Assembly: GCA_913057785.1 (NCBI GenBank)
Contig: CAJXPD010000019.1
Location: forward strand, 1-61,707
Source of the DNA: an uncultured Lewinella sp.
Lineage (GTDB): Bacteria; Bacteroidota; Bacteroidia; Chitinophagales; Saprospiraceae
DNA: 61,707 nucleotides
Direction: 5' to 3'
Shown in pieces: positions 1 through 61,707 of the stretch. Each line of letters starts with the position of its first letter. Positions within the stretch are counted from its first letter, which is position 1. A program made the position numbers and the translations under genes. The notes under the pieces were generated by a model. The model ran no database searches, was not told where the DNA came from, and saw nothing but the letters and a program-made list of their open reading frames with translations.

Positions 1-2297
1 TTGGTGTCTGGGCCGGTTATCTGGCCGATCCAAACCTCGAAGAGCTGGAAATCAAGATCGCGCAGGGCGCAAAGCCGGGCGAGGGCGGTCAATTGCCCGG
101 TGCCAAGGTCACGGTCGAGATCGCTGCTGCCCGTGGCGGTACGCCGGGTGTAGAGTTGGTTTCTCCTCCACCGCACCACGACACTTATTCAATCGAAGAC
201 CTTGCGCAGCTCATCCACGATTGTAAGGCAGCGCGCGTTCGGGTCATCGTGAAGCTCGTATCCTCCGAAGGCATCGGCACCATTGCGGTGGGTGTGGCCA
301 AGGCGGGTGCGGACCTGATCAACGTGGCCAGCACCTCGGCCACGGCGCGAGCGGCGCCGGTGGTGGTCGGGATGATGCTCATCGCGGCGGCACGGGCGCG
401 GCGCAAGTCACGTCGCTGAAGAACACGGGCCGCGCGGCTGAGATCGGTCTGGCCGAAGTGCATCAGGCGCTGTGCCGCACGGGTTTGCGTCAGAAGGTCA
501 AACTGCGCTGCTCCGGCGCACACCAGACAGGCGCTGACGTCGTGAAGTCGGCACTGCTGGGCGGTGACAGCTTCGAATTCGGTACGACGGCGCTGATGAT
601 GCTCAAGTGCGTGATGGCAAAGAACTGCAACGTCAAATGCCCGGCGGGCCTGACGACCAACGCAGAAGCCTTTGAAGGCGATCCACGGGCACTGGCGCAG
701 TACCTGATCAACGTGGCGCACGAAGTACGCGGCATTCTCGCCAGCCTCGGCCTCAAGTCTTTGGAAGAGGCGCGCGGTCGCATGGACCTGCTGAGCCTGC
801 TCAACCACAGCAACAACGTGGGCCAGATGGATATGGGCCGCATGCTGGCGATCCTGCCTGAGCGCCCGATTGCCAAGCCGGTTTACCTCGAAGCCAACTT
901 CGAAGTGGATGATGCGCTGTGGGACCAGGTTCGTCCGGCGCTGATGGACACCACACGCAGCAGCATCGAGATCAACCACGGTCCGCGTCTGTCCAACCGG
1001 AACAAGACCACGGGCGGTCAGCTGGCCATCGATGTCGAGCGCATGCTCCAGCACGAGATGGATCAGGCAACGGCCGAAGCCTCGCCGATGATCGACATCG
1101 ACGACCGGGGCCGGCGGACGCTCAAGCCGCGCAGCCTGCAGGTCAACCTGCACGGTCCGGCGGGTCAGTCTTTTGGTGCTTTCTGTAACACCGGCATGGT
1201 CATGCGCTTGCGCGGCACGGCCAACGATGGTGTGGGCAAGGGCCAGTGCGGCGGTATCGTCACGGTGGTCTCCCCAGGCGGTGGCACGCGTGAAAACGCG
1301 CTCATTGGTAACTTTGCGCTCTTTGGCGCGACGGGCGGTGAGCTCTTTGTTGAAGGCAAGGCGGGCGACCGCTTCTGTGTGCGAAACTCTGGCGCGACGG
1401 CTGTGATCGAGGGCGTGGGCGACTTTGGTTGTGAGTACATGACCAACGGCGCGGTGCTGAACCTTGGCGGCTTTGGCTACGGTTTCTGCAACGGCATGTC
1501 GGGCGGGGTGGCGTACCAGTACGACCCGGACGGCAAGCTGGATGACTTCTACTCCAAGGACTCTGTGAGCCTGACGGATCTGTCAGCCGACGACGCGCTG
1601 AGCGGTGAGGACCGGTTCCAAGCTGGGCCAGAGCATTCTGGATAACTGGGACATGGAAGTTGCCAACTTCCGCTATGCCACGCCGCTGGCGCTGGAGGAC
1701 TACCAGAACTATCAGCACATCGTTGCGAAGAAATCCCGCAAGGATCTGGCGGACGAGATGGCTTTTGCGATGGTGAGCCACCAGCTGACCAAGCTCAAGC
1801 GGGCCATCAAAGACCGCGAACCGCTCATGGGCGGCGCGGTGCCGAACCCGCAAGCGGCGGACTTTGATCCGGCGCAGATGTACGAGCTGGTCAATACCTC
1901 GGCCGTTCTCGCCATTGCTCAGAACGTCGCCAAGGACCGCATGGCCAAGACCATGGGCAAGGAAGCGGCGGTGACGCCGTTGTCGCTCGACGTGGCGGTG
2001 CAGAAGCTGATCCTGACTGAGGACTTCACGGTGCTCTCCAAGCTGTCGTCCTTCGCCAAGACGGCGCTGACGTCTTACAGCGATGAAGAGCTGGCCGTAC
2101 TGATCTCCGACAAGCGGATGCGCGACTACAAGGCAGCGCTGGGCCTGCGCAACGTGCGTCTAACCGACGGCTTTGGCACCTTTGCCTGGATCGCGCATCA
2201 GGACCGGATCAACGAAGAACGGTTGGGCAGTATTCCGAGCCTGGATGAACTCTTTGCCAAGGCATCGAGCGCCGAAATCGTCAAGCTGGCCTCTTAA
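1..2297 (+). pseudogene. gltB: Glutamate synthase large subunit (GltB), C-terminal half, broken by two frame changes
   Basis: The FMN/Fe-S synthase domain and C-terminal glutamate synthase domain of GltB, which in an intact enzyme makes glutamate from 2-oxoglutarate and glutamine. The gene enters from the left edge. Reading in frame 3 from base 3 it shows the family landmarks [24 protein letters not shown] and [10 protein letters not shown]. Homology then moves to frame 2 ([21 protein letters not shown] onward) after about 55 extra, low-complexity bases near 317-372. It includes CVMAKNCNVKCPAGL, whose cysteines are the 3Fe-4S ligands of the family, and the GxxGG-rich C-terminal beta-helix. 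Near 1600-1615 it moves back to frame 3 (TGSKLGQSILDNWD), with some 10-15 residues missing, and ends at 2297. The segment is much richer in G+C than everything after 2.7 kb. The identity is secure. Whether the lesions are real decay or poor sequence at a contig end cannot be told here. Confidence 0.85.
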
Positions 2298-2312
2298 GGA
2301 AGGGACAAAGGA

Positions 2313-2687
2313 ATGATGCCGATGAAGCCTATTCTCACCATCCCTGACTTCATGCCGCTTTCCGCCGAACAGCGGGCGTGGTTGCAGGGTTATTACGCTG
2401 GCATGGCCATGCAGGCGGAGATGTCTGTCTCTGCTGGTGCGGGTCTTTCGTCTTTTGCTGTTGATATCCTGATCGGCACGCAAACGGGCAACGCTGAGGG
2501 TCTGGCCGAAGAAATGGCCATGACGCTGGGCGGTGCAGGAGCGCAGGCGCGCATGCATCAGCTCGATGACGTCGAGATGGACGCGCTGGCCGAGATGGAA
2601 AACGTGCTGGTCATCGCTTCGACCTATGGCGAAGGCGAAATGCCGGACAACGCGCACCTGTTCTGGGAAGCGCTGGAAGCTGAATAG
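2313..2687 (+). CDS. Flavodoxin domain of a sulfite-reductase-type flavoprotein, truncated at the junction
   Basis: The first 124 residues of a diflavin reductase of the CysJ type. After a ~50-residue N-terminal stretch containing EQRAWLQGYYAG, a flavodoxin fold starts. The FMN phosphate-binding loop is GTQTGNAEGLAE (about residues 53-64) and the second FMN loop is ASTYGEGEMPDNA (about 98-110). A full CysJ has about 600 residues with FAD and NADPH domains. Here the reading stops right after FWEALEAE, in the middle of the flavodoxin fold, and the base composition changes at the same point. The gene starts 15 bases after gltB, behind AAAGGA, as in an operon. Interpretation: an intact gene in its source genome, cut by the junction. 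Exact family membership (sulfite reductase alpha subunit or a related flavodoxin reductase) is less certain. Confidence 0.65.
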   Translation: MMPMKPILTIPDFMPLSAEQRAWLQGYYAGMAMQAEMSVSAGAGLSSFAVDILIGTQTGNAEGLAEEMAMTLGGAGAQARMHQLDDVEMDALAEMENVLVIASTYGEGEMPDNAHLFWEALEAE

Positions 2688-2770
2688 CGTTAATTAGGAC
2701 CCCATGATTGGGTAGTGTCAACAGGAGTTGTTGCCTTTTTCTGTACATTTGTACGTAATACGCCCGGTAA
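2680..2770. other. Abrupt composition and content boundary (probable chimeric join)
   Basis: Left of about 2687 the DNA is GC-rich proteobacterial-type coding sequence that ends mid-domain. Right of it the DNA is moderately AT-rich Bacteroidota-type sequence with an intact signal peptide starting at 2770. No integrase, insertion sequence end or obvious target duplication is visible at the boundary. Confidence 0.6.
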
Positions 2771-5571
2771 TGATCAATTACGCTAAAACATTTCTGATCC
2801 TATTTATAGGATTGCCGGTAATGCTTTTAGGTAAAACTTTGGTCTTAACAACAGAGAAGACAACTTACGAATTAGAGGGGTACCTGGAAACATTACGGGA
2901 GGAGGGACTAACCATAACAGAAGCTAGGCAAGCGGCAATCGACGGTCGTTTTGCTCCTATTGCTACGGGCACGCCTATCGTTCCATTTCAAGATTACTGG
3001 ATTAGAATAGAAATTGATAATCAATATACCTATACGGAAGGGTATATCGAATGGATGTTACAGTTTTCCCGGACCTGGAGCCAGGTAGAGGTTTATTTTG
3101 AGGATCTTGATCATACGCTCAAGCTAAGAAAGAGTGGATTATTTACCCCCGTCTCTGATCGTATCTTCAAGGCAGCTCTTCGGGAAAATGTGGTTAAGTT
3201 TAATCTCGCGGAAGCACAACAATCTACGCTCTATATTCGATTGAGAAGTGATCGGGTTGACGTACCTCCTAGTCTATCCATTCAACTTTCGCCAGCAGAA
3301 GTATTCCTGAAGGAGCTGAAACAGAAGCGCCAACAGAACTCCTTCTTTGTCGGTTTCGTTTGGATGATGACCTTGCTAAGTATCTTGTTTTTCTTTCAAA
3401 CGTGGAGCAAAGTATACGTATTCTATTCCATGTACCTAATTGGAGTGAGCACCTATGCATCCTATGTAGAAGGGGATCTTCCGGATTACCTAATTAACCT
3501 TCTCTTTCCGGAACACCCACAATACATTTTCTTCGTTAAACTTATTGTGTACCTGGCCATGGTCGGGTACTTGTTATTTCTTCGCTCCTTTTTGAACCTC
3601 AAGGAGATGCTCCCCCGCTGGGATAGGATATTTAATTTCACGATCTGGATGAGCCTCCCCTTGCTGCTGCTGGATGCCTTCTTAATGATGCAGTACAATT
3701 TCAGCTCGATCATTCCCGATCGGGTAACCTTGAGCTTCGGCATTTACTTTGCGATCTTCAATTTACTATTTCTCCGATCCCTTTATTTCACTAAGGACCG
3801 TCGAGCCTACTTCGTCATTGTGGGCATATGTGCCATGAGCGCGGGCATCATCCTAATGGTTATCGCTCGTTTACAAAGCCCAGAATTTTCTGTTGCCCAC
3901 TTGGAACTAGGAATCATCATTGAGATTTTAGCCTTTACGCTCGGCTTGGCTTATCGACAACGCGTCAACGAACGCGAAAGATTCAAAGCCCATTATGAAT
4001 TGGAAAAAAGCCAGTTTATTCAACAACAGAAACAGGCAGAAACCCAACGGTTACGGGAATTGGATGAGTTAAAAAATAGGCTGTATACCAATATCACCCA
4101 TGAATTTCGGACTCCGCTGACAGTGATCATGGGCATGGCTAATGAGGTACAAGATGAGCGGGTGAAGAAATTGATCAACCGGAATAGTGAAAACCTCCTC
4201 CGACTAATCAACCAAATACTTGATCTGTCCAAATTGGAATCCGGCAAGATGAGTTTACATCTTGTACAAGGGGACATTATCGCCTATTTACAATATCTAA
4301 CGGAATCCTTCCTGTCTGCTGCCGAAGCCAAACAGATTCGCCTCTCCTTCTACCCGGAAGAACCAAGCTTGATGATGGACTTCGATGAGGAAAAGATTCA
4401 GCTCATCGTCTATAATCTCCTATCTAACGCCATCAAATTCACGCCGAATGGAGGCAAGATCATATTCCATGGCAGGGTGCAGGAGGAAGGAGCAGAAAAG
4501 GTTTTACAATTGAAAGTTCAAGATAGTGGCCCAGGTATTCCAGCGGCTGACCTTCCCTACATATTTGACCGATTCTATCAGGTTGACAATCCCAACGTCA
4601 CCAATCAAGGCGGGACAGGAATTGGCCTAGCACTCACCAAACAACTCATTGAATTGATGGGAGGAGAAATAGAGGTGAGTAGCGAGGAAGGTCAAGGTAG
4701 TCTTTTCTCTTTCTTTCTGCCTGTTACCAACAATGAAGAGAAATTGGAGGAAAATTGGAAGCCTCTCAAAACGATGGAAGAACCACAAATGGACCGGTCT
4801 TCGATCATGGATGCTTCCATTTCATTGATGGATGACCGCCCTATGCTGCTCATCATTGAAGACAATGCCGATGTGATCGAATATATCGAACGCTTATTGC
4901 AGAAGGATTATCTCGTCAAGAGCGTCCGCAATGGGGAGGACGGCATTCAGGAAGCGCTACGCCTCATTCCTGATATTATCATCAGTGATATCATGATGCC
5001 AGGTAAGAATGGTTATGAAGTTTGTGATTACCTAAAGAACAACAGTCGAACCAGCCATATCCCTATCATTTTACTCACGGCTAAGACTGCCAAGGAGGAG
5101 CAAGTCAAAGGCCTACGTTTTGGCGCAGATGCCTTTCTGACAAAGCCCTTTCATAAGGAGGAATTACTGGTTCGCCTACAGAAGTTAATCGAACTGCGTA
5201 AGAAACTCCAAGCCCATTTCTTGCAAGATGAAAAGGGCGAAGCTACTCCTTCAAAAGAGGAAGCGTTTTTGGCTACGCTAAAGAAATGCATCGCTGAGCA
5301 GTTAGACAATTCCGATCTTTCCGTGAACGATCTCTGCCGAGCTGTACAATTGAGTCACGCCCACCTATACCGAAAGCTAAAAGCCCTCACTAATCTAACC
5401 CCAGTGCAGTTTATCCGTTATATCCGACTCAAGGAAGCAAAAAAGCTGTTGGAGCGTTCTTCCATGAATATATCGGAAATCGCCTATGCTGTGGGCTTCT
5501 CAGACCCTAATTACTTCAGTAGAATTTATCACAAGGAGATGGGCATAACCCCAACAGAAAGTAGAAAATAG
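2770..5571 (+). CDS. 7TM-DISM hybrid sensor histidine kinase / response regulator / AraC-type regulator
   Basis: A one-protein two-component system in the inner membrane. From the ATG at 2770 it has a signal-anchor (MINYAKTFLILF), a periplasmic 7TMR-DISM sensor domain to about residue 185, seven hydrophobic helices to about 395, and a short coiled coil. Next come a HisKA domain with HEFRTPL (phospho-acceptor His near 444), an HATPase domain (NLLSNAIKFT; DSGPGI; GTGIGLALTK), a receiver domain with phospho-acceptor Asp in IISDIMMPG (near 740), and a C-terminal AraC/HTH_18 domain of about 100 residues. A TTG codon at 2728 would add 14 residues, but 2770 gives the better signal sequence. It should sense an extracellular ligand and drive transcription directly. 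No obvious target operon lies beside it: the next gene is the helicase, 440 bases away. Confidence 0.9.
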   Translation: MINYAKTFLILFIGLPVMLLGKTLVLTTEKTTYELEGYLETLREEGLTITEARQAAIDGRFAPIATGTPIVPFQDYWIRIEIDNQYTYTEGYIEWMLQFSRTWSQVEVYFEDLDHTLKLRKSGLFTPVSDRIFKAALRENVVKFNLAEAQQSTLYIRLRSDRVDVPPSLSIQLSPAEVFLKELKQKRQQNSFFVGFVWMMTLLSILFFFQTWSKVYVFYSMYLIGVSTYASYVEGDLPDYLINLLFPEHPQYIFFVKLIVYLAMVGYLLFLRSFLNLKEMLPRWDRIFNFTIWMSLPLLLLDAFLMMQYNFSSIIPDRVTLSFGIYFAIFNLLFLRSLYFTKDRRAYFVIVGICAMSAGIILMVIARLQSPEFSVAHLELGIIIEILAFTLGLAYRQRVNERERFKAHYELEKSQFIQQQKQAETQRLRELDELKNRLYTNITHEFRTPLTVIMGMANEVQDERVKKLINRNSENLLRLINQILDLSKLESGKMSLHLVQGDIIAYLQYLTESFLSAAEAKQIRLSFYPEEPSLMMDFDEEKIQLIVYNLLSNAIKFTPNGGKIIFHGRVQEEGAEKVLQLKVQDSGPGIPAADLPYIFDRFYQVDNPNVTNQGGTGIGLALTKQLIELMGGEIEVSSEEGQGSLFSFFLPVTNNEEKLEENWKPLKTMEEPQMDRSSIMDASISLMDDRPMLLIIEDNADVIEYIERLLQKDYLVKSVRNGEDGIQEALRLIPDIIISDIMMPGKNGYEVCDYLKNNSRTSHIPIILLTAKTAKEEQVKGLRFGADAFLTKPFHKEELLVRLQKLIELRKKLQAHFLQDEKGEATPSKEEAFLATLKKCIAEQLDNSDLSVNDLCRAVQLSHAHLYRKLKALTNLTPVQFIRYIRLKEAKKLLERSSMNISEIAYAVGFSDPNYFSRIYHKEMGITPTESRK

Positions 5572-6013
5572 CTAGATGCAAATGTAGCTAAGTCACCACA
5601 TGATATCTCACCAAAAAAAGTCAATTTCTTTTTATTTTAATCAAAAAAGTTATACTTTGAAGAGCATTCTGGGAGCACTCCCGATCAATGGTTGGCTAGA
5701 AGAAGCAAAAATTGGCCCATTGAATTCTAGTATTACTGTAAAAGAAGTTGCTTGATTTTAACAATCAGTTTTTGTTCCGTTCCTTGTTCCGCCAAATTTC
5801 GTTACCAAAACCTCCATTTAGCTCAGGCTAAACTCTAGTTTTGGCGGCTCATTTGGCATAAAATTAAGCTAGAACAAATTCCAGAAGGCAAATTCAAACA
5901 GCTCCTAAAAAGTTCGTAAAATTGCAGGCGCATTTGATAAGCGCGGACTTGTCCCCAATGACTTGCTCCTGCTTTTCGCAGCCGCTCTTAATTCACTAAT
6001 AAATTTAGACTGA
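5572..6013. other. Intergenic region with nested inverted repeats
   Basis: No gene is recognisable in these 442 bases. The only structure seen is a cluster of nested inverted repeats: CCGCCAAA at 5789-5796 pairs with TTTGGCGG at 5840-5847, an inner 6-bp hairpin (TTTAGC/GCTAAA, 4-base loop) lies at 5817-5832, and a competing pair GCCAAAT/ATTTGGC lies at 5791-5797 and 5851-5857. It could be a structured RNA, a degenerate small repeat, or a weak terminator after the sensor kinase. There is no T-run. Confidence 0.5.
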
Positions 6014-8299
6014 ATGATTCCAGGTGGAGGTAGCTATTTAGATGGGTTAAATGACATTCAACGGCAAGCAGTGACCAATACCGAAGGCCCCGTTTTAGTC
6101 GTAGCGGGCCCGGGTTCCGGTAAGACCAGGGTGCTAACCTATAGAATAGCACATATCATTGAAAAGGGCGCTGCTCCCTGGCAAATCCTGGCCCTTACCT
6201 TTACCAACAAGGCAGCTCGGGAAATGAAAGAGCGGATCGAAAAGGTAGTAGGGGCACGAGCGAATAGTGTTTGGGCAGGTACCTTTCACTCCATTTTTGC
6301 CCGGATTCTAAGAGTGGAAGCAGACAAGATCGGCTATCCTAGCAATTTCACGATCTACGATTCTGATGATACGAAGAGCTTACTCTCTACGATCATTAAG
6401 GAAATGAATCTCGACAAAAGTGTATACAATCTCAATACGATCCGGAGCCGTATCTCCTCGGCAAAGAGCAATCTGATCACACCAAAGCTCTATGCAGAAA
6501 ATGAAGAATTGAAGACACAGGATCGCATGGCCAAAATGCCATTGGTACATCAGATCTATGCCAAATATACGGCCCGTTGCAAGCGGGCTGGCGCTATGGA
6601 TTTCGACGATCTATTGTATCGCTTGTACGAGTTGCTGCAAAGCAATCCGGATAATGTGATCGAAAAGTATCGCAACAAATTTAAGTATGTCTTGGTCGAT
6701 GAGTTTCAGGATACCAATCACCTACAGTACTCCATCGTTCGGAAGTTGGTCAATTATGAGAAAAGCCCGAGGAACATCTGCGTAGTTGGTGATGATGCGC
6801 AAAGTATCTATGCTTTCCGGGGAGCAACGATTCAAAATATCCTGGATTTTGAGGAAGATTTCAAAAAATACAATATCAAGGTGTTTAAGTTAGAGCAAAA
6901 CTATCGCTCTACGGAACACATTGTGCAAGCCGCGAACGAGGTGATCCTCAACAACCGGCGCCAAATCCAGAAAAAGATCTGGTCGGATAAGGGCCAAGGG
7001 AATAAGATTAAGGTCATTAAGGCCATGACCGACAATGAAGAAGGGAAAAGAGTAGCTGATACGATCTTGGAGCAAAAGAATCGTTTCCATCTCAGCAATA
7101 GTGATATTGCTATCCTTTACCGTACCAATGCGCAATCCAGAATCTTCGAGGAATATCTTAGACGATATAATATCCCGTATAGAGTATTTGGTGGACTTTC
7201 CTTCTATCAGCGTAAGGAAGTCAAGGATATGATTGCTTATTTACGCCTAGTAGTAAACCAAAATGACGAGGAAGCTTTAAGGCGGGTGATTAATTTCCCC
7301 AAGAGAGGGATCGGCAAAACGACGATTGAGAAGCTCAGTCAGATCGCAGATGCCACCAATAAAACGATGTGGGAATGCTTGCCTGCTGTGCCAGCCAGTA
7401 CCCGCGCTAAGAACTCCATTGCTGAATTCCGAAAGATGATCATGAGTGCCAAGCAGCGGGTCGATTCTGCTAATGCCTATGAGTTGGCTACCTACGTGGC
7501 TAAGCGCTCCGGCCTGATCGATCTAATGAAAGCTGATACCTCAATTGAAGGAATGGGGCGTCTGGAGAACATCAATGCCTTGTTGGACGGGATCAATGCT
7601 TTCGTGGAAGAAGATACCTTAATTGATACGGAGACCATTCCAGACAAATCGCTGGCCAGCTACCTACAAAATATTGCGCTGCTAACGGACTTTGATGAGA
7701 AGAACAACAATGGAGACTTTGTGACGCTCATGTCCGTTCACTCCGCCAAGGGTTTGGAATTTAAGGCCATCTATGTGGTAGGTTTAGAGGAAAACCTCTT
7801 CCCTTCTTCCATGGCACTAGACAGCAAAGATGGGCTCGATGAGGAAAGGCGACTCTTCTACGTGGCGGTGACTCGAGCGGAGCAGTTCCTTACCCTGAGT
7901 TTTGCCAACTCTCGATACCGTTTCGGTAAGATGCGTTTCAATCAAGCCAGCCGATTCCTAGAGGAGATCCCACCCATCCACATCGAGAGTACGGGCTACA
8001 TTCGATCCAAATCTCCTGCCAGTCAGGCGCCCCAAGGTGCTAGGATCATTGGTAATTTCAAAAAACCGCGCACCGCTCAGAGCAGTCGACTAATGGTTGA
8101 CCCTTCTACTTTCAAACCCAATGCACCGGATGAAATTCAGGTGGGGATGAAAATTCTACACATGAAGTTTGGAGAAGGGAAGGTATTGAGTATTGATGGA
8201 GGTAAGGACAATCGCGTGGCGACTATCTTTTTCCAGGGTGTAGAAAATCCGGAGCGTCGGATCATGTTGCGCTTTGCGAAGTTGCAGATCTTAAGTTAG
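6014..8299 (+). CDS. UvrD/PcrA-family 3'-5' DNA helicase
   Basis: Superfamily 1A helicase, 761 residues, the usual size for UvrD/PcrA, which unwinds DNA in nucleotide-excision and mismatch repair and removes RecA filaments. The motifs appear in order: Q-motif region LNDIQRQAV, Walker A GPGSGKT (32-38), Ia TFTNKAAREM, II VDEFQDTN, III VVGDDAQSIYAFRGA, IV LEQNYRST, V MSVHSAKGLEF and VI EERRLFYVAVTRAE. The last ~55 residues form the Tudor-like PcrA C-terminal domain (GMKILHMKFGEGKVLSIDG). It stands alone on this strand, convergent with the LytTR gene that follows. Only the choice of name (uvrD or pcrA) is uncertain. Confidence 0.95.
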   Translation: MIPGGGSYLDGLNDIQRQAVTNTEGPVLVVAGPGSGKTRVLTYRIAHIIEKGAAPWQILALTFTNKAAREMKERIEKVVGARANSVWAGTFHSIFARILRVEADKIGYPSNFTIYDSDDTKSLLSTIIKEMNLDKSVYNLNTIRSRISSAKSNLITPKLYAENEELKTQDRMAKMPLVHQIYAKYTARCKRAGAMDFDDLLYRLYELLQSNPDNVIEKYRNKFKYVLVDEFQDTNHLQYSIVRKLVNYEKSPRNICVVGDDAQSIYAFRGATIQNILDFEEDFKKYNIKVFKLEQNYRSTEHIVQAANEVILNNRRQIQKKIWSDKGQGNKIKVIKAMTDNEEGKRVADTILEQKNRFHLSNSDIAILYRTNAQSRIFEEYLRRYNIPYRVFGGLSFYQRKEVKDMIAYLRLVVNQNDEEALRRVINFPKRGIGKTTIEKLSQIADATNKTMWECLPAVPASTRAKNSIAEFRKMIMSAKQRVDSANAYELATYVAKRSGLIDLMKADTSIEGMGRLENINALLDGINAFVEEDTLIDTETIPDKSLASYLQNIALLTDFDEKNNNGDFVTLMSVHSAKGLEFKAIYVVGLEENLFPSSMALDSKDGLDEERRLFYVAVTRAEQFLTLSFANSRYRFGKMRFNQASRFLEEIPPIHIESTGYIRSKSPASQAPQGARIIGNFKKPRTAQSSRLMVDPSTFKPNAPDEIQVGMKILHMKFGEGKVLSIDGGKDNRVATIFFQGVENPERRIMLRFAKLQILS

Positions 8300-8348
8300 G
8301 TATAACTATACAGATTAATGGCCGTTTACAAGGGTCTTGAAGGCCTAG

Positions 8349-9092
8349 CTATTTCTTAATCAACTCTAAGAAAGCCAATTTCTTATGCCTCGATATCGGC
8401 ACGGCTTTCCCATCGCTCATCAGTATCGTACCTCCATCAGATTTGTCGAACTTTTTCATGTAATCTAAATTGATTAGATGCGACTGATGTGGACGAAAGA
8501 AATTGGGAAATTCCAGCATAGAACTTATCTTTTTCAACGGTTTGGAGACTAGAATAGGTTTTTCATTTAGTACAAAAACTTTGCTGTAGTTGGCATCAGC
8601 TTCACATCGAATAATTTCTGCATGTTTGTAAAACTCATAGCCATTCTTCACAGGTAAGGCAATTTTTTGAGATTCCTCTTGTTGTTGCTGAAAAGCCTTA
8701 ATGATTTGAGTAAAGTCTACACTCGGGCTAGGTTTTTCAATTTCCTTGATCTTAGTAATGGCCCTCCCTAAAGCCAGCTGAGAAACTGGCTTCAACAAAT
8801 AATCGAGAGTAAAATAGTCGAATGCTTTTATGGCAAATTGATCATAGGCCGTCACGAAAATCAAATGAAAATTGATTTCCTTCAAGGTATCCAGCAGCTC
8901 AAAACCGCTCATCCACGGCATTTCGATATCAAGAAACAGCACTTCAGGGCGTAAATTTTCAATTAGTGTTTTGGCCATTCTAGGGTCGGAACAAGTTCCA
9001 ATCACCTGGATTTCATGATCAAATTGCCGGAGTTCATATTCTAAAGTATCCAGGCTATTCAATTCGTCGTCAATGAGTAGGGCTGTTTTCAT
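8349..9092 (-). CDS. LytTR-family response regulator
   Basis: Cytoplasmic response regulator of 247 residues. The N-terminal receiver domain has the acidic pair in LLIDDE, phospho-acceptor Asp55 in LFLDIEMP, and the conserved T/K positions in VTAYDQFAIKAF and YLLKPV. After a linker, a C-terminal LytTR DNA-binding domain follows (from about residue 145; IIRCEADANYSKVF, then FFRPHQSHLINL). It lies 12 bases downstream of the LytS-type kinase at 9105-11276 and is surely its partner. A likely target is the divergent tandem gene pair that begins at 11.59 kb, but that is inference from position only. Confidence 0.93.
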   Translation of the reverse strand: MKTALLIDDELNSLDTLEYELRQFDHEIQVIGTCSDPRMAKTLIENLRPEVLFLDIEMPWMSGFELLDTLKEINFHLIFVTAYDQFAIKAFDYFTLDYLLKPVSQLALGRAITKIKEIEKPSPSVDFTQIIKAFQQQQEESQKIALPVKNGYEFYKHAEIIRCEADANYSKVFVLNEKPILVSKPLKKISSMLEFPNFFRPHQSHLINLDYMKKFDKSDGGTILMSDGKAVPISRHKKLAFLELIKK

Positions 9093-9104
9093 ATTCCTGA
9101 CAAT

Positions 9105-11276
9105 TTATATCGAAAAGCGCATCAGTACTTTCGTTCCTGCGGGCTTTCCATCTATACCGTAGAGGTCAATAATTTCAAAATCACTTTCAATTCCATACAC
9201 CGTCTGCAGATGTTCAATGCGCTGTTTGGTGATACTCACCCCCAAACTACTTTTGTGCTTTTTAGCTTTATACCTTGAGGCAGCGGCCTCCCTCCCTATC
9301 CCATTATCCGTAATCTCACAGATAATCATATTATCCTTTTGTTCTATCCGAATCCTTAATTGCTTTTCACCGTCCTGGTGCATTAAACCATGCCAAATGG
9401 CATTCTCCACAAAAGGCTGTAACAGGCTGGGAGGAATCATGAAGAAATCTTGGTCAATGCCTGGATCTACTTCAATAGTTGATGTAAAAGCATTGCGAAA
9501 ACGCAGTTTTTCCACTTCAATGTAGTTGGAAAGTGTCTCGATTTCTTCTCGCAAGGGGATCAAGCCCTTTTTGGAATTCTCCAAAATTTGACGAATCAAG
9601 ACCGAGAAACGGTTGATAAACTCGCCCGTTTCACTTGGGGTCTTTTTAATGGCATAATACTTAATGCTATTTAGGGTATTAAAGATAAAATGCGGATTGA
9701 TCTGACTTCGAAGCGCCATGCTCTCAAGCTCTGCCAATTTCTTTTCATATTCCGCCTTTAGGCGTTCCTCCTTTCGTACCTGGGCAATCCTATATCGGGC
9801 AAGACCGTATCCAATACTTAATATGGCTACCGTAAAACAGAGATAAAACCATACGGACTTATAAAAAGGGAAAAAGATATGAAACGATAAGATTCTTTTG
9901 GCTATGATCTGCCCGTCTCCAATGGCCCGAATACTCAAGTTATTCTTGCCGTTGATAGGATTTGAGATCCGGAGGTGATTAGGAGTAGCAATATACTGCC
10001 AGTCGGTTCCATTCAATTGATATTCATACCGGATAGAGTCGAAGGCGTGTGCCTGTGTCAGGGAAAAAGTCAGTTCAATATTTCTTTCATATTCTCCTAG
10101 ACGATATACAGGATAAGCTTCCAGGAAAGGCATCCCTTTCTTGATTTCATTCACAGAAAAGTCAGTGACATCTATGATCGGCTTAGAAGTGCCCTTTGGA
10201 ATAGATACAATGGCGCGATCCGAAATGAATAGCTTACCACCTATACCCGTCCACCCATAGCCGGTGTCATCTAAAAATAACTTGTGAGCCCCAAACTGCA
10301 AAAATACAGGCACCCTCAACCAATGAACAGCACAAGTATAGCGATTCAACAAACCCGTCCCCCAATTGTAAGCGGTAACAAGCGTAAGGCTATCATCAAT
10401 TGGCACAGCAGAAGCCATATCATTGGAGTTAAAAACGAAATCACTGAGATCTATGAGGCAGTTTGAAAAGGTCTTCTCCTTTAAATTAAAGGTGACGAGG
10501 CCGTGGCGCTCAGATGGCATTAATGCTACTGTATCATGATAAGTGATGCCTTGATTCAAGATGACTTGGCCTTCTTCAAGGAAGCCTGGACCGTAGGTGT
10601 GAGAGATACCAGTTAGTGTATTCAATTGGCATAGACTATCACTGAAAGAAAGCCAAACTTCATGTGCAGACATCCCCGGATAAACACCTCCAATAGTGGT
10701 ATGCGTCCCTACACTAATATGCCGCTTTTCTTGTCCTTCATTAAAGAAGCCCTTTAGTACCTCCCCGCTTGCCCGGTCAACCAGATACAATCCATTTTGG
10801 GTCCCTACAAACAAGGTGTCCCCTCTAGGCATAATTGCTGTAACATGATTCCTGTAATTGGTTTGGTGCAGTGGCTGATCCAACTCGATTTTGGTGCATT
10901 TTAAATCTGAACTGTTGATTTTGAATAAACCGACCTTGCTTCCCAGCCAAATATCCTGATCATCATCAATGGCTAAAGCCCTAACCATTGAAATATTGAG
11001 GATACTATCTTGTGTTTTATTAATGAAATCCTTGGCATTAAATAGGCTGTGTCCGTTAAATCGAAACAGATCTCCCTCTCTTCCCCCCATCCATAGAATA
11101 CCTTCAGCATCTTCCTTGATCATGTTGATCCGTGTGCTATTCTTGAATCCTTCCTCAAATCCGATTTGGAGTTCATAAAAAGTAAGGTCGTCCAAACTGC
11201 GCCAGGAGGTCGAATCCGCCCAAGTGTACACAGGCAAGATCAAGAGAAAAAAGATTATGAGAAGAAAAGGCTTCAA
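9105..11276 (-). CDS. LytS-type sensor histidine kinase with propeller and Y_Y_Y sensor region
   Basis: Inner-membrane sensor kinase of 723 residues. It begins at a TTG codon; the codon two before it in the same frame is TGA, so no longer frame exists. A signal peptide (MKPFLLIIFFLLILPVYTWA) is followed by two-component-regulator propeller repeats such as ILWMGGREGDLFRF and DIWLGSKVGLFKI. A Y_Y_Y-type beta-sandwich follows (YEYQLNGTDWQYI), then one transmembrane helix near 475-495, a coiled-coil segment, and a His_kinase domain with LRSQINPHFIFNTLNS (His near 528). A C-terminal HATPase has ENAIWHGL and ITDNGIG. The LytTR regulator follows after 12 bases. It faces away from two small secreted-protein genes across a 315-base gap. 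Confidence 0.92.
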   Translation of the reverse strand: MKPFLLIIFFLLILPVYTWADSTSWRSLDDLTFYELQIGFEEGFKNSTRINMIKEDAEGILWMGGREGDLFRFNGHSLFNAKDFINKTQDSILNISMVRALAIDDDQDIWLGSKVGLFKINSSDLKCTKIELDQPLHQTNYRNHVTAIMPRGDTLFVGTQNGLYLVDRASGEVLKGFFNEGQEKRHISVGTHTTIGGVYPGMSAHEVWLSFSDSLCQLNTLTGISHTYGPGFLEEGQVILNQGITYHDTVALMPSERHGLVTFNLKEKTFSNCLIDLSDFVFNSNDMASAVPIDDSLTLVTAYNWGTGLLNRYTCAVHWLRVPVFLQFGAHKLFLDDTGYGWTGIGGKLFISDRAIVSIPKGTSKPIIDVTDFSVNEIKKGMPFLEAYPVYRLGEYERNIELTFSLTQAHAFDSIRYEYQLNGTDWQYIATPNHLRISNPINGKNNLSIRAIGDGQIIAKRILSFHIFFPFYKSVWFYLCFTVAILSIGYGLARYRIAQVRKEERLKAEYEKKLAELESMALRSQINPHFIFNTLNSIKYYAIKKTPSETGEFINRFSVLIRQILENSKKGLIPLREEIETLSNYIEVEKLRFRNAFTSTIEVDPGIDQDFFMIPPSLLQPFVENAIWHGLMHQDGEKQLRIRIEQKDNMIICEITDNGIGREAAASRYKAKKHKSSLGVSITKQRIEHLQTVYGIESDFEIIDLYGIDGKPAGTKVLMRFSI

Positions 11277-11591
11277 TGGTCAGTTATTGGTTGATTCCGG
11301 TAGAATTTTTAAATCCTAAGCTTTAAATTAGAAATTATGCAAGCTTAAAATAGCTCATTACATCTGGTTTCTAGTACATCAATGATTATCTGCTACATTT
11401 GACAGATGTCTTGTCATGCCCGATGATTATTTGGCATCTAGTGACTCCTTCCTAAAGAATTTCACCAAATATTCTTGCAGCGCTCCAGTTTGCAAACCCA
11501 ATCGTACCACTTAGGTATTGGATGTTGTCCTAGCCATACTTTGGCAATACTTTTAGATCGACAACAAGAAAACCATCATCAATACATGATT
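11277..11591. promoter_or_regulatory. Divergent intergenic region between the LytS-type kinase and the tandem secreted proteins
   Basis: 315 bases that must hold the promoters for both directions. A TACTTTG element near 11539 resembles a Bacteroidota -7 box for the rightward genes, but it lacks one T of the TAnnTTTG consensus. A short palindrome TGACAgatgtctTGTCA lies around 11400-11418. No clear pair of LytTR direct repeats was found by eye. Confidence 0.3.
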
Positions 11592-12083
11592 ATGAAAAAC
11601 TTAAAATTCTCTACGTTTAGTTTTTTCCTACTTAGTCTGCTTCTCCAAGTGAACTATAGTTTTGCTCAATCTGCAAAAGGCCAGATCATTTACACCACAA
11701 TAGAAGAGGCCCGATCAACACCAAAATCAATGAATGGAGTGACTTTCCGAAATACCCTCACAAAAGCGAGGTTAGAAACAGCCGACAAGAATAGTCCTTT
11801 CAATGGCGTCACTGGAGTGAGTGAGAGCTGGGTTGTGCCAATGGGCGATGGAAATGCACTAATCCACGGTTTTAGCGTTCTAGCGGATAAAGATGGAGAT
11901 ACCTTCTTCGTTTACTTTACCTCTACCAGAAGAGACAAGCAAAACACGGTAAAGATAAAAGGAGGTACCGGTAAGTTTATGAACCTGGAAGGATCAGGTA
12001 CATCCAGCAAAGCGGAGCGAGCCGATACCGGGATCAAGGAAGATTGCTGCATGTCCAGCTGGGAAATCAAATACAAAATGTAG
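11592..12083 (+). CDS. Small secreted protein, allene-oxide-cyclase-barrel-like, tandem copy 1
   Basis: 163 residues with a clear signal peptide (MKNLKFSTF... to SFAQ, near residue 25). The mature part has IYTTIEEAR, PKSMNGVTF, a WVVP segment, IKGGTGKFMNLEGSGTSS, and ends DCCMSSWEIKYKM. The GGTGKF...GxGT pattern recalls secreted beta-barrel proteins of the allene oxide cyclase-like/DUF3224 kind, but this is a weak resemblance and no function is assigned. Adjacent cysteines (DCC) near the C-terminus are kept in the second copy. An in-frame ATG at 11586 is an alternative start. The second copy starts 38 bases after its stop, so the two are probably co-transcribed. Possible regulation by the divergent LytS/LytTR pair. 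Confidence 0.75.
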   Translation: MKNLKFSTFSFFLLSLLLQVNYSFAQSAKGQIIYTTIEEARSTPKSMNGVTFRNTLTKARLETADKNSPFNGVTGVSESWVVPMGDGNALIHGFSVLADKDGDTFFVYFTSTRRDKQNTVKIKGGTGKFMNLEGSGTSSKAERADTGIKEDCCMSSWEIKYKM

Positions 12084-12121
12084 ACCTGCTTGTACCTATT
12101 TCCAATAATAAAAAAACTAAG

Positions 12122-12616
12122 ATGAAAAACTCAAACTTATTTACCACTACTATTATCCTACTTGGCGTGCTCTTCAACATGAATATCACCTATGCACAAA
12201 CTGCCTCCGGTCGCATCATTTACACGACCATTGAAGAGGCTAGACCCGCCCCAAAATCAATGAATGGCGTTTCCTTTCAGAATGGTATGTTTAAAGCCAG
12301 ATTGGAAACCGATAATAGCAAAAGTCCCTTCAACAAAGCCACCGGTGTTTGTGAAAATTGGTTGGTACCTGGTGAAAATGGAAATGCCTTTATACATGGT
12401 GTATGTATTTTTGCAGATCCTGACGGCAGTACTTTTGTCACTTATTCTTCTTCGAAGGCTAAGGACAAAAGCAGCACTATTCATATAAAAGGAGGTACAG
12501 GCAAATTCTTAAATTTGGATGGGACAGGCACTTCTTCCAAAACCTTACCTTTAGATGCTGATTTGAAAGTGGATGACTGCTGTATGTCCACGTGGAAAAT
12601 CAAGTATAAGATGTAA
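12122..12616 (+). CDS. Small secreted protein, allene-oxide-cyclase-barrel-like, tandem copy 2
   Basis: 164 residues, a diverged duplicate of the preceding gene. It has a signal peptide ending around TYAQ (residue 25), then IIYTTIEEARPAPKSMNGVSF, a NWLVPGENGNAFIHG segment, IKGGTGKFLNLDGTGTSSK, and the shared ending DDCCMSTWKIKYKM. The copies match best in the N-terminal TTIEEAR...MNGV block, the GGTGKF block and the cysteine-pair tail. That pattern suggests a common fold and perhaps a disulfide or metal site. It has one more cysteine than copy 1 (ATGVCENW, GVCIF). A strong terminator hairpin follows. Role unknown; exported protein. Confidence 0.75.
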   Translation: MKNSNLFTTTIILLGVLFNMNITYAQTASGRIIYTTIEEARPAPKSMNGVSFQNGMFKARLETDNSKSPFNKATGVCENWLVPGENGNAFIHGVCIFADPDGSTFVTYSSSKAKDKSSTIHIKGGTGKFLNLDGTGTSSKTLPLDADLKVDDCCMSTWKIKYKM

Positions 12617-12648
12617 GTTGGATCGTATCGAAGGATAGGGAACGGTTT

Positions 12649-12692
12649 CCCCACTTCTGAAGGAGTAACAGTACTAACCCTCAGAAGTGGGG
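12649..12692. terminator. Bidirectional hairpin terminator between convergent genes
   Basis: A perfect 12-bp stem, CCCCACTTCTGA at 12649-12660 and TCAGAAGTGGGG at 12681-12692, with a 20-base loop. It sits between the rightward secreted-protein genes and the leftward vWA gene. Flanking T-runs are weak. Confidence 0.8.
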
Positions 12693-12699
12693 ATTTATA

Positions 12700-14580
12700 C
12701 TACGATTGAATCCTAAAAACCTGCTTCGACTCCCACTTCCCATCTTTTTCAAATCCAATTAGATAGGATCCTGCTGGGAAGGCACTCAGGTCTAATTGCA
12801 AGCGAGGATCCGGAGAATCAAATCGCTTTAAGATCTTCCCATTCAAATCTGATAAGAACACCTCTTCTGGTGCATTCTTCTCCCAATTGACCGTTAGCGG
12901 GCCAGCGGTGGGGTTAGGGAACATCTGCCATTGCTGCGCCATATCGGTTGGCCGAGTGCGGATAGGATTGGGCCATAGATCGGCAATGTTTTCCTCAAGC
13001 ATTTCCTCATTGCAATCTGGTGCATAGGAAAACTGATAGACCAAACGTACCATGAGATCATTGAGTTTTTCCACTTCCCAATCGTCCGTAGTAGGCTTGA
13101 TGTGCGGGTTGCCAATGCCACTATCATCTGTCAAGAATACATAGGTACCGTTGGTGGCTAAAGCGATAGAGCGAAATAGGTACTCCGCACTCTTATTGAT
13201 ACCACTAGCCACTACTGGAATAATGCGAATACCTTTCGCAGCTGCGAGTTGTGTCAATTTATTCATCTTAGTTATCGTGGAATCGTCCTGATGAGGCGGT
13301 GCGTCCAAAACCATGAATAGTAATCTAGCCCTAGCTTTCGGGTTCCAATCCAATTCCTTTAGTGCGCGTTCTAGTCCCTCCTCTACTGCTTCTGGGTAAT
13401 CCCCCCCGCCTCCAGCGGACTGCTTCTTGATAAAGTCCAAAGTAGGCTTCAACTCTCTCTGCAAAGGAGACGTACGAGTTAGGTATTGCTCTCCTTTATC
13501 TCGATAAAAAATGGAACCAGTGCGCAAGGATAATCCAGGAAGTGTATCCTTCACCTTATCGATCACGTCTGCCAATTCAGCTTGCAGGTAATGTATTTCG
13601 TCTCCCATCGAGCCGGTAGCATCCACCATGAAAGCAATATCTACCGCATCGTTTAGGTCACAGTAGGTCGGAATCTTCAACATATTGATACCTTGATGAA
13701 AGGTAGTTACCCCTTTGAATGGATAGGACTTCCCTCCTAATTCGGCATGAATGGATAGCTGATTACCATTCTGTTGCTCTGCAAAAAGATTAGCCCAGAG
13801 TTCGGCCTTGCCGGTATTATCGGTAAAGCTTTCCCAAATGGTCTGCGATCCATCCTTGAGCAGGACCTTGACATTAACCAAAGGTTTGCCCTCTTCACCC
13901 AACAATTGAACTGCATAACGATCCTTAGGGTTTATCTTCCATGCCTTTTGGTAAGCTTCCAAATCAGACTCAGCGATATCCTGCCACAATTCCCATTTGC
14001 TGAAATCATGCAGTTCTCCTGCTGTCAATTGTCCAGCAGCCACGGTGGAAACTTCGCGTTCTGCGAAAGAAGCCCCACCTGCAAAATCAGCAGAAACTGG
14101 CGCCATGGCAGGAGAAGCAAGTGACTCAGAAACCATAGGTGCCTTTTCAAGACTATAGGTCTTGGCTCCTCTGACGCGCAACTCACTGGCAGCCGAGGTC
14201 CTGGAGAACCCAACATCATCTGATAAAGACATATCGGTGAAGGAAAGAACCTCTTCATCTACAGTTATCCCCGTTGAATCTGAAAGAACTCCTTTTTTGA
14301 GTTGAATTTGTACACTCGTTTTTCCGGGTTTCAACAGTTCTCGCTTCTTTTCAAAACCTACATAGCTTACTTCCAAAACAACCAAAGTATCAGGGGCCTG
14401 AATACGGAATTTGCCACTGAGATCTGTAATCGTAGCATGCCCTGTTTCTGGCAAATACACCGAAGCAGCAATTAATGGGGTTCCTTTTGAATCGGTAACT
14501 TTACCGCTTACAATTCTATCTTGTGTAAATCCTCCGACTAGCATCAGCGTGCCCAGCAGTACCAATAGTATTTTTTTCAT
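12700..14580 (-). CDS. Secreted vWA-domain protein with carboxypeptidase-regulatory-like domain and T9SS tail
   Basis: 626 residues, exported. The signal peptide ends near residue 19. A CarboxypepD_reg-like beta-sandwich follows (about 22-95; VSGKVTDSKGTPLIAASVYL). A linker and a second region with GKPLVNVKVLLKDG (about 230-300) lead to a von Willebrand factor A domain from 314. Its MIDAS motif is DATGS (320-324) and a YPEAVEEGLERAL helix is visible. A C-terminal type IX secretion sorting domain begins around 540 (FPNPTAGPLTVNW ... LSAFPAGSYLIGF). It is therefore exported by T9SS and held at or beyond the cell surface, probably for metal-dependent adhesion or complex assembly. Convergent with the tandem secreted proteins across the hairpin at 12649. 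Confidence 0.88.
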   Translation of the reverse strand: MKKILLVLLGTLMLVGGFTQDRIVSGKVTDSKGTPLIAASVYLPETGHATITDLSGKFRIQAPDTLVVLEVSYVGFEKKRELLKPGKTSVQIQLKKGVLSDSTGITVDEEVLSFTDMSLSDDVGFSRTSAASELRVRGAKTYSLEKAPMVSESLASPAMAPVSADFAGGASFAEREVSTVAAGQLTAGELHDFSKWELWQDIAESDLEAYQKAWKINPKDRYAVQLLGEEGKPLVNVKVLLKDGSQTIWESFTDNTGKAELWANLFAEQQNGNQLSIHAELGGKSYPFKGVTTFHQGINMLKIPTYCDLNDAVDIAFMVDATGSMGDEIHYLQAELADVIDKVKDTLPGLSLRTGSIFYRDKGEQYLTRTSPLQRELKPTLDFIKKQSAGGGGDYPEAVEEGLERALKELDWNPKARARLLFMVLDAPPHQDDSTITKMNKLTQLAAAKGIRIIPVVASGINKSAEYLFRSIALATNGTYVFLTDDSGIGNPHIKPTTDDWEVEKLNDLMVRLVYQFSYAPDCNEEMLEENIADLWPNPIRTRPTDMAQQWQMFPNPTAGPLTVNWEKNAPEEVFLSDLNGKILKRFDSPDPRLQLDLSAFPAGSYLIGFEKDGKWESKQVFRIQS

Positions 14581-14691
14581 CAGATAAATTGGATTTGATG
14601 GCTTGAAAATTAGGGTTTCTATTGGTTGGATGCATCAGCCATAGGAATTACATAACTTATCTATCTATTTTTACAAAAAAACTTTAACCCG

Positions 14692-15732
14692 ATGGAAATC
14701 TCCCGAAAACTGAGCCATCTCCTACATCTGCTCGTACTTCCTATCCTGTTCAGCTCTCCCTCACAAGGTCTCGCTCAATACGACAGCTTGCGGCTAGATT
14801 CTATGCACCAACTCATCACTACTGGACAATACCCCAATATTCACGCTGTCCTGGTACAACAATCTGCCGAATTACAGTATGAAGCCTACTTTGGAGGTTA
14901 TTCCGCCGATAGTCTGCATGATACGCGTTCCGCATTTAAGTCTATTACCAGCCTACTGGCGGGAATAGCGCTGGACAAGGGATACCTTAAAAGTCTAGAC
15001 ACACCGCTTTTGGAGTTCTTTCCTGACTTTACCCCAGAAGATCCTCGCAAGCAGCAGATTAGTCTTCGGCACTTGCTGGAAATGAAAGGGGGATTAAGAG
15101 CTGAAGAGTTTTACGGTATAGGACCATATCTAGAGGACGAAATGTGGGAATCGGACAATTGGGTCAAATATTCTCTAGAAGTCCCTATAAAGGACGAACC
15201 AGGCCTAAATTTCTCCTACAATTCTTGCGAACCGATGCTCGTCGGTGCAGCCTTATCGAAGGCTACAGGAAAGAGTATTATGGATTTTAGCAAAGAATAT
15301 CTTTTTGAGCCATTAGGCATATCAGATTATCGCTGGACTATCTCACCTGGAGGTTATGGCATGACTGCCGGTTCCTTTTTCATGAAACCACGGGATATGC
15401 TTAAGTTAGGTGAAATGGTTTTACGTGAGGGAAATTGGCAAGGGCAACCCATTATTTCAACACCTTGGGTTAGAACTTCAACGCGCTGCCTAACCCCAAT
15501 CGATTTTTCTTTTGTTCGCTACTCGCGTCTAGACAATGCCCAACTTCAGAGTGCTCGCTATGGCTACTATTGGTATAAAGAGCGACTGCGCTACCAGGGT
15601 ATTGATACTGTCGTATTGTTCGCCTCCGGTAATGGCGGGCAGTATATCATGATTTTACCCGATTGGGATATGGTAGTCGTATTTACCGGAGGGAATTATG
15701 GCAACTGGAGTTACCTTTCGAAATTTTGCTAA
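14692..15732 (+). CDS. Beta-lactamase-family serine hydrolase, probable frameshift at the 3' end
   Basis: Exported penicillin-binding-protein/class-C-like hydrolase, 346 residues as read. A signal peptide (to about residue 28) is followed by the catalytic motif S80-A-F-K83 in DTRSAFKSITSLLAG, the second motif Y176-N-S178, and a third-motif region near ASGNGGQ. The reading ends oddly as NYGNWSYLSKFC. In the frame that ends at 15767, the sequence PFEILLKYILPSF appears, which is the usual C-terminus of this family. One base gained or lost near 15695-15714 would join the two. Either the last ~15 residues are lost to a real frameshift or there is a sequencing error. Substrate unknown (esterase, peptidase or lactamase). 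Confidence 0.85.
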   Translation: MEISRKLSHLLHLLVLPILFSSPSQGLAQYDSLRLDSMHQLITTGQYPNIHAVLVQQSAELQYEAYFGGYSADSLHDTRSAFKSITSLLAGIALDKGYLKSLDTPLLEFFPDFTPEDPRKQQISLRHLLEMKGGLRAEEFYGIGPYLEDEMWESDNWVKYSLEVPIKDEPGLNFSYNSCEPMLVGAALSKATGKSIMDFSKEYLFEPLGISDYRWTISPGGYGMTAGSFFMKPRDMLKLGEMVLREGNWQGQPIISTPWVRTSTRCLTPIDFSFVRYSRLDNAQLQSARYGYYWYKERLRYQGIDTVVLFASGNGGQYIMILPDWDMVVVFTGGNYGNWSYLSKFC

Positions 15733-15922
15733 AATACATCCTGCCAAGCTTCGAAAAACCGGGCTAATATTCGTACAATCTTCGCAAAGGTGATACGTAT
15801 AAGTCCAGATGGAGGGAACTAGCTGTAACATTTCCCCCGTTTACTTAATATATTAGCAACTGCGAATTAGATATTTCTACCCTAGCGGTTTTAAGAAGTG
15901 CGAAAGACAAGAAGGATCAACT

Positions 15923-17608
15923 ATGCCTGAACAACCCATAGCAATCGGCAATTGGAGACAGTTAATTCGAAAAGGAGAGCTAAAGGAATGCCTTAAGCAG
16001 GTGGTCACCTGGACCACCCAATTCCAGGAATTTGTCGATAGCGCCAGTGGCTTGCAATCCCAATTTAACACACTAGAAAAGGAACGACAGAACGGGGTCT
16101 TGAACCATGACGACGCGCTCGTCCGAGAAAACAGAATTCGGACCGATCTGCAGGATCTGGTCAACAAGATTTATCAAAGTCCAGTGCTTCATGAACGGTC
16201 TAAACAACTGGCTCCTGTATCAGAAGATGAGCTAGGATTTCGAGAAAGCCTGATAGAGATCCTCCCTCCAGAATATTCCCAATTGGAGGTTTTATCAGAA
16301 GGTGACTATAATGTCGTCTACAAAGCCACCCGTCATGCAGGGACCGAGCTAGAGAATGCAGTAGCCATAAAAGCCTTTAAACACATCTCCCTCATCCAAG
16401 ATGAAAGTGCGAAAAAATTGGAGTTTAAATTCAGTCTAGCACAGAAATACTCCAATTTGGATGGCATTGTTACGATCTACTCAAGCTACATGTCCGTTTT
16501 CCCACAATTCTATGTGATGCGATTCATCCGGGGCTTGGACTTAGATGATTATCTAGAACAAGATTGGCCGATGAGCTTGCACGAAAAGCGGAGACTGTTA
16601 TTGCGAATTGCGGAAGCCCTTAGAAAAGGACATCAAGATGATCTTCTGCACCTAAACCTCCGCCCTTCTAACATCAAGATTGATCTTGATGGGGATCCTC
16701 AATTACTCCCCTTCCAAATCGTACAATTTAGCTTTACCAGAAGAAATATCAAGCGCATCAAGAAGCTGGTGACCTACTGGAGTCCAGAACAGGTTAATGG
16801 CGGGACCTTAAGCGGACAAACCGACCAATATTCCTTTGGCTTGATCGCCTATGAGCTTTTTACTAAAAAACCGCTTTTCAAGGGGGACACGGTGCTGGAT
16901 ATTATGCTTCGGCGTTTTGAGGTACAGCAGTCCATCTCCGATTTTTATGAGAAAGGGGAACCCGATATTCTGCAAAACGAATTAGAAGAAACGGACTGCC
17001 CACCATTTTTCATCGATACGATTCGGCAACTGCTCCAAGCTGATCCGGGCTTGCGTTTTCAGGATATGGATGAGATCATTGATGAAATTGAAGACATCGA
17101 AGCCAAGCGAACCCGAGTTAAAACTAGTTTCAAGCCCCTGGAACGAAGTTTTGAGAGATGTCGCAAACAGACACAATTCTATACGGACTTCTACGAATCT
17201 TTCTTTGAGCAAAAGCCTTCGTACGAAAAGATTTTCGAACAAGCCTTCCTAGCAAAGGAACAAGTTCGAAATAGTAAGACCTCAGCAAGCGACGCACCTA
17301 TGCTTGATGAGCAAAGGAAGAAACTACGTTGGCAATTTCAACATCGCATGCTTGATCTAGCGATGGAGCGAATGCTTCTATTTCACGAAAATCCACCGAA
17401 GATTGAGGAGAGAATAGCAAAGTTGGCACAATCTCACCAGGCCTTTTCCATCTCACCTCAGGACTTCGAAGTATTTCTGGATTGCATGAAAAAGGCACTT
17501 TTACATGGCGACCCTGATCGTTGGCCCTCTTCAGCCTCAATAGATGAAATTTGGAAAGAATTTACTTCACCGATACTCAAGATCATGCAGAAAAACGGGG
17601 GAGCTTAG
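15923..17608 (+). CDS. EAD11-like / pseudokinase / globin-like fusion protein
   Basis: 561 residues, cytoplasmic (no signal or membrane helix), with three visible parts. (1) Residues about 5-92 look like an effector-associated domain of the EAD11 kind: WRQLIRKGELKECLKQV, a coiled region, then LEKERQNGVLNHDDALVRENRIRTDL split around a turn. (2) Residues about 115-395 form a protein-kinase fold. The beta3 lysine is present (AVAIK150), as are the SPE motif (287-289) and the alpha-F Asp (TDQYSFG). But the catalytic loop reads HLNLRPSN (243-250), with Asn245 where Asp is expected, and the DFG position reads PFQ (263-265). (3) Residues about 405-558 fit a globin: FY pairs at 419-424, CD1 Phe438, LAQSHQAFSISPQDF with His505 at proximal F8, and WKEF in helix H. 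EADs are known as homotypic docking modules in bacterial conflict and signalling systems. The kinase call is firm; the EAD and globin calls rest on pattern only. Confidence 0.7.
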   Translation: MPEQPIAIGNWRQLIRKGELKECLKQVVTWTTQFQEFVDSASGLQSQFNTLEKERQNGVLNHDDALVRENRIRTDLQDLVNKIYQSPVLHERSKQLAPVSEDELGFRESLIEILPPEYSQLEVLSEGDYNVVYKATRHAGTELENAVAIKAFKHISLIQDESAKKLEFKFSLAQKYSNLDGIVTIYSSYMSVFPQFYVMRFIRGLDLDDYLEQDWPMSLHEKRRLLLRIAEALRKGHQDDLLHLNLRPSNIKIDLDGDPQLLPFQIVQFSFTRRNIKRIKKLVTYWSPEQVNGGTLSGQTDQYSFGLIAYELFTKKPLFKGDTVLDIMLRRFEVQQSISDFYEKGEPDILQNELEETDCPPFFIDTIRQLLQADPGLRFQDMDEIIDEIEDIEAKRTRVKTSFKPLERSFERCRKQTQFYTDFYESFFEQKPSYEKIFEQAFLAKEQVRNSKTSASDAPMLDEQRKKLRWQFQHRMLDLAMERMLLFHENPPKIEERIAKLAQSHQAFSISPQDFEVFLDCMKKALLHGDPDRWPSSASIDEIWKEFTSPILKIMQKNGGA

Positions 17609-17804
17609 ATGTGGATAACTTTTGCTTCGGATTCTCTCTTTTCTGCCTTCATCTTCCTAAATTGCTAGTTCAGCAAACGAAAAATGGATGAAGGTTGTTA
17701 GTAATTCTACCTTCATTTCGCTACACCTACAAGCCTCTACTTAGCGCAACACAACCCTTGCAACAAGAGCATTATATTTAACCCATTAGCAATCAGGAAC
17801 AAAG
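17609..17804 (+). promoter_or_regulatory. dnaE upstream region with mutually exclusive hairpins
   Basis: Three related short arms lie in the gap before dnaE: CCTTCATC (17646-17653), GATGAAGG (17687-17694) and ACCTTCAT (17709-17716). The middle arm can pair with either neighbour, giving two alternative hairpins. There is no T-run after either, so a terminator/antiterminator reading is weak. Confidence 0.3.
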
Positions 17805-20800
17805 ATGCCAGAGTTTCTTCACTTACATTGCCATACTCAATATTCGCTGCTAGACGGAGCCGCCAACATTGGCGCCATGATGGACAAAGCAAAGGCTGAT
17901 GGTCAGAAGGGCGTTGCCCTGACAGATCATGGGAATATGTTTGGGGCCTTCAAATTTGCTGCGGAGGCGAGTCGTAGAGACTTGAAACCGATCATTGGTT
18001 GTGAGTTTTACATGGTTGAGGATCGGCATAAGAAGTCCTTCTCTCGGGCTAATGGGGAATCGGATAAGCGATATCATCAGTTATTACTAGCCAAGAACCA
18101 AGCGGGTTACGTCAATCTATCCAAACTGTGCTCTTTGGGTTTTATTGAAGGCCTATACAGTAAATTCCCAAGGATTGACAAAGAGTTATTGGTACAGCAT
18201 CATGAGGGCTTGATTGCCACTAGTTGCTGCATCGGAGCAGAGGTGCCGCAGGCGCTAATGCATGGCCAAGATGAAAAAGCGGAGGAGTTGCTGAAGTGGT
18301 GGTTGGATCTATTTGGTGAGGATTACTATGTAGAACTCCAGCGTCATCGTGGCCTGGAAAACATTGACGGTCTAGGCATAAGCCAAGAAGATATCAATCA
18401 GAAATTGCTGGCATTAGCCAGGAAGTACAACATTAAGGTGATTGCCACCAATGATTCTCATTATGTTGATGAGGATGATTGGGCTCCGCACGATATTTTG
18501 CTTTGCATTAATACCAACAGTCTTTTAGAAGAGAGCAAGCGTTTCAAGTTTCCTAGTTCGGACTTCTACTTCAAAACGCAGGGAGAGATGAATCAGCTGT
18601 TCCATGACGTGCCGGAGGCTGTAGCAAATACCGTTGAAATCTTCGATAAGATTGATCACTTGGAGTTGGCGAGGGACATATTACTTCCTGCTTTCCCAAT
18701 TCCAGATGGTTTCAAGAGTCAAGATGATTACTTGCGATACCTAACCTTCGTAGGGGCCAAGCGGCGATACGGCACCATCACGCCAAATATTGAGGAACGC
18801 CTAAACTTCGAATTATCTGTAATTAAAAATTCAGGTTACCCTGGGTACTTCCTAATCGTTCAGGATTTCACTACCACCGCTCGAGAAATGGGGGTAAGTG
18901 TGGGGCCCGGGCGGGGATCAGCAGCAGGGTCGGCTGTGGCCTATTGTATCGGTATTACCAATGTAGATCCGATCAAGTATGACCTACTTTTCGAGAGATT
19001 CCTCAATCCAGAGCGGATCTCCATGCCGGATATTGATATCGACTTTGATGATGAGGGTCGACAAAAGGTAATCGATTACGTGATTGATAAATATGGTCGG
19101 AACCAGGTAGCGCAGATCGTCACCTACGGTACCATGGCGGCTAAAATGTCACTGAGAGATGTAGGGAGAGTGATGAATGTTCCTTTACCTGAGGTAGATC
19201 GAGTGGCTAAAACCTTCCCCACCCACCTAAAAGCTAATCTAAAGAAGGTCTTGGCGGAAGGGGATATAGATCCTAAGCTTAAGGGAAACCTCAATTCAGA
19301 TGACTTAGAAAAAGCTTACCGCTTCAGAGAATTGGCAGATGGGCAGGACACAATCGGGGAAATGATCCGCACTGCCAAAAAACTGGAAGGATCGGTACGA
19401 AATACAGGTATTCACGCTTGTGGAGTAGTTATCACCCCGGACGAGATTACGCAGTATGTTCCGGTCAAGGTGGATAAGAACTCTGAGATGCTCGTGTCAC
19501 AATTTGACAACAGCGTGGCAGAGGATGCTGGTCTGCTTAAGATGGACTTCCTTGGGCTTAAAACCCTAACCATTATCAAGGGCGCTGTGCAGATGGTGAG
19601 TGAAAATCATGGTGTTGAACTCGATATGGATGAGGTTTCCTTAACGGATGTGAAGACCTACCAGCTTTTCCAGCGAGGAGAGACAGTCGGCATATTCCAG
19701 TACGAGAGTACAGGTATGCAAAAATACATGAAAGAATTGGTGCCAACTGCCTTTGAGGACTTGATTGCCATGAATGCCTTGTATCGTCCTGGCCCATTGG
19801 AATACATTCCTAATTTCATTGCCAGAAAGCACGGCCGCGAACCAGTGACCTATGATCTTCCAGACATGAAGGAGTATCTGGAGGAGACCTATGGTATCAA
19901 TGTGTACCAAGAGCAGATCATGTTGCTTTCCCAGAAACTTGCTGGTTTCACCAAGGGTGAGGCGGATAAGCTCCGGAAAGCCATGGGTAAGAAGAAGAAG
20001 GCATTGCTGGATCAGATGCTTCCAAAATTCATCAATGGCGGAACAGAAAGAGGACACCCGGAAGATATCCTAAATAAGGTATGGAAGGACTGGGAAGCAT
20101 TCGCCTCTTATGCCTTCAACAAATCACATTCGACCTGCTATGCCTTCGTGGCCTTCCAAACGGCTTATCTCAAGGCACACTATCCGGCTGAATTCATGGC
20201 CTCCGTTTTGACCAATAACAAAAATGATATTTCCAAGATCACCTTCTTCCTGCAGGAATGTAAGCGGATGGGCTTGGATGTCCTAGGTCCTGATGTGAAC
20301 GAAAGTGTATCCGATTTCTCGGTCAATAAACAAGGGCAAATCCGTTTCGGACTTTCAGCGCTTAAAGGAGTGGGAGAAGGTCCGGTCGAAGCTATATTAT
20401 CCGAACGGAAAGAAAACGGCCACTTTTCTAGCGTCTTTGATATGATGCGTCGTTTGAGTTTGCGTGCAGTAAATAAGAAGGTGATGGAAAGCCTGGTTCT
20501 TGGTGGAGGACTGGATTGTTTTGAAGGGATCGAACGCTCACAATACTTCGCTCCCTCCGAAAAATATGACACCTTGATTGAACACGCTTTACGTTATGGT
20601 AATGCCCATCAAGCACAGAGAGCGCAGGCAGTGAATTCCTTATTTGGAGATTCGGAGGACGTCATGATTCCAGAGCCAAAGATTCCAGAAGGAGTCTCCT
20701 GGCCTTTAATTGAGAAGCTAAATCGCGAGAAAGAAGTCACGGGTATTTACGTCAGTGGTCACCCGTTGGATGATTATCGAATTGAAATAGACAACTTTAC

Positions 20801-21338
20801 TACCAGTTCCTTAGAAAACCTCAATCAGCATCAACATCGAGCATCCGTTACAGTAGGTTGTATGGTAGCCAATGCCAGACATATGATCTCGAAAAATGGC
20901 AATGGGTGGGGGATTTTTGAGATAAGTGATTTCAATGGGCAGATGGAGTTTCGTCTGTTTGGAGAAGACTATCAGAAATTCAAGCATTTGCTAGAGCCTG
21001 GAATGGCCTTATACATCAAGGGAAAATTCCAGAAACGCTGGAATAGTGAGGAATTAGAGTTTAAACCTGTGGAGATCAAGCTATTAGAAGGCATTGCTGA
21101 AAACATGACAGAATCGATTACCCTTAAGTTTCCAATTGAAAGGATTAATGATGCGATGATCAATCAGATCGATCAGTTGTGTCAGGAGCACAAAGGTAGG
21201 CACCGACTGAAGATGGTTCTTTTGGATCAAACCCATCGAGTAAAGCTGAGTTTAATTGCCAAAGAACGGAAAGTCAATGCTGGCAATGAGTTGATTGCAG
21301 AATTGGACAAACTGGGACTTGACTATAAGGTAAACTAA
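17805..21338 (+). CDS. dnaE: DNA polymerase III alpha subunit
   Basis: Replicative C-family polymerase catalytic subunit, 1177 residues, full length for DnaE. The N-terminal PHP domain begins LHLHCHTQYSLLDG. The polymerase active site has GPGRGSAAGSAVAYC and the catalytic Asp cluster PDIDIDFDDEGR, followed by fingers containing GIHACGVVITP and MNALYRPGPLEY. The C-terminal part has a helix-hairpin-helix (FGLSALKGVGEGPV), an OB fold with VSGHPLDDY just before it (about residue 980 on), and a tau-binding tail. The start ATG has good family agreement (MPEFLHLHCH). It stands alone; the fusion-protein gene lies 196 bases upstream. Confidence 0.97.
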   Translation: MPEFLHLHCHTQYSLLDGAANIGAMMDKAKADGQKGVALTDHGNMFGAFKFAAEASRRDLKPIIGCEFYMVEDRHKKSFSRANGESDKRYHQLLLAKNQAGYVNLSKLCSLGFIEGLYSKFPRIDKELLVQHHEGLIATSCCIGAEVPQALMHGQDEKAEELLKWWLDLFGEDYYVELQRHRGLENIDGLGISQEDINQKLLALARKYNIKVIATNDSHYVDEDDWAPHDILLCINTNSLLEESKRFKFPSSDFYFKTQGEMNQLFHDVPEAVANTVEIFDKIDHLELARDILLPAFPIPDGFKSQDDYLRYLTFVGAKRRYGTITPNIEERLNFELSVIKNSGYPGYFLIVQDFTTTAREMGVSVGPGRGSAAGSAVAYCIGITNVDPIKYDLLFERFLNPERISMPDIDIDFDDEGRQKVIDYVIDKYGRNQVAQIVTYGTMAAKMSLRDVGRVMNVPLPEVDRVAKTFPTHLKANLKKVLAEGDIDPKLKGNLNSDDLEKAYRFRELADGQDTIGEMIRTAKKLEGSVRNTGIHACGVVITPDEITQYVPVKVDKNSEMLVSQFDNSVAEDAGLLKMDFLGLKTLTIIKGAVQMVSENHGVELDMDEVSLTDVKTYQLFQRGETVGIFQYESTGMQKYMKELVPTAFEDLIAMNALYRPGPLEYIPNFIARKHGREPVTYDLPDMKEYLEETYGINVYQEQIMLLSQKLAGFTKGEADKLRKAMGKKKKALLDQMLPKFINGGTERGHPEDILNKVWKDWEAFASYAFNKSHSTCYAFVAFQTAYLKAHYPAEFMASVLTNNKNDISKITFFLQECKRMGLDVLGPDVNESVSDFSVNKQGQIRFGLSALKGVGEGPVEAILSERKENGHFSSVFDMMRRLSLRAVNKKVMESLVLGGGLDCFEGIERSQYFAPSEKYDTLIEHALRYGNAHQAQRAQAVNSLFGDSEDVMIPEPKIPEGVSWPLIEKLNREKEVTGIYVSGHPLDDYRIEIDNFTTSSLENLNQHQHRASVTVGCMVANARHMISKNGNGWGIFEISDFNGQMEFRLFGEDYQKFKHLLEPGMALYIKGKFQKRWNSEELEFKPVEIKLLEGIAENMTESITLKFPIERINDAMINQIDQLCQEHKGRHRLKMVLLDQTHRVKLSLIAKERKVNAGNELIAELDKLGLDYKVN

Positions 21339-22093
21339 TTCGAGAGGTCGTAAAACTTGGCATCATATTTGAATTAAACGTTTCGTATACCATAGACTTT
21401 CAAAGTTAAATACAATATTTTTTTTATTATAAGTAATAATTCTTTTTTTCTTGAAACCTATTGTATCTTTGAAAGTATAAAGAAATAATTACCACACATA
21501 CTCATTACCTCCCACTTAACCGTAGAATAGTATTATAGTTTTAGTTATGGTTCTCTAAGCATTTTGTGTTTAAGACACCTTTCATTGGATTTTAGTTAGC
21601 ATTCTGTTTTAGATTTCCCATGAGAGCCGGTCGAAAGTAAGACACACAAGTGTCAGAGAAGGTTAGTTATTATTCCCCTTATAGATCTGCATCATTGCTT
21701 ATTGTCAATAAGTCCTGTCCAGCTAGGTACTTTAGTTGGTGTATAAGGCTAAATGGTGACAGAAACAAATATACCTACAGGGAAATAGCCATACGCTTTA
21801 GATCAAACACGCGCAACTTATCAAGTTACTTCAACACTAAGACATTAAGGACACAGTCAGGGGGATGCCAATGTATCCCATTAGATCGCATTGTTTGAGT
21901 TCATCTACCAGATGATACTTGGCTTGGATTGTTATGCTCAACAATTCGCTTACGGCTGAGTGAATGAAAAGCATGGCGCGTAGATGAAACAAGTCAAAAG
22001 GAGTAAGCCCCCTTCTTGGCCTGATATAACAATGCATACCTTATTAGTTATTTAATAAACACATCATAAACTATCCTCTTTAAAACTAAATCC
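21339..22093. other. Long gap without a convincing gene
   Basis: 755 bases. A TATCTTTG element at 21464-21471 fits the Bacteroidota -7 box, preceded by an AT-rich tract, so a transcript could begin near 21.48 kb. It could be the long leader of the 22094 gene or an unannotated RNA. An 82-codon open frame at 21650-21898 has a GTG start, unusual composition and no recognisable motif, and is not called. Confidence 0.4.
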
Positions 22094-22810
22094 ATGAAAA
22101 ATTTAGTCATCCTATTATTATTTGTAGCAAGCGCGTTCACCACTGTCATGGGGCAATCAGGCAGTGATTTATTAGGAAGTAACACCATTGAATCAGAAGA
22201 TGAATCCTGTGACGGGAAACTTAAGATATCTGGGTTTGGCTCCAACTGTTTGCAGCAGCTAGGTATCAATGCTCAAAATCTAGTTGATGCAGGCCCATAC
22301 GACTTAAGTGTGATGGCGGGCTTCAGCACCAATCGCTACTATGGCACGAACAGTATGCGTTTCGGAATGGGTTACCAGTTCACGGAAGCCCTAGGCGTTT
22401 TCCTGGGTGGGGCTACGCGATCTACCCCAACTAATCATGGGTATGGTCGAAGATCCTCTGATTCAGCATCTTCTCTATTGTTGAACCGAAGCGGCTTTGG
22501 CAGTTTCGTATGGAGCACCACGATTACGGGTGAAATTACGCCATTCGCAGCCTTTTTCGAAGGCCCTATCTGGCAGCAGATTGTTATCGACTACAACATT
22601 ACGACAGACTTTGCAGATCGTCCAGAAATTAGTGGTATCGGTTCTATCAATTTCGAATTCCCACTCTTTGCCTTTAAACGTAATTTCCGTGCTTATTTCG
22701 GAGCCTGGAGTATGATATTTGATAATTTCCCAAGCTTCGTAAGTGATAGAAGCCGCTGGCGTTTCAATAGTGACTTTGGACTAAGCACTGGCATTAGCTT
22801 CTGTCTATAA
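22094..22810 (+). CDS. Exported protein of unknown function, probably a small outer-membrane barrel
   Basis: 238 residues. A signal peptide (MKNLVILLLFVASAFTTVMG) precedes a mature chain rich in aromatic and glycine residues in alternating patterns (YDLSVMAGFSTNRYYG, MRFGMGYQFTEALGVFLGG) that look like beta-barrel strands. It ends with an aromatic-plus-polar final strand (STGISFCL). The N-terminal mature part has two cysteines (ESCDGKL, GSNCLQ) that could form a disulfide. I do not recognise a family. It stands alone, followed by a long hairpin. Confidence 0.65.
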   Translation: MKNLVILLLFVASAFTTVMGQSGSDLLGSNTIESEDESCDGKLKISGFGSNCLQQLGINAQNLVDAGPYDLSVMAGFSTNRYYGTNSMRFGMGYQFTEALGVFLGGATRSTPTNHGYGRRSSDSASSLLLNRSGFGSFVWSTTITGEITPFAAFFEGPIWQQIVIDYNITTDFADRPEISGIGSINFEFPLFAFKRNFRAYFGAWSMIFDNFPSFVSDRSRWRFNSDFGLSTGISFCL

Positions 22811-22841
22811 TCCCAAGAAATCAAAGAAAACCCCATACAAT

Positions 22842-22920
22842 TAGAGAGGTAGTAAGCAGCGTCGGTCAGGCCTCAGTCGGGCCGATGCCTGCCTCCCCTC
22901 CTTACTACCTTCTTTCTCTA
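22842..22920 (+). terminator. Long imperfect hairpin after the outer-membrane protein gene
   Basis: GGTAGTAAG in the left arm (22848-22856) pairs with CTTACTACC in the right arm (22901-22909), and flanking bases (AGAG and CTCT) extend the stem. Inner arms GCAG/CTGC and CGTCGG/CCGATG continue it. A T-run is missing, so this may be a processing or structural element rather than a classical terminator. Confidence 0.5.
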
Positions 22921-22986
22921 GGGCGATATGTCCCTCACCATCATCTCCAATTCTTTCCTTTCCTGGGGAACTCCTCCTTCAATTTA

Positions 22987-23019
22987 TTTGTTCTTCTTCT
23001 CAGAATTGTTGTATATTTG
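22987..23019 (+). promoter_or_regulatory. Bacteroidota-type promoter of the tRNA-Arg gene
   Basis: The -33 element TTTG lies at 22987-22990 and an exact TAnnTTTG -7 element (TATATTTG) at 23012-23019, 21 bases apart. The tRNA begins 11 bases after the -7 box. Confidence 0.7.
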
Positions 23020-23029
23020 CATCCGCTTT

Positions 23030-23103
23030 GGCCCCGTAGTTCAACTGGATAGAATATCAGATTTCGGCTCTGAGGGTTGGGGGTTCGAATCCTCCCGGGG
23101 TCA
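23030..23103 (+). tRNA. tRNA-Arg (anticodon UCG)
   Basis: A complete cloverleaf of 74 bases. The acceptor stem is GGCCCCG with CGGGGTC (one G-U pair), followed by discriminator A. The D stem is GTTC/GAAT. The anticodon stem is TCAGA/TCTGA around loop TTTCGGC, giving anticodon TCG, which reads the Arg codon CGA. The variable loop has five bases, and the T arm has GGGGG/CCTCC around TTCGAAT. CCA is not encoded. Confidence 0.95.
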
Positions 23104-23114
23104 CTTACAAAAGA

Positions 23115-23157
23115 AGCCATAATTAATTCGTGATGAATCAATTATGGCTTTTTATTT
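23115..23157 (+). terminator. Intrinsic terminator after tRNA-Arg
   Basis: A 10-bp stem, AGCCATAATT (23115-23124) with AATTATGGCT (23140-23149), followed directly by a T-rich run to 23157. Confidence 0.85.
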
Positions 23158-23343
23158 TCATCATATATCTTCACATTCGTCTCCAAATCATCTACTTCTG
23201 GCCTCTTGTTACCTCATCTTCCCATAAGCAGTCTAATTTTTACTAAGTTTTCTAGCTCTCTTTTAGGCACCTAACAATGCACAAAGGAACTATTGAGAGT
23301 GCCTACTAAAGTCTATAATTGGTAATAAGTAGCAATAAAAACC

Positions 23344-23381
23344 AGATAATACCAATTATATTCTTATGTTTGGTATTATCT
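23344..23381 (+). promoter_or_regulatory. Perfect inverted repeat overlapping the ATPase promoter
   Basis: AGATAATACCA (23344-23354) and TGGTATTATCT (23371-23381) form a perfect 11-bp inverted repeat with a 16-base centre. The right arm overlaps an exact -7 element, TATGTTTG at 23365-23372, and ends 12 bases before the ATG at 23394. No TTTG lies at the expected -33 position. It looks like an operator or a 5' RNA hairpin that controls the ATPase gene. Confidence 0.55.
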
Positions 23382-23393
23382 TACTTCATTGTT

Positions 23394-24821
23394 ATGATCG
23401 GGCGAAAAGAAGAAATCAAGAGAATAAGTGCAGTGCTGGAATCTAACAAATCTGAGTTTCTAGCAGTTACGGGTAGGAGAAGAGTCGGTAAGACCTTCTT
23501 AATTGATACCCTTTTGCGAGGACACTATTGTTTCAGCATGACGGGTATACAAAATGGCAATACCAATACTCAATTGGTGAATTTTGGTATCAAACTTTCT
23601 GAATACAATAGTTCTTCTGAACACAGCACACCCAAGAACTGGCAGCAAGCTTTTTTACAATTGAAAGCCTATTTGCAGACTTTGGATACCAGCAAAAAGC
23701 AAGTTATATTTATTGATGAACTCCCCTGGGTTTATACACCTAGGTCGAACTTTATCCAAATGCTAGCACACCTATGGAACGACTTTCTGTCAAAGGAATC
23801 TCATTTTATATTAGCGATATGTGGCTCGGCTACATCTTGGATCACCAAAAAGATCATAAATGATCCTGGCGGCTTACACAATCGAATTACTGAAATTATT
23901 CATCTTCGACCTTTTACGCTAACAGAGACACTAGATTTTCTAAGAAGCAAAGGGCTGCGCTTTTCTTCCCAAGAGGTCGCCAGGATCTATATGGCTTTAG
24001 GAGGGATCCCCTTTTATCTGGAAAGCCTGAGAAAGGGTGAAAGCTTTGCCACCGCCATTGAACGAATTTGCTTTGCTCCTAAGGGATTACTTAGAAACGA
24101 ATACCAAAACTTATATCAGGCTCTTTTCAAGAATGCTGAAGTTCATCAATCTATTGTGACAGCATTAGCTGCCCATCCGGCTGGTCTGATGCAAGGACAG
24201 ATTCCTGAAAAAGCAGGGGCAGCCCAGTCAGGAAGTTACCAAAGAGCAATTGAAGAACTAGTCGTTTCTGATTTTGTCATGGAAAATCCTCCATATGGTA
24301 AAAAGAAAAGAGGGACCATTTATCGACTGACCGATGAGTACTCCATATTCTACCATCGCTTCATCAAAAATCAAAAAAGATATACTCCTGGCCTTTGGAT
24401 GCAGATCGCAGCCAGTCAGACCTTCAAAATTTGGTCTGGCTTTGCCTTTGAATCCTTGTGTCTTAAACATGTGGGAGCCATTAAACGAGCCCTGGGTATT
24501 GGAGCTGTCTATGCCGAAATATCTAGTGTCCGCGTACCTCCAACAGAAGCCAACCTGGGATTCCAGATTGATTTACTCATTGATCGAAAAGATGATAGTA
24601 TCAACCTATGCGAAATCAAGTTCCATGCTGGTCCCTTTACGATTGACAAGACTTACTATCAGCAATTGCTAAATAAGCGACAGCGGTTCATAGAATATAG
24701 CGGTACTAAAAAACAGGTATTTCTCACTTTCATTTCCAATCATGGACTTACTCAAAACGCTTATTCAAGGGAGATCATTGATGCAGAAGTATTATTGGAT
24801 GATATCTTGGGCAATAATTAA
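23394..24821 (+). CDS. AAA ATPase with C-terminal DUF234 nuclease-like domain
   Basis: 475 residues from the ATG at 23394, chosen because MIGRKEEI is the standard start of this family; the 25 codons before it in frame are hydrophobic and overlap the promoter. The STAND/archaeal-type ATPase has Walker A TGRRRVGKT, Walker B VIFIDELPW and sensor-1 AICGSATSW, then a winged helix (about 285-345). The C-terminal DUF234 domain carries a PD-(D/E)xK-like core (GFQIDLLIDR ... LCEIKF). Such genes occur in many copies in Bacteroidota and archaea. A role in defence or mobile-element biology is often suspected but not settled. It sits alone behind tRNA-Arg with its own palindromic promoter region. Confidence 0.88.
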   Translation: MIGRKEEIKRISAVLESNKSEFLAVTGRRRVGKTFLIDTLLRGHYCFSMTGIQNGNTNTQLVNFGIKLSEYNSSSEHSTPKNWQQAFLQLKAYLQTLDTSKKQVIFIDELPWVYTPRSNFIQMLAHLWNDFLSKESHFILAICGSATSWITKKIINDPGGLHNRITEIIHLRPFTLTETLDFLRSKGLRFSSQEVARIYMALGGIPFYLESLRKGESFATAIERICFAPKGLLRNEYQNLYQALFKNAEVHQSIVTALAAHPAGLMQGQIPEKAGAAQSGSYQRAIEELVVSDFVMENPPYGKKKRGTIYRLTDEYSIFYHRFIKNQKRYTPGLWMQIAASQTFKIWSGFAFESLCLKHVGAIKRALGIGAVYAEISSVRVPPTEANLGFQIDLLIDRKDDSINLCEIKFHAGPFTIDKTYYQQLLNKRQRFIEYSGTKKQVFLTFISNHGLTQNAYSREIIDAEVLLDDILGNN

Positions 24822-25429
24822 TTGGAGTAGTTAAGATGTTTTCGGACATTCTTTTGCTACAAAGTGCACCTTTAGACTTGTTAGATGAATCCCTACTCCT
24901 TTTGTTCCGAAATATATCAACCTAAGCTCGCACAAAAACGCATCTCATTCTCAGCAAATAGTCCAGAAATCAGTCATAGTTGCATCTTACTATTTGGCCA
25001 AAAGCAACAAAAAACATAAGATTTGGCTAAATAGTGGATCTATAAACAGCCATAACTAGTCTTTTTTGGCTCTTGTGGCCAACTAAGGACGTCTTAATCT
25101 ATGAACCTAATGCTAGCTTTCGTGCTAAGACTGTCTGCAACCTTCAAAGTTGAAGAACACAAGAAGTTTTAGGGGAAGAAACATAGCCAAGAGTTAACCT
25201 AGAAACAGGATTTGAATAAGAATGTGTATGCTAATCTGTACACCAGATATATTCTGAGATGTAAAAAAACTACTCTTTAGTTTAGGATAAGAAAGCCTAA
25301 ACCATCCTAAACTCCCCATATAAAAACGTCTAAAAACGTCTAAGTTACTATAAACAAAACTATAAACTAATGATAACCAGATATATAAAACTTAAAACCT
25401 TGACCCTCCCAAGGTCACCAAAAGCACCT
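24822..25429. other. Gene-free stretch with a tRNA-end-like sequence
   Basis: No gene is seen. It contains a short direct repeat (AAAAACGTCT twice near 25322-25341). At 25405-25418 it has CCTCCCAAGGTCAC, which matches 12 of 14 bases of the 3' end of the tRNA-Arg at 23091-23104; a terminator follows in both places. The same bases can also form a 6-bp hairpin (ACCTTG/CAAGGT), so the match may be chance. Confidence 0.4.
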
Positions 25430-25459
25430 AACGCTTTCAGCTTCGCTGGAGGCGTTTTT
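25430..25459 (+). terminator. Intrinsic terminator
   Basis: AACGCTTTCAG pairs with CTGGAGGCGTT (two G-U pairs) around CTTCG, followed by TTTTT. No gene of matching direction ends directly before it; the ATPase gene ends 600 bases upstream. Confidence 0.7.
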
Positions 25460-25564
25460 GTATTTGTATAAGAAGTGTTTGAACGGATTATACAAGGCGA
25501 GTAGATACATTCACCGATAAAACATTACACAGCCACTAAATCCCAAGGCGAAATGATAAGGGCT

Positions 25565-26635
25565 TTATTTGGGGGGAGTCCCAGGACCTATGGTGGCATG
25601 TCTAAACCATACTTCGGCATAATCCCCGTTTTGATATTGCTTCGCAATATCGCCGCCGTAAGTGTCTGCCCCGGTGCTCCAGATCATGTTGTCATTGGGA
25701 GACTTTCCATTCGTTTGGTTATAATTGCCTTGCTTGAAGTAGTTTAATTCCCCGGCATAAGCGTTCTCTCTTTCCACACCATCTCGACCAAGCGGAACAA
25801 ACAGTTGTTGCGTCTGTTCTGGCATATCTTGGGCATACGCATACTCGGATTGTAGTAGGGATTTGGTGAACCTTACCGTATCATGCCCCGAACTGGTAAA
25901 GGTGAGGTACATGACACCCTCGAACACATTGATTTCATAGCTGAATTCTTCGCCCAATTCAATGCCATCAGCAGGCTCTGCCGGATTGGTAGTGGGACTT
26001 CCTCCTACCACTGACATATCATAGCCCCAAACAGCGGCTGAGTAGTCCCATCTCTTAGAGTTATCACCCTTTGTGTTGATTTCATAATTCCAAAAGACAG
26101 AACCCTTTTTGTGCCCGGGGAACTTTTTGTAAAAGATCTTACAGGGTTCATTTTCATGGCCTTCTCCGCTATGAATTTGACCAATGACGGTGGAGTAGGA
26201 TACAGCCACTCGAGCATCCCCGGAGGTTGAAACGTGCATCACTTTTAAGGTTCCGGTGAGCTTGCCGCCTGTTTCTGGTGTCCACTCCTCCTTTTGGTGT
26301 AGCTCCGTTCGGGTATTGCTGGAATTCTTTGAGGTGGTGCCGGAATTGGGAGTTTTGTAGACAACCCAGTTGACTTGGTCTTCCTTTTCAACATAGAAAA
26401 ATTCCTCTTTCTCATAGTTGATTAAACTGTCAGACTGCGAGCCATCTCCATTTAGAATTTTGAACTTCTCCATGAAAGGAATGACATCACTGGGGTAAAT
26501 TGAGGTTTGAGGGCCGTCCTTGTCTGAAGCATCCGCTGTAGTAGAACAAGCATTGAACACTCCCATAACTACGGCGATTAATAGTACAGACAAAAGAGTT
26601 TTACTCAGGAGCATATTCATTCTGTGATTCTTCAT
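25565..26635 (-). CDS. Alginate lyase, polysaccharide lyase family 7, lipoprotein (copy A)
   Basis: 356 residues. The signal peptide with lipobox-like end VFNAC puts the lipid on Cys30, so it is predicted to be surface or outer-membrane anchored. The PL7 beta-jelly-roll motifs are RTEL (109-112, the arginine strand), QIH (153-155, catalytic His) and YFKQGNYNQ near 299-307 (catalytic Tyr). In this family the Ile of QIH goes with activity on G-containing blocks. It cleaves alginate by beta-elimination, giving unsaturated oligomers. It is the last gene of the locus and lies 5 bases downstream of a close paralogue. The pair shares long stretches such as KIFYKKFPGHKKGSVFW and AVWGYD, so it arose by tandem duplication. 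Confidence 0.93.
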   Translation of the reverse strand: MKNHRMNMLLSKTLLSVLLIAVVMGVFNACSTTADASDKDGPQTSIYPSDVIPFMEKFKILNGDGSQSDSLINYEKEEFFYVEKEDQVNWVVYKTPNSGTTSKNSSNTRTELHQKEEWTPETGGKLTGTLKVMHVSTSGDARVAVSYSTVIGQIHSGEGHENEPCKIFYKKFPGHKKGSVFWNYEINTKGDNSKRWDYSAAVWGYDMSVVGGSPTTNPAEPADGIELGEEFSYEINVFEGVMYLTFTSSGHDTVRFTKSLLQSEYAYAQDMPEQTQQLFVPLGRDGVERENAYAGELNYFKQGNYNQTNGKSPNDNMIWSTGADTYGGDIAKQYQNGDYAEVWFRHATIGPGTPPK

Positions 26636-26640
26636 GGTCT

Positions 26641-27726
26641 TTAGTCATTCTTTGTGAAGTAACCTTTGTTCGACACAGCAGCTGGACTTACGTATATACT
26701 TGCTGTCCGAAACCAAACCTCAGCATAGTTTCCGTCCTTATATTGTTTCTTAATATCTCCACCGTGTGTTTCTGCACCAGAGCACCAATTCCTATTGACC
26801 TCTGGGGATTTTCCATTCGTTTGGTTATAAGAGCCCTGTTTAAAGAAAAGTCCCTCCTCGGCATAGGCATTCGCACGCTCTACGCCATCTTGACCTATCG
26901 GGACAAATAGTTTTTGAGTCTGCTCGGGAATATCAGCTGTCGTCGTATATTCTGATTCTACCAGATTCTTTGTGAAGGTTTTGGTTTCATGTCCTGGGCT
27001 TGTAAACTTCAAATACATGATGCCTTCTTTCACCTCAATTTCATAACTAAATTCTTCCCCCAAGGTGATGCCTTTTGCAGGCTCCTCGGGATATGTATCT
27101 ATATCAGAGCCCACTACAGAAAAATCATAGCCCCAAACAGCAGTGGAATAGTCCCATCTCTTGGAGTTGTCATCGCCTGCTGTGTTGATTTCATAATGCC
27201 AAAAGACAGAACCTTTGGTATGACCAGGAAACTTCTTGTAGAAGATCTTAAGCGGCTCGTTCTCATGCCCATCTGCACTATGAATCTGACCTACGACTAC
27301 TGAGTAGGAAGCAGCCACTCGAGCATCGCCCGTAGCGGATACATTCATTACCTTGAGCGAAGCTGTCAATTTAGCGTCGGTCATCGGAGACCATTTTTTG
27401 GATTGAGCCAATTCCGTTCTTGTATTGTTTGAGGTCCCATGGGTATCTCCGGAATTCGGTGCTTTATAAACGATCCATTGTCCCTCTTCATCATTGGCCG
27501 TATAGAAGAAGTCTTCATGCTCAAAATCATTAGCGTGACCAACGTTTGAACCATCTCCAAGGATCAGATTCCAATCATTAAAGAATAAAACAACATCGCT
27601 TGGATAAGCAGTGACCTGCGTTTCGGCTGCCTTTGGCTCCTTATCCGTATGGGTACAGCCACTTAGTAGTGGTAAGATGCTAATTGTCAATATCTTATAC
27701 AGGGAAACTGTAGCTATTTTATGCAT
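26641..27726 (-). CDS. Alginate lyase, polysaccharide lyase family 7, lipoprotein (copy B)
   Basis: 361 residues from the ATG at 27726, preferred over a TTG seven codons upstream because it gives a clean lipoprotein signal (MHKIATVSLYKIL ... LLSGC, lipid on Cys24). PL7 motifs: NNTRTEL, VVGQIHSADGH with the catalytic His, and FFKQGSYNQ with the catalytic Tyr. The partner copy has YFKQG, so one aromatic position differs (Phe for Tyr) but the catalytic Tyr is kept. It has an extended C-terminal tail (about 15 residues) beyond copy A. Probably endolytic and working with the two PL6 enzymes upstream in the transcript. Confidence 0.93.
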   Translation of the reverse strand: MHKIATVSLYKILTISILPLLSGCTHTDKEPKAAETQVTAYPSDVVLFFNDWNLILGDGSNVGHANDFEHEDFFYTANDEEGQWIVYKAPNSGDTHGTSNNTRTELAQSKKWSPMTDAKLTASLKVMNVSATGDARVAASYSVVVGQIHSADGHENEPLKIFYKKFPGHTKGSVFWHYEINTAGDDNSKRWDYSTAVWGYDFSVVGSDIDTYPEEPAKGITLGEEFSYEIEVKEGIMYLKFTSPGHETKTFTKNLVESEYTTTADIPEQTQKLFVPIGQDGVERANAYAEEGLFFKQGSYNQTNGKSPEVNRNWCSGAETHGGDIKKQYKDGNYAEVWFRTASIYVSPAAVSNKGYFTKND

Positions 27727-27792
27727 CTCTTGCTTGATTAAATTCAATAAACTTGTCCGAGTTATCCTCTTGGGATTTCACGTAAAATCCAA

Positions 27793-30237
27793 TTACTTCA
27801 CAATGAATTTGGATTGCCCAAGACCTTCAAGTCTAATGATATAGACCCCAGTCTGGAGCTTACTTAGGTCTATTCGTCTAGCGTAAGTATTATTGCCACT
27901 TAGGGTGAGAACTTTCTGCCCAGCTGCATTGTACACTTCCATCCTCCCCAGCGGCTTAGAGGAGGAGGAGATGGTCAGAAATCCGTCCGTCGCAGGGACG
28001 GGAAATAAGGTAACCGTTGAATCTAAACTTGGATATTCATCTACCCTTGTTAGCATTTCGCAAGTAAGATCACCGTAGATATTGACGTTAGCAATGCTGG
28101 TCCAATTGCTAGCAGAACTATTTCCTATCCCAATGAATTTCACATATTGAGCCACGACTCCGTCTAGGCTAAACCGTTGTTCTGTATCTACCGTAACCCC
28201 TGTTGCTGCGGAGGTTTCAGTATCTAAAACGATATCGAAGGGCCCAGAAGCATAGTTGGCCGTGGCAATGGAAAAAGTCGTTGTCCGCTCATCCGCTTTC
28301 CAAAAATTGATACCAATCTCCGTGAGCGTATGTGCACAACCTAGGTCAAAGGTAATCGATACCTCTGGCTCCGCATCTGGATCACCCGTCCAATAATCTG
28401 ATGTATCGTCATTGTAAGCATTTTCTTCGGTTATGCCCTCTTTGTCTTCCTTACCCACGCTAGTTGCACCAACGATAGGTATTTCATCGGGGATGAAGGT
28501 ATTCAGTTGAATGACAGATAGCGTGCTTATTAAGTCATCGCCGCCCGCATTTTCGGTAATTGATATTTCAGCACTTCTTTCTGCTCCAGTATTATTCTCG
28601 CTTGTAAAGACAGTGATCGTACTAGTCCCCGACCCCTCGCTTACATCTAGACTCAGCCAAGGAACCTCTTCTGTAATAGTCCAGTCCACATTGGCAATGA
28701 TTTCAAAAGTGAGGGTATCAGCATATATACCAAAAGTGAGCGTGCTTGGACTGCTGGCTAAGGAAGGCCCCGGAATGGCTCCGAACCCTATATTCACTCC
28801 CACATCTGTTTCTTTATACGGTAGATACATTCCATTCGCACCAAACTCCTCTGCCCCAGCATCGAAATTAGCTTCACGCTCACCCCCAAGAATGTCATAG
28901 GTAAGGAAGGTGTAATTGCCCGTTCCTGCATCAATGGGGGAGCTTCCCGCAGTCAATCGGTAGAAGTCACCCGCATCCACCATCGCTAAATTCGAAAGGT
29001 TAGTGATATTGCCAACCGAGGTAGAAGTGCCGATGGGTGGCGTGAGGATTTGGTAAGCATTGACGCTGGTATTGTACATGATGTTATTCGCGACTTCTAA
29101 GTCCTCTGGAGCCTGATCTAGGTTACTGCTCACCGTGGTACCAATTCTCAAAGCATAATCACAGTCTACAAAGGTATTATTGATTATCTGGGTACGCTTA
29201 ACCTGGAAATAGCCATTCAAAGCACTGTTTAAGCGACCATTGGACACGTTAATACCACCAGTAGCATTCGAGGTTGATCCATCCGGCTTCTTAGAGTTTA
29301 CCCCCTGGATATAGTTGTTGAAAACCTTATGCCCCTCCCCGATCACACGGATGCCACCACTGAAAGTATTTTTTTCAGCAAAAAAGTAGTTACCATATAC
29401 CTCACAGTTATCGCCATGCCGTAAGGTCAAGGTGCCTGCATAATCGCGAAAAGTATTGTTGTAATATTTGTTACGGCCAGATTTGTTAGAGATCACTTCT
29501 ACTTCTCCGAAGAAGTTGTAAAAGTAATTATTATACACTTCCGTAAAGGAATCATCCAGTGAAGTACTACTGTTGCCAATTCTGATGGCATCCTGATCAT
29601 TATCGGCATTCAGTTCATTGATTGGCGTGCGGTCCGCAAAGTAGTTGTGGTGAATCCTCAGGTAGTCCGGCTCACTAGAATTCCTATTGTCATTGATGAT
29701 ACTACCCACACCATACTTGCCAATAAAGGAATTGTAGGCAATCTCATTGTGTTGTCCATCAGCTAGTATCCACTTGAACTTCATAGCCTTTTGAGACGCT
29801 GTTCCGTTGTAGGTATCGATTTTGTTATTTAGAATTTTACAATAGTTACATCTTTTCAATTCGATAACGGGTTCAATACTACTGCCATCCAGCACCAGAT
29901 TGGAAGGATCTTGGAATACCAAGCCCATTACCGTCAAATACGCACCTTCCATATAGACTCTGGAGTTACCGGTCATGAGTACGGCGCCGGGATTTTGAGC
30001 TTTAATGATGATCGGTGCGGAAGAGGTGCCCTCTTTATCAATATCAATGAAGACATTGTTCCAAGTACCATCAGTCAGGGTAATAATGGTTCCGGGCACT
30101 GCTGCCTCGATGGCTGCTTGGAGTTGTGAAGCATCGTTCACCACTTGGGTATAAGCTTGGGTAATGGAGAAGACTATTGCTAGTGTTAACAATAGCCGCT
30201 GGCTCAATGCTCTAAGCAGTTGGAATGAATGCTGCAC
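27793..30237 (-). CDS. PL6 alginate lyase with BACON, discoidin-like and T9SS domains
   Basis: 814 residues from a GTG start. After a signal peptide ending near residue 30, a right-handed beta-helix of PL6 (chondroitinase-B/alginate lyase) covers about 32-470. The catalytic pair is Lys252 (VISNKSG) and Arg273 (LTLRHGD), 21 residues apart, the same spacing as the known Lys220/Arg241 of AlyGC. Next come a BACON domain (about 495-590; VDWTITEEVPWLSLDVSEGSG), a discoidin/F5-8-type domain (about 605-735; FDLGCAHTLTEIGINFW) and a type IX secretion tail (FPVPATDGFLTIS ... LQTGVYIIRL). It should be exported through the outer membrane and bind glycan while cutting M-containing alginate. It lies 80 bases downstream of the second PL6. 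Confidence 0.92.
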   Translation of the reverse strand: MQHSFQLLRALSQRLLLTLAIVFSITQAYTQVVNDASQLQAAIEAAVPGTIITLTDGTWNNVFIDIDKEGTSSAPIIIKAQNPGAVLMTGNSRVYMEGAYLTVMGLVFQDPSNLVLDGSSIEPVIELKRCNYCKILNNKIDTYNGTASQKAMKFKWILADGQHNEIAYNSFIGKYGVGSIINDNRNSSEPDYLRIHHNYFADRTPINELNADNDQDAIRIGNSSTSLDDSFTEVYNNYFYNFFGEVEVISNKSGRNKYYNNTFRDYAGTLTLRHGDNCEVYGNYFFAEKNTFSGGIRVIGEGHKVFNNYIQGVNSKKPDGSTSNATGGINVSNGRLNSALNGYFQVKRTQIINNTFVDCDYALRIGTTVSSNLDQAPEDLEVANNIMYNTSVNAYQILTPPIGTSTSVGNITNLSNLAMVDAGDFYRLTAGSSPIDAGTGNYTFLTYDILGGEREANFDAGAEEFGANGMYLPYKETDVGVNIGFGAIPGPSLASSPSTLTFGIYADTLTFEIIANVDWTITEEVPWLSLDVSEGSGTSTITVFTSENNTGAERSAEISITENAGGDDLISTLSVIQLNTFIPDEIPIVGATSVGKEDKEGITEENAYNDDTSDYWTGDPDAEPEVSITFDLGCAHTLTEIGINFWKADERTTTFSIATANYASGPFDIVLDTETSAATGVTVDTEQRFSLDGVVAQYVKFIGIGNSSASNWTSIANVNIYGDLTCEMLTRVDEYPSLDSTVTLFPVPATDGFLTISSSSKPLGRMEVYNAAGQKVLTLSGNNTYARRIDLSKLQTGVYIIRLEGLGQSKFIVK

Positions 30238-30317
30238 AATCGTAGTATTTCAAAAAATTAAACTAATCCGATCAGAGTACTTCTACACCTTGTTGTCAAT
30301 AGGGGAGATTTCATTCC

Positions 30318-32633
30318 TCAATACATCAATTTCAAGGGTAAATTCTGTTCGGTAATAATGCTGCCGGAGTTCTGTATGCTGTTATCTGCGGCCGTGTTGT
30401 TCTTGGCTCCCCATAAACGGGCGACCATTTTGACGGGGTTGTTGCTAAAAGTATTGCCTGTGAGAGCTACATTGATGATACCATAAGTATTAATCAAAAC
30501 ACCGTTTTGCTCTCCTCCGCCACTATTCGTAAAAGTACTCCCAGTTACAATCAGATTCCCGCCGACGGTAGATTCATCATATCCTCCTCTATAGTAGTCG
30601 ATTACATTTCGATCGATTCCTTCAAATCGACAATTGTGGATAAAGACATTTTCCGCATTGTACTCTCCTTTATCGTCAATTTCGCTGGATAACTCTAAGC
30701 CGTTCTGGCAGTTCTTGATCAGTGTCGACTTGAAATGGATGTATTCTGAAAAGGAGTGCTTATAGGCTTTGAGGACATAATTAAAGTCAGCTATTTCGCA
30801 GTCTTCTACCTCCAAGTTGTAAAGGCTGGACATATTTTCCTTCAGCGGCGAAAAAGCATAATTCTGTCCTGATCCTTTGAGTAAAACCGACCTTAGTGTG
30901 AGCTTTCCTTTGGGGTGCATTTCAAAGGCGGGGCTGGTCGCTGCACCCATGTAAGTTATACTTGGTTTCTGTAGGCTATCAGCAGCCTGAATTCGTATTT
31001 CTTTACTGATCTTGATCGAGCTGCTGATTTCATATTGCCCTGCAGTCAATTCGATAATATCTCCTTCACTGGCATTTGTAAGTGCTTCTACTAAGGCTTC
31101 AGGCGTTTCCACGGAATGCGTATGTGGCGCTATCGTTGAAGGTGTGGAATCGAACCAGCTAGGACCGTACTTTGATCGGTCCATAATATTAGGTTCTTGT
31201 TTGGTACTATTAGCTACTGCTCCTATGGAATTATTAGCAGTACGAGCATTCCCGAAGAGGTCCTTCTTAATCTGGTCAAACTCGAAGCCTACATAGGCTT
31301 CAAGATCATTGAGCCCGGAAGAAGGTATCCAAATGTTTTCTTCCAATTCGGTCATTGCTATTTCTCGTTCTTCCAATCCCTGGAGGCCTCTAAAATTGAC
31401 ACCTTGATTGCTAATAACATTACTTTGGAAATCTATTCCATTGATAGAATCATAGCGGAGGATCGGTGAGGGATCTCCCTCACTATTGTAAATTAGGTTG
31501 TTGGCAACGATGGTTCGGATAGGCGTCTCAGATCTGATTTCGGATGGTGGCAATACATCTTTTTGATCCACATTCGACCCTACCCCCAATTGCCAGGGCG
31601 AGGTACAGTTGACCCAAGTATTGTAGGCCACCACCACATCAGTGACCTGGATATAGCGATTTAGAGGGGATCGCTTAATGCCATTCATTACAGCAAGTGG
31701 CCCTCTGAAAATCTCCCCTCGAAGATTATAGAAATAGTTGTTCGTGACCCAATGTCCAGTCCCAATCAATCTAACCCCGCCTACATGAGGAGAAGATTCA
31801 TCGCCAATAAAATAATTGCCATCCACCACGCAATAGTTCCCATGACGAGTAACCAATGAGCCTTCACTTTTATAGAAGACATTATTTCTGAATTCATTAA
31901 AGTTAGTTTTACTGGAAATGACCTCGACCTCGCCATTACAGCGATCAAACAGATTATCAGCCACTAAAGTGTGACTGGGAGACATGGAGGTGCCACTATC
32001 TCCAATCTGTATGCTCTCGGCACTTGGTCCTCCCTTCGGTGGCCTAGGGCCAAAATGGTTGTGGATGATTTTGTGATAGTTCTTAATGCTTTCATTACCT
32101 GCTAGATCTACTCTTACTGTTGGCCCTCGATTCGATTTCCCTGCCAGATAGCAGTGATCCAATTGATTGTGTCGCCCTTTGAACCGCACCCATAGATCCT
32201 GTTGATTTTTTTGAGCCTTATTGAAATCCTCAATGACACAATGGGTCACCCGACTGTGATTGGCTAAAGTATCATTATTGATATAATATTGGATCACCGA
32301 ACCTGAAGGCGATGCCCCATTGGTAAAATATAGTCCGTGTACCACAAGAAACTTACCCCCTAGTCTTAGATTAGATGCGCCCTGAAGCAGCACCTCACCT
32401 GGCGTTTCCGCGCGCAAGGTGATCGGCGCTTTCTGGGTACCTAGTCCAAAAAACTTGATCTGAACATCCTTCCAAACGCCATCGGCTAAAACGATTTCAG
32501 TCCCAGGCGTGGCTCCAGTGATCGCTTCATTCAACTCAGCTATATCTTCAACGTAAATGCTATCCAGCTTTGATGATTGGCCGCAGGAGAATAACAACAG
32601 AAGGGTACAGCATATCAATAGACTCTTCTTCAT
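30318..32633 (-). CDS. PL6 alginate lyase, two-helix lipoprotein form
   Basis: 771 residues. The lipoprotein signal MKKSLLICCTLLLLFSCG puts the lipid on Cys17. An N-terminal PL6 beta-helix (about 28-470) has catalytic Lys242 (VISSKTN) and Arg263 (LVTRHGN), 21 apart. A second parallel beta-helix covers about 515-771 (ETPEALVEALTNASEGDIIEL, then repeated NxxF/NxI coils), the architecture of AlyGC-type PL6 subfamily 1. Unlike its neighbour it has no T9SS tail, so it is probably membrane-anchored. Paired PL6 enzymes of different anchoring suggest one released or surface-displayed by T9SS and one fixed on the outer membrane or in the periplasm. Confidence 0.92.
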   Translation of the reverse strand: MKKSLLICCTLLLLFSCGQSSKLDSIYVEDIAELNEAITGATPGTEIVLADGVWKDVQIKFFGLGTQKAPITLRAETPGEVLLQGASNLRLGGKFLVVHGLYFTNGASPSGSVIQYYINNDTLANHSRVTHCVIEDFNKAQKNQQDLWVRFKGRHNQLDHCYLAGKSNRGPTVRVDLAGNESIKNYHKIIHNHFGPRPPKGGPSAESIQIGDSGTSMSPSHTLVADNLFDRCNGEVEVISSKTNFNEFRNNVFYKSEGSLVTRHGNYCVVDGNYFIGDESSPHVGGVRLIGTGHWVTNNYFYNLRGEIFRGPLAVMNGIKRSPLNRYIQVTDVVVAYNTWVNCTSPWQLGVGSNVDQKDVLPPSEIRSETPIRTIVANNLIYNSEGDPSPILRYDSINGIDFQSNVISNQGVNFRGLQGLEEREIAMTELEENIWIPSSGLNDLEAYVGFEFDQIKKDLFGNARTANNSIGAVANSTKQEPNIMDRSKYGPSWFDSTPSTIAPHTHSVETPEALVEALTNASEGDIIELTAGQYEISSSIKISKEIRIQAADSLQKPSITYMGAATSPAFEMHPKGKLTLRSVLLKGSGQNYAFSPLKENMSSLYNLEVEDCEIADFNYVLKAYKHSFSEYIHFKSTLIKNCQNGLELSSEIDDKGEYNAENVFIHNCRFEGIDRNVIDYYRGGYDESTVGGNLIVTGSTFTNSGGGEQNGVLINTYGIINVALTGNTFSNNPVKMVARLWGAKNNTAADNSIQNSGSIITEQNLPLKLMY

Positions 32634-32768
32634 TTCTACTTATTTTGTGTTTGCAAAGGCAATTCCCACATTAGTTTTTAAGGTACGAATTGACGGCAAA
32701 GTAGCTTGGAATCATTAGCAGTTGATGACTACCATCCAAGCCACTTCCCCACCATATATGCTAGCTGA

Positions 32769-33437
32769 TCAGTTTCTTACTTTCTGAATAATTTGTAGAG
32801 CTTCCGTCGTTTTAGATCGCAAGGAATCAAAATCTCGATCTTGGATGATTTGCTTGGATATCAATTTAGATCCCATTCCCACGCAAATAGCTCCAGCATC
32901 AAACCAAGCACTTAGGTTCTCCTCCGTCGGGGCCACACCACCTGTCGGCATAATGTGCGTCCAAGGTTGAGGCCCTGTAATGGCCTTAATGAATCCTGGC
33001 CCATATACACTGCCTGGGAATAACTTAACAATATCACACCCTAGTTCTTCAGCTTGGCCTACCTCGGTTAAACTTCCACAGCCTGGCATGTATGGTACCT
33101 TTCGTCGATTGCAAATCTTTGCAATGTCTTCTCTCAAAGAAGCTGAGACAATGAAATTAGCTCCCAGTTGAATATACAGACTGGCCGTACCCGCATCATT
33201 GATTGAACCTACACCTAAGATCATTTCAGGAAGCTCCTTGGCGCAAAATTTACTCAATCCGGCGAATGTTTCATGTGCAAAATCACCACGATTGGTGAAT
33301 TCTAGGAGTCTGGCCCCGCCCTCGTAGCAGGCTTTGATCACTTCTTGTCCTAGTGATAGATCTGGATGATAAAACAAAGGCATCATGCTCTGTTTGCTTA
33401 CCATGTGTAAAACTTCCAACTTTGAAAATCTTGCCAT
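32769..33437 (-). CDS. kdgA: KDPG aldolase (2-dehydro-3-deoxy-phosphogluconate aldolase)
   Basis: Class I aldolase of the Eda/KdgA family, 222 residues. It splits KDPG to pyruvate and glyceraldehyde-3-phosphate, the last step of alginate monomer use. Visible landmarks are the glutamate in LLEFTNRG, the pyruvate-side GVGSINDAG, the Schiff-base Lys in DIVKLFPGS, and the phosphate-binding MPTGGV and VGMGSKL. It follows the phosphofructokinase by 7 bases and is surely co-transcribed. A 135-base gap separates it from the PL6 genes downstream. Confidence 0.94.
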   Translation of the reverse strand: MARFSKLEVLHMVSKQSMMPLFYHPDLSLGQEVIKACYEGGARLLEFTNRGDFAHETFAGLSKFCAKELPEMILGVGSINDAGTASLYIQLGANFIVSASLREDIAKICNRRKVPYMPGCGSLTEVGQAEELGCDIVKLFPGSVYGPGFIKAITGPQPWTHIMPTGGVAPTEENLSAWFDAGAICVGMGSKLISKQIIQDRDFDSLRSKTTEALQIIQKVRN

Positions 33438-33444
33438 TATTCTT

Positions 33445-34662
33445 TCAGTTCCAATTCAAAATATTATGAAAATCGTACTCTTCCGGTTTTTCCAGCACAG
33501 CAGCAGCAGCTTGATGATCCTGGCTGCTGATATAGTCTAGATTTCGAAAACAAAGTTTTGCTATTTCGGAATTCATATTGACCAATCGGGGTTTAACTTT
33601 TCCGAATTCATCTTCATGGTCTGACAAGTAGATCGGAGAAATATTGCCTTCTGCATCTGCACTGACAATACAGGCACTTTTACCTTCCTGATACAGCTTC
33701 AAGACGCCGATCCCAAGCAAGGTGCATAAGGTTAGGTCAAAACCAATCGGACGGCAACAACGCAGTTCATACCCCACGTCATTGGGACGAGATTTAACGT
33801 CCAGGCCGAGTTCTTTCAAGTTCTCCTGTAAGAGGACGTTGAAAAAGTTGGCTTTACTAACATTGCCTAGCTCCGGATGGCCATGGGCATCGTAGGTGAA
33901 TTTTATGCCAGAATTTAGGATTTCCTCTTCCGAAAGGGCATGAAAAACACCTTCACTAATGATGATCACCCCATATTGAATTCCCTCTAAATGTCGCTTT
34001 ATAATGGTCGAAACCATTAGTCGAATGATTTTGTCAATGGTCGGCGGCGTGTTATTGAACATCTCTGGGATTATGATCATTGGAAAGTGGCAAGCCGTGC
34101 CGATACCAAAGGCTAGATGTCCAGCGGACCTGCCCATAGAAGACATCAATAGCCAGCTTTGCGTAGTTCTGGCATCTTCATACATGGTATTACCTATTTT
34201 AACCCCTTCATCCTTGGCAGAATGAAATCCAAAGGTCGGGTTTCGCCCGGGAAGTGGTAGGTCATTATCGATGGTTTTAGGCACATGTATGTTGGCTATC
34301 TCTAAGCCCTTGCTTTTCAAAAACTTAGTCAATCGGTTCGCCGTGGATGCGGTATCATCACCTCCGATGGTAACCAATAGCTTAACATTATACTTTTCGA
34401 AAAATGTAGTATTGAAATCTGCTTCCTTGGGTTTGAAGCGACTCATGATCAAGGTAGAACCTCCTCGGCTAAAGATGCGATCGGCATGATCAAAATTAAA
34501 CTCTTTAATCGGTGCCTGATCGGCAAACAAGCCCTGGTAACCGTAATGCACCCCCAATACCCGATAGTTTTCCTTCAAAAAGACTTTGGCCGTAGTGCTG
34601 ATCACGGTATTGATGCCCGGTGCAGGACCTCCTGCACAAATAATTGCTATTGCTGGTCGCAT
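33445..34662 (-). CDS. 6-phosphofructokinase with pyrophosphate-type active-site residues
   Basis: PFKA-family enzyme of 405 residues. It has the nucleotide-loop CAGGPAPGINTVI, GGDD (100-103) where ATP enzymes have GGDG, PKTIDND (128-134) where ATP enzymes have PGTIDND, and MGRSAGHLAFGIG for substrate. The Asp and Lys at these two places are the known marks of pyrophosphate-dependent PFK. Such enzymes work in both directions and can replace fructose-1,6-bisphosphatase. In the alginate locus, with KdgA 7 bases downstream, a gluconeogenic role from triose phosphate fits, since alginate gives no hexose phosphate directly. That role is inference. The start codon lies only 11 bases after a strong terminator. 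Confidence 0.88.
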   Translation of the reverse strand: MRPAIAIICAGGPAPGINTVISTTAKVFLKENYRVLGVHYGYQGLFADQAPIKEFNFDHADRIFSRGGSTLIMSRFKPKEADFNTTFFEKYNVKLLVTIGGDDTASTANRLTKFLKSKGLEIANIHVPKTIDNDLPLPGRNPTFGFHSAKDEGVKIGNTMYEDARTTQSWLLMSSMGRSAGHLAFGIGTACHFPMIIIPEMFNNTPPTIDKIIRLMVSTIIKRHLEGIQYGVIIISEGVFHALSEEEILNSGIKFTYDAHGHPELGNVSKANFFNVLLQENLKELGLDVKSRPNDVGYELRCCRPIGFDLTLCTLLGIGVLKLYQEGKSACIVSADAEGNISPIYLSDHEDEFGKVKPRLVNMNSEIAKLCFRNLDYISSQDHQAAAAVLEKPEEYDFHNILNWN

Positions 34663-34673
34663 AAGTCAGTTTT

Positions 34674-34705
34674 AAAAAAGAGGGATGATCTGAAGCCATC
34701 CCTCT
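34674..34705 (-). terminator. Intrinsic terminator directly upstream of the phosphofructokinase start
   Basis: On the minus strand, a 9-bp perfect stem AGAGGGATG/CATCCCTCT (plus 34697-34705 and 34679-34687) with a 9-base loop is followed by a run of T. The run ends 11 bases before the phosphofructokinase ATG. It could end the kdgK transcript or act as an attenuator in the leader of the next genes. Confidence 0.8.
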
Positions 34706-34933
34706 CCACCTAACCAAATACGCTGACGTTGAGGTCGTTTGAGACTGGGTCGAAGCCAAGCAGATAATCCAAACGCCCTTCAAGTACAGCGTATACCGAT
34801 CAAAGGAGCATGGGCACCAACTAGTCTAAACGTTCGGATACGTTCCCCAACTGGGTCGGGCCATATTCTTTTGCATCGGTATAAAACCAAATTATTCTTT
34901 CGATTATCCCTATACTGGGATTAAGACTATTCC
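34706..34933 (-). other. Spacer/leader between kdgK and phosphofructokinase
   Basis: 228 bases with no open gene. The minus strand gives short protein-like runs in more than one frame (for example EGRLDYLLGFDPVSNDL before a stop, and YGPTQLGNVSERL before another), which could be remnants of a lost gene or chance. If pfk has its own promoter it must lie here, since only 11 bases remain after the terminator. Confidence 0.35.
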
Positions 34934-35971
34934 TTATCGAGCCACTCTTCCAGAAGCGTCCCCACTCATCAACTTTTGAACTTCGTCTACCGTAGCCAAG
35001 TTGGCATCTCCATAGATGGTATGCTTCAAGCAAGATGCGGCTACCGCAAAATTCAGCGCATTTTGATCGTCATCCGGATATTGCAGTAAACCATAAATCA
35101 AACCGCCCATGAAACTATCTCCCCCTCCTACTCTATCGACAATATGGGTAATTTGATACGTCGGGGCTTCGTACAGTGTTTTACCATCGTACAGTACGCC
35201 CGACCAAGTATTATGTGATGCGCTAATGGACCCCCTCAAGGTGGTAATCACCTTCTTAGCACGGGGAAACATTTCCATTAGTTGTTTCAACACCGATAAA
35301 TAAGATTTAGCATCTACGGAATGGCCTGCGGTTACATCTACGCCTTCTGGGTGGAGACCAAAATGCTTTTCAGCATCTTCCTCATTCCCTAGAATAATAT
35401 CACAACCAGCCACGAGTTCAGGCATAACCTCACCGGGTTCTTTGCCGTACTTCCATAATTTCTTGCGATAGTTCAAGTCAGTGGAAACCGTGATCCCCAT
35501 CTTATTGGCCATTTGGATAGCCTCTAAGCAAGCATCGGCAGCGCCTTGTGAGATGGCTGGCGTAATTCCTGTCCAATGAAACCACTCGGCATCCTTAAAG
35601 ACTTCTGCCCAATCGATCATTCCTTTTTCAATAGTGGACATAGCGGAATGTGCTCTGTCATAAACCACTTTGCTACCTCGACTGACCGCTCCTATTTCCA
35701 AGAAGTAGATTCCAAGTCGTTCTCCCCCGCGAGCAATATGTCGTGTCCCCACTCCTCGCTTGCGCATTTCCATCAAGGCACATTCGCCAATATCGTTCTG
35801 AGGTAATCGGGTAACAAAATCCACCGGTACCCCATAATTGGCCAGAGAAACGGCCACATTGCTCTCTCCTCCCCCATAGATCACGTCGAAGTGACTAGCT
35901 TGCGAAAACCGCTTTAAGGAGGGCGGTGTTAACCGGAGCATGATCTCACCAAAACAGACTACTTTTTTCAT
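34934..35971 (-). CDS. kdgK: 2-keto-3-deoxygluconate kinase (PfkB family)
   Basis: Sugar kinase of 345 residues that phosphorylates KDG to KDPG. PfkB-family features are FGEIMLRLTPP at the start, GGGESNVAVSLAN (substrate loop), STDLNYRKKLW typical for KDG kinases, NEEDAEKHFG, and the anion-hole/catalytic signature DRVGGGDSFMGGLIYG. It follows the two SDR genes in the same direction (18 bases after the nearer one), completing the DEH-to-KDPG route. A strong terminator lies 230 bases downstream. Confidence 0.94.
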   Translation of the reverse strand: MKKVVCFGEIMLRLTPPSLKRFSQASHFDVIYGGGESNVAVSLANYGVPVDFVTRLPQNDIGECALMEMRKRGVGTRHIARGGERLGIYFLEIGAVSRGSKVVYDRAHSAMSTIEKGMIDWAEVFKDAEWFHWTGITPAISQGAADACLEAIQMANKMGITVSTDLNYRKKLWKYGKEPGEVMPELVAGCDIILGNEEDAEKHFGLHPEGVDVTAGHSVDAKSYLSVLKQLMEMFPRAKKVITTLRGSISASHNTWSGVLYDGKTLYEAPTYQITHIVDRVGGGDSFMGGLIYGLLQYPDDDQNALNFAVAASCLKHTIYGDANLATVDEVQKLMSGDASGRVAR

Positions 35972-35989
35972 TTCTGGATAAGACTTTAT

Positions 35990-36745
35990 TTATGAAAAGG
36001 CTAGACCTCCATTGATGTCAAAATTGGCGCCGTTGATGAAGGAGCTTCGTTCCGTAGCCAAGTATACTACTAGGTCTGCCACTTCTTCGGCACTACCTTC
36101 TCTTCTCAAAGGTGTTTTACCGGCTACCATTTTCCGGATTTCATCTTTCGTGAAATCATCATGGAATTTTGTGGTAATCAGACCGGGACACAGGGCATTA
36201 ACTCTGATGCCTTTTGGTCCTAGCTCTTTCGCCATTGCTCTGGTGAAGGTGGTTACTGCTCCCTTCGAAGAAGCATATAGTGAAGATCCACCTCCCCCGC
36301 CATCCCTAGCGGCTTGCGAAGAAAGGTTTATAATGGATCCTCCTTTACCCATCAGCGGCTCAAATACCTGCATGACGAAGACCGTCGCCTTAAAATTGAC
36401 ATTCATTACTAAGTCATAAAAAGACTCGTCTAGCTCTTGCAAAGTCTTACGGGCAAAGAGGCCACCAGCATTATTTACAATAATATCGACCTTATCGCCA
36501 AATGCTTCCACAGTTTTAGCTTTTAAATTCTTGATGTCCGGCAAACTGGATACATCAGCTTTTACTGCTATAGCTTCGCCACCAAAAGACTTGATCTCAT
36601 TAACCGTTTCATTGGCTCCTGCTTCTGAGCTATTGTAATTCACTACTACTTTAGCTCCTTCTTTTGCTAAACCTATCGATATGGCTCTACCAATATCTCT
36701 TGAACCGCCAGTAACGACAGCTACCTTGCCTGTAAGCTTACTCAT
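35990..36745 (-). CDS. SDR-family oxidoreductase, candidate DEH reductase (first of two)
   Basis: Short-chain dehydrogenase of 251 residues. The cofactor loop is TGGSRDIGR (12-20), followed by NNAG (91-94) and catalytic Ser142/143, Tyr157 and Lys161 (YASSK). Behind the second strand it reads NYNSS without an acidic residue, which usually means NADPH preference. In known alginate pathways an SDR reduces DEH to KDG, and two SDRs of different cofactor preference occur in Sphingomonas. The position between KdgK (18 bases) and the second SDR (24 bases) fits this step. Which SDR is the DEH reductase cannot be told by eye. Confidence 0.88.
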   Translation of the reverse strand: MSKLTGKVAVVTGGSRDIGRAISIGLAKEGAKVVVNYNSSEAGANETVNEIKSFGGEAIAVKADVSSLPDIKNLKAKTVEAFGDKVDIIVNNAGGLFARKTLQELDESFYDLVMNVNFKATVFVMQVFEPLMGKGGSIINLSSQAARDGGGGGSSLYASSKGAVTTFTRAMAKELGPKGIRVNALCPGLITTKFHDDFTKDEIRKMVAGKTPLRREGSAEEVADLVVYLATERSSFINGANFDINGGLAFS

Positions 36746-36769
36746 AATTCTACATTGATTAGGTTACTA

Positions 36770-37534
36770 TTAAATTCCTAGGGCTTGACCGCCACCGACC
36801 TGAATGGTTTCTGCGGTAATGAAGGAAGCTTCACTACTCGCTAAAAAAGCCACAACACCGGCCACATCCTCAGGTTGACCTAATCTACCCAACATGATAT
36901 TATTGGCCCAAGAGGCAAACACCTCAGGTTTCGTGGATTTGATTTGTTGGTGGAAGGCGGTATCGATTGTACCTGGAGATACTGCATTCACTCGAATTCC
37001 ATATTCAGCCAAGTCTTTTGCTAAGGCTCTGGTAATGGTATGAACACCTGCTTTGGAGGTTCCATAGATCCCGGCGCCAGGTCCGCCAGCATTCCAGGCT
37101 GCATTAGAGGTGTAGTTAATGATGGTCGGATTTTCTCCTTGTTTTAGAAATGGTATCGCTGCTCTTGAAGCGAAAAACACAGAATCGAGGTTTAATGCCA
37201 TAACGAATCGGTAGAATTCGGTGGTCATATCCTCAAAACGAGATCTTCCGCCAAGGCCACCCGCATTGTTTACCAGTACATCTATCCGTCCATACTTCTT
37301 ACCAATTTCGGTGATGTTCTCCGTTACTTGTTTTTCCTTTGTCACATCGAATCCACGATATTCAGCGGTAATTCCCTCAGCACTTAGTTCTTCGATTCTC
37401 TTAGCGCCTTGTTCATCGTCAATTCCGTTTAACACCACTGTATAACCATCTTTACCTAACCTTCTTGCTACTTCGAAGCCAATACCGCCGGTTGCTCCTG
37501 TAATGATGGCTACTTTACCATTTAGATCGTTCAT
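36770..37534 (-). CDS. SDR-family oxidoreductase, candidate DEH or uronate reductase (second of two)
   Basis: Short-chain dehydrogenase of 254 residues with cofactor loop TGATGGIG (12-19), NNAGG, and catalytic Ser143, Tyr157 and Lys161 (YGTSK). After the second strand it has NGIDDEQG, with acidic residues nearby, which hints at NADH rather than NADPH. It ends in ETIQVGGGQALGI as in FabG-like SDRs. It is only distantly similar to the other SDR, so the two are not a recent duplication. It may reduce DEH with the other cofactor, or handle another uronate intermediate. Confidence 0.87.
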   Translation of the reverse strand: MNDLNGKVAIITGATGGIGFEVARRLGKDGYTVVLNGIDDEQGAKRIEELSAEGITAEYRGFDVTKEKQVTENITEIGKKYGRIDVLVNNAGGLGGRSRFEDMTTEFYRFVMALNLDSVFFASRAAIPFLKQGENPTIINYTSNAAWNAGGPGAGIYGTSKAGVHTITRALAKDLAEYGIRVNAVSPGTIDTAFHQQIKSTKPEVFASWANNIMLGRLGQPEDVAGVVAFLASSEASFITAETIQVGGGQALGI

Positions 37535-37572
37535 CTGTTAAAATTTCTTAGTTATTATTTTTTGTGAATATG

Positions 37573-38880
37573 CTACCCTTGGCCAATGGGCTTTAGAGGC
37601 TCAATCTTGGGACAGAGCAGCCAAATGCTGCCAACTGCAATCAAGGCCAGCGCAGCGCCAATGATGAAGGCCGGTGTATAGTTACCGCCTGCTGTAAGTT
37701 GAGGGACCAAGTAAGTCAGGCCTGCAGCTGCCAACTTAGCAGCCATACCAGCAAAGCCAGCTAGGGTACCAACCGTTTTCCCTCCATAAAAGTCACTAGG
37801 TAGGGTCTGTACATTACCGATGGCCGTCTGAAATCCAAATAAGATCACCGCCATTAGGATTACAGCCGTCACGGGTTCTCCAGGATTCGACATAGCCAAT
37901 AAGGTTGGCAACATAATGATGCCCCCTAAAGTGATGACCAGCTTTCGTGTCCGATCCACACTCCAACCTGCTTTGATCCGATTTTGGGCAAGCAGTCCGC
38001 CAAACCAAGCGCCAAGCATAGCACCAACATAGGGTACCCATCCGTAGATACCGATGGTTTTGACATCCATCCCATAGACTTCCGAGAGGTAAATCGGAAT
38101 CCAAAAGACGAACAGCCACCAGATAGGATCAATGGCTGCCGAAGCAATGATCACGCCCCAGCTTTGCTTGCGAGATAGAAGCTCAGAAGTATTCGGATTA
38201 TACCCTTCGTCAAAATCTCCATCCTGATCCAAGTCTTGATTCTTCTGCCCACTGAGAATGTATTGACGTTCTTCATCAGAAATCCACGGGTGGGATTTAG
38301 GTGGAGATTTCACCAAAATCATCCAAGGTATAAGCCAAACCAACCCCGTAAGGCCCACGAGAATAAAGATCATATTCCAAGTAAAATGGACAGACAGGTA
38401 AGCGATAAGGGGTATGGCAATGATGCCTCCAATGGCGGCCCCAGAATTAAAGATCCCCTGGGCCAAGGCTCGTTCTTTGGTGGGAAACCACTCTGCGTTT
38501 CCTTTTGTAGCCCCCGGCCAGTTTCCAGCCTCTGCCACACCCAAAATAGAACGAAAAATGCTGAAGCTGAGTAGTCCTCTCGCTACTGAATGAAGTGCTG
38601 TAGCAATGGACCAGACACCAATAGACAGTGCAAAACCAATGCGTGTTCCGACCCAGTCAAAGATCTTTCCGAAAATCGCTTGTCCAAAAGCGTACGAGAA
38701 GACGAAGATAACGGAGATCAACGCATAGATCTCTTTGCGTTCCAAGTCCGATTTTTCTGGATAGAGATCTACTGAAATTGCTGGCCAGAGCACATTGAGC
38801 GACTGACGATCAATGTAATTGATAATTGTAGCCAGAGCGATCAATGTAATGACCCACCATCTTAAGCCTTTAACTTTCAT
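37573..38880 (-). CDS. MFS transporter, hexuronate type (ACS family), candidate DEH importer
   Basis: 435 residues, 12 hydrophobic segments, inner membrane. The first helix leads into NYIDRQSLNVLWPAI and the loop with GTRIGFALSIGVWSIATALH; FRSILGVAEAGNWPGATKGNAEWFP is typical of ExuT/UxuT-like organic-anion symporters. The central loop is acidic (DQDGDFDEGYNP). Placed between KdgF and the SDR genes, it most likely carries DEH or unsaturated monouronate from periplasm to cytoplasm. Known alginate loci have an MFS at this place. Confidence 0.9.
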   Translation of the reverse strand: MKVKGLRWWVITLIALATIINYIDRQSLNVLWPAISVDLYPEKSDLERKEIYALISVIFVFSYAFGQAIFGKIFDWVGTRIGFALSIGVWSIATALHSVARGLLSFSIFRSILGVAEAGNWPGATKGNAEWFPTKERALAQGIFNSGAAIGGIIAIPLIAYLSVHFTWNMIFILVGLTGLVWLIPWMILVKSPPKSHPWISDEERQYILSGQKNQDLDQDGDFDEGYNPNTSELLSRKQSWGVIIASAAIDPIWWLFVFWIPIYLSEVYGMDVKTIGIYGWVPYVGAMLGAWFGGLLAQNRIKAGWSVDRTRKLVITLGGIIMLPTLLAMSNPGEPVTAVILMAVILFGFQTAIGNVQTLPSDFYGGKTVGTLAGFAGMAAKLAAAGLTYLVPQLTAGGNYTPAFIIGAALALIAVGSIWLLCPKIEPLKPIGQG

Positions 38881-38933
38881 TGTTTTTCTTTTTGCTCCTG
38901 TCTGTTATAATCCATCTCCCGTCGATCTGATTG

Positions 38934-39275
38934 CTACCCAAGAAAATCTTCTCGTGCAGGACTAAATACGTCGATCAGAACGCCGGGCTTAGTGCAAGTA
39001 CAACCGTGCATTACATGGGGAGGAATGTAATAGGAATCACCTGCTTTAATTGTTTTAACTTCATCGCCAATCGTCATTTCAAATTCGCCACTAGCCACGT
39101 AGGTTACTTGGGAATGATAATGCTGATGCAATTGCCCAACACCTCCCTCTTCAAATTTGGCTTTCACCAACATGATCTTATCATCTGTTCCGTGAATTTG
39201 CCGTTGAATTTTGGGATCTACTTGCTCCCATTTTTCTTCCGCATCAAAGAAGAATTCCTTTGTTTTTTTTGACAT
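38934..39275 (-). CDS. kdgF: KdgF-like cupin, unsaturated uronate ring-opening protein
   Basis: Single cupin of 113 residues. KdgF converts 4,5-unsaturated monouronates to the linear ketone DEH. Metal-site residues are seen in LHQHYHSQVTYV (His50, His52, His54 and Gln56) and His90 in PPHVMHG. GDSYYIPPHV is the typical cupin-2 motif. No signal peptide is visible, so it should act in the cytoplasm, although related proteins are sometimes periplasmic. It lies between PL17 and the MFS transporter, exactly at its pathway step. Confidence 0.9.
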   Translation of the reverse strand: MSKKTKEFFFDAEEKWEQVDPKIQRQIHGTDDKIMLVKAKFEEGGVGQLHQHYHSQVTYVASGEFEMTIGDEVKTIKAGDSYYIPPHVMHGCTCTKPGVLIDVFSPAREDFLG

Positions 39276-39342
39276 CTTAATTTGTCTTTTGCAATTAATC
39301 TTTTACTACCGTAATATTTTCAACAAGCAGAAAAGGACAAGC

Positions 39343-41604
39343 CTACCCCTTGTTTTTTTTCAAAATAAATGGGCCCTCCCACGAGTACAATACCTCTTCT
39401 ATTTCCAGCCGATGGTTTGCTTCCTTGGAAGCGTTATTATTAGCCAAACACAACGTCCAGCTTTCACCAGCTTTGTTGCTGAATTGAATGACAGTGTACC
39501 CCTTATCATCATGCAATACACTAACCTCTTCTAAACTGGTGAAGGGTTGTTCTGATAGTTCAGTCACCGGATCATATGCCCCATGTGGTTCAATGATGGA
39601 GACAAAAGTGGCCTCTTTCTGATCCTTTTTTCTAATGATGAAAGCTGGATCATGGCGCAAGTTGAAATTAGGATCGTTGGCACCAAGTCGGGCAAATATC
39701 AAGTCATCACCAGGTTTGACCGCACTGATCATGGAATAGAATTTTTGATTAGAGAACCAGTTGATATGTGCATTCCCATCTGCTGCATTTCCGGCAGCTT
39801 CTTTCCAGATATGCTGATACCCATGCCCATCACCTAGACATTCCAACGCATTTAATTTAGATTCATATTCAAAATTAGTTTGCAGTAAATGCCCTTGAAA
39901 CCATACCGGTAAATCAAACCGCTTAGGCGTATCCGAACTGGCTTTAAATACATCAATCAGGATCGGATGGCTAAACTGTTCGTCGTTTACTAAAACAAGG
40001 GTTCTATGCAGTTCTGTATCTGGATATGCATGCTGGGATTTAGCGCTAACAACCTGAACCTCCCCTTCCCCATGGAAGTAGAAAAGATCTGGATGGTATT
40101 TTTCCCCAATCTTTATATCCCCATTATAGTGCGAAGTTTCATTGATAACTACTGTGTTATGTGCAATGCTTTGCTTCGCCCAGGTATTGTTTTCTTTCAG
40201 ATATCGTCCCCCTCCTTTCTGATCAATATTGACCCAGCGAGCCGCTCCATAATCTTGCATGATCTCCCCCGTTTCGTCATACAGGGAATAGGACAGTTTG
40301 TCAAAATGACCATGTCCCATACCTTGGGCCGAGTACTTCATGACCACACACAATTCGTTTTCTGGGGTGGTGCTAGTTCGTAAGATGCCGATCCCTCCTT
40401 GCCCCCCATTCGGGCCATCGGTATAAGCAATGGATACTTGTTGCATCGGCTGTGTCAATCCTTCGGCTATGCCTTTAGCTACTGCAAAACCGGCTTCATC
40501 CAGTACCACTTTTCCTTGCGCTTCTGCAATCGACAATAGCATAGGATCCTTGCCAAAATGTAGATAGGCTAAATCAACTGCGGTAACTACTTCCCTTGCG
40601 TTCCAGGACATCCCCTTTTGCGCATCATTGATGGGATAGAAAAGGCCATTGGCGTCTGTCTGATACAAAAGAGAATAGACGGCCTTCTGCAATATTTTAT
40701 CGCGATACGCTAGGATATCCAATTCTGGTTTGTTATTTGCTAAAGCCTTAGCAAACTGCAAGAAAGGGAATATGGCATATCGTAAGTAATAAGGTCCTTC
40801 CGTGAAATACCCGTCTGGTGAAAAGGAGCCATCCAATTGCGCGAGAAAGCCAGCTTTTTTCATTCCATCTGGCCGAATCAACCCCCCATCATTATCCCGT
40901 TCATTCTTGCTATTGCTCTCAATATTCAAGCCGTATAATGCCCTGGACACTAATTCTTCATCATTCATCACTAAGCCAATCATCCCAACCGCAGCATTGC
41001 CCCAAGTGCTATGATTATGAATGCGGTTAAAGAATTTAGGATTGCCAGTGGACAAGAAATCCGCATAGGGTCGGAAAAGATCTTCTTCTAGCTGCTTACG
41101 CTCCTCCTTGGTCAAAAAGGTATATATGCAATCGTAGGCCTGGCTGGTATAGACCAACCAATTAGCGTCGTTTAGACATTGCCAAAAGATCTTGCCGGTA
41201 GCAGAGGAACGATTCGTTGGGTGCAAGGGTAAATTGGGGTACATCTCCGCATATTCCAGCAGCATATCACGAACGTACACTGCATATCTATCTTCTTCAG
41301 TTACTTGATACAGCACTCCCGCTTTTTGCATCATGAACCAGTTTCTCTTATGGCGTTCATGCGTATATCCCCCGGCCATATCTTTTGGGATGGGCACGGC
41401 TATCCCTCGCGATATTTCGGCATCTACCTCAACTATCGTTTCGACCAGTACTTTATCAAATAAGGGTGCCTTACCTAGTGAAGACTTGATATTCCTAACG
41501 CCTTCCTGAGTCAAAATCAGCTTGGGGTGATTTTGAGCCAAAATGGAATTGATTCCCAAGGCAAGGCAAAAAATAAGGAGGGCTATGTCAAATTTGTTCT
41601 TCAA
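39343..41604 (-). CDS. Oligoalginate lyase, polysaccharide lyase family 17
   Basis: Exo-type lyase of 753 residues. A signal peptide ending at ILAQ (residue 24) suggests periplasmic location. An (alpha/alpha)6 barrel covers about 25-380, with NH at 197-198 in HNHSTWGNA and Tyr272/273 in TEGPYYLRYA, equivalent to Asn201/His202 and Tyr258 of the studied PL17 Alg17C. The C-terminal heparinase II/III-like beta-sandwich begins near 395 with MGHGHFDKLSYSLYDETGE and holds further His residues (SIAHNTVVINE). It releases unsaturated monouronate from oligo-alginate for KdgF, whose gene follows. It is preceded by a 239-base gap with a large hairpin. Confidence 0.94.
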   Translation of the reverse strand: MKNKFDIALLIFCLALGINSILAQNHPKLILTQEGVRNIKSSLGKAPLFDKVLVETIVEVDAEISRGIAVPIPKDMAGGYTHERHKRNWFMMQKAGVLYQVTEEDRYAVYVRDMLLEYAEMYPNLPLHPTNRSSATGKIFWQCLNDANWLVYTSQAYDCIYTFLTKEERKQLEEDLFRPYADFLSTGNPKFFNRIHNHSTWGNAAVGMIGLVMNDEELVSRALYGLNIESNSKNERDNDGGLIRPDGMKKAGFLAQLDGSFSPDGYFTEGPYYLRYAIFPFLQFAKALANNKPELDILAYRDKILQKAVYSLLYQTDANGLFYPINDAQKGMSWNAREVVTAVDLAYLHFGKDPMLLSIAEAQGKVVLDEAGFAVAKGIAEGLTQPMQQVSIAYTDGPNGGQGGIGILRTSTTPENELCVVMKYSAQGMGHGHFDKLSYSLYDETGEIMQDYGAARWVNIDQKGGGRYLKENNTWAKQSIAHNTVVINETSHYNGDIKIGEKYHPDLFYFHGEGEVQVVSAKSQHAYPDTELHRTLVLVNDEQFSHPILIDVFKASSDTPKRFDLPVWFQGHLLQTNFEYESKLNALECLGDGHGYQHIWKEAAGNAADGNAHINWFSNQKFYSMISAVKPGDDLIFARLGANDPNFNLRHDPAFIIRKKDQKEATFVSIIEPHGAYDPVTELSEQPFTSLEEVSVLHDDKGYTVIQFSNKAGESWTLCLANNNASKEANHRLEIEEVLYSWEGPFILKKNKG

Positions 41605-41843
41605 GAATGAATGGTTTACAAGCTAGGTACTAGCCAAGTTTCTGCAAAAACAACTGAACTTTCCCCACATTCACTGGCTTAGCCATTTGTCCGAGAAGGC
41701 AAAATGCTAGGACCGATGCCCATCAACCATTGGAGTAATTGTTCAAAGTTGGGAGTTCTTGTGTTTATCGTAATAACAGGGCTGCCCTCAATCATTGGGC
41801 AGCACTGACCTGTTACAAACTGATTTATGAAACGCAAATTTTG
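41605..41843 (-). promoter_or_regulatory. Spacer between PL7 and PL17 genes with a large hairpin
   Basis: A composite inverted repeat at 41775-41814: AACAGG+GCTGCCC pairs with GGGCAGC and, after a 5-base bulge, CCTGTT, around a 9-base loop. No T-run follows on the minus strand. It may be a partial terminator or an RNA-stability element separating the SusCD-PL7 block from the catabolic block. No TAnnTTTG promoter is seen here. Confidence 0.5.
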
Positions 41844-42782
41844 TCAATGACTTATCTCTAAGTCATAATACTTCACTTTAGAAAAAGCACCTTCCTCTGT
41901 AGTTACCAGGTAGTTTCCTGCCTTAAAGTAATTTTCAAAAACGCCCCACTTTTCCATGTGGATACCATCGTATACAATCGTTTCGGTATTATTGAGGATA
42001 ACTTCCATCCGTCCTTCAGAAACTTTGACCTCAAGGGTGAATTTATTATGCCCTACTTCCTCCGCAAAGTAATGTCCATCATCATCCGTCCAAGCACTGG
42101 TGTGCAGGATTTCAGTGGCAGAGGCATCTAAGTCTTTTAACTCCTTTGTTTTAACTCGTACTCTACCATTAACCCAATAGATTTTCAGGACCGGAGGAGC
42201 ATTGTTGTCATCTTCTCCAATTAGATCCCGTTGTGCGTTGGTAAGCCTTCCATGAATTTGCATAATGATGGCTCGGTGAAATTTACCGTCACTATCTTTC
42301 GACATCTCTGGGACACTCAAGGTGCCTTTCATCCGGCCGCCTTCAGCAAAGGTCCAATTCGTATTGTTACTGCCGGGAACCATCTGCTCTCTGAGTTCAG
42401 TTCTAGAATAACTGGAATTCCTAGTAGAAGCCCCAGGGTAGGTATAAAACACCAAGGAACCATCTATGGAATCATTGTACATAAACTCCTTCAAAATCTC
42501 CAAGTTGCCGTAATTCAGAATTTCCGGCGGCTTGACTTCTGTGGGATTTCCAATGGGTAAGGTAACTTTCCAGTTATTAAGATCAATATGTGGTAAGAAG
42601 TAGTCGACCCCTTCCACTAACTGATCCGAAGGCTCTTCTTCTTCCTTATCCGGAGCAGGAGTTATCTCCCCTTTAACCGAACACCCCACATTAAACAGTA
42701 GGACAAACAAAAGGGAAGTGAAACCACCCAGGACTATACCTAGCCCGGAGTGGTTCCTTCTTTTATAAGTTCGTTTTTCCAT
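41844..42782 (-). CDS. Alginate lyase, polysaccharide lyase family 7, lipoprotein (third PL7)
   Basis: 312 residues. The lipoprotein signal ends LLFNVGC (lipid Cys34), followed by an acidic linker (DKEEEEPSDQ). The single catalytic domain begins LNNWKVTLPIG and has RTELRE (arginine strand), MQIHGRL (catalytic His; QIH form) and YFKAGNY (catalytic Tyr). It is of the compact PL7 type with RTELRE/YFKAGNY and differs clearly from the tandem pair at 25.6-27.7 kb, so the locus holds two PL7 subtypes. It lies 2 bases after the PKD lipoprotein gene, as part of the SusCD transport block, and may initiate depolymerisation at the surface. Confidence 0.93.
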   Translation of the reverse strand: MEKRTYKRRNHSGLGIVLGGFTSLLFVLLFNVGCSVKGEITPAPDKEEEEPSDQLVEGVDYFLPHIDLNNWKVTLPIGNPTEVKPPEILNYGNLEILKEFMYNDSIDGSLVFYTYPGASTRNSSYSRTELREQMVPGSNNTNWTFAEGGRMKGTLSVPEMSKDSDGKFHRAIIMQIHGRLTNAQRDLIGEDDNNAPPVLKIYWVNGRVRVKTKELKDLDASATEILHTSAWTDDDGHYFAEEVGHNKFTLEVKVSEGRMEVILNNTETIVYDGIHMEKWGVFENYFKAGNYLVTTEEGAFSKVKYYDLEISH

Positions 42783-42784
42783 TT

Positions 42785-44749
42785 TTACTCGCTTTCCACG
42801 ATTTTTACATTATCGAGAAAGACTTCATTGCTGCTATCCACCGCATTCAGCGCTCTCACATAAATCACAACTTTGTTGGTAGAAGCTGTAAAGGTGAAAG
42901 AGCTGTTGGTAAACATCGACTTATCTGTATTGAAGTCGTTGGTGATATCGAAATATGCGTCTATTGCAGGGTCGCTTGTTGAAGCATTGATGCCTTCCTC
43001 TGTGGTGATTTCGGTATTCAAAATGAAAACTTCTGTGTTGATTCCTTCTGCCTCTGAGCGAGTATCAATCGAAAAGGTATATTCAACGCCTTGCTCCACC
43101 TGAACGACCTGATATAGTCGTCGGCAGTTAGCGCTAAATTTCGCTCCTCGAGTTTTTGATCCATTTTCAAAGGCACCATCTGAAGTAGAATTAGGCTGCT
43201 CATTGGTGCAATAGGTAGCATCAATGTAATTATTCAACTCAGAGTTATACCATAGTTCTCTGTAAGGACTAGGCACTTCATTTCCGCTATTGTCGACTAC
43301 GGTACTGTTGGGCGTCATGTCCCAGGCATCGGCATTGTCACTGGTATTTGAGGTAAATTCCTGGAAGGTGCCATTGAGTACCTGTACTACAAATCCTTGA
43401 GAAACGATTAGTTTTTCAGTAGCTACATCCGTATTCCCCGTTACGCTATAGGAAGTTAAAGTAACGGTGTACTCCCCATCTTCCATATAGGTATGGGAAG
43501 GGTTCATTCCGGTAAACTGATAACCGTCTCCAAATTCCCACAGTAACATCACTGCCCCTTCAGAAGCATCCATGAAATCGTAGGTACGATAATCGTCCGG
43601 ATCTACCTGGAAAGTAAAGGCAGCGGTCACCGGCGCTAGGATATTGATACTCTTACTAAATTCAGTCGATAAGCCCACATCACTAGAAGCAGTCAAGGGA
43701 ATCGTGTATTCTCCAGCAACGGCATAGACGTGAGTGGGAGATTCCTCGGTTGACATATTGCCATCACCAAAATCCCATTCATAGCTTGTAGCATTGGTTG
43801 AAGTATTAGTGAAAGCGTATTCCAGGAAGTTTTCCTCACTCTGCTCGATATTGAATCCAGCGGATGGAGGTACAGAACCTTCCGCTCCAACGTCGATTGT
43901 GAAATTATCCAATCTAGCTTCTACTGGCCCGTTGAAAAAGTAAATGGCAACCGTATTGTTATCTCCAGAATTGAATGATAGCTTCTGCTCCAAGTAGGTC
44001 GAAGGATCAGAGGTATCATTCACCGTCACGGAAGCAATGGTACCTTCCGCCGCTTTTTCCCGGCTATCAATAGGTCCAAACTGCGTAACCCCTACTATGG
44101 ATACCGTAACAAATGGGTCAGCCGAATTATCCAACATAGTGTACCAAAATCGAAGATCGTAGTTCTGATTGGGCTCAACCGCAATTTCTTGATAACCGAC
44201 ACGAGATTGGTCATTCGGCAATTTTGCTCCTTGATCTCCAAATTGTACCGGGCTACCGGTAATCTGGATCACCCCACCTAACTCACTCTTCCGCCAAGAA
44301 TCTCGTCCATCACCAGAGCCATCCGGTAAGGTATTGTCCTCAAAACCTGGTTCTAATATAATCGGCTGGAATGGACCTTCCACCACCATCACATCGATGG
44401 TTACGGTACCTGTTTCACCATTGGCATCACTAGCCGTGAGCGTTACGGGGTAGGTGCCTTCTCCCGCCTCAAAAGTAAAGGTTGGATCTTTATCAGTAGA
44501 AGTATTTCCTCCCCCAAAGTCCCATTCAAAAATGATGGATTCGGCCGAAAGGTTGGTGAATTTGATGGTTTTGAAGTCTTCCAAAGTAGACGCATAGGAG
44601 AAATTAGCCGTCGGAAAAATCGTATCCGGAATAGAGTTTGATTCCGGTAACTCAAACTCAAATTTGTCGCAATTATTGAACAAAAAGACCATCGAAAAGC
44701 AAAGGAGAATCCTCATTGCTTTACGGTATGTATATTTATCTTTTTTCAT
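42785..44749 (-). CDS. PKD-repeat surface glycan-binding lipoprotein (SusE/F position)
   Basis: 654 residues. The lipoprotein signal ends in FLFNNC (lipid Cys27). A PKD domain (about 45-125; FEWDFGGGNTSTDKDP), a jelly-roll CBM-like part (about 130-290; RVGYQEIAVEPNQNYDLRFWY), and two more PKD domains (about 295-375, YEWDFGDGNMSTEESP; 375-450, LLWEFGDGYQFTGMNP) precede a second CBM-like jelly-roll (about 455-654; YQVVQVEQGVEYTFSID ... VFLDNVKIV). The gene lies directly downstream of SusD, the place of the surface glycan-binding protein in polysaccharide loci. Alginate binding is inferred from context. A near-identical layout is known from marine flavobacterial alginate loci. Confidence 0.85.
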   Translation of the reverse strand: MKKDKYTYRKAMRILLCFSMVFLFNNCDKFEFELPESNSIPDTIFPTANFSYASTLEDFKTIKFTNLSAESIIFEWDFGGGNTSTDKDPTFTFEAGEGTYPVTLTASDANGETGTVTIDVMVVEGPFQPIILEPGFEDNTLPDGSGDGRDSWRKSELGGVIQITGSPVQFGDQGAKLPNDQSRVGYQEIAVEPNQNYDLRFWYTMLDNSADPFVTVSIVGVTQFGPIDSREKAAEGTIASVTVNDTSDPSTYLEQKLSFNSGDNNTVAIYFFNGPVEARLDNFTIDVGAEGSVPPSAGFNIEQSEENFLEYAFTNTSTNATSYEWDFGDGNMSTEESPTHVYAVAGEYTIPLTASSDVGLSTEFSKSINILAPVTAAFTFQVDPDDYRTYDFMDASEGAVMLLWEFGDGYQFTGMNPSHTYMEDGEYTVTLTSYSVTGNTDVATEKLIVSQGFVVQVLNGTFQEFTSNTSDNADAWDMTPNSTVVDNSGNEVPSPYRELWYNSELNNYIDATYCTNEQPNSTSDGAFENGSKTRGAKFSANCRRLYQVVQVEQGVEYTFSIDTRSEAEGINTEVFILNTEITTEEGINASTSDPAIDAYFDITNDFNTDKSMFTNSSFTFTASTNKVVIYVRALNAVDSSNEVFLDNVKIVESE

Positions 44750-44877
44750 TTTTGAAATTTTAATTTTGCTCCGTTCCTGCCCACTCTATTTCTTAGTCTT
44801 CTGGAGCAAAGGATTGCCGCCGTATTGGCTTTCAATGATTTATCAAAGGTTCATTGAAGCGTCTTTAGACTACTTCC

Positions 44878-46329
44878 TTAATACCCTGGGTTTTGAGTTA
44901 ATAAACCACCGCTCAAGTTGATTTCTCTTGCAGGGATGGGTAAAAGCAGTTTTCTCGCATTATAGTCCGTATAGCCATTGTCGGCAGCGTGGGCGCTTAG
45001 GACAGCATCTGCCACTCCAAATCTCAACAAGTCATAGAAGCGCTGATTCTCAAATGCCAATTCCACTCGCCTTTCGGCTAATAGTGCATCTTTGGTTAGT
45101 GAGGAAGGGCGATCATCAACGGGGTCAAAACCTGCTCTGGCTTTCACCTTCATGAACGACTCAATCGCGCTACCATCCGATGTTTGAGTACCACCTGCCA
45201 TAATAGCCTCTGCGTGCATCAACAAGACATCTGCATATCGCAACACAATCACGTCGTTGCCAGCATTGCCCGGGCTTTGGCCATAAGTCGGAGGAAAGAC
45301 AGATACATCAGACCCTTCTGGTAAGTACTTGGTCACTTCCGTGAAGGTTGGAAAGGTCACATAAGATACTTCTGTTCTGTTGCCGCCAATCTTGATAAAA
45401 TCCTCCACCAGGTTGCTATTGACGATATTCAAACCATCTTGTCGGCCCTGACGAACGGTCGCTGTAAATTCAGCAGAAAAACCTTGACTTTCTTGGACAT
45501 TTCCAAACTCATATTGAATGGCAAAAAGAATTTCGTTATTCAACTCATCATAGAATACATCATGAAAATTGTCTTCTAAACTGAACTCGCCACCATTAAT
45601 AATGGCCTCACACAATTGCTGAGCAGCGGGATAATCTGGACTAGGCTGTGATAGATATACCTTTGCTAGAATACCTTGCGCTGCCGCTTTCGAAGCTCTA
45701 GATTTAAAGGAATTATCTAGGTTATTGACCGCTTCTTGCAAATCTGTGATAATCTGCTGATACACTTGTTCTTCACTTGCTCTAGTAAACAGTTTTTCAT
45801 TTTCTGTTGGAGCTACTACTTCCGTTACCAAAGGAACAGCACCGTACAGTCTTACTAACTTGAAATAAGCAAAAGCTCTTAAGAACTTAGCTTCAGCTGT
45901 ATAGGCAGCCTGATTACCGGCATCAGCTACATCGATGAAGTTCAAGACATTGTTTGCTCTAAAAATGATCTCGTACATGGATTGATAGAAATCCTCTGAT
46001 TGTACATTATTAGCATCTACTCTGTACCGATGGAAATCAGCTCTAGAACCTTCTAGGGTTGCCGTACGCGTATTATCACTACGCATTTCGGTCACCATAA
46101 ACTCAAATTGAATCCCACGATTAAAGCGGGTAGTATTTGATTCGGTATTTACGTTGACGCCTTGGATCGCATCATATATCCCGATTATCCCTGCCAGTAC
46201 ATCATCATCTGATTCAAAAAATGCGTCGACAACAATAGCGGAATCAGGTAGTGGATTTAAGAACTCATCATCACAGGAGTAAAGCAGAACCCCTAGTAGT
46301 GTGAATAGTATATATTTGGAATATTTCAT
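44878..46329 (-). CDS. SusD/RagB-family glycan-binding lipoprotein
   Basis: 483 residues, lipoprotein with lipid Cys19 (LGVLLYSCDDEFLNPLPDS). The SusD fold is shown by the N-terminal TPR-like helices (AEAKFLRAFAYFKLVRLYGAVPLV), the SKAAAQGILAKVYL helix pair, VLRYADVLLMHAEA near the C-terminus, and the standard ending ERRVELAFENQRFYDLLRFG. It caps the SusC barrel and feeds oligosaccharides to it. The SusC gene ends 23 bases upstream. Substrate (alginate oligomers) is inferred from the locus. Confidence 0.94.
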   Translation of the reverse strand: MKYSKYILFTLLGVLLYSCDDEFLNPLPDSAIVVDAFFESDDDVLAGIIGIYDAIQGVNVNTESNTTRFNRGIQFEFMVTEMRSDNTRTATLEGSRADFHRYRVDANNVQSEDFYQSMYEIIFRANNVLNFIDVADAGNQAAYTAEAKFLRAFAYFKLVRLYGAVPLVTEVVAPTENEKLFTRASEEQVYQQIITDLQEAVNNLDNSFKSRASKAAAQGILAKVYLSQPSPDYPAAQQLCEAIINGGEFSLEDNFHDVFYDELNNEILFAIQYEFGNVQESQGFSAEFTATVRQGRQDGLNIVNSNLVEDFIKIGGNRTEVSYVTFPTFTEVTKYLPEGSDVSVFPPTYGQSPGNAGNDVIVLRYADVLLMHAEAIMAGGTQTSDGSAIESFMKVKARAGFDPVDDRPSSLTKDALLAERRVELAFENQRFYDLLRFGVADAVLSAHAADNGYTDYNARKLLLPIPAREINLSGGLLTQNPGY

Positions 46330-46352
46330 TGTAATGTTGTTTAGGCTTAAGA

Positions 46353-49300
46353 TTAGAACCGAACGTTTAGGCCAGCTGTAACTGTTCTAAATAATGGCGT
46401 ACCTGCACGCTGAGAACCGTACGAGATCGGCGTATTGTTGCCATCAATAAATTCAGGATTAAATCCTTTGTAAGCATCTGAAGTTCTGTAGATCAGATTC
46501 TGACCGGAGACATATAGCCGAAGGCTTCTTAGGCCAAATTTCGCCAGCTGGGGTTCAGTAAAGTTGTATCCAATGTTGACATTTCGCAATGAAAAGTAAT
46601 TGGCACTCTGCACGATGTCGTTGGTGTGTACTCTTTGCTGTAGGAAAGATGGATCTGAAATAATTCCGTCTTCAACGACTTGCTGTACATCGGAAGTACT
46701 TCCTTGCCAGTGCGTGAAGAAGTATTGATCTCCTACGTTCCTCACCTCAGCCCCAAGGCTTCCCTGGATCATGATGGAGAAATCAAAGTTGCCGAATCCA
46801 ACCTCATTGGTAAAGCTCCAAATCAAGTCTGGATAAGGATCACCAAGAATGGTTTTATCCTCATCTGAAATCAAACCATCACCGTTAAGGTCTCTGACGA
46901 TTACATCTTCTGATAAACCGTTGATCGGAATGTAAGGAGAGTCATAGTATTGAGTGGATAATTCTCTGTCGACTACGTAGCCATAAAAGGATGAGATGGG
47001 ATTACCCACTGAATTGATCCATTGGGAGTTTCTGCCCCAACCATCTACCGTCAATTGTCCGTTAGATTCTCCAAAGCTCAACAAAGTATTCTCATTGGTA
47101 GAAGCGATCAAAGTACTGCTCCAATTAAGATCTGCACGTGCAATATTTATCGTTCTTAATTCAAACTCCCATCCTTTATTTTCAACCTCACCTAGGTTCA
47201 CAATACCTGCATCAAACCCGGTTACGAAAGAAACTGGATTTTCTAACAGTAATTTATCACTAGTCCTGACGTAATAGTCTATTGATCCTTGTACTCGGTT
47301 GTCAAAAAAGCCAAAATCAAGACCTGGGTTGAATTCCTCAGAAGCTTCCCATTGCAACAAGGGATTTACAATGCTTAATGGAGAAACACCCGCTGTAATT
47401 CCACCTTCTGTAATGGCGCTGGTAGTGCTTAGCAAAGCCAAATAAGGATAATTATTGACGATATCATCACCTACGCTAAAGTTCTCGTTACCTGTAAGTC
47501 CATAACTTACTCTGAACTTCAATCTGCTCAAAAAGCCATTACCATTTAAAAACTTCTCGTTATGGGCATTCCAACCCAAAGAAACTGCTGGGAAATCACC
47601 CCATTTGGAGTTCACCCCAAATACAGAACTTGCATCTCTACGGTAAGAGGCATTAACCAAATATTTATTGTCGAAGACGTAATTGATTCTTCCAAAGTAA
47701 CCGATCTTATTCTTCTCAAAGTTGATCTCCTCGAATTCGGAGACGATGGTAGCTCCTTGTAAGTTCTTAAGCAAATCATTGGTGAATCCAGAGCCAGAGA
47801 TGTTACTATTCTCTACTGCTCTTCTTTGAAAAGTAGCACCTGCTAAGACATTTAGACCGTGCTTGCCAAATTCCCGATTATAGGAGATGGTATTATCAGA
47901 AATAACTCTATTTCGTACTCTATTTTGCAAATTATATTGGGCTCTACCCGCACCGGAAGCATGGTGCATAACGCCATCATATCTTGTTCTCTTACGGTTT
48001 TCGGTCGTTAGTCCAAGTGATGTTTTAGCGGTTAGTCCCTTTGCAATTTTATAGCTTAAGTAGGTTGAGGTTAAAATATTGGTCTTATACTCGTAGTGTT
48101 CTCGTTCTACATATTGAGCATAAGGGTTCATATCTCCAGAAGTCCGTGGTCTACTGGAACCTTGATCATCGGTAGGGTCGATATCAATGTTATCAAGGTG
48201 ATCTTCGTTAAAGTAATCTCCCACCTTAACATCCGGATACTCATCTCTATCGACATACTTTATGGTTTCTTCGGTATGGTAAATAAGCAACCACGGAGAT
48301 TGTCTGATCGGGTTATGAACGGATGTTGGTAGTGCTCGCCGCTTAGAGTATGAGGGCGTAATCTTGAATCCGAATTTCAGATTATTGGTAATTCGGGTAT
48401 CCATTTTTATGTTACCCGTATAAAGACGGTAATTATCCGTAAGTACAACGCCTTCATCTCCCAGTGTTCGTAAGGATACGCTAAACTTGGTAGCATCACT
48501 TCCTCCTCTAGCAGAAAAAGAGTGGCTAGAAATGTAGCCGCCATCAAAGAATACGTCTTGCCAATCTCTGTCAACACCCGTTTCTTCCACCAACTGAAGC
48601 GCATACTGGGTATTATTGGTTAGAAAGCCTGCTTGGGCTAATTCAAAATCAGCCCAGTCAGCAACACTTTTACGATAATCATCACTTCCGAAGGCATCTT
48701 TTCTGCCAACGAAAGTTTCATAGCTGAATTGCGTTTTGCCGGCTTGACCACTTTTCGTCGTAATCATGATCACACCGTTTGACCCTTCGCTACCATAGAT
48801 CGCAGCTGAAGCAGCATCTTTCAAGACTTCAAAGGACTGTATATCATTCATGTCCAGGTTACCCAAAAAATCTGGATCTACCACTAAACCATCGACCACT
48901 ACGGCCGGTCCAGAATCAGCATTGATCGATCCAAAACCTCGAATCGTAATAGTTGGCGCAGCACCAGCTTCTGCTGAGGTGGCCTGGATATTAACACCAG
49001 ATACCTGACCAATCAGGGCATCATCTACCCTTGACACTGCAATTTGATCCAGTTTTTCATTTTTCACCTTTGAAATGGAACCCGTTAGGTGAGATTTTTT
49101 CTGGGTACCATAACCAACCACGACAACCTCATCCAATAGAGCCACATCTGCCTGCAAAGAGATATTGTAGGTGGTTTCCGGACCAACGGTCAGTTCCTGT
49201 GCCTTGAAACCCGTGTAAGAAAAAACTAGCACCGTACCTTCCTCTGCTTCTAGTTCCCACTTACCGTCAATATCTGTAATCGTACCGGAGGAGGTTCCCT

Positions 49301-49499
49301 TAACGGCCACAGTCACCCCAATTAAAGGCTGACCATCAGAAGCGGAAGTGACTGTTCCAGAAATGTTTTTCACCCCCGTATTTAAATTGTTAGGAACAGG
49401 TGAGGTTCCTCCGTAGATTAGGGGTGCAAAAAGCATAATAAAGCAAAGTATCCCTATACTTTTTATGCCATTAAGCTTTTTTGTCAACTTGTATTCCAT
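46353..49499 (-). CDS. SusC/RagA-family TonB-dependent outer-membrane transporter
   Basis: 1048 residues, outer-membrane porin that imports oligosaccharide with energy from TonB. A signal segment is followed by a CarboxypepD_reg-like domain (about 45-120; ISGTVTSASDGQPLIGVTVAVKG), the TonB box/plug start VVVGYGTQKKSHLTGSIS, a plug domain (about 125-235; FEVLKDAASAAIYGSEGSNGVI) and a 22-strand barrel to the last residue (RTVTAGLNVRF). It is the first gene of the transport block. The 437-base upstream region has no clear TAnnTTTG element. Confidence 0.95.
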   Translation of the reverse strand: MEYKLTKKLNGIKSIGILCFIMLFAPLIYGGTSPVPNNLNTGVKNISGTVTSASDGQPLIGVTVAVKGTSSGTITDIDGKWELEAEEGTVLVFSYTGFKAQELTVGPETTYNISLQADVALLDEVVVVGYGTQKKSHLTGSISKVKNEKLDQIAVSRVDDALIGQVSGVNIQATSAEAGAAPTITIRGFGSINADSGPAVVVDGLVVDPDFLGNLDMNDIQSFEVLKDAASAAIYGSEGSNGVIMITTKSGQAGKTQFSYETFVGRKDAFGSDDYRKSVADWADFELAQAGFLTNNTQYALQLVEETGVDRDWQDVFFDGGYISSHSFSARGGSDATKFSVSLRTLGDEGVVLTDNYRLYTGNIKMDTRITNNLKFGFKITPSYSKRRALPTSVHNPIRQSPWLLIYHTEETIKYVDRDEYPDVKVGDYFNEDHLDNIDIDPTDDQGSSRPRTSGDMNPYAQYVEREHYEYKTNILTSTYLSYKIAKGLTAKTSLGLTTENRKRTRYDGVMHHASGAGRAQYNLQNRVRNRVISDNTISYNREFGKHGLNVLAGATFQRRAVENSNISGSGFTNDLLKNLQGATIVSEFEEINFEKNKIGYFGRINYVFDNKYLVNASYRRDASSVFGVNSKWGDFPAVSLGWNAHNEKFLNGNGFLSRLKFRVSYGLTGNENFSVGDDIVNNYPYLALLSTTSAITEGGITAGVSPLSIVNPLLQWEASEEFNPGLDFGFFDNRVQGSIDYYVRTSDKLLLENPVSFVTGFDAGIVNLGEVENKGWEFELRTINIARADLNWSSTLIASTNENTLLSFGESNGQLTVDGWGRNSQWINSVGNPISSFYGYVVDRELSTQYYDSPYIPINGLSEDVIVRDLNGDGLISDEDKTILGDPYPDLIWSFTNEVGFGNFDFSIMIQGSLGAEVRNVGDQYFFTHWQGSTSDVQQVVEDGIISDPSFLQQRVHTNDIVQSANYFSLRNVNIGYNFTEPQLAKFGLRSLRLYVSGQNLIYRTSDAYKGFNPEFIDGNNTPISYGSQRAGTPLFRTVTAGLNVRF

Positions 49500-49936
49500 A
49501 ATTTAGTGATTTAGATCTTTCGATCAAATGGTTCATCTATAGTAAGTTCCAACAGGTAGGAAATCTTTAGCAAGGGCAAAGAGAGGCCCCCTCAAGGTCA
49601 TAGTAAACCTTGAAACATAATTTTCTTCAAAACAGTCTAGCCCATCCGAGCTTATCCCTAAGCTTGAACAGTGAGAACGCCAATCATTCCTATAGGATGG
49701 ACAAGGCTGCAAGTGTATGTTTTACTTACAGCAATGTCACCTCAGGCATTTGGTTTCTTTTCCCAACCAACTGAAACTGAATTGAGAATCCCTACCTTAA
49801 TCGTAGTTAAGTCTGCTTAAAAGTGCCCAAAAAGAAAGGAAAAATTCCTTTGTCGTCTTTTGTTGGCCCAATGTTAATTTATACCCAGTTCAAGTACCCT
49901 CCTGGGGTATGAATCTGAGCAGTTAATAGGTATATC
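49500..49936 (-). promoter_or_regulatory. Upstream region of susC
   Basis: 437 bases between susC and the GntR gene. TTGGTT (49750-49755) and AACCAA (49765-49770) form an inverted repeat with a 9-base centre. This is related to, but wider than, the GntR operators further upstream, and could be a weaker site. No TAnnTTTG box is visible. A short palindrome (TACCCtccTGGGGTA-like, near 49893) follows the GntR stop. Confidence 0.35.
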
Positions 49937-50650
49937 TTACGAATCCTTCTTCTTCAACGAAGCACTATATTCGGTTACATCACTAAGATGTTCTTCCATA
50001 GCCTTGGCTGCCAAATCAGGATTTTTATCAAGAATATGCTGTAAAATGATCTTATGCTCTTCCATGGCTTGGTAAAAGCGTCCATCCTTACAAATTTCCA
50101 ATTTTGTGAAGTTGTGTACTATATCGGGGATGATCACCATCATGAGTGATTTCAAAACACTGTTTTTGCTGGCTTCGGCAATCTTCAAATGGAATAGCAA
50201 GTCTTCCTCAACCGCTGGTTCACCATTCTTCACCTTCTTACCGTAAGCATCCAAAGCGGTCTGGATGGTAACGATATCGTCCACGGTTCGTCTCTCGGCA
50301 GCCAGTCTGGCGGCCTGCACTTCCAATAAGACTCGAGTTTCTACTAAAGCAGCAAAGTCGTTATTTTCTAATTGCAAAACATCCGTAATTAAACCTTCCA
50401 AGGCCGTAATCCCTATACCTGCTACTACTGTCCCGCTTTGTGGCATTGTCTTCAGGATGCCATAGAATTCCAGTTTGGCGATCGCATCCCGTACATAAGT
50501 TCTACCTACTCCAAAAGTTTCTGCTAATTTCCGCTCGGAAGGAAGACGATCACCTGGTTTAATTTGTCCTCCTGAAATCAAATCTCTAATCTGCTCGATG
50601 ATTTTGTCTACTGGTGTATCTACAGCTATTTCTCGAAAGTTCTGGAGCAT
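49937..50650 (-). CDS. GntR/FadR-type transcription regulator with FCD domain
   Basis: 237 residues from the ATG at 50650; an upstream ATG at 50713 would put the first operator inside the gene and is not favoured. The N-terminal winged helix (about 10-75) has PGDRLPSERKLAETFGVGRTYVRDAIAKLE. The C-terminal all-helical FCD ligand domain has ETRVLLEVQAARLAAE and His residues in DLLFHLKIAEAS, DIVHNF, EEHKIIL and EEHLSDV that usually bind a metal. The position beside susC and the pathway genes implies control of the alginate locus, with a pathway intermediate such as KDG or DEH as likely inducer (inference from KdgR-like relatives). Two matched operators lie at its own promoter. Confidence 0.92.
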   Translation of the reverse strand: MLQNFREIAVDTPVDKIIEQIRDLISGGQIKPGDRLPSERKLAETFGVGRTYVRDAIAKLEFYGILKTMPQSGTVVAGIGITALEGLITDVLQLENNDFAALVETRVLLEVQAARLAAERRTVDDIVTIQTALDAYGKKVKNGEPAVEEDLLFHLKIAEASKNSVLKSLMMVIIPDIVHNFTKLEICKDGRFYQAMEEHKIILQHILDKNPDLAAKAMEEHLSDVTEYSASLKKKDS

Positions 50651-50701
50651 ATTCGTTTCACTTAGCAAGTAAAGAGTTAGTTTAAAATGGTTGGCCAAAA
50701 A

Positions 50702-50756
50702 CTGGTCAACCAATTATTCTCATTTCAAAGATAAGCCAATAAATTGGTTGACCAAA
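50702..50756 (-). promoter_or_regulatory. GntR promoter bracketed by two palindromic operators
   Basis: Promoter on the minus strand: TTTG -33 box at 50753-50756, a 19-base spacer, and an exact TAnnTTTG -7 box (TATCTTTG) at 50726-50733. Operator 1, TTGGTTGACCAA at 50744-50755, is perfect (5+2+5) and covers the -33 box. Operator 2, CTGGTCAACCAA at 50702-50713, has one mismatch and lies just beyond the expected start site. The centres are 42 bases apart, four helical turns. A further TTGGCCAA lies at 50691-50698. This is the typical FadR-like GntR site pattern and implies autorepression. Confidence 0.8.
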
Positions 50757-51020
50757 AAATATTTCGTTTTTTTTTGCCTGATGCGATTTTAATGTGGCTG
50801 TGGAATTAAAGCCTTATTTACTTTCGTTTTCCTCTATCGAAAATTCTAATCTAGGAGGCACCAAGATGTGCAAGATGAGGAGTCTATGATCAATACCCAG
50901 TTATGACCTTTGCCAGTGGAAGGTGTATAGAGATGTCCTTACTGCTTAAAAGACCATCCAATACCCATCCAGATCCTCATCGGGCTTCCGTATCCATAAA
51001 TGTTGTTTTTCCTACCGGGT
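50714..51020. other. Gap between ROK kinase and GntR genes
   Basis: Apart from the GntR promoter and operator at the left end, nothing is recognised in these bases. There is no terminator-like hairpin with a T-run after the ROK gene. Confidence 0.4.
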
Positions 51021-51956
51021 CTATATGGTAGGTAAATTGTCTTTTACAGCTGCCCAAAAAGACGCTTCAAAAAGACGCGCACTTCCAAATAAGCTGGCGT
51101 CTTCCATAAGTTGAGAGACCTTGATCGCGGTGTCAAGGCCATTGTCATTGAACACCTGCTGTAAAGAGCCAGAGAATAGATCAAAAGCCTTTGCAATATT
51201 TCCCCCCATAACAATAACCTCCGCCGGAAATTTCTTCAGCCATGGAGCTAAGAATTCCCCCAAGTTGCTACCAAAGAGGTCAAATATAGCTTTTGCACCC
51301 TCCTCCTTTCGGGCCAGCTCAGCTATCTCCTTCACGCCATTAACTTCTTGCCCCGTTCTGGAACGAAAGGTATTAACAAACCATCGGGTGGAAAAGTAGT
51401 CATCTGCGATACCCGCTGCAAGGGGGAGGTGCCAAAAACAACCTTGCTCAGGTACATCCGCTCGATTGACTATGGGTATACCGTCTTCTAGCAGTGCCGA
51501 GCCGAAACCTGTGCCTAAGGTAATGGCTATGGATCGTCGTACCCCTTTAGCTTCCCCAAACCAGTTTTCCCCTACAGCAAAAGCACTGGCGTCGTTCAAG
51601 AAGCGTATCGGCGTTTCAGGCCGGTTCAAATAGGCTGGAAAACTATCCTTAACATTGGTGCCGTAGAGCGCTTCGTACTTGTCATTCCCTTTATATAAGG
51701 CTACTCCTTCTCTGTAGTTGAAGGCCCCCGGCATGGCGAAGCCAATACCTTTTACTCGATCTACTGCTAAACGATCCAATATTTGATTGAGCGGGGCTGC
51801 CCATTGGTTAAAAATTTCTGGCTTGGATAGCTTATTATTTACCTTAGCGTAAACCCGGGTATCCTCGAGTAGGGCACCCGTTTTCGTATTGATCGCAGCA
51901 CAATGGATGTGACTTCCTCCGATATCGACTCCTATCGTTAAATCCTGTTCTGACAT
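51021..51956 (-). CDS. ROK-family sugar kinase
   Basis: 311 residues, cytoplasmic. The phosphate-1 loop is GVDIGGSHIH, catalytic Asp122 is in LNDASAFAVGE, and phosphate-2 is TLGTGFGSALL. The family's zinc motif (GHxxx...CxCGxxGCxE) is absent; the region reads PEQGCFWHLPLAAGI instead, so it belongs to the zinc-less group, whose specificity is hard to predict. There is no DNA-binding N-terminus, so it is an enzyme and not a NagC-type repressor. The next gene upstream is a sugar MFS of the FucP/GluP kind (246 bases), which suggests an uptake-and-phosphorylation pair for a hexose that is not part of the DEH route. Confidence 0.88.
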   Translation of the reverse strand: MSEQDLTIGVDIGGSHIHCAAINTKTGALLEDTRVYAKVNNKLSKPEIFNQWAAPLNQILDRLAVDRVKGIGFAMPGAFNYREGVALYKGNDKYEALYGTNVKDSFPAYLNRPETPIRFLNDASAFAVGENWFGEAKGVRRSIAITLGTGFGSALLEDGIPIVNRADVPEQGCFWHLPLAAGIADDYFSTRWFVNTFRSRTGQEVNGVKEIAELARKEEGAKAIFDLFGSNLGEFLAPWLKKFPAEVIVMGGNIAKAFDLFSGSLQQVFNDNGLDTAIKVSQLMEDASLFGSARLFEASFWAAVKDNLPTI

Positions 51957-52201
51957 TTCACAAAAGTTTAGCGTTAAACTGCCATATCAAACACCTACAC
52001 TCTCCCATCCAAAATCTGCTTGTACTTTACGAAGTGTAGGGTGGGGCTTTTATCATAGCAATGGATGGCAGTTACATAAAAATTGTACTTAGATTGATTT
52101 TTCGGAAGACCTTAAACATCCTGTGAGCCAGCAATTGCATCGATGCCCCTTATAGTCTGTACTACAAATCTTCCTTCCGTATTGTGATGGCACCTCAATA
52201 G

Positions 52202-53419
52202 CTAGGCAGATTTGCCCACCTTATAGCCTTTCACAGCATAGAATAGAATATAGGCATAACATATAAGCACGACGGCATAACTGGCCTGTAAGCCAATTCG
52301 GTCTGCAAGTACTCCCTGGATCAGCGGTACAAATGCTCCCCCAACGATAGCCGTAACTAGCAGGCCAGATCCTTGGCTTGTAAATTTCCCTAGTCCATCG
52401 ATGCTCAAAGTGAAAATATTGCTCCAAAATATCGCATTGCAAAAACCTACAAATATCATCGCCCAAGCAGCCACCCAACCACTAGTGCTTATTCCCACAA
52501 TTATAGATAGCATAGCAAGAACAGACATTAGAGCAAGCAGAAATTGTGATTTGATCTTTTGCAAAATAGCTGCCCCCATAAATCGCCCCACCATTAATCC
52601 TGCCCAAAAGAGAGAAAGGTACCAGCCTGCATCTTCCGGCTTTAGGCCAGCGATATGATCTTCTCCCAAAAAGCTTACCATAAAACTTGCTACACTGACC
52701 TCGGCACCGACATACATAAAGATCGCTACCGCCCCTAAGAGCAAATGTGGAAACTGCCAAATAGATGTTTTAGTCGATGTTCCTTCTGCCTCCTGCATGG
52801 AGTCCAGGTCCTTCATGTTCGGCAAGTGGAGAAAGGAGAAGACACCCGCCAATACAAACAAGGCGATTGCCAGGCCGATATAAGGCGCCTGCACCGCCTC
52901 GGCCTGTTGTTCCTGTGGTAGGTTTTCAATACCAGAAAGAATTAAAGCACTACCGAATAGTGGCGCAATGATCTTTGCCACAGAATTAAAACCCTGTGCT
53001 AAGTTTAGTCGGCTTGCAGCGGTCTCAGCAGGTCCCAGCACCGCTACATATGGATTTGCCGCAACCTGTAATACGGTCACCCCAGTGGCTAATACAAAGA
53101 GCGCTCCTAAGAACAAGGGATAATACAGTGCAATGGAGGCCGGGTAAAATAATAGAGCTCCTACCCCCATTAGGCCTAAACCGATAACAATACCTCGTTT
53201 ATAACCGACGCGCTCCAATACTTTTGATGCAGGAATGGCCATCAATGCGAAAGCACCAAAGAAACAGAATTGTACCAAGGCTGCCTCGGTATAACCGAAA
53301 TCGAATAGTTCCTTTACAAAGGGGATAAGAATATCATTCATGGCCGTCAGAAAGGCCCACATAAAAAAGAGCACTACTAAAAAAATAAAGGCGGTTCTCG
53401 TTTTGTTTGTACTTGACAT
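52202..53419 (-). CDS. MFS sugar transporter of the FucP/GluP (FHS) family
   Basis: 405 residues, 12 membrane segments. It begins RTAFIFLVVLFFMWAFLTAMNDILIPFVKELF, the family signature start. TVLQVAANPYVAVLGP and SRLNLAQGFNSVAKIIAPLFG mark the sugar:H+ symporters of the fucose/glucose-galactose group. The C-terminal half has GAEVSVASFMVSF and FSNIFTL-like (IFWSNIFTLSIDGLG). It probably imports a neutral sugar, used by the ROK kinase downstream. Whether it belongs to the alginate response is open. It has a candidate -7 box 34 bases before the start. Confidence 0.9.
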   Translation of the reverse strand: MSSTNKTRTAFIFLVVLFFMWAFLTAMNDILIPFVKELFDFGYTEAALVQFCFFGAFALMAIPASKVLERVGYKRGIVIGLGLMGVGALLFYPASIALYYPLFLGALFVLATGVTVLQVAANPYVAVLGPAETAASRLNLAQGFNSVAKIIAPLFGSALILSGIENLPQEQQAEAVQAPYIGLAIALFVLAGVFSFLHLPNMKDLDSMQEAEGTSTKTSIWQFPHLLLGAVAIFMYVGAEVSVASFMVSFLGEDHIAGLKPEDAGWYLSLFWAGLMVGRFMGAAILQKIKSQFLLALMSVLAMLSIIVGISTSGWVAAWAMIFVGFCNAIFWSNIFTLSIDGLGKFTSQGSGLLVTAIVGGAFVPLIQGVLADRIGLQASYAVVLICYAYILFYAVKGYKVGKSA

Positions 53420-53452
53420 GGATCGGTAATTTTACTAGAAGATGATCTCGCC

Positions 53453-53460
53453 CAAAAGTA
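53453..53460 (-). promoter_or_regulatory. Candidate -7 box of the FucP-type transporter gene
   Basis: TACTTTTG on the minus strand fits TAnnTTTG and lies 34 bases before the ATG. A TTTG lies only 15 bases further upstream instead of 19-21, so the -33 element is poor. Confidence 0.45.
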
Positions 53461-53612
53461 ACCAAACTTTTTAACCAAAGTCTGTGTGTTATTTAGGTTG
53501 CAATGGATTTTGGGCTTCTTTCTATTGCTTTGGGTCTGTCCAATAAATCCAGATCATAACCACCTTTAGTCAGGCACTACGGCCATATGGATTGAAAGCA
53601 GTTCCATTTTCT

Positions 53613-54068
53613 TCAAGCTTCTAGTAGAAGGAATAAGGATAATCCAAATGCTAAGCACTCAAAACCAACCCTTATCCAATGCCAACGTCCCCATTGCTCC
53701 AATTCCGTGAGCAGTTGTTTATCCGATAAACTTCTATCAAAGAAACGTTGATTGGCTTGCTTAAAATAGAGAAAATAGGTTGAGAAAAATGACAAAGTAG
53801 AGAAGCCCATCAATCCGAATAAAACATGATTTTCACCTTGGCTCACCAAGCTATAAACAACTGTTAACAAGGGAATTACAGTAGCTATAATAGTCAATGG
53901 CGCAAAAAATCGGTGAATTTTCCCACCATAATTTTGGTAAAAATCAAAAAAGGCGCCTGCCCGTAAGGATTTCCAATAGGGTACAAATAATATCGCTTCG
54001 GTAAGCTGGGCCCCTAAAAATATACCTAATGATAAACTGGACAACAAAAGCATACTCTCCTGGATCAT
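53613..54068 (-). CDS. Small membrane protein, DUF1772-like
   Basis: 151 residues with four hydrophobic segments (about 5-25, 55-75, 82-102 and 132-150). Features of the DUF1772 (anthrone-oxygenase-like) group are the first helix with LGIFLGAQLTEAI, FYQNYGGKIHRFFAPLTII, and a WGRWHWIRVGFECLAFGL end. No catalytic role can be assigned with certainty; membership is by pattern. It stands alone between the sugar transporter and the large repeat protein. Confidence 0.65.
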   Translation of the reverse strand: MIQESMLLLSSLSLGIFLGAQLTEAILFVPYWKSLRAGAFFDFYQNYGGKIHRFFAPLTIIATVIPLLTVVYSLVSQGENHVLFGLMGFSTLSFFSTYFLYFKQANQRFFDRSLSDKQLLTELEQWGRWHWIRVGFECLAFGLSLFLLLEA

Positions 54069-54294
54069 GTTCTTAATTTTTTAGTTCTCCCTTTGATGAG
54101 ATGAAAGGGTGATTTAGCATCTCATGTATTCTTGATTTGCTAAACCAAGACTGAGTAGATAGCATTCAAAATTAAGGCCTAGAAAGATGGATGTCATTTA
54201 CATAGGTAAAGAACTCCTTTGCGCGTTGATATTGGTGCCAGGAAAGAGGTCGCTTAGCGGATCAGGAAATTATCCGCTTGGGGTCATCAACCAA
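54069..54294. other. Gap without recognised features
   Basis: Between the DUF1772-like gene and the terminator. TCGCTTAGCGGATC and GATAATTTCCTGATCCGC-like fragments give only weak local symmetry. No gene or promoter is clear. Confidence 0.3.
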
Positions 54295-54335
54295 AAAAGC
54301 CGCAACTCACTCCTATTGAGCGAATTGCGGCTTTT
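54295..54335 (-). terminator. Intrinsic terminator of the BNR-repeat protein gene
   Basis: An 11-bp stem, AAAAGCCGCAA (54295-54305) with TTGCGGCTTTT (54325-54335). The 19-base loop itself contains CTCA/TGAG. On the minus strand it is followed by a T-run, 60 bases after the stop of the gene. Confidence 0.85.
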
Positions 54336-54395
54336 CTTAGTAAATACAAGTCAGTTATAGGTCACTATAAGCGCGTAAACTGAGGCTTGATCTAC

Positions 54396-57300
54396 CTAGT
54401 TTTCATCTTCAAAGAACCGCGATCGAGGCGGCAGGTTGAACAATTGACCACCAGCATCTATAAACTCTTGTTCCAGCGCAGGTAGGGTATTATTATAAAG
54501 CTCATTCAAGGTCGGCTCTTGCCCATCATAAGCTTCTTTGGCCAAAGCATATTGCTCGCGCTGCGAACCGGTTACATTAACCTGAGCAGATCGATTCGCG
54601 AAATAAGCAAATCCTAATCTGCTTGATACCGTATTCTTTGCACCAAACCCACCTAAAATAACCTTTGTTACATCGTCGATCTGCTGCTGCGCAGAATCAA
54701 TTTTAGGAACCATAAAGTTCGCTTCCACCGGCATATTAGCTAGAATAGTCTTCATGTTTCTTAAACGGGTACGCATATCATTGAGCTTACCACGAGCAGA
54801 AGAAACCAAGGCATTTAAATCTACAACCCCCTGCATGAATTCGTAATTGGCTGCATAATCAGGTGAACCTAAGGCATTGGAGATAGAAAACACCTTGAAT
54901 GGCACGGGTTCTACTAAACGCTCAATTTCAGATTTGAACATCTTATCTATGGCTACCTTGTAATCACCGGGAGGGACTTTAGGGCCTCGACCATTGAGAT
55001 AACTCAAATCCCAGCTTACTTTCTGATACCCTTTTCTCAGCGGGGAAGTGATCTTTCGTAAAACCTTATCGTTGGTATCATAAATAGTGAAGACCAGCGA
55101 AGGCTTAGGCTCTTGCCGCTCAGCCAGTAGCTCGTCCTCCGTTGGGTACGGATAAGCAGCACCCTCTTTTTCAGCGGCCTTCTGGGCTTTGACCCTTTTT
55201 TGTTTCATCGTTTCAAATCCGTCCTTCACGTAATAGCGGAAGGTAGCAGCAGGGGAAGGATTCTGGGATCTGAAATGTACTGCTCCCTGGTAGTTGATGT
55301 TGCTAGCGGGGAAGTATAGGAAAGCATCATCGACCTCAAATATATGCGCGTCCTTTGCTGCCAGGGATTCACTCAATTCACGTAGGGGTGAGTAATCCTC
55401 CATCACATAAAACCCACGACCAAAAGTAGCCACAACCAGGTCATTTTCTCTTCGTTGTATGGTGAGATCCTTCACCTGAATGGTAGGAAGGCCTTTCTTC
55501 AATTGGATCCACTTCTTTCCACCGTCGATGGTAGTCCATACACCCCATTCTGTTCCGATGAAAAGGATGTTCGGATTCTCATGGTCCTCCTGAATTACAT
55601 AGACTGTACCCGAAGGCAAGTTAGACGCTATGGAAGTCCATGTTTTCCCTTTGTCGGTACTCTTAAGCAAATAGGGGGTAAAATCACTACTGTTTTTCCG
55701 ACCATCAAAGCAGGCATAGACCGTATTGGCGTCGTGCATAGATGGTAGCACGTAGTTAACAAAGGTGGTATCGGGAACGCCAGTAAACTTGTCATATTTT
55801 GTCCAGTCCCCCCCATCATTTTCTGTAATCCAGATCAAGCCATCGTCCGTACCGGCATATATCATTCCCTGCTTGAGGGGAGATTCTGCCAAGGCAAAGA
55901 TGTTGCCAAATTTTGAGGTCGACAAGTTTTTTGCTACGGCTTCAGGTGGCCACATTTTCCCCATCATCGGCAAACTGTTCTGATCAATCTGACGAGTTAG
56001 GTCCCCACTGATCTTTTTCCACGAATCGCCCATGTCCGTACTTTTCAACACATAATTGCCAGCAACATACAGGGTTTTAGAGTTGAAAGGACTGATGAAA
56101 TAAGGTGTATTCCAATTCCATCTATACTCTTCATCAATGGTGGGTTGTGGTTTGATCGACACACTATTGTTGGTGGTCCGGTCATATCTTCTTAAGCCAC
56201 AGTATTGTGATTCACAATAGGAGATATCTGGATTATCTGGGTCAGGGATGGAAAGGTATCCATCACCACCTATGGTATAGGTCCAGTCTGAATTCACCAG
56301 GTATCTCCGGTGTGTCTGGGAAGGACCAAACCAGGATCCGTTATCCTGAGCACCACCATACACATTGTAGAAAGGATAATCATTATCCGTTCGTACGTGA
56401 TAGTACTGCGTGATTGGCAGATTGCTCTTGAACTGCCAGGTCTTAGCCCGATCATAGGTTTCATATAAACCACCATCGCAACCCACCAGGTAATGATCCG
56501 TATTATTCGGATCAATCCAAATAACATGATTGTCCACGTGCTTATTCGAACCCTCAATTCTGGTCCAAGTCTTTCCTCCGTCTTCCGACAAGGAGTTACG
56601 GGTATCCATCAGTATAACTAGATTTGGATTAACTGGATCAGCAAACACCTCATTATAATATTGAGGACTACTTGTTCCTTTATCACTTCGCTTTTCCCAA
56701 CTTTCTCCCATATCGGAGGAGCGGTAAAAACCACTTTTGCTTCCCGGTAATTCGATCACGGCATAAAGGATATCAGGATTGGCAGGAGAAAGCGCAATAC
56801 CAATTCTACCTACATCCCCCCGCGGAAGGCCCTTTTTGAGTTTCGTCCAATTGGCTCCGCCATCAACGGATTTATAGAGCGCTGATTCCGGACCGCCATT
56901 GATTTTTGAAAACACCCGGCGTTCTCTTTGGTGGGCAACAGCGTACAGAATGTCAGGATTGCGAGGATCCATTTCCATATCCGAAATACCAGTGTTTTCA
57001 CTCACATGCAACACCCTTTCCCAATTTTTGCCTCCATCAACCGTTTTGTACAAACCGCGTTCTCCTCCCGGTCCCCAGGCCTGTCCTTGAGCTGCTACAT
57101 ACACCGTATTACTATTACGGGGGTCGATCATGATTTTACCAATTTGTCGACTTGTCTTTAGCCCCATATTGGTAAATGTCTTCCCACCATCCGTGGTCTT
57201 ATAGACACCATCACCATATGCCAGGTTCCGCTGAGAGTTATTCTCACCAGTACCCACCCAAACTACATTTGAGTTGTTGGGATCCATCGCCAAACAACCA

Positions 57301-57638
57301 ATAGAATAAACTGCCTGATTATCAAAAATTGGTTTGAAGGTGGTGCCGTGATTTTCTGTTTTCCACAGCCCCCCTGAAGCTACCCCCACGTAATACTCTG
57401 AAGGATTCTCTGGGTTGACGGCCAGGTCGGAAATCCGTCCCGAATAGGCTGCCGGACCAATACTTCTGAAGTTAAGCATGCTAACCATCGATGCGTTAGC
57501 CTCCCAGGCTTTGGGTGCTTCTTCTTTCTTTTCTTCTTTCTTTTTCTTCCGTTGCGCATCTGCCGTGAAAGTCCCTAAAAGGAAGAGACAAGACAGCAGT
57601 AGGGGAAGAAATCTCTTACTCTGTTTTAAAGAATGCAT
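54396..57638 (-). CDS. Large exported BNR/Asp-box (sortilin/VPS10-like) repeat protein
   Basis: 1080 residues from the ATG at 57638. A signal peptide ending TADAQ is followed by a highly charged stretch (RKKKKEEKKEEAP). The body, about 50-760, holds many Asp-box repeats of the SxDxGxxW type (KTTDGGKTF, KTVDGGKNW, KSVDGGANW, RSSDMGESW, KSTDKGKTW, TTIDGGKKW), which form one or two beta-propellers of the sortilin/glycosyl-hydrolase-like group. A C-terminal part (about 790-1080) begins with a FlgD/Ig-like beta region (PRxKGYQKVSWDLSYLNGRGPKVPPG) and ends in a helical segment. Such proteins are frequent in marine Bacteroidota; the exact role is unknown. No catalytic site can be pointed out. Confidence 0.88.
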   Translation of the reverse strand: MHSLKQSKRFLPLLLSCLFLLGTFTADAQRKKKKEEKKEEAPKAWEANASMVSMLNFRSIGPAAYSGRISDLAVNPENPSEYYVGVASGGLWKTENHGTTFKPIFDNQAVYSIGCLAMDPNNSNVVWVGTGENNSQRNLAYGDGVYKTTDGGKTFTNMGLKTSRQIGKIMIDPRNSNTVYVAAQGQAWGPGGERGLYKTVDGGKNWERVLHVSENTGISDMEMDPRNPDILYAVAHQRERRVFSKINGGPESALYKSVDGGANWTKLKKGLPRGDVGRIGIALSPANPDILYAVIELPGSKSGFYRSSDMGESWEKRSDKGTSSPQYYNEVFADPVNPNLVILMDTRNSLSEDGGKTWTRIEGSNKHVDNHVIWIDPNNTDHYLVGCDGGLYETYDRAKTWQFKSNLPITQYYHVRTDNDYPFYNVYGGAQDNGSWFGPSQTHRRYLVNSDWTYTIGGDGYLSIPDPDNPDISYCESQYCGLRRYDRTTNNSVSIKPQPTIDEEYRWNWNTPYFISPFNSKTLYVAGNYVLKSTDMGDSWKKISGDLTRQIDQNSLPMMGKMWPPEAVAKNLSTSKFGNIFALAESPLKQGMIYAGTDDGLIWITENDGGDWTKYDKFTGVPDTTFVNYVLPSMHDANTVYACFDGRKNSSDFTPYLLKSTDKGKTWTSIASNLPSGTVYVIQEDHENPNILFIGTEWGVWTTIDGGKKWIQLKKGLPTIQVKDLTIQRRENDLVVATFGRGFYVMEDYSPLRELSESLAAKDAHIFEVDDAFLYFPASNINYQGAVHFRSQNPSPAATFRYYVKDGFETMKQKRVKAQKAAEKEGAAYPYPTEDELLAERQEPKPSLVFTIYDTNDKVLRKITSPLRKGYQKVSWDLSYLNGRGPKVPPGDYKVAIDKMFKSEIERLVEPVPFKVFSISNALGSPDYAANYEFMQGVVDLNALVSSARGKLNDMRTRLRNMKTILANMPVEANFMVPKIDSAQQQIDDVTKVILGGFGAKNTVSSRLGFAYFANRSAQVNVTGSQREQYALAKEAYDGQEPTLNELYNNTLPALEQEFIDAGGQLFNLPPRSRFFEDEN

Positions 57639-58194
57639 TATCAAGGTTTTTGTAAGAAGTTGTTTATGAATTCCTGCTGTACTTTACAGCGACCAATGAG
57701 ATATTATGGAACAACCTCTGTATCAAGAATTTTTTGGATACTAACCCAAGGCCGGTAAATATAAGTAATGCTCTAGTACTTTGGCTATGTTTAGCAATGG
57801 CATTAAGGGGAGAAAACTGCCAATTTTTGCTAGACTGCCAGTCCCAATCTACCGCTGAGAAAACATTTCTATCAGGTCATGTTCTGGAACTTCAGAAAGG
57901 AGTCTGGAAGATGCGGGGAAGGAAATTAAGGAAGAAGCAAGAAAAATTCGAGTATATCCTTGCATTCGTGGTCCGAATACAGTCGTCTTGATTTAGGTGT
58001 TTCCGCGATATCCCCGCCGTGAAAATGGAGAATTGATCTCTCCACTTTAGACAAGATCTGAGGTAGCAATATTCCTTGCAGGTACAATAACTACCCTAGA
58101 CTTTCAGCAGGCTTGGTTGACGATTTTCAAACCTCAAATGAAGACTAGTGATTGAAATTCTTTGAGCACTTTTTGGCGCGCATTTGGTTTGAAA
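57639..58194. other. Gap without a supported gene
   Basis: 556 bases. An 85-codon frame at 57734-57991 on the plus strand lacks a ribosome site and family features and is not called. No promoter or terminator is clear. Confidence 0.4.
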
Positions 58195-59091
58195 TCACTC
58201 TTTTGGATCTAGTACAAAAAACACGCCCAGGTTCCAGCTAGGAGCCGCCAGAATGTTCTTAGCCGAAAAGACCCCACCAGCGGAAGCTGAAAAGCCCCAA
58301 TTATTCATTATATAGTTTACCTCTGGGATAATCGCGAAATACGTTAAGCGGTTTCCAAATATAGAAGAGCTGCCCGTAACGCCCTCAGATACGTCTGCTC
58401 CAAAGGGCTCAACTTGGGTCCATTTTAGGGCAACAGCCCATTTTTCGTTTGGCGTCCAGCCCAGTTCTCCCGACCAAACAAAGGCATCGTCATAATCCAC
58501 CGTTAGCAAACCGCTGCTATAAGCGAGATCTGCGGTACCACGCCACTGATAGCCTACAGATAAGGAAGCGTAGAATGGCTTAGGATAGAAAGAATGAGAA
58601 GCGTGGAGCATCCCTAATGCACCCCATGCGCCATCGCCGGCTTGCAATAGCTCCGTATCCCCACCGACATTTTCTCCTGAAGGCAATTTCAGCTGTCCAG
58701 AAGCTGCTAAGACAATGGGGCCGCTCTTGATTATGCCGTACTTTAATCCCAATTGAATTTCTCCTAGTCCATTGAATTCATCACCCGGAATAATAGCTCC
58801 ATCGACTCGACTTTCCAGGTTGTTGATAGTGCTTCGCACGAACAACTGGGCATTTAACAAAGCGGTAAGCCTGTCATTAAGGCCATATTCACCATAGAAT
58901 ACCGTGCTGTATACGGAGGTGGTGGTAATGTCAATGAGGTCACCATTAGGGTTAAAAAACTGGTCAGCGCGGATGGCACTTTGGTTGAGCTTAAAGTATC
59001 CACCCTGCTGTTCTTGGGTCCAAGCGCTCTGGGCCTGTATCTGAGATGAAAGGACTGAGGTGAATAGCACAAAAAACAGTACTCGTTTCAT
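58195..59091 (-). CDS. Outer-membrane beta-barrel protein of unknown substrate
   Basis: 298 residues. The signal peptide ends at IQAQS (about 20), followed by WTQEQQGGYFKLNQSAIRADQFF. The chain then has alternating strands such as YSTVFYGEYGLNDRLTALLNAQL, IQLGLKYGIIKSGPIVLAASGQLKLPSG and YASLSVGYQWRGTADLAYS, typical of transport or alkane/phenol-type channel barrels. It ends in a strand (SWNLGVFFVLDPKE), though without a terminal aromatic residue. It is 21 bases downstream of the BIG2-DM13 lipoprotein, so the two are likely co-transcribed. No specific role is assigned. Confidence 0.75.
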   Translation of the reverse strand: MKRVLFFVLFTSVLSSQIQAQSAWTQEQQGGYFKLNQSAIRADQFFNPNGDLIDITTTSVYSTVFYGEYGLNDRLTALLNAQLFVRSTINNLESRVDGAIIPGDEFNGLGEIQLGLKYGIIKSGPIVLAASGQLKLPSGENVGGDTELLQAGDGAWGALGMLHASHSFYPKPFYASLSVGYQWRGTADLAYSSGLLTVDYDDAFVWSGELGWTPNEKWAVALKWTQVEPFGADVSEGVTGSSSIFGNRLTYFAIIPEVNYIMNNWGFSASAGGVFSAKNILAAPSWNLGVFFVLDPKE

Positions 59092-59112
59092 GGAAGAAAG
59101 GTTGTTAGAGCG

Positions 59113-60042
59113 TTACTGAAAGTTAGCAGTTCCAAATGGTACCCGGAAAGGCTGACAGTAGACCAGGACATGGTCAAAATCATCCGGATTCACGCTAGAA
59201 GGAAGTGGATATTCTTGTATGCCTGTGGTAGCTTTGAGCTCGCCTAGGCTTATTCCGCCAGTAACATTATTCGCATTAGGGCTGAGGTAAACGTAGAGTC
59301 CAGGTCCGCTCTGTGAACGGAAGTCTTCGTTAAATACGACCTTCGCCTGATCACCAGAACGCTCCAGCACGGCTGTTCCTTCCACACTGTATCCATTAAG
59401 GCCACTGAACATTCCCATTCGCGACATAGAATCACTTCCCACCATCAAGTTAAAGGGTAAGCTGTTTACTCCTTCGGAAGATGCAGTGATCTGCGTCATA
59501 CCGTTGGCCAAGGCCGTTACTAGGCCATTGACATCGACGGAACAAATATCCGGATTGGTACTGGCCCAGGTCACTACCTTATCCGTCAGTAGTGTTCCAT
59601 TAGTGGCACTCAATTCAACCTCAAGCTGTAACATATCGCCGATGGAGAGTTCGTTGACGCTATTGGTAATGGTAATGGAGGCAAGGGCTTCAGGGTCAAC
59701 CGAAACCGTCAATAATATGGAATCCTCCAAGGTTTCACTAAACACATCAATCCAAGTCTGTCCGGCGGCAACTGCCATCACAAGCCCGGCGGGATCCACA
59801 GTAGCTACAGCAGCATCGCGGCTACTCCAATCCACCGATGCATTCAGTATGCTTTCATCGGAGGCAATAACCTGAGCTGAAAGCTGTTGACTTTCTCCCT
59901 CTAAGAGGATGAGAGATGCATGGCTAAGTTCTAATCGAGAAGGTACCGGTCCGAGGGGTTCGTCGACAAAATCGGTGCCCACACAACTACTGATACCTAA
60001 GAGGAGTACGATCAAAGAGGAAAAATACGCGTTTCGCTTCAT
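59113..60042 (-). CDS. Lipoprotein with two BIG2 Ig-like domains and a C-terminal DM13 domain
   Basis: 309 residues. The lipoprotein signal ends LLLGISSC (lipid Cys20). Two bacterial Ig-like group-2 domains follow (about 35-118; LSHASLILLEGESQQLSAQV ... AVATVDPAGLVMAVAAG; and about 120-200; CSVDVNGLVTALANG). A DM13 domain lies at about 205-309: GTAVLERSG, GPGLYVYLSPNAN, and the conserved Cys in VLVYCQPFRVPFGTANF. DM13 has been proposed as an electron-transfer or redox module (a single conserved Cys). The BIG2 repeats probably hold it off the membrane. It is linked to the barrel protein downstream. Confidence 0.85.
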   Translation of the reverse strand: MKRNAYFSSLIVLLLGISSCVGTDFVDEPLGPVPSRLELSHASLILLEGESQQLSAQVIASDESILNASVDWSSRDAAVATVDPAGLVMAVAAGQTWIDVFSETLEDSILLTVSVDPEALASITITNSVNELSIGDMLQLEVELSATNGTLLTDKVVTWASTNPDICSVDVNGLVTALANGMTQITASSEGVNSLPFNLMVGSDSMSRMGMFSGLNGYSVEGTAVLERSGDQAKVVFNEDFRSQSGPGLYVYLSPNANNVTGGISLGELKATTGIQEYPLPSSVNPDDFDHVLVYCQPFRVPFGTANFQ

Positions 60043-60210
60043 ATGGCAGAGGTCATGTTACTGAATGGACACAAAATTAAGGGAAGACCGATGGCTAAAT
60101 CGTCTTCTGTTATACAAATAGGCCCTAAATGGCAACTGCATTTTAGCCCTTTACAGAGTAGAAGTCCGATAGACGACTATGATGGCTTCCAACGATTGCT
60201 TGTTTTAGGT

Positions 60211-61485
60211 CTAAAAATCTTTCTGCTCCATTATCCACATAAACTCCCTTGTATCTAAGGTAAACTCCTTTTCATTTCTTCTAAGCATTAGTTGCACCGA
60301 GTCTTTACCCATCAGTCCTTCCCAGGTAAAACCATCCCCTGCCTTCACATGCGTTCCCTCAAAGGCCGTTAATCTATCCCCTCTAGGTGTGATGCTTAGG
60401 TTGTTTAAACTATCCAACTTAAATATTGCTCCTTCTCTGATTGAGGTACCCAAAAGAACATGACCAAAGCCCGAAGTCCCATTTCTACTATTGTTGATTA
60501 CGATCTGATTCCAACGAGTCGTATCAACAGCTAACTTATTATCTATCCCATTGGTTTTGAAGCTATATACATCGAAGGCCCCTTCCAGTTCAAAAGGAAC
60601 AAGTGTTTGTCTTCTCTGGGAATATTTCAGATCATCCCGGACCAGGGTGAAAATGGCATACGCCATAAAACCATACTTCAGGAAGAGCCTTCCATACTTT
60701 TTCCAAGGCGTAGTCAAGTTGAACTCAAAACGTTCAATGGTTTCCTGTTTATTCAATAAGAAAAAATTGATGAGCTTAGGAATGTACTCGGCCAGCAAAT
60801 AGATACACATCAGCCACAGGGTAGCTGAAAACAGCTTAACCGGCACACCATATAAAAAATTGAGTAGAACTACATTGCCGAGTACACCTAGCAATAAGAT
60901 CAACCCCACAAGCAAAGTCCTCCGAAAAAGGATTAATAATCCGCCCAAAGCTTCCAGGAAACCACTCAAAAACTGATAAGGTTCTGAATATCCAATATAC
61001 ATCCAGGTAAACCGCATGGGCGTAAAATCACCTAGTGGTGTGTAAAATTGAGTTAAAGAGGGATAGGGCATCTGAAGGACGAACATCTTCAAAATACCAT
61101 AAACGAACATCACATAGGCTAAGTAATACCTTACCCCTATCTTGGTCCAAAAGCTAAGGAATGTGTAATTTTTTCTTTTTCTATCGACTAGCGTCCAAAT
61201 AAGGGTAACCATCAAAGCTATTCCCAAATAAGCCAATTGTAAGGTCCAATCATCAAGTGAGTCTCCACTCCCGGTAAGAGAATGCTTCCATCGTGGCGTT
61301 TCATGAAGATCTAGCAGGTAGTTTTGAACCACAAAGGCTGGGTAATAATGATAATCTCCCCATAAGCTTCCAATGAATGGTAAGAAGGTGGAGAGTGCAA
61401 TATTGAGGAACAGGAAGGTAAAAAGAAAACGGAATCCTATTTGCTCGAGCGCATTCCAAGGTCGGTTATCTGTAGTGATTTGCAC
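60211..61485 (-). CDS. DoxX-like integral membrane protein with extracytoplasmic C-terminal domain
   Basis: 424 residues from a GTG start. About seven or eight hydrophobic helices cover 15-290. The LAYVMFVYGILKMFVLQMPYPS, FLSGFLEALGGLLILFRRTLLVG and LLGVLGNVVLLNFLYGVPVKL segments are typical of the DoxX/SURF4-like group. The last ~130 residues are soluble and mainly beta (VFSLT-like; QIVINNSRNGTSGFG, WIMEQKDF at the end). Function unknown; DoxX relatives take part in redox or sulfur chemistry in membranes. It lies 168 bases upstream of the DM13 lipoprotein in the same direction. Confidence 0.75.
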   Translation of the reverse strand: MQITTDNRPWNALEQIGFRFLFTFLFLNIALSTFLPFIGSLWGDYHYYPAFVVQNYLLDLHETPRWKHSLTGSGDSLDDWTLQLAYLGIALMVTLIWTLVDRKRKNYTFLSFWTKIGVRYYLAYVMFVYGILKMFVLQMPYPSLTQFYTPLGDFTPMRFTWMYIGYSEPYQFLSGFLEALGGLLILFRRTLLVGLILLLGVLGNVVLLNFLYGVPVKLFSATLWLMCIYLLAEYIPKLINFFLLNKQETIERFEFNLTTPWKKYGRLFLKYGFMAYAIFTLVRDDLKYSQRRQTLVPFELEGAFDVYSFKTNGIDNKLAVDTTRWNQIVINNSRNGTSGFGHVLLGTSIREGAIFKLDSLNNLSITPRGDRLTAFEGTHVKAGDGFTWEGLMGKDSVQLMLRRNEKEFTLDTREFMWIMEQKDF

Positions 61486-61707
61486 AATGGGCGGTTTTCA
61501 TGTTTGAATTTTACAAGGAAACCATTTCATCCCAATGGCAGGTGTAAAAATCTGCCAAATAAACCGACGTGTTCAGGAATTTAACTAGAGCGTATCTCAA
61601 AACTATACTTCGGGCTGTAAATAGCGCTTTTAGTCCATAATTTCGTTAAAAAAATGTCAGGTAGCTTAGGCTAGCTTCCATTTTTTTGCCTCGTTCTGTT
61701 CAAAAAT
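61486..61707. other. Right-edge region
   Basis: No gene start, RNA or terminator is recognised in these 222 bases. Confidence 0.3.

Follow-up and report, generated by a model that had tools for sequence, protein, structure and literature searches.

A conserved EAD11–pseudokinase–globin protein from a Saprospiraceae genome as a candidate gas sensor for EAD11-tagged effectors

We analyzed a contig stretch of 61,707 nt (hereafter, the window) from an uncultured Lewinella sp. of the family Saprospiraceae. One open reading frame in it encodes a fusion of an EAD11 (effector-associated domain 11), a kinase domain lacking the catalytic aspartates, and a C-terminal globin (Table 1). Both the boundaries of this frame and its three-domain layout had been given in the initial annotation; the boundaries were exact, and all three domains matched Pfam models above the curated cut-offs. 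E-values were 1e-11 for EAD11 and 2.2e-22 for Pkinase (residues 118–380). The Globin match was short (residues 489–531, E = 5e-5) and exceeded its cut-off of 22 bits by a margin of only 2 bits (24.2 bits). The EAD assignment proposed for residues 1–95 was borne out by the EAD11 match at residues 10–83 and by the helices predicted for residues 4–85 in the full-length structure model. This places the EAD at a protein terminus, as in EAD-linked systems. The motifs pointed out in the initial annotation (HLNLRPSN at residues 243–250, P263, F438, H505 within LAQSHQAF, and WKEF) were all found in the sequence. One exact sigma-70 promoter pattern was searched for and had no match anywhere in the window.

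Table 1. Coordinates of the fusion gene, its domains and key residues, and the downstream gene (positions in the window)
Feature	Position	Strand	Basis or remark
EAD11–pseudokinase–globin protein, 561 aa	15923..17608	+	Complete ATG open reading frame, 561 codons and stop
EAD11, residues 10–83	15950..16171	+	Pfam PF19964, 45 bits vs cut-off 26
Pseudokinase domain, residues 118–380	16274..17062	+	Pfam PF00069, 80 bits; profile match to 4eqm; Foldseek matches PknB/Stk1
Degenerate catalytic loop HLNLRPSN, residues 243–250	16649..16672	+	Asn245 replaces the catalytic Asp
PFQ at the DFG position, residues 263–265	16709..16717	+	41/41; aligned on DFG of 4eqm
C-terminal globin domain, residues 401–561	17123..17605	+	
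Tyr424, B10	17192..17194	+	41/41; aligns with Tyr of 1tu9 and of flavohaemoglobin 3ozu
Phe438, CD1	17234..17236	+	41/41
Gln473, E7 (by alignment to 1tu9)	17339..17341	+	41/41
His505, F8 proximal	17435..17437	+	41/41; aligns with His of 3ozu (IANKHASLG) and 1tu9
dnaE (DNA polymerase III alpha)	17805..21338	+	Pfam; downstream, same strand

A search of approximately 5.8 billion proteins, in which 7996 candidates were scored, yielded 272 matches at E ≤ 0.001, and the best 120 of these were examined. The top 41 sequences (query included) matched at least 93% of the query length, after which the bit scores dropped from 303 to 123; the remaining 79 of the best 120 of 272 covered at most 65% of the query. 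The 40 full-length relatives were 33–90% identical to the window protein. Pfam detected EAD11 and the kinase in all 41 family members and the globin in 35, with no globin match at E ≤ 0.01 in the other six. The EAD11–pseudokinase–globin protein is thus shared by 41 sequences and is not a lone oddity. Chance motif matches were ruled out as an explanation by the retention of the haem pocket and the broken kinase sites across this family. A recent pseudogene was likewise ruled out, as the frames of the relatives are open at 33–90% identity and per-domain dN ranges from 0.05 to 0.19. Mean pairwise identity within the family was highest for the kinase (0.56), followed by the globin (0.47) and EAD11 (0.36). 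Among three close orthologues, dN was lowest for the kinase (0.05), with values of 0.08–0.19 for EAD11 and 0.14–0.17 for the globin; dS was at least 1.3 or not computable, and no dN/dS ratio is claimed.

The kinase domain was assessed against its closest relatives by profile and fold, the PknB, PrkC, and Stk1 kinases. It matched the profile of the Staphylococcus aureus kinase 4eqm with an E-value of 2.3e-35, and the kinase part of the full-length model retrieved PknB/Stk1 structures in Foldseek. HRD and DFG are present in the aligned sequences of 4eqm and StkP, whereas the window protein lacks both aspartates: the HMM alignment pairs N245 and P263 with the two Asps of 4eqm, as the initial annotation had proposed. 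Displacement of the catalytic aspartates to a nearby position was ruled out, since neither HLNLRPSN nor LLPFQIVQ contains an Asp and N245 and P263 align directly on both Asps of 4eqm. In the family alignment, the HRD Asp column holds Asn in 40 of 41 members and Ser in one, and the DFG place reads PFQ in all 41. An HRDxK-type motif followed by D-x-G within 40 residues was found in none of the 41 members vs 68 of the 79 other proteins among the best 120 of 272; the PFQ string by itself is unspecific and occurs somewhere in seven of those 79. With a protein-kinase fold and without the HRD and DFG Asps, the domain is by sequence a pseudokinase. Lys150 (VAIK), Asn250, D301, and R378 are kept in 41/41. 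As Lys150 and Asn250 are invariant, residual nucleotide binding may persist. The alpha-C Glu could be placed only with an ambiguity of one residue (Glu in 1/41 at the HMM-assigned column 169 and in 23/41 at the adjoining column 168). The tight conservation of a dead kinase domain would speak for a scaffold or a binding surface.

The C-terminal part, with its structure predicted on its own, adopted a 3-over-3 globin fold, in agreement with the initial annotation. Foldseek alone returned no globin match under E = 0.001 for this predicted part; flavohaemoglobin 3ozu matched it by profile (E = 2.1e-4), and the single-domain globin PA3967 (1tu9) was the best match by sequence and fold. The CD1 Phe438 and proximal His505 that the initial annotation had singled out are both kept in 41/41.

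Three deeper homologues were examined: L051 and L052, from two genomes of another family (27% and 24% identity, respectively), and L103, the deepest (L103:1498–3066, − strand), from an 11.3 Mb genome in the family to which the window belongs. Their globin parts retain the pocket to different degrees. L051 keeps the F8 His, CD1 Phe, and B10 Tyr, with no Pfam globin match at E ≤ 0.01 and a sub-threshold EAD11 (19.1 bits). L052 has a 42-bit Pfam globin match, the F8 His, and the CD1 Phe, but carries Phe at B10. L103 matches EAD11 (36 bits) and the kinase and keeps the CD1 Phe and B10 Tyr; it has no Pfam globin match at E ≤ 0.01, and its F8 column holds Asn, with a His two residues further. None of the three has a residue at the E7 column. 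The kinase varies as well: the DFG place reads PFR in L051, PFQ in L052, and PFD in L103, and Asn250 is missing from all three. The L052 kinase is more degraded (Phe, Ala, Gln, and Ile at positions 243, 245, 250, and 301), and L103 has Arg at the VAIK Lys150 column and Lys at the HRD Asp column. The predicted haem pocket is therefore firm in the 41 family members and looser in deeper relatives.

We then estimated the distribution of the gene. A scan of one genome per species gave 30 confirmed loci, of which 11 (L053–L063) encode the full protein and 19 match parts of residues 48–412 only. The 11 loci belong to Saprospiraceae (three), Phaeodactylibacter (four, including the cultured P. luteus), Saprospirales, Chitinophagales, Bacteroidetes, and Bacteroidota. 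The gene was present in eight of 100 genomes of the window's family (seven of 87 good-quality genomes; seven of 99 genera) and absent from the other 92, 42 of which have EAD11. It was also found in three of 395 genomes drawn from the class and in two of 13 genomes from the family of genome G085. Each of 13 further genomes with the gene had one full match, indicating a single copy; in four of them, a second match was limited to model positions 121–386, the kinase. Several genomes of the 13-genome and 100-genome sets are identical by coordinates.

The gene lies upstream of dnaE. A dnaE gene on the same strand, at most 1.4 kb downstream, was found in the window and at seven of the 11 loci (L053, L054, L055, L056, L059, L060, and L062), with listed open reading frames between the two genes in L055 and L056. 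At L063, dnaE is 4.7 kb away, and at L061 the contig ends; dnaE was not found in the examined stretches around L057, L058, L095, and L096. L053 and L054 share the gene order of the window. At the nine more distant of these 11 loci, no other neighbour from the window was matched except for two L063 open reading frames with 34–41% identity to the window's two-component pair. Among 72,556 plasmid records searched by tblastn, 51 matched and none covered 80% of the query; the five plasmid matches listed cover residues 57–412 at most, and a plasmid-borne module was ruled out. A contaminant contig was also ruled out for this gene, as a same-genus genome carries it and L053/L054 have the same gene order. 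We infer that the gene is inherited with the chromosome and does not form a mobile cassette; dnaE is an ordinary gene and probably has no part in the mechanism.

Other parts of the window also stood out. Positions 1–2700 have a GC content of approximately 56–65%, compared to approximately 44% for the rest, and by eye hold glutamate-synthase-like and flavodoxin-like open reading frames; this end is a probable assembly misjoin or foreign contig end. Two overlapping tandem open reading frames (11475–12083 and 12044–12616, + strand) look similar by eye and are probably duplicates encoding a small secreted protein. Two adjoining similar proteins are encoded at 25565–27747 (− strand), the first a Pfam alginate lyase; together with open reading frames at 44878–49499 that are SusC/SusD-like by eye, they look like an alginate-use locus.

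The initial annotation had suggested looking for other EAD11 proteins in the same genome, and these proved numerous. The genome contains 25 EAD11 matches, 24 of them above the cut-off, on 22 proteins (21 besides the window protein). Pfam was run on 18 of these 21, leaving out those on contigs C159, C26, and C27. The scanned set included EAD11 proteins with CHAT (C41), NACHT (C278), iSTAND (C54), and TPR repeats (C24), and a 2477-aa protein on C264 (L040:9001–16431, − strand) in which three EAD11 stretches are combined with a caspase and, at the C-terminus, a pYEATS (prokaryotic YEATS) domain. Sub-threshold extras were NARF (C240) and a carboxypeptidase-regulatory-like domain (first protein on C271); 11 of the 18 carried EAD11 with no other Pfam domain. 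There was no second EAD11 on the window's own contig (C19), and hence no EAD copy in an adjoining gene. Pairwise EAD11 scores to the window protein were highest for proteins on C26 (z 13.8) and C449 (z 11.4) and the CHAT protein on C41 (z 10.8), and are too weak to name the closest partner; the open reading frames around C26 and C54 gave no further lead. In each of the 13 additional gene-positive genomes, 6–33 EAD11 matches were counted. P. luteus has six EAD11 proteins: the homologue, a TPR protein, a caspase, two with EAD11 only, and one with a sub-threshold carboxypeptidase-regulatory-like match. In the window's family, EAD11 occurred in 50 of 100 genomes. Apart from this gene, EAD11 matches numbered 5–31 in the eight gene-positive genomes and exceeded those of the 92 gene-negative ones (p-value 5.5e-6, uncorrected for shared ancestry and genome size); within EAD11-positive genomes only, the p-value was 5.2e-4, with shared ancestry and genome size again as confounders. 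No weight is given to a Fisher test at six copies, a cut-off picked once the counts had been seen.

In PMC7159879 (eLife 2020), homotypic contact between EADs is predicted to link effectors with core components. The initial annotation had called EADs known homotypic connectors; in that source the homotypic contact is itself a prediction. The paper also reports that the catalytic residues are disrupted in most kinases of its vWA-MoxR systems, treats the tetrapyrrole-binding GUN4 as a likely sensor, and places a second EAD copy often, not always, in an adjoining gene; neither "globin" nor "EAD11" appears in its main text. The window protein resembles the conflict systems described there in its terminal EAD and in sharing that EAD with proteins of its genome that carry effector, signalling, or core domains, but differs in having no EAD partner operon. 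The main text of the bacterial Death domain paper (PMC8195603, eLife 2021) mentions neither EAD11 nor globin. Globin-coupled sensors such as AfGcHK likewise attach a globin to a signalling protein. According to PMC1457004, the globin of chimeric proteins is usually N-terminal, S-family globin-coupled sensors have an N-terminal globin and a C-terminal output, 1tu9 is a single-domain globin, and globins are mostly absent from the Bacteroidetes/Chlorobi genomes covered. In contrast, the protein described here carries its globin at the C-terminus, and the closest globins are of the single-domain and flavohaemoglobin kinds; an adaptor and a dead kinase, with no enzyme, make up the remainder. In the alignment, PA3967 (1tu9) pairs with it at the SYxRC-type start, the B10 Tyr, the E7 Gln, and the F8 His, but is a stand-alone globin. 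By its title, the globin–Roadblock/LC7 fusion 3wfw similarly joins a bacterial-type globin to a small non-enzymatic domain, but without a kinase or an EAD. The bacterial Ser/Thr pseudokinases ActPs1-3, GLW, CP1, DYD, and DLHK reviewed in PMC12599244 (2025) combine a kinase fold with broken motifs, and scaffolding has been proposed for them; they were compared with the window protein by description, and the main text of the review contains none of the terms globin, heme, EAD, or Bacteroid-. The EAD11–pseudokinase–globin layout was not described among the literature matches listed (titles and abstract starts, with most subscription papers outside). In the same literature, "EAD11" occurred in three papers, all with unrelated titles, and no paper joined "effector-associated domain" with "globin".

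These features suggest a haem-based O2 or NO sensor that would gate the assembly of EAD11-tagged effectors through a pseudokinase scaffold, and we put the probability of this reading at slightly under one half. Haem would be bound in the globin via His505, and Tyr424 and Gln473 would lie above the site for the ligand. When a ligand binds or the haem is oxidized, the globin would move against the pseudokinase, which would act as a non-catalytic scaffold, and this movement would expose or hide the N-terminal EAD11. Once exposed, EAD11 could join the EAD11 of caspase- or CHAT-type effectors and set a gas-dependent threshold for them; the gas might either license or block assembly. Of the gas- or redox-gated scaffold proposed in the initial annotation, the elements that hold up are the three-domain arrangement, a kinase broken at both sites, a conserved globin pocket, and EAD11 proteins elsewhere in the genome. 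Haem binding is the most secure part of the reading, and gating and recruitment the least secure. Several results count against it: the Pfam globin match 2 bits above its cut-off and missing in six of 41 members, the Foldseek search without a globin match under E = 0.001, the looser pocket of the deep relatives, the invariant Lys150 and Asn250, the lack of a second EAD11 on the contig, and the absence of the gene from 92 of 100 family genomes, 42 of them with EAD11. The missing Pfam globin match in L103 shifts the balance slightly towards a haem-free globin.

Four other explanations were weighed. The RsbR-type proteins of stressosomes use a haem-free globin fold as a dimerization or signal-relay module, and the window globin could be such a module in a plain EAD11 scaffold. 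The deep branch, where the pocket is partly kept and two of three relatives have no Pfam globin match, would fit this. However, the F8 His, CD1 Phe, B10 Tyr, and E7 Gln are invariant in 41/41 down to 33% identity, and L051 and L052 still have the F8 His and CD1 Phe, so we consider a haem-free globin rather unlikely. Alternatively, the pseudokinase could be the working part, acting allosterically on an active Ser/Thr kinase or as a nucleotide sensor, with EAD11 and the globin placing it. It is the most conserved domain, with Lys150 and Asn250 kept throughout the family; but both Asps are gone in 41/41, Asn250 is absent from the three deep relatives, and an Arg takes the Lys150 position in L103. 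This explanation appears unlikely.

An enzymatic globin, e.g., an EAD11-tethered NO dioxygenase shielding the effectors or the cell from NO, would agree with the flavohaemoglobin-like pocket and the 3ozu profile match, but neither the protein nor the seven neighbouring open reading frames scanned contain a flavin reductase domain, which makes this very unlikely. Finally, proximity to dnaE (at most 1.4 kb in the window and at seven of 11 loci, with other neighbours mostly unmatched) might indicate a housekeeping regulator tied to replication, outside the EAD11 network. We regard this as very unlikely given the loci where dnaE was not found nearby (L057, L058, L095, and L096) or is 4.7 kb off (L063), and the absence of the gene from 92/100 family genomes.

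The gas-sensor reading may extend to a death-adaptor network, in which O2 or NO, acting through the globin and the dead kinase, would time the assembly of EAD11 caspase and CHAT proteins; we consider this extension somewhat less likely than not. If it is true, gas tension would be a trigger setting for programmed death in large-genome Saprospiraceae. Hypotheses on what triggers EAD networks focus on NTPases that sense invaders; with a haem-globin input, bacterial proteins of the caspase and CHAT types would be linked to oxygen or nitric oxide. Such an input would also make the protein a conserved example of a pseudokinase linking a gas sensor and an adaptor. The cultured P. luteus (KCTC 42180), with only six EAD11 proteins including one caspase, makes the idea directly testable.

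Two further proteins of the same genome (L048:3477–4886, + strand; L049:4490–5893, − strand) also have a globin at the C-terminus, joined to a 2Fe-2S ferredoxin domain and a nucleotide cyclase. Each of these domains exceeds its Pfam cut-off, and the two proteins possibly represent another redox- or gas-sensor layout.
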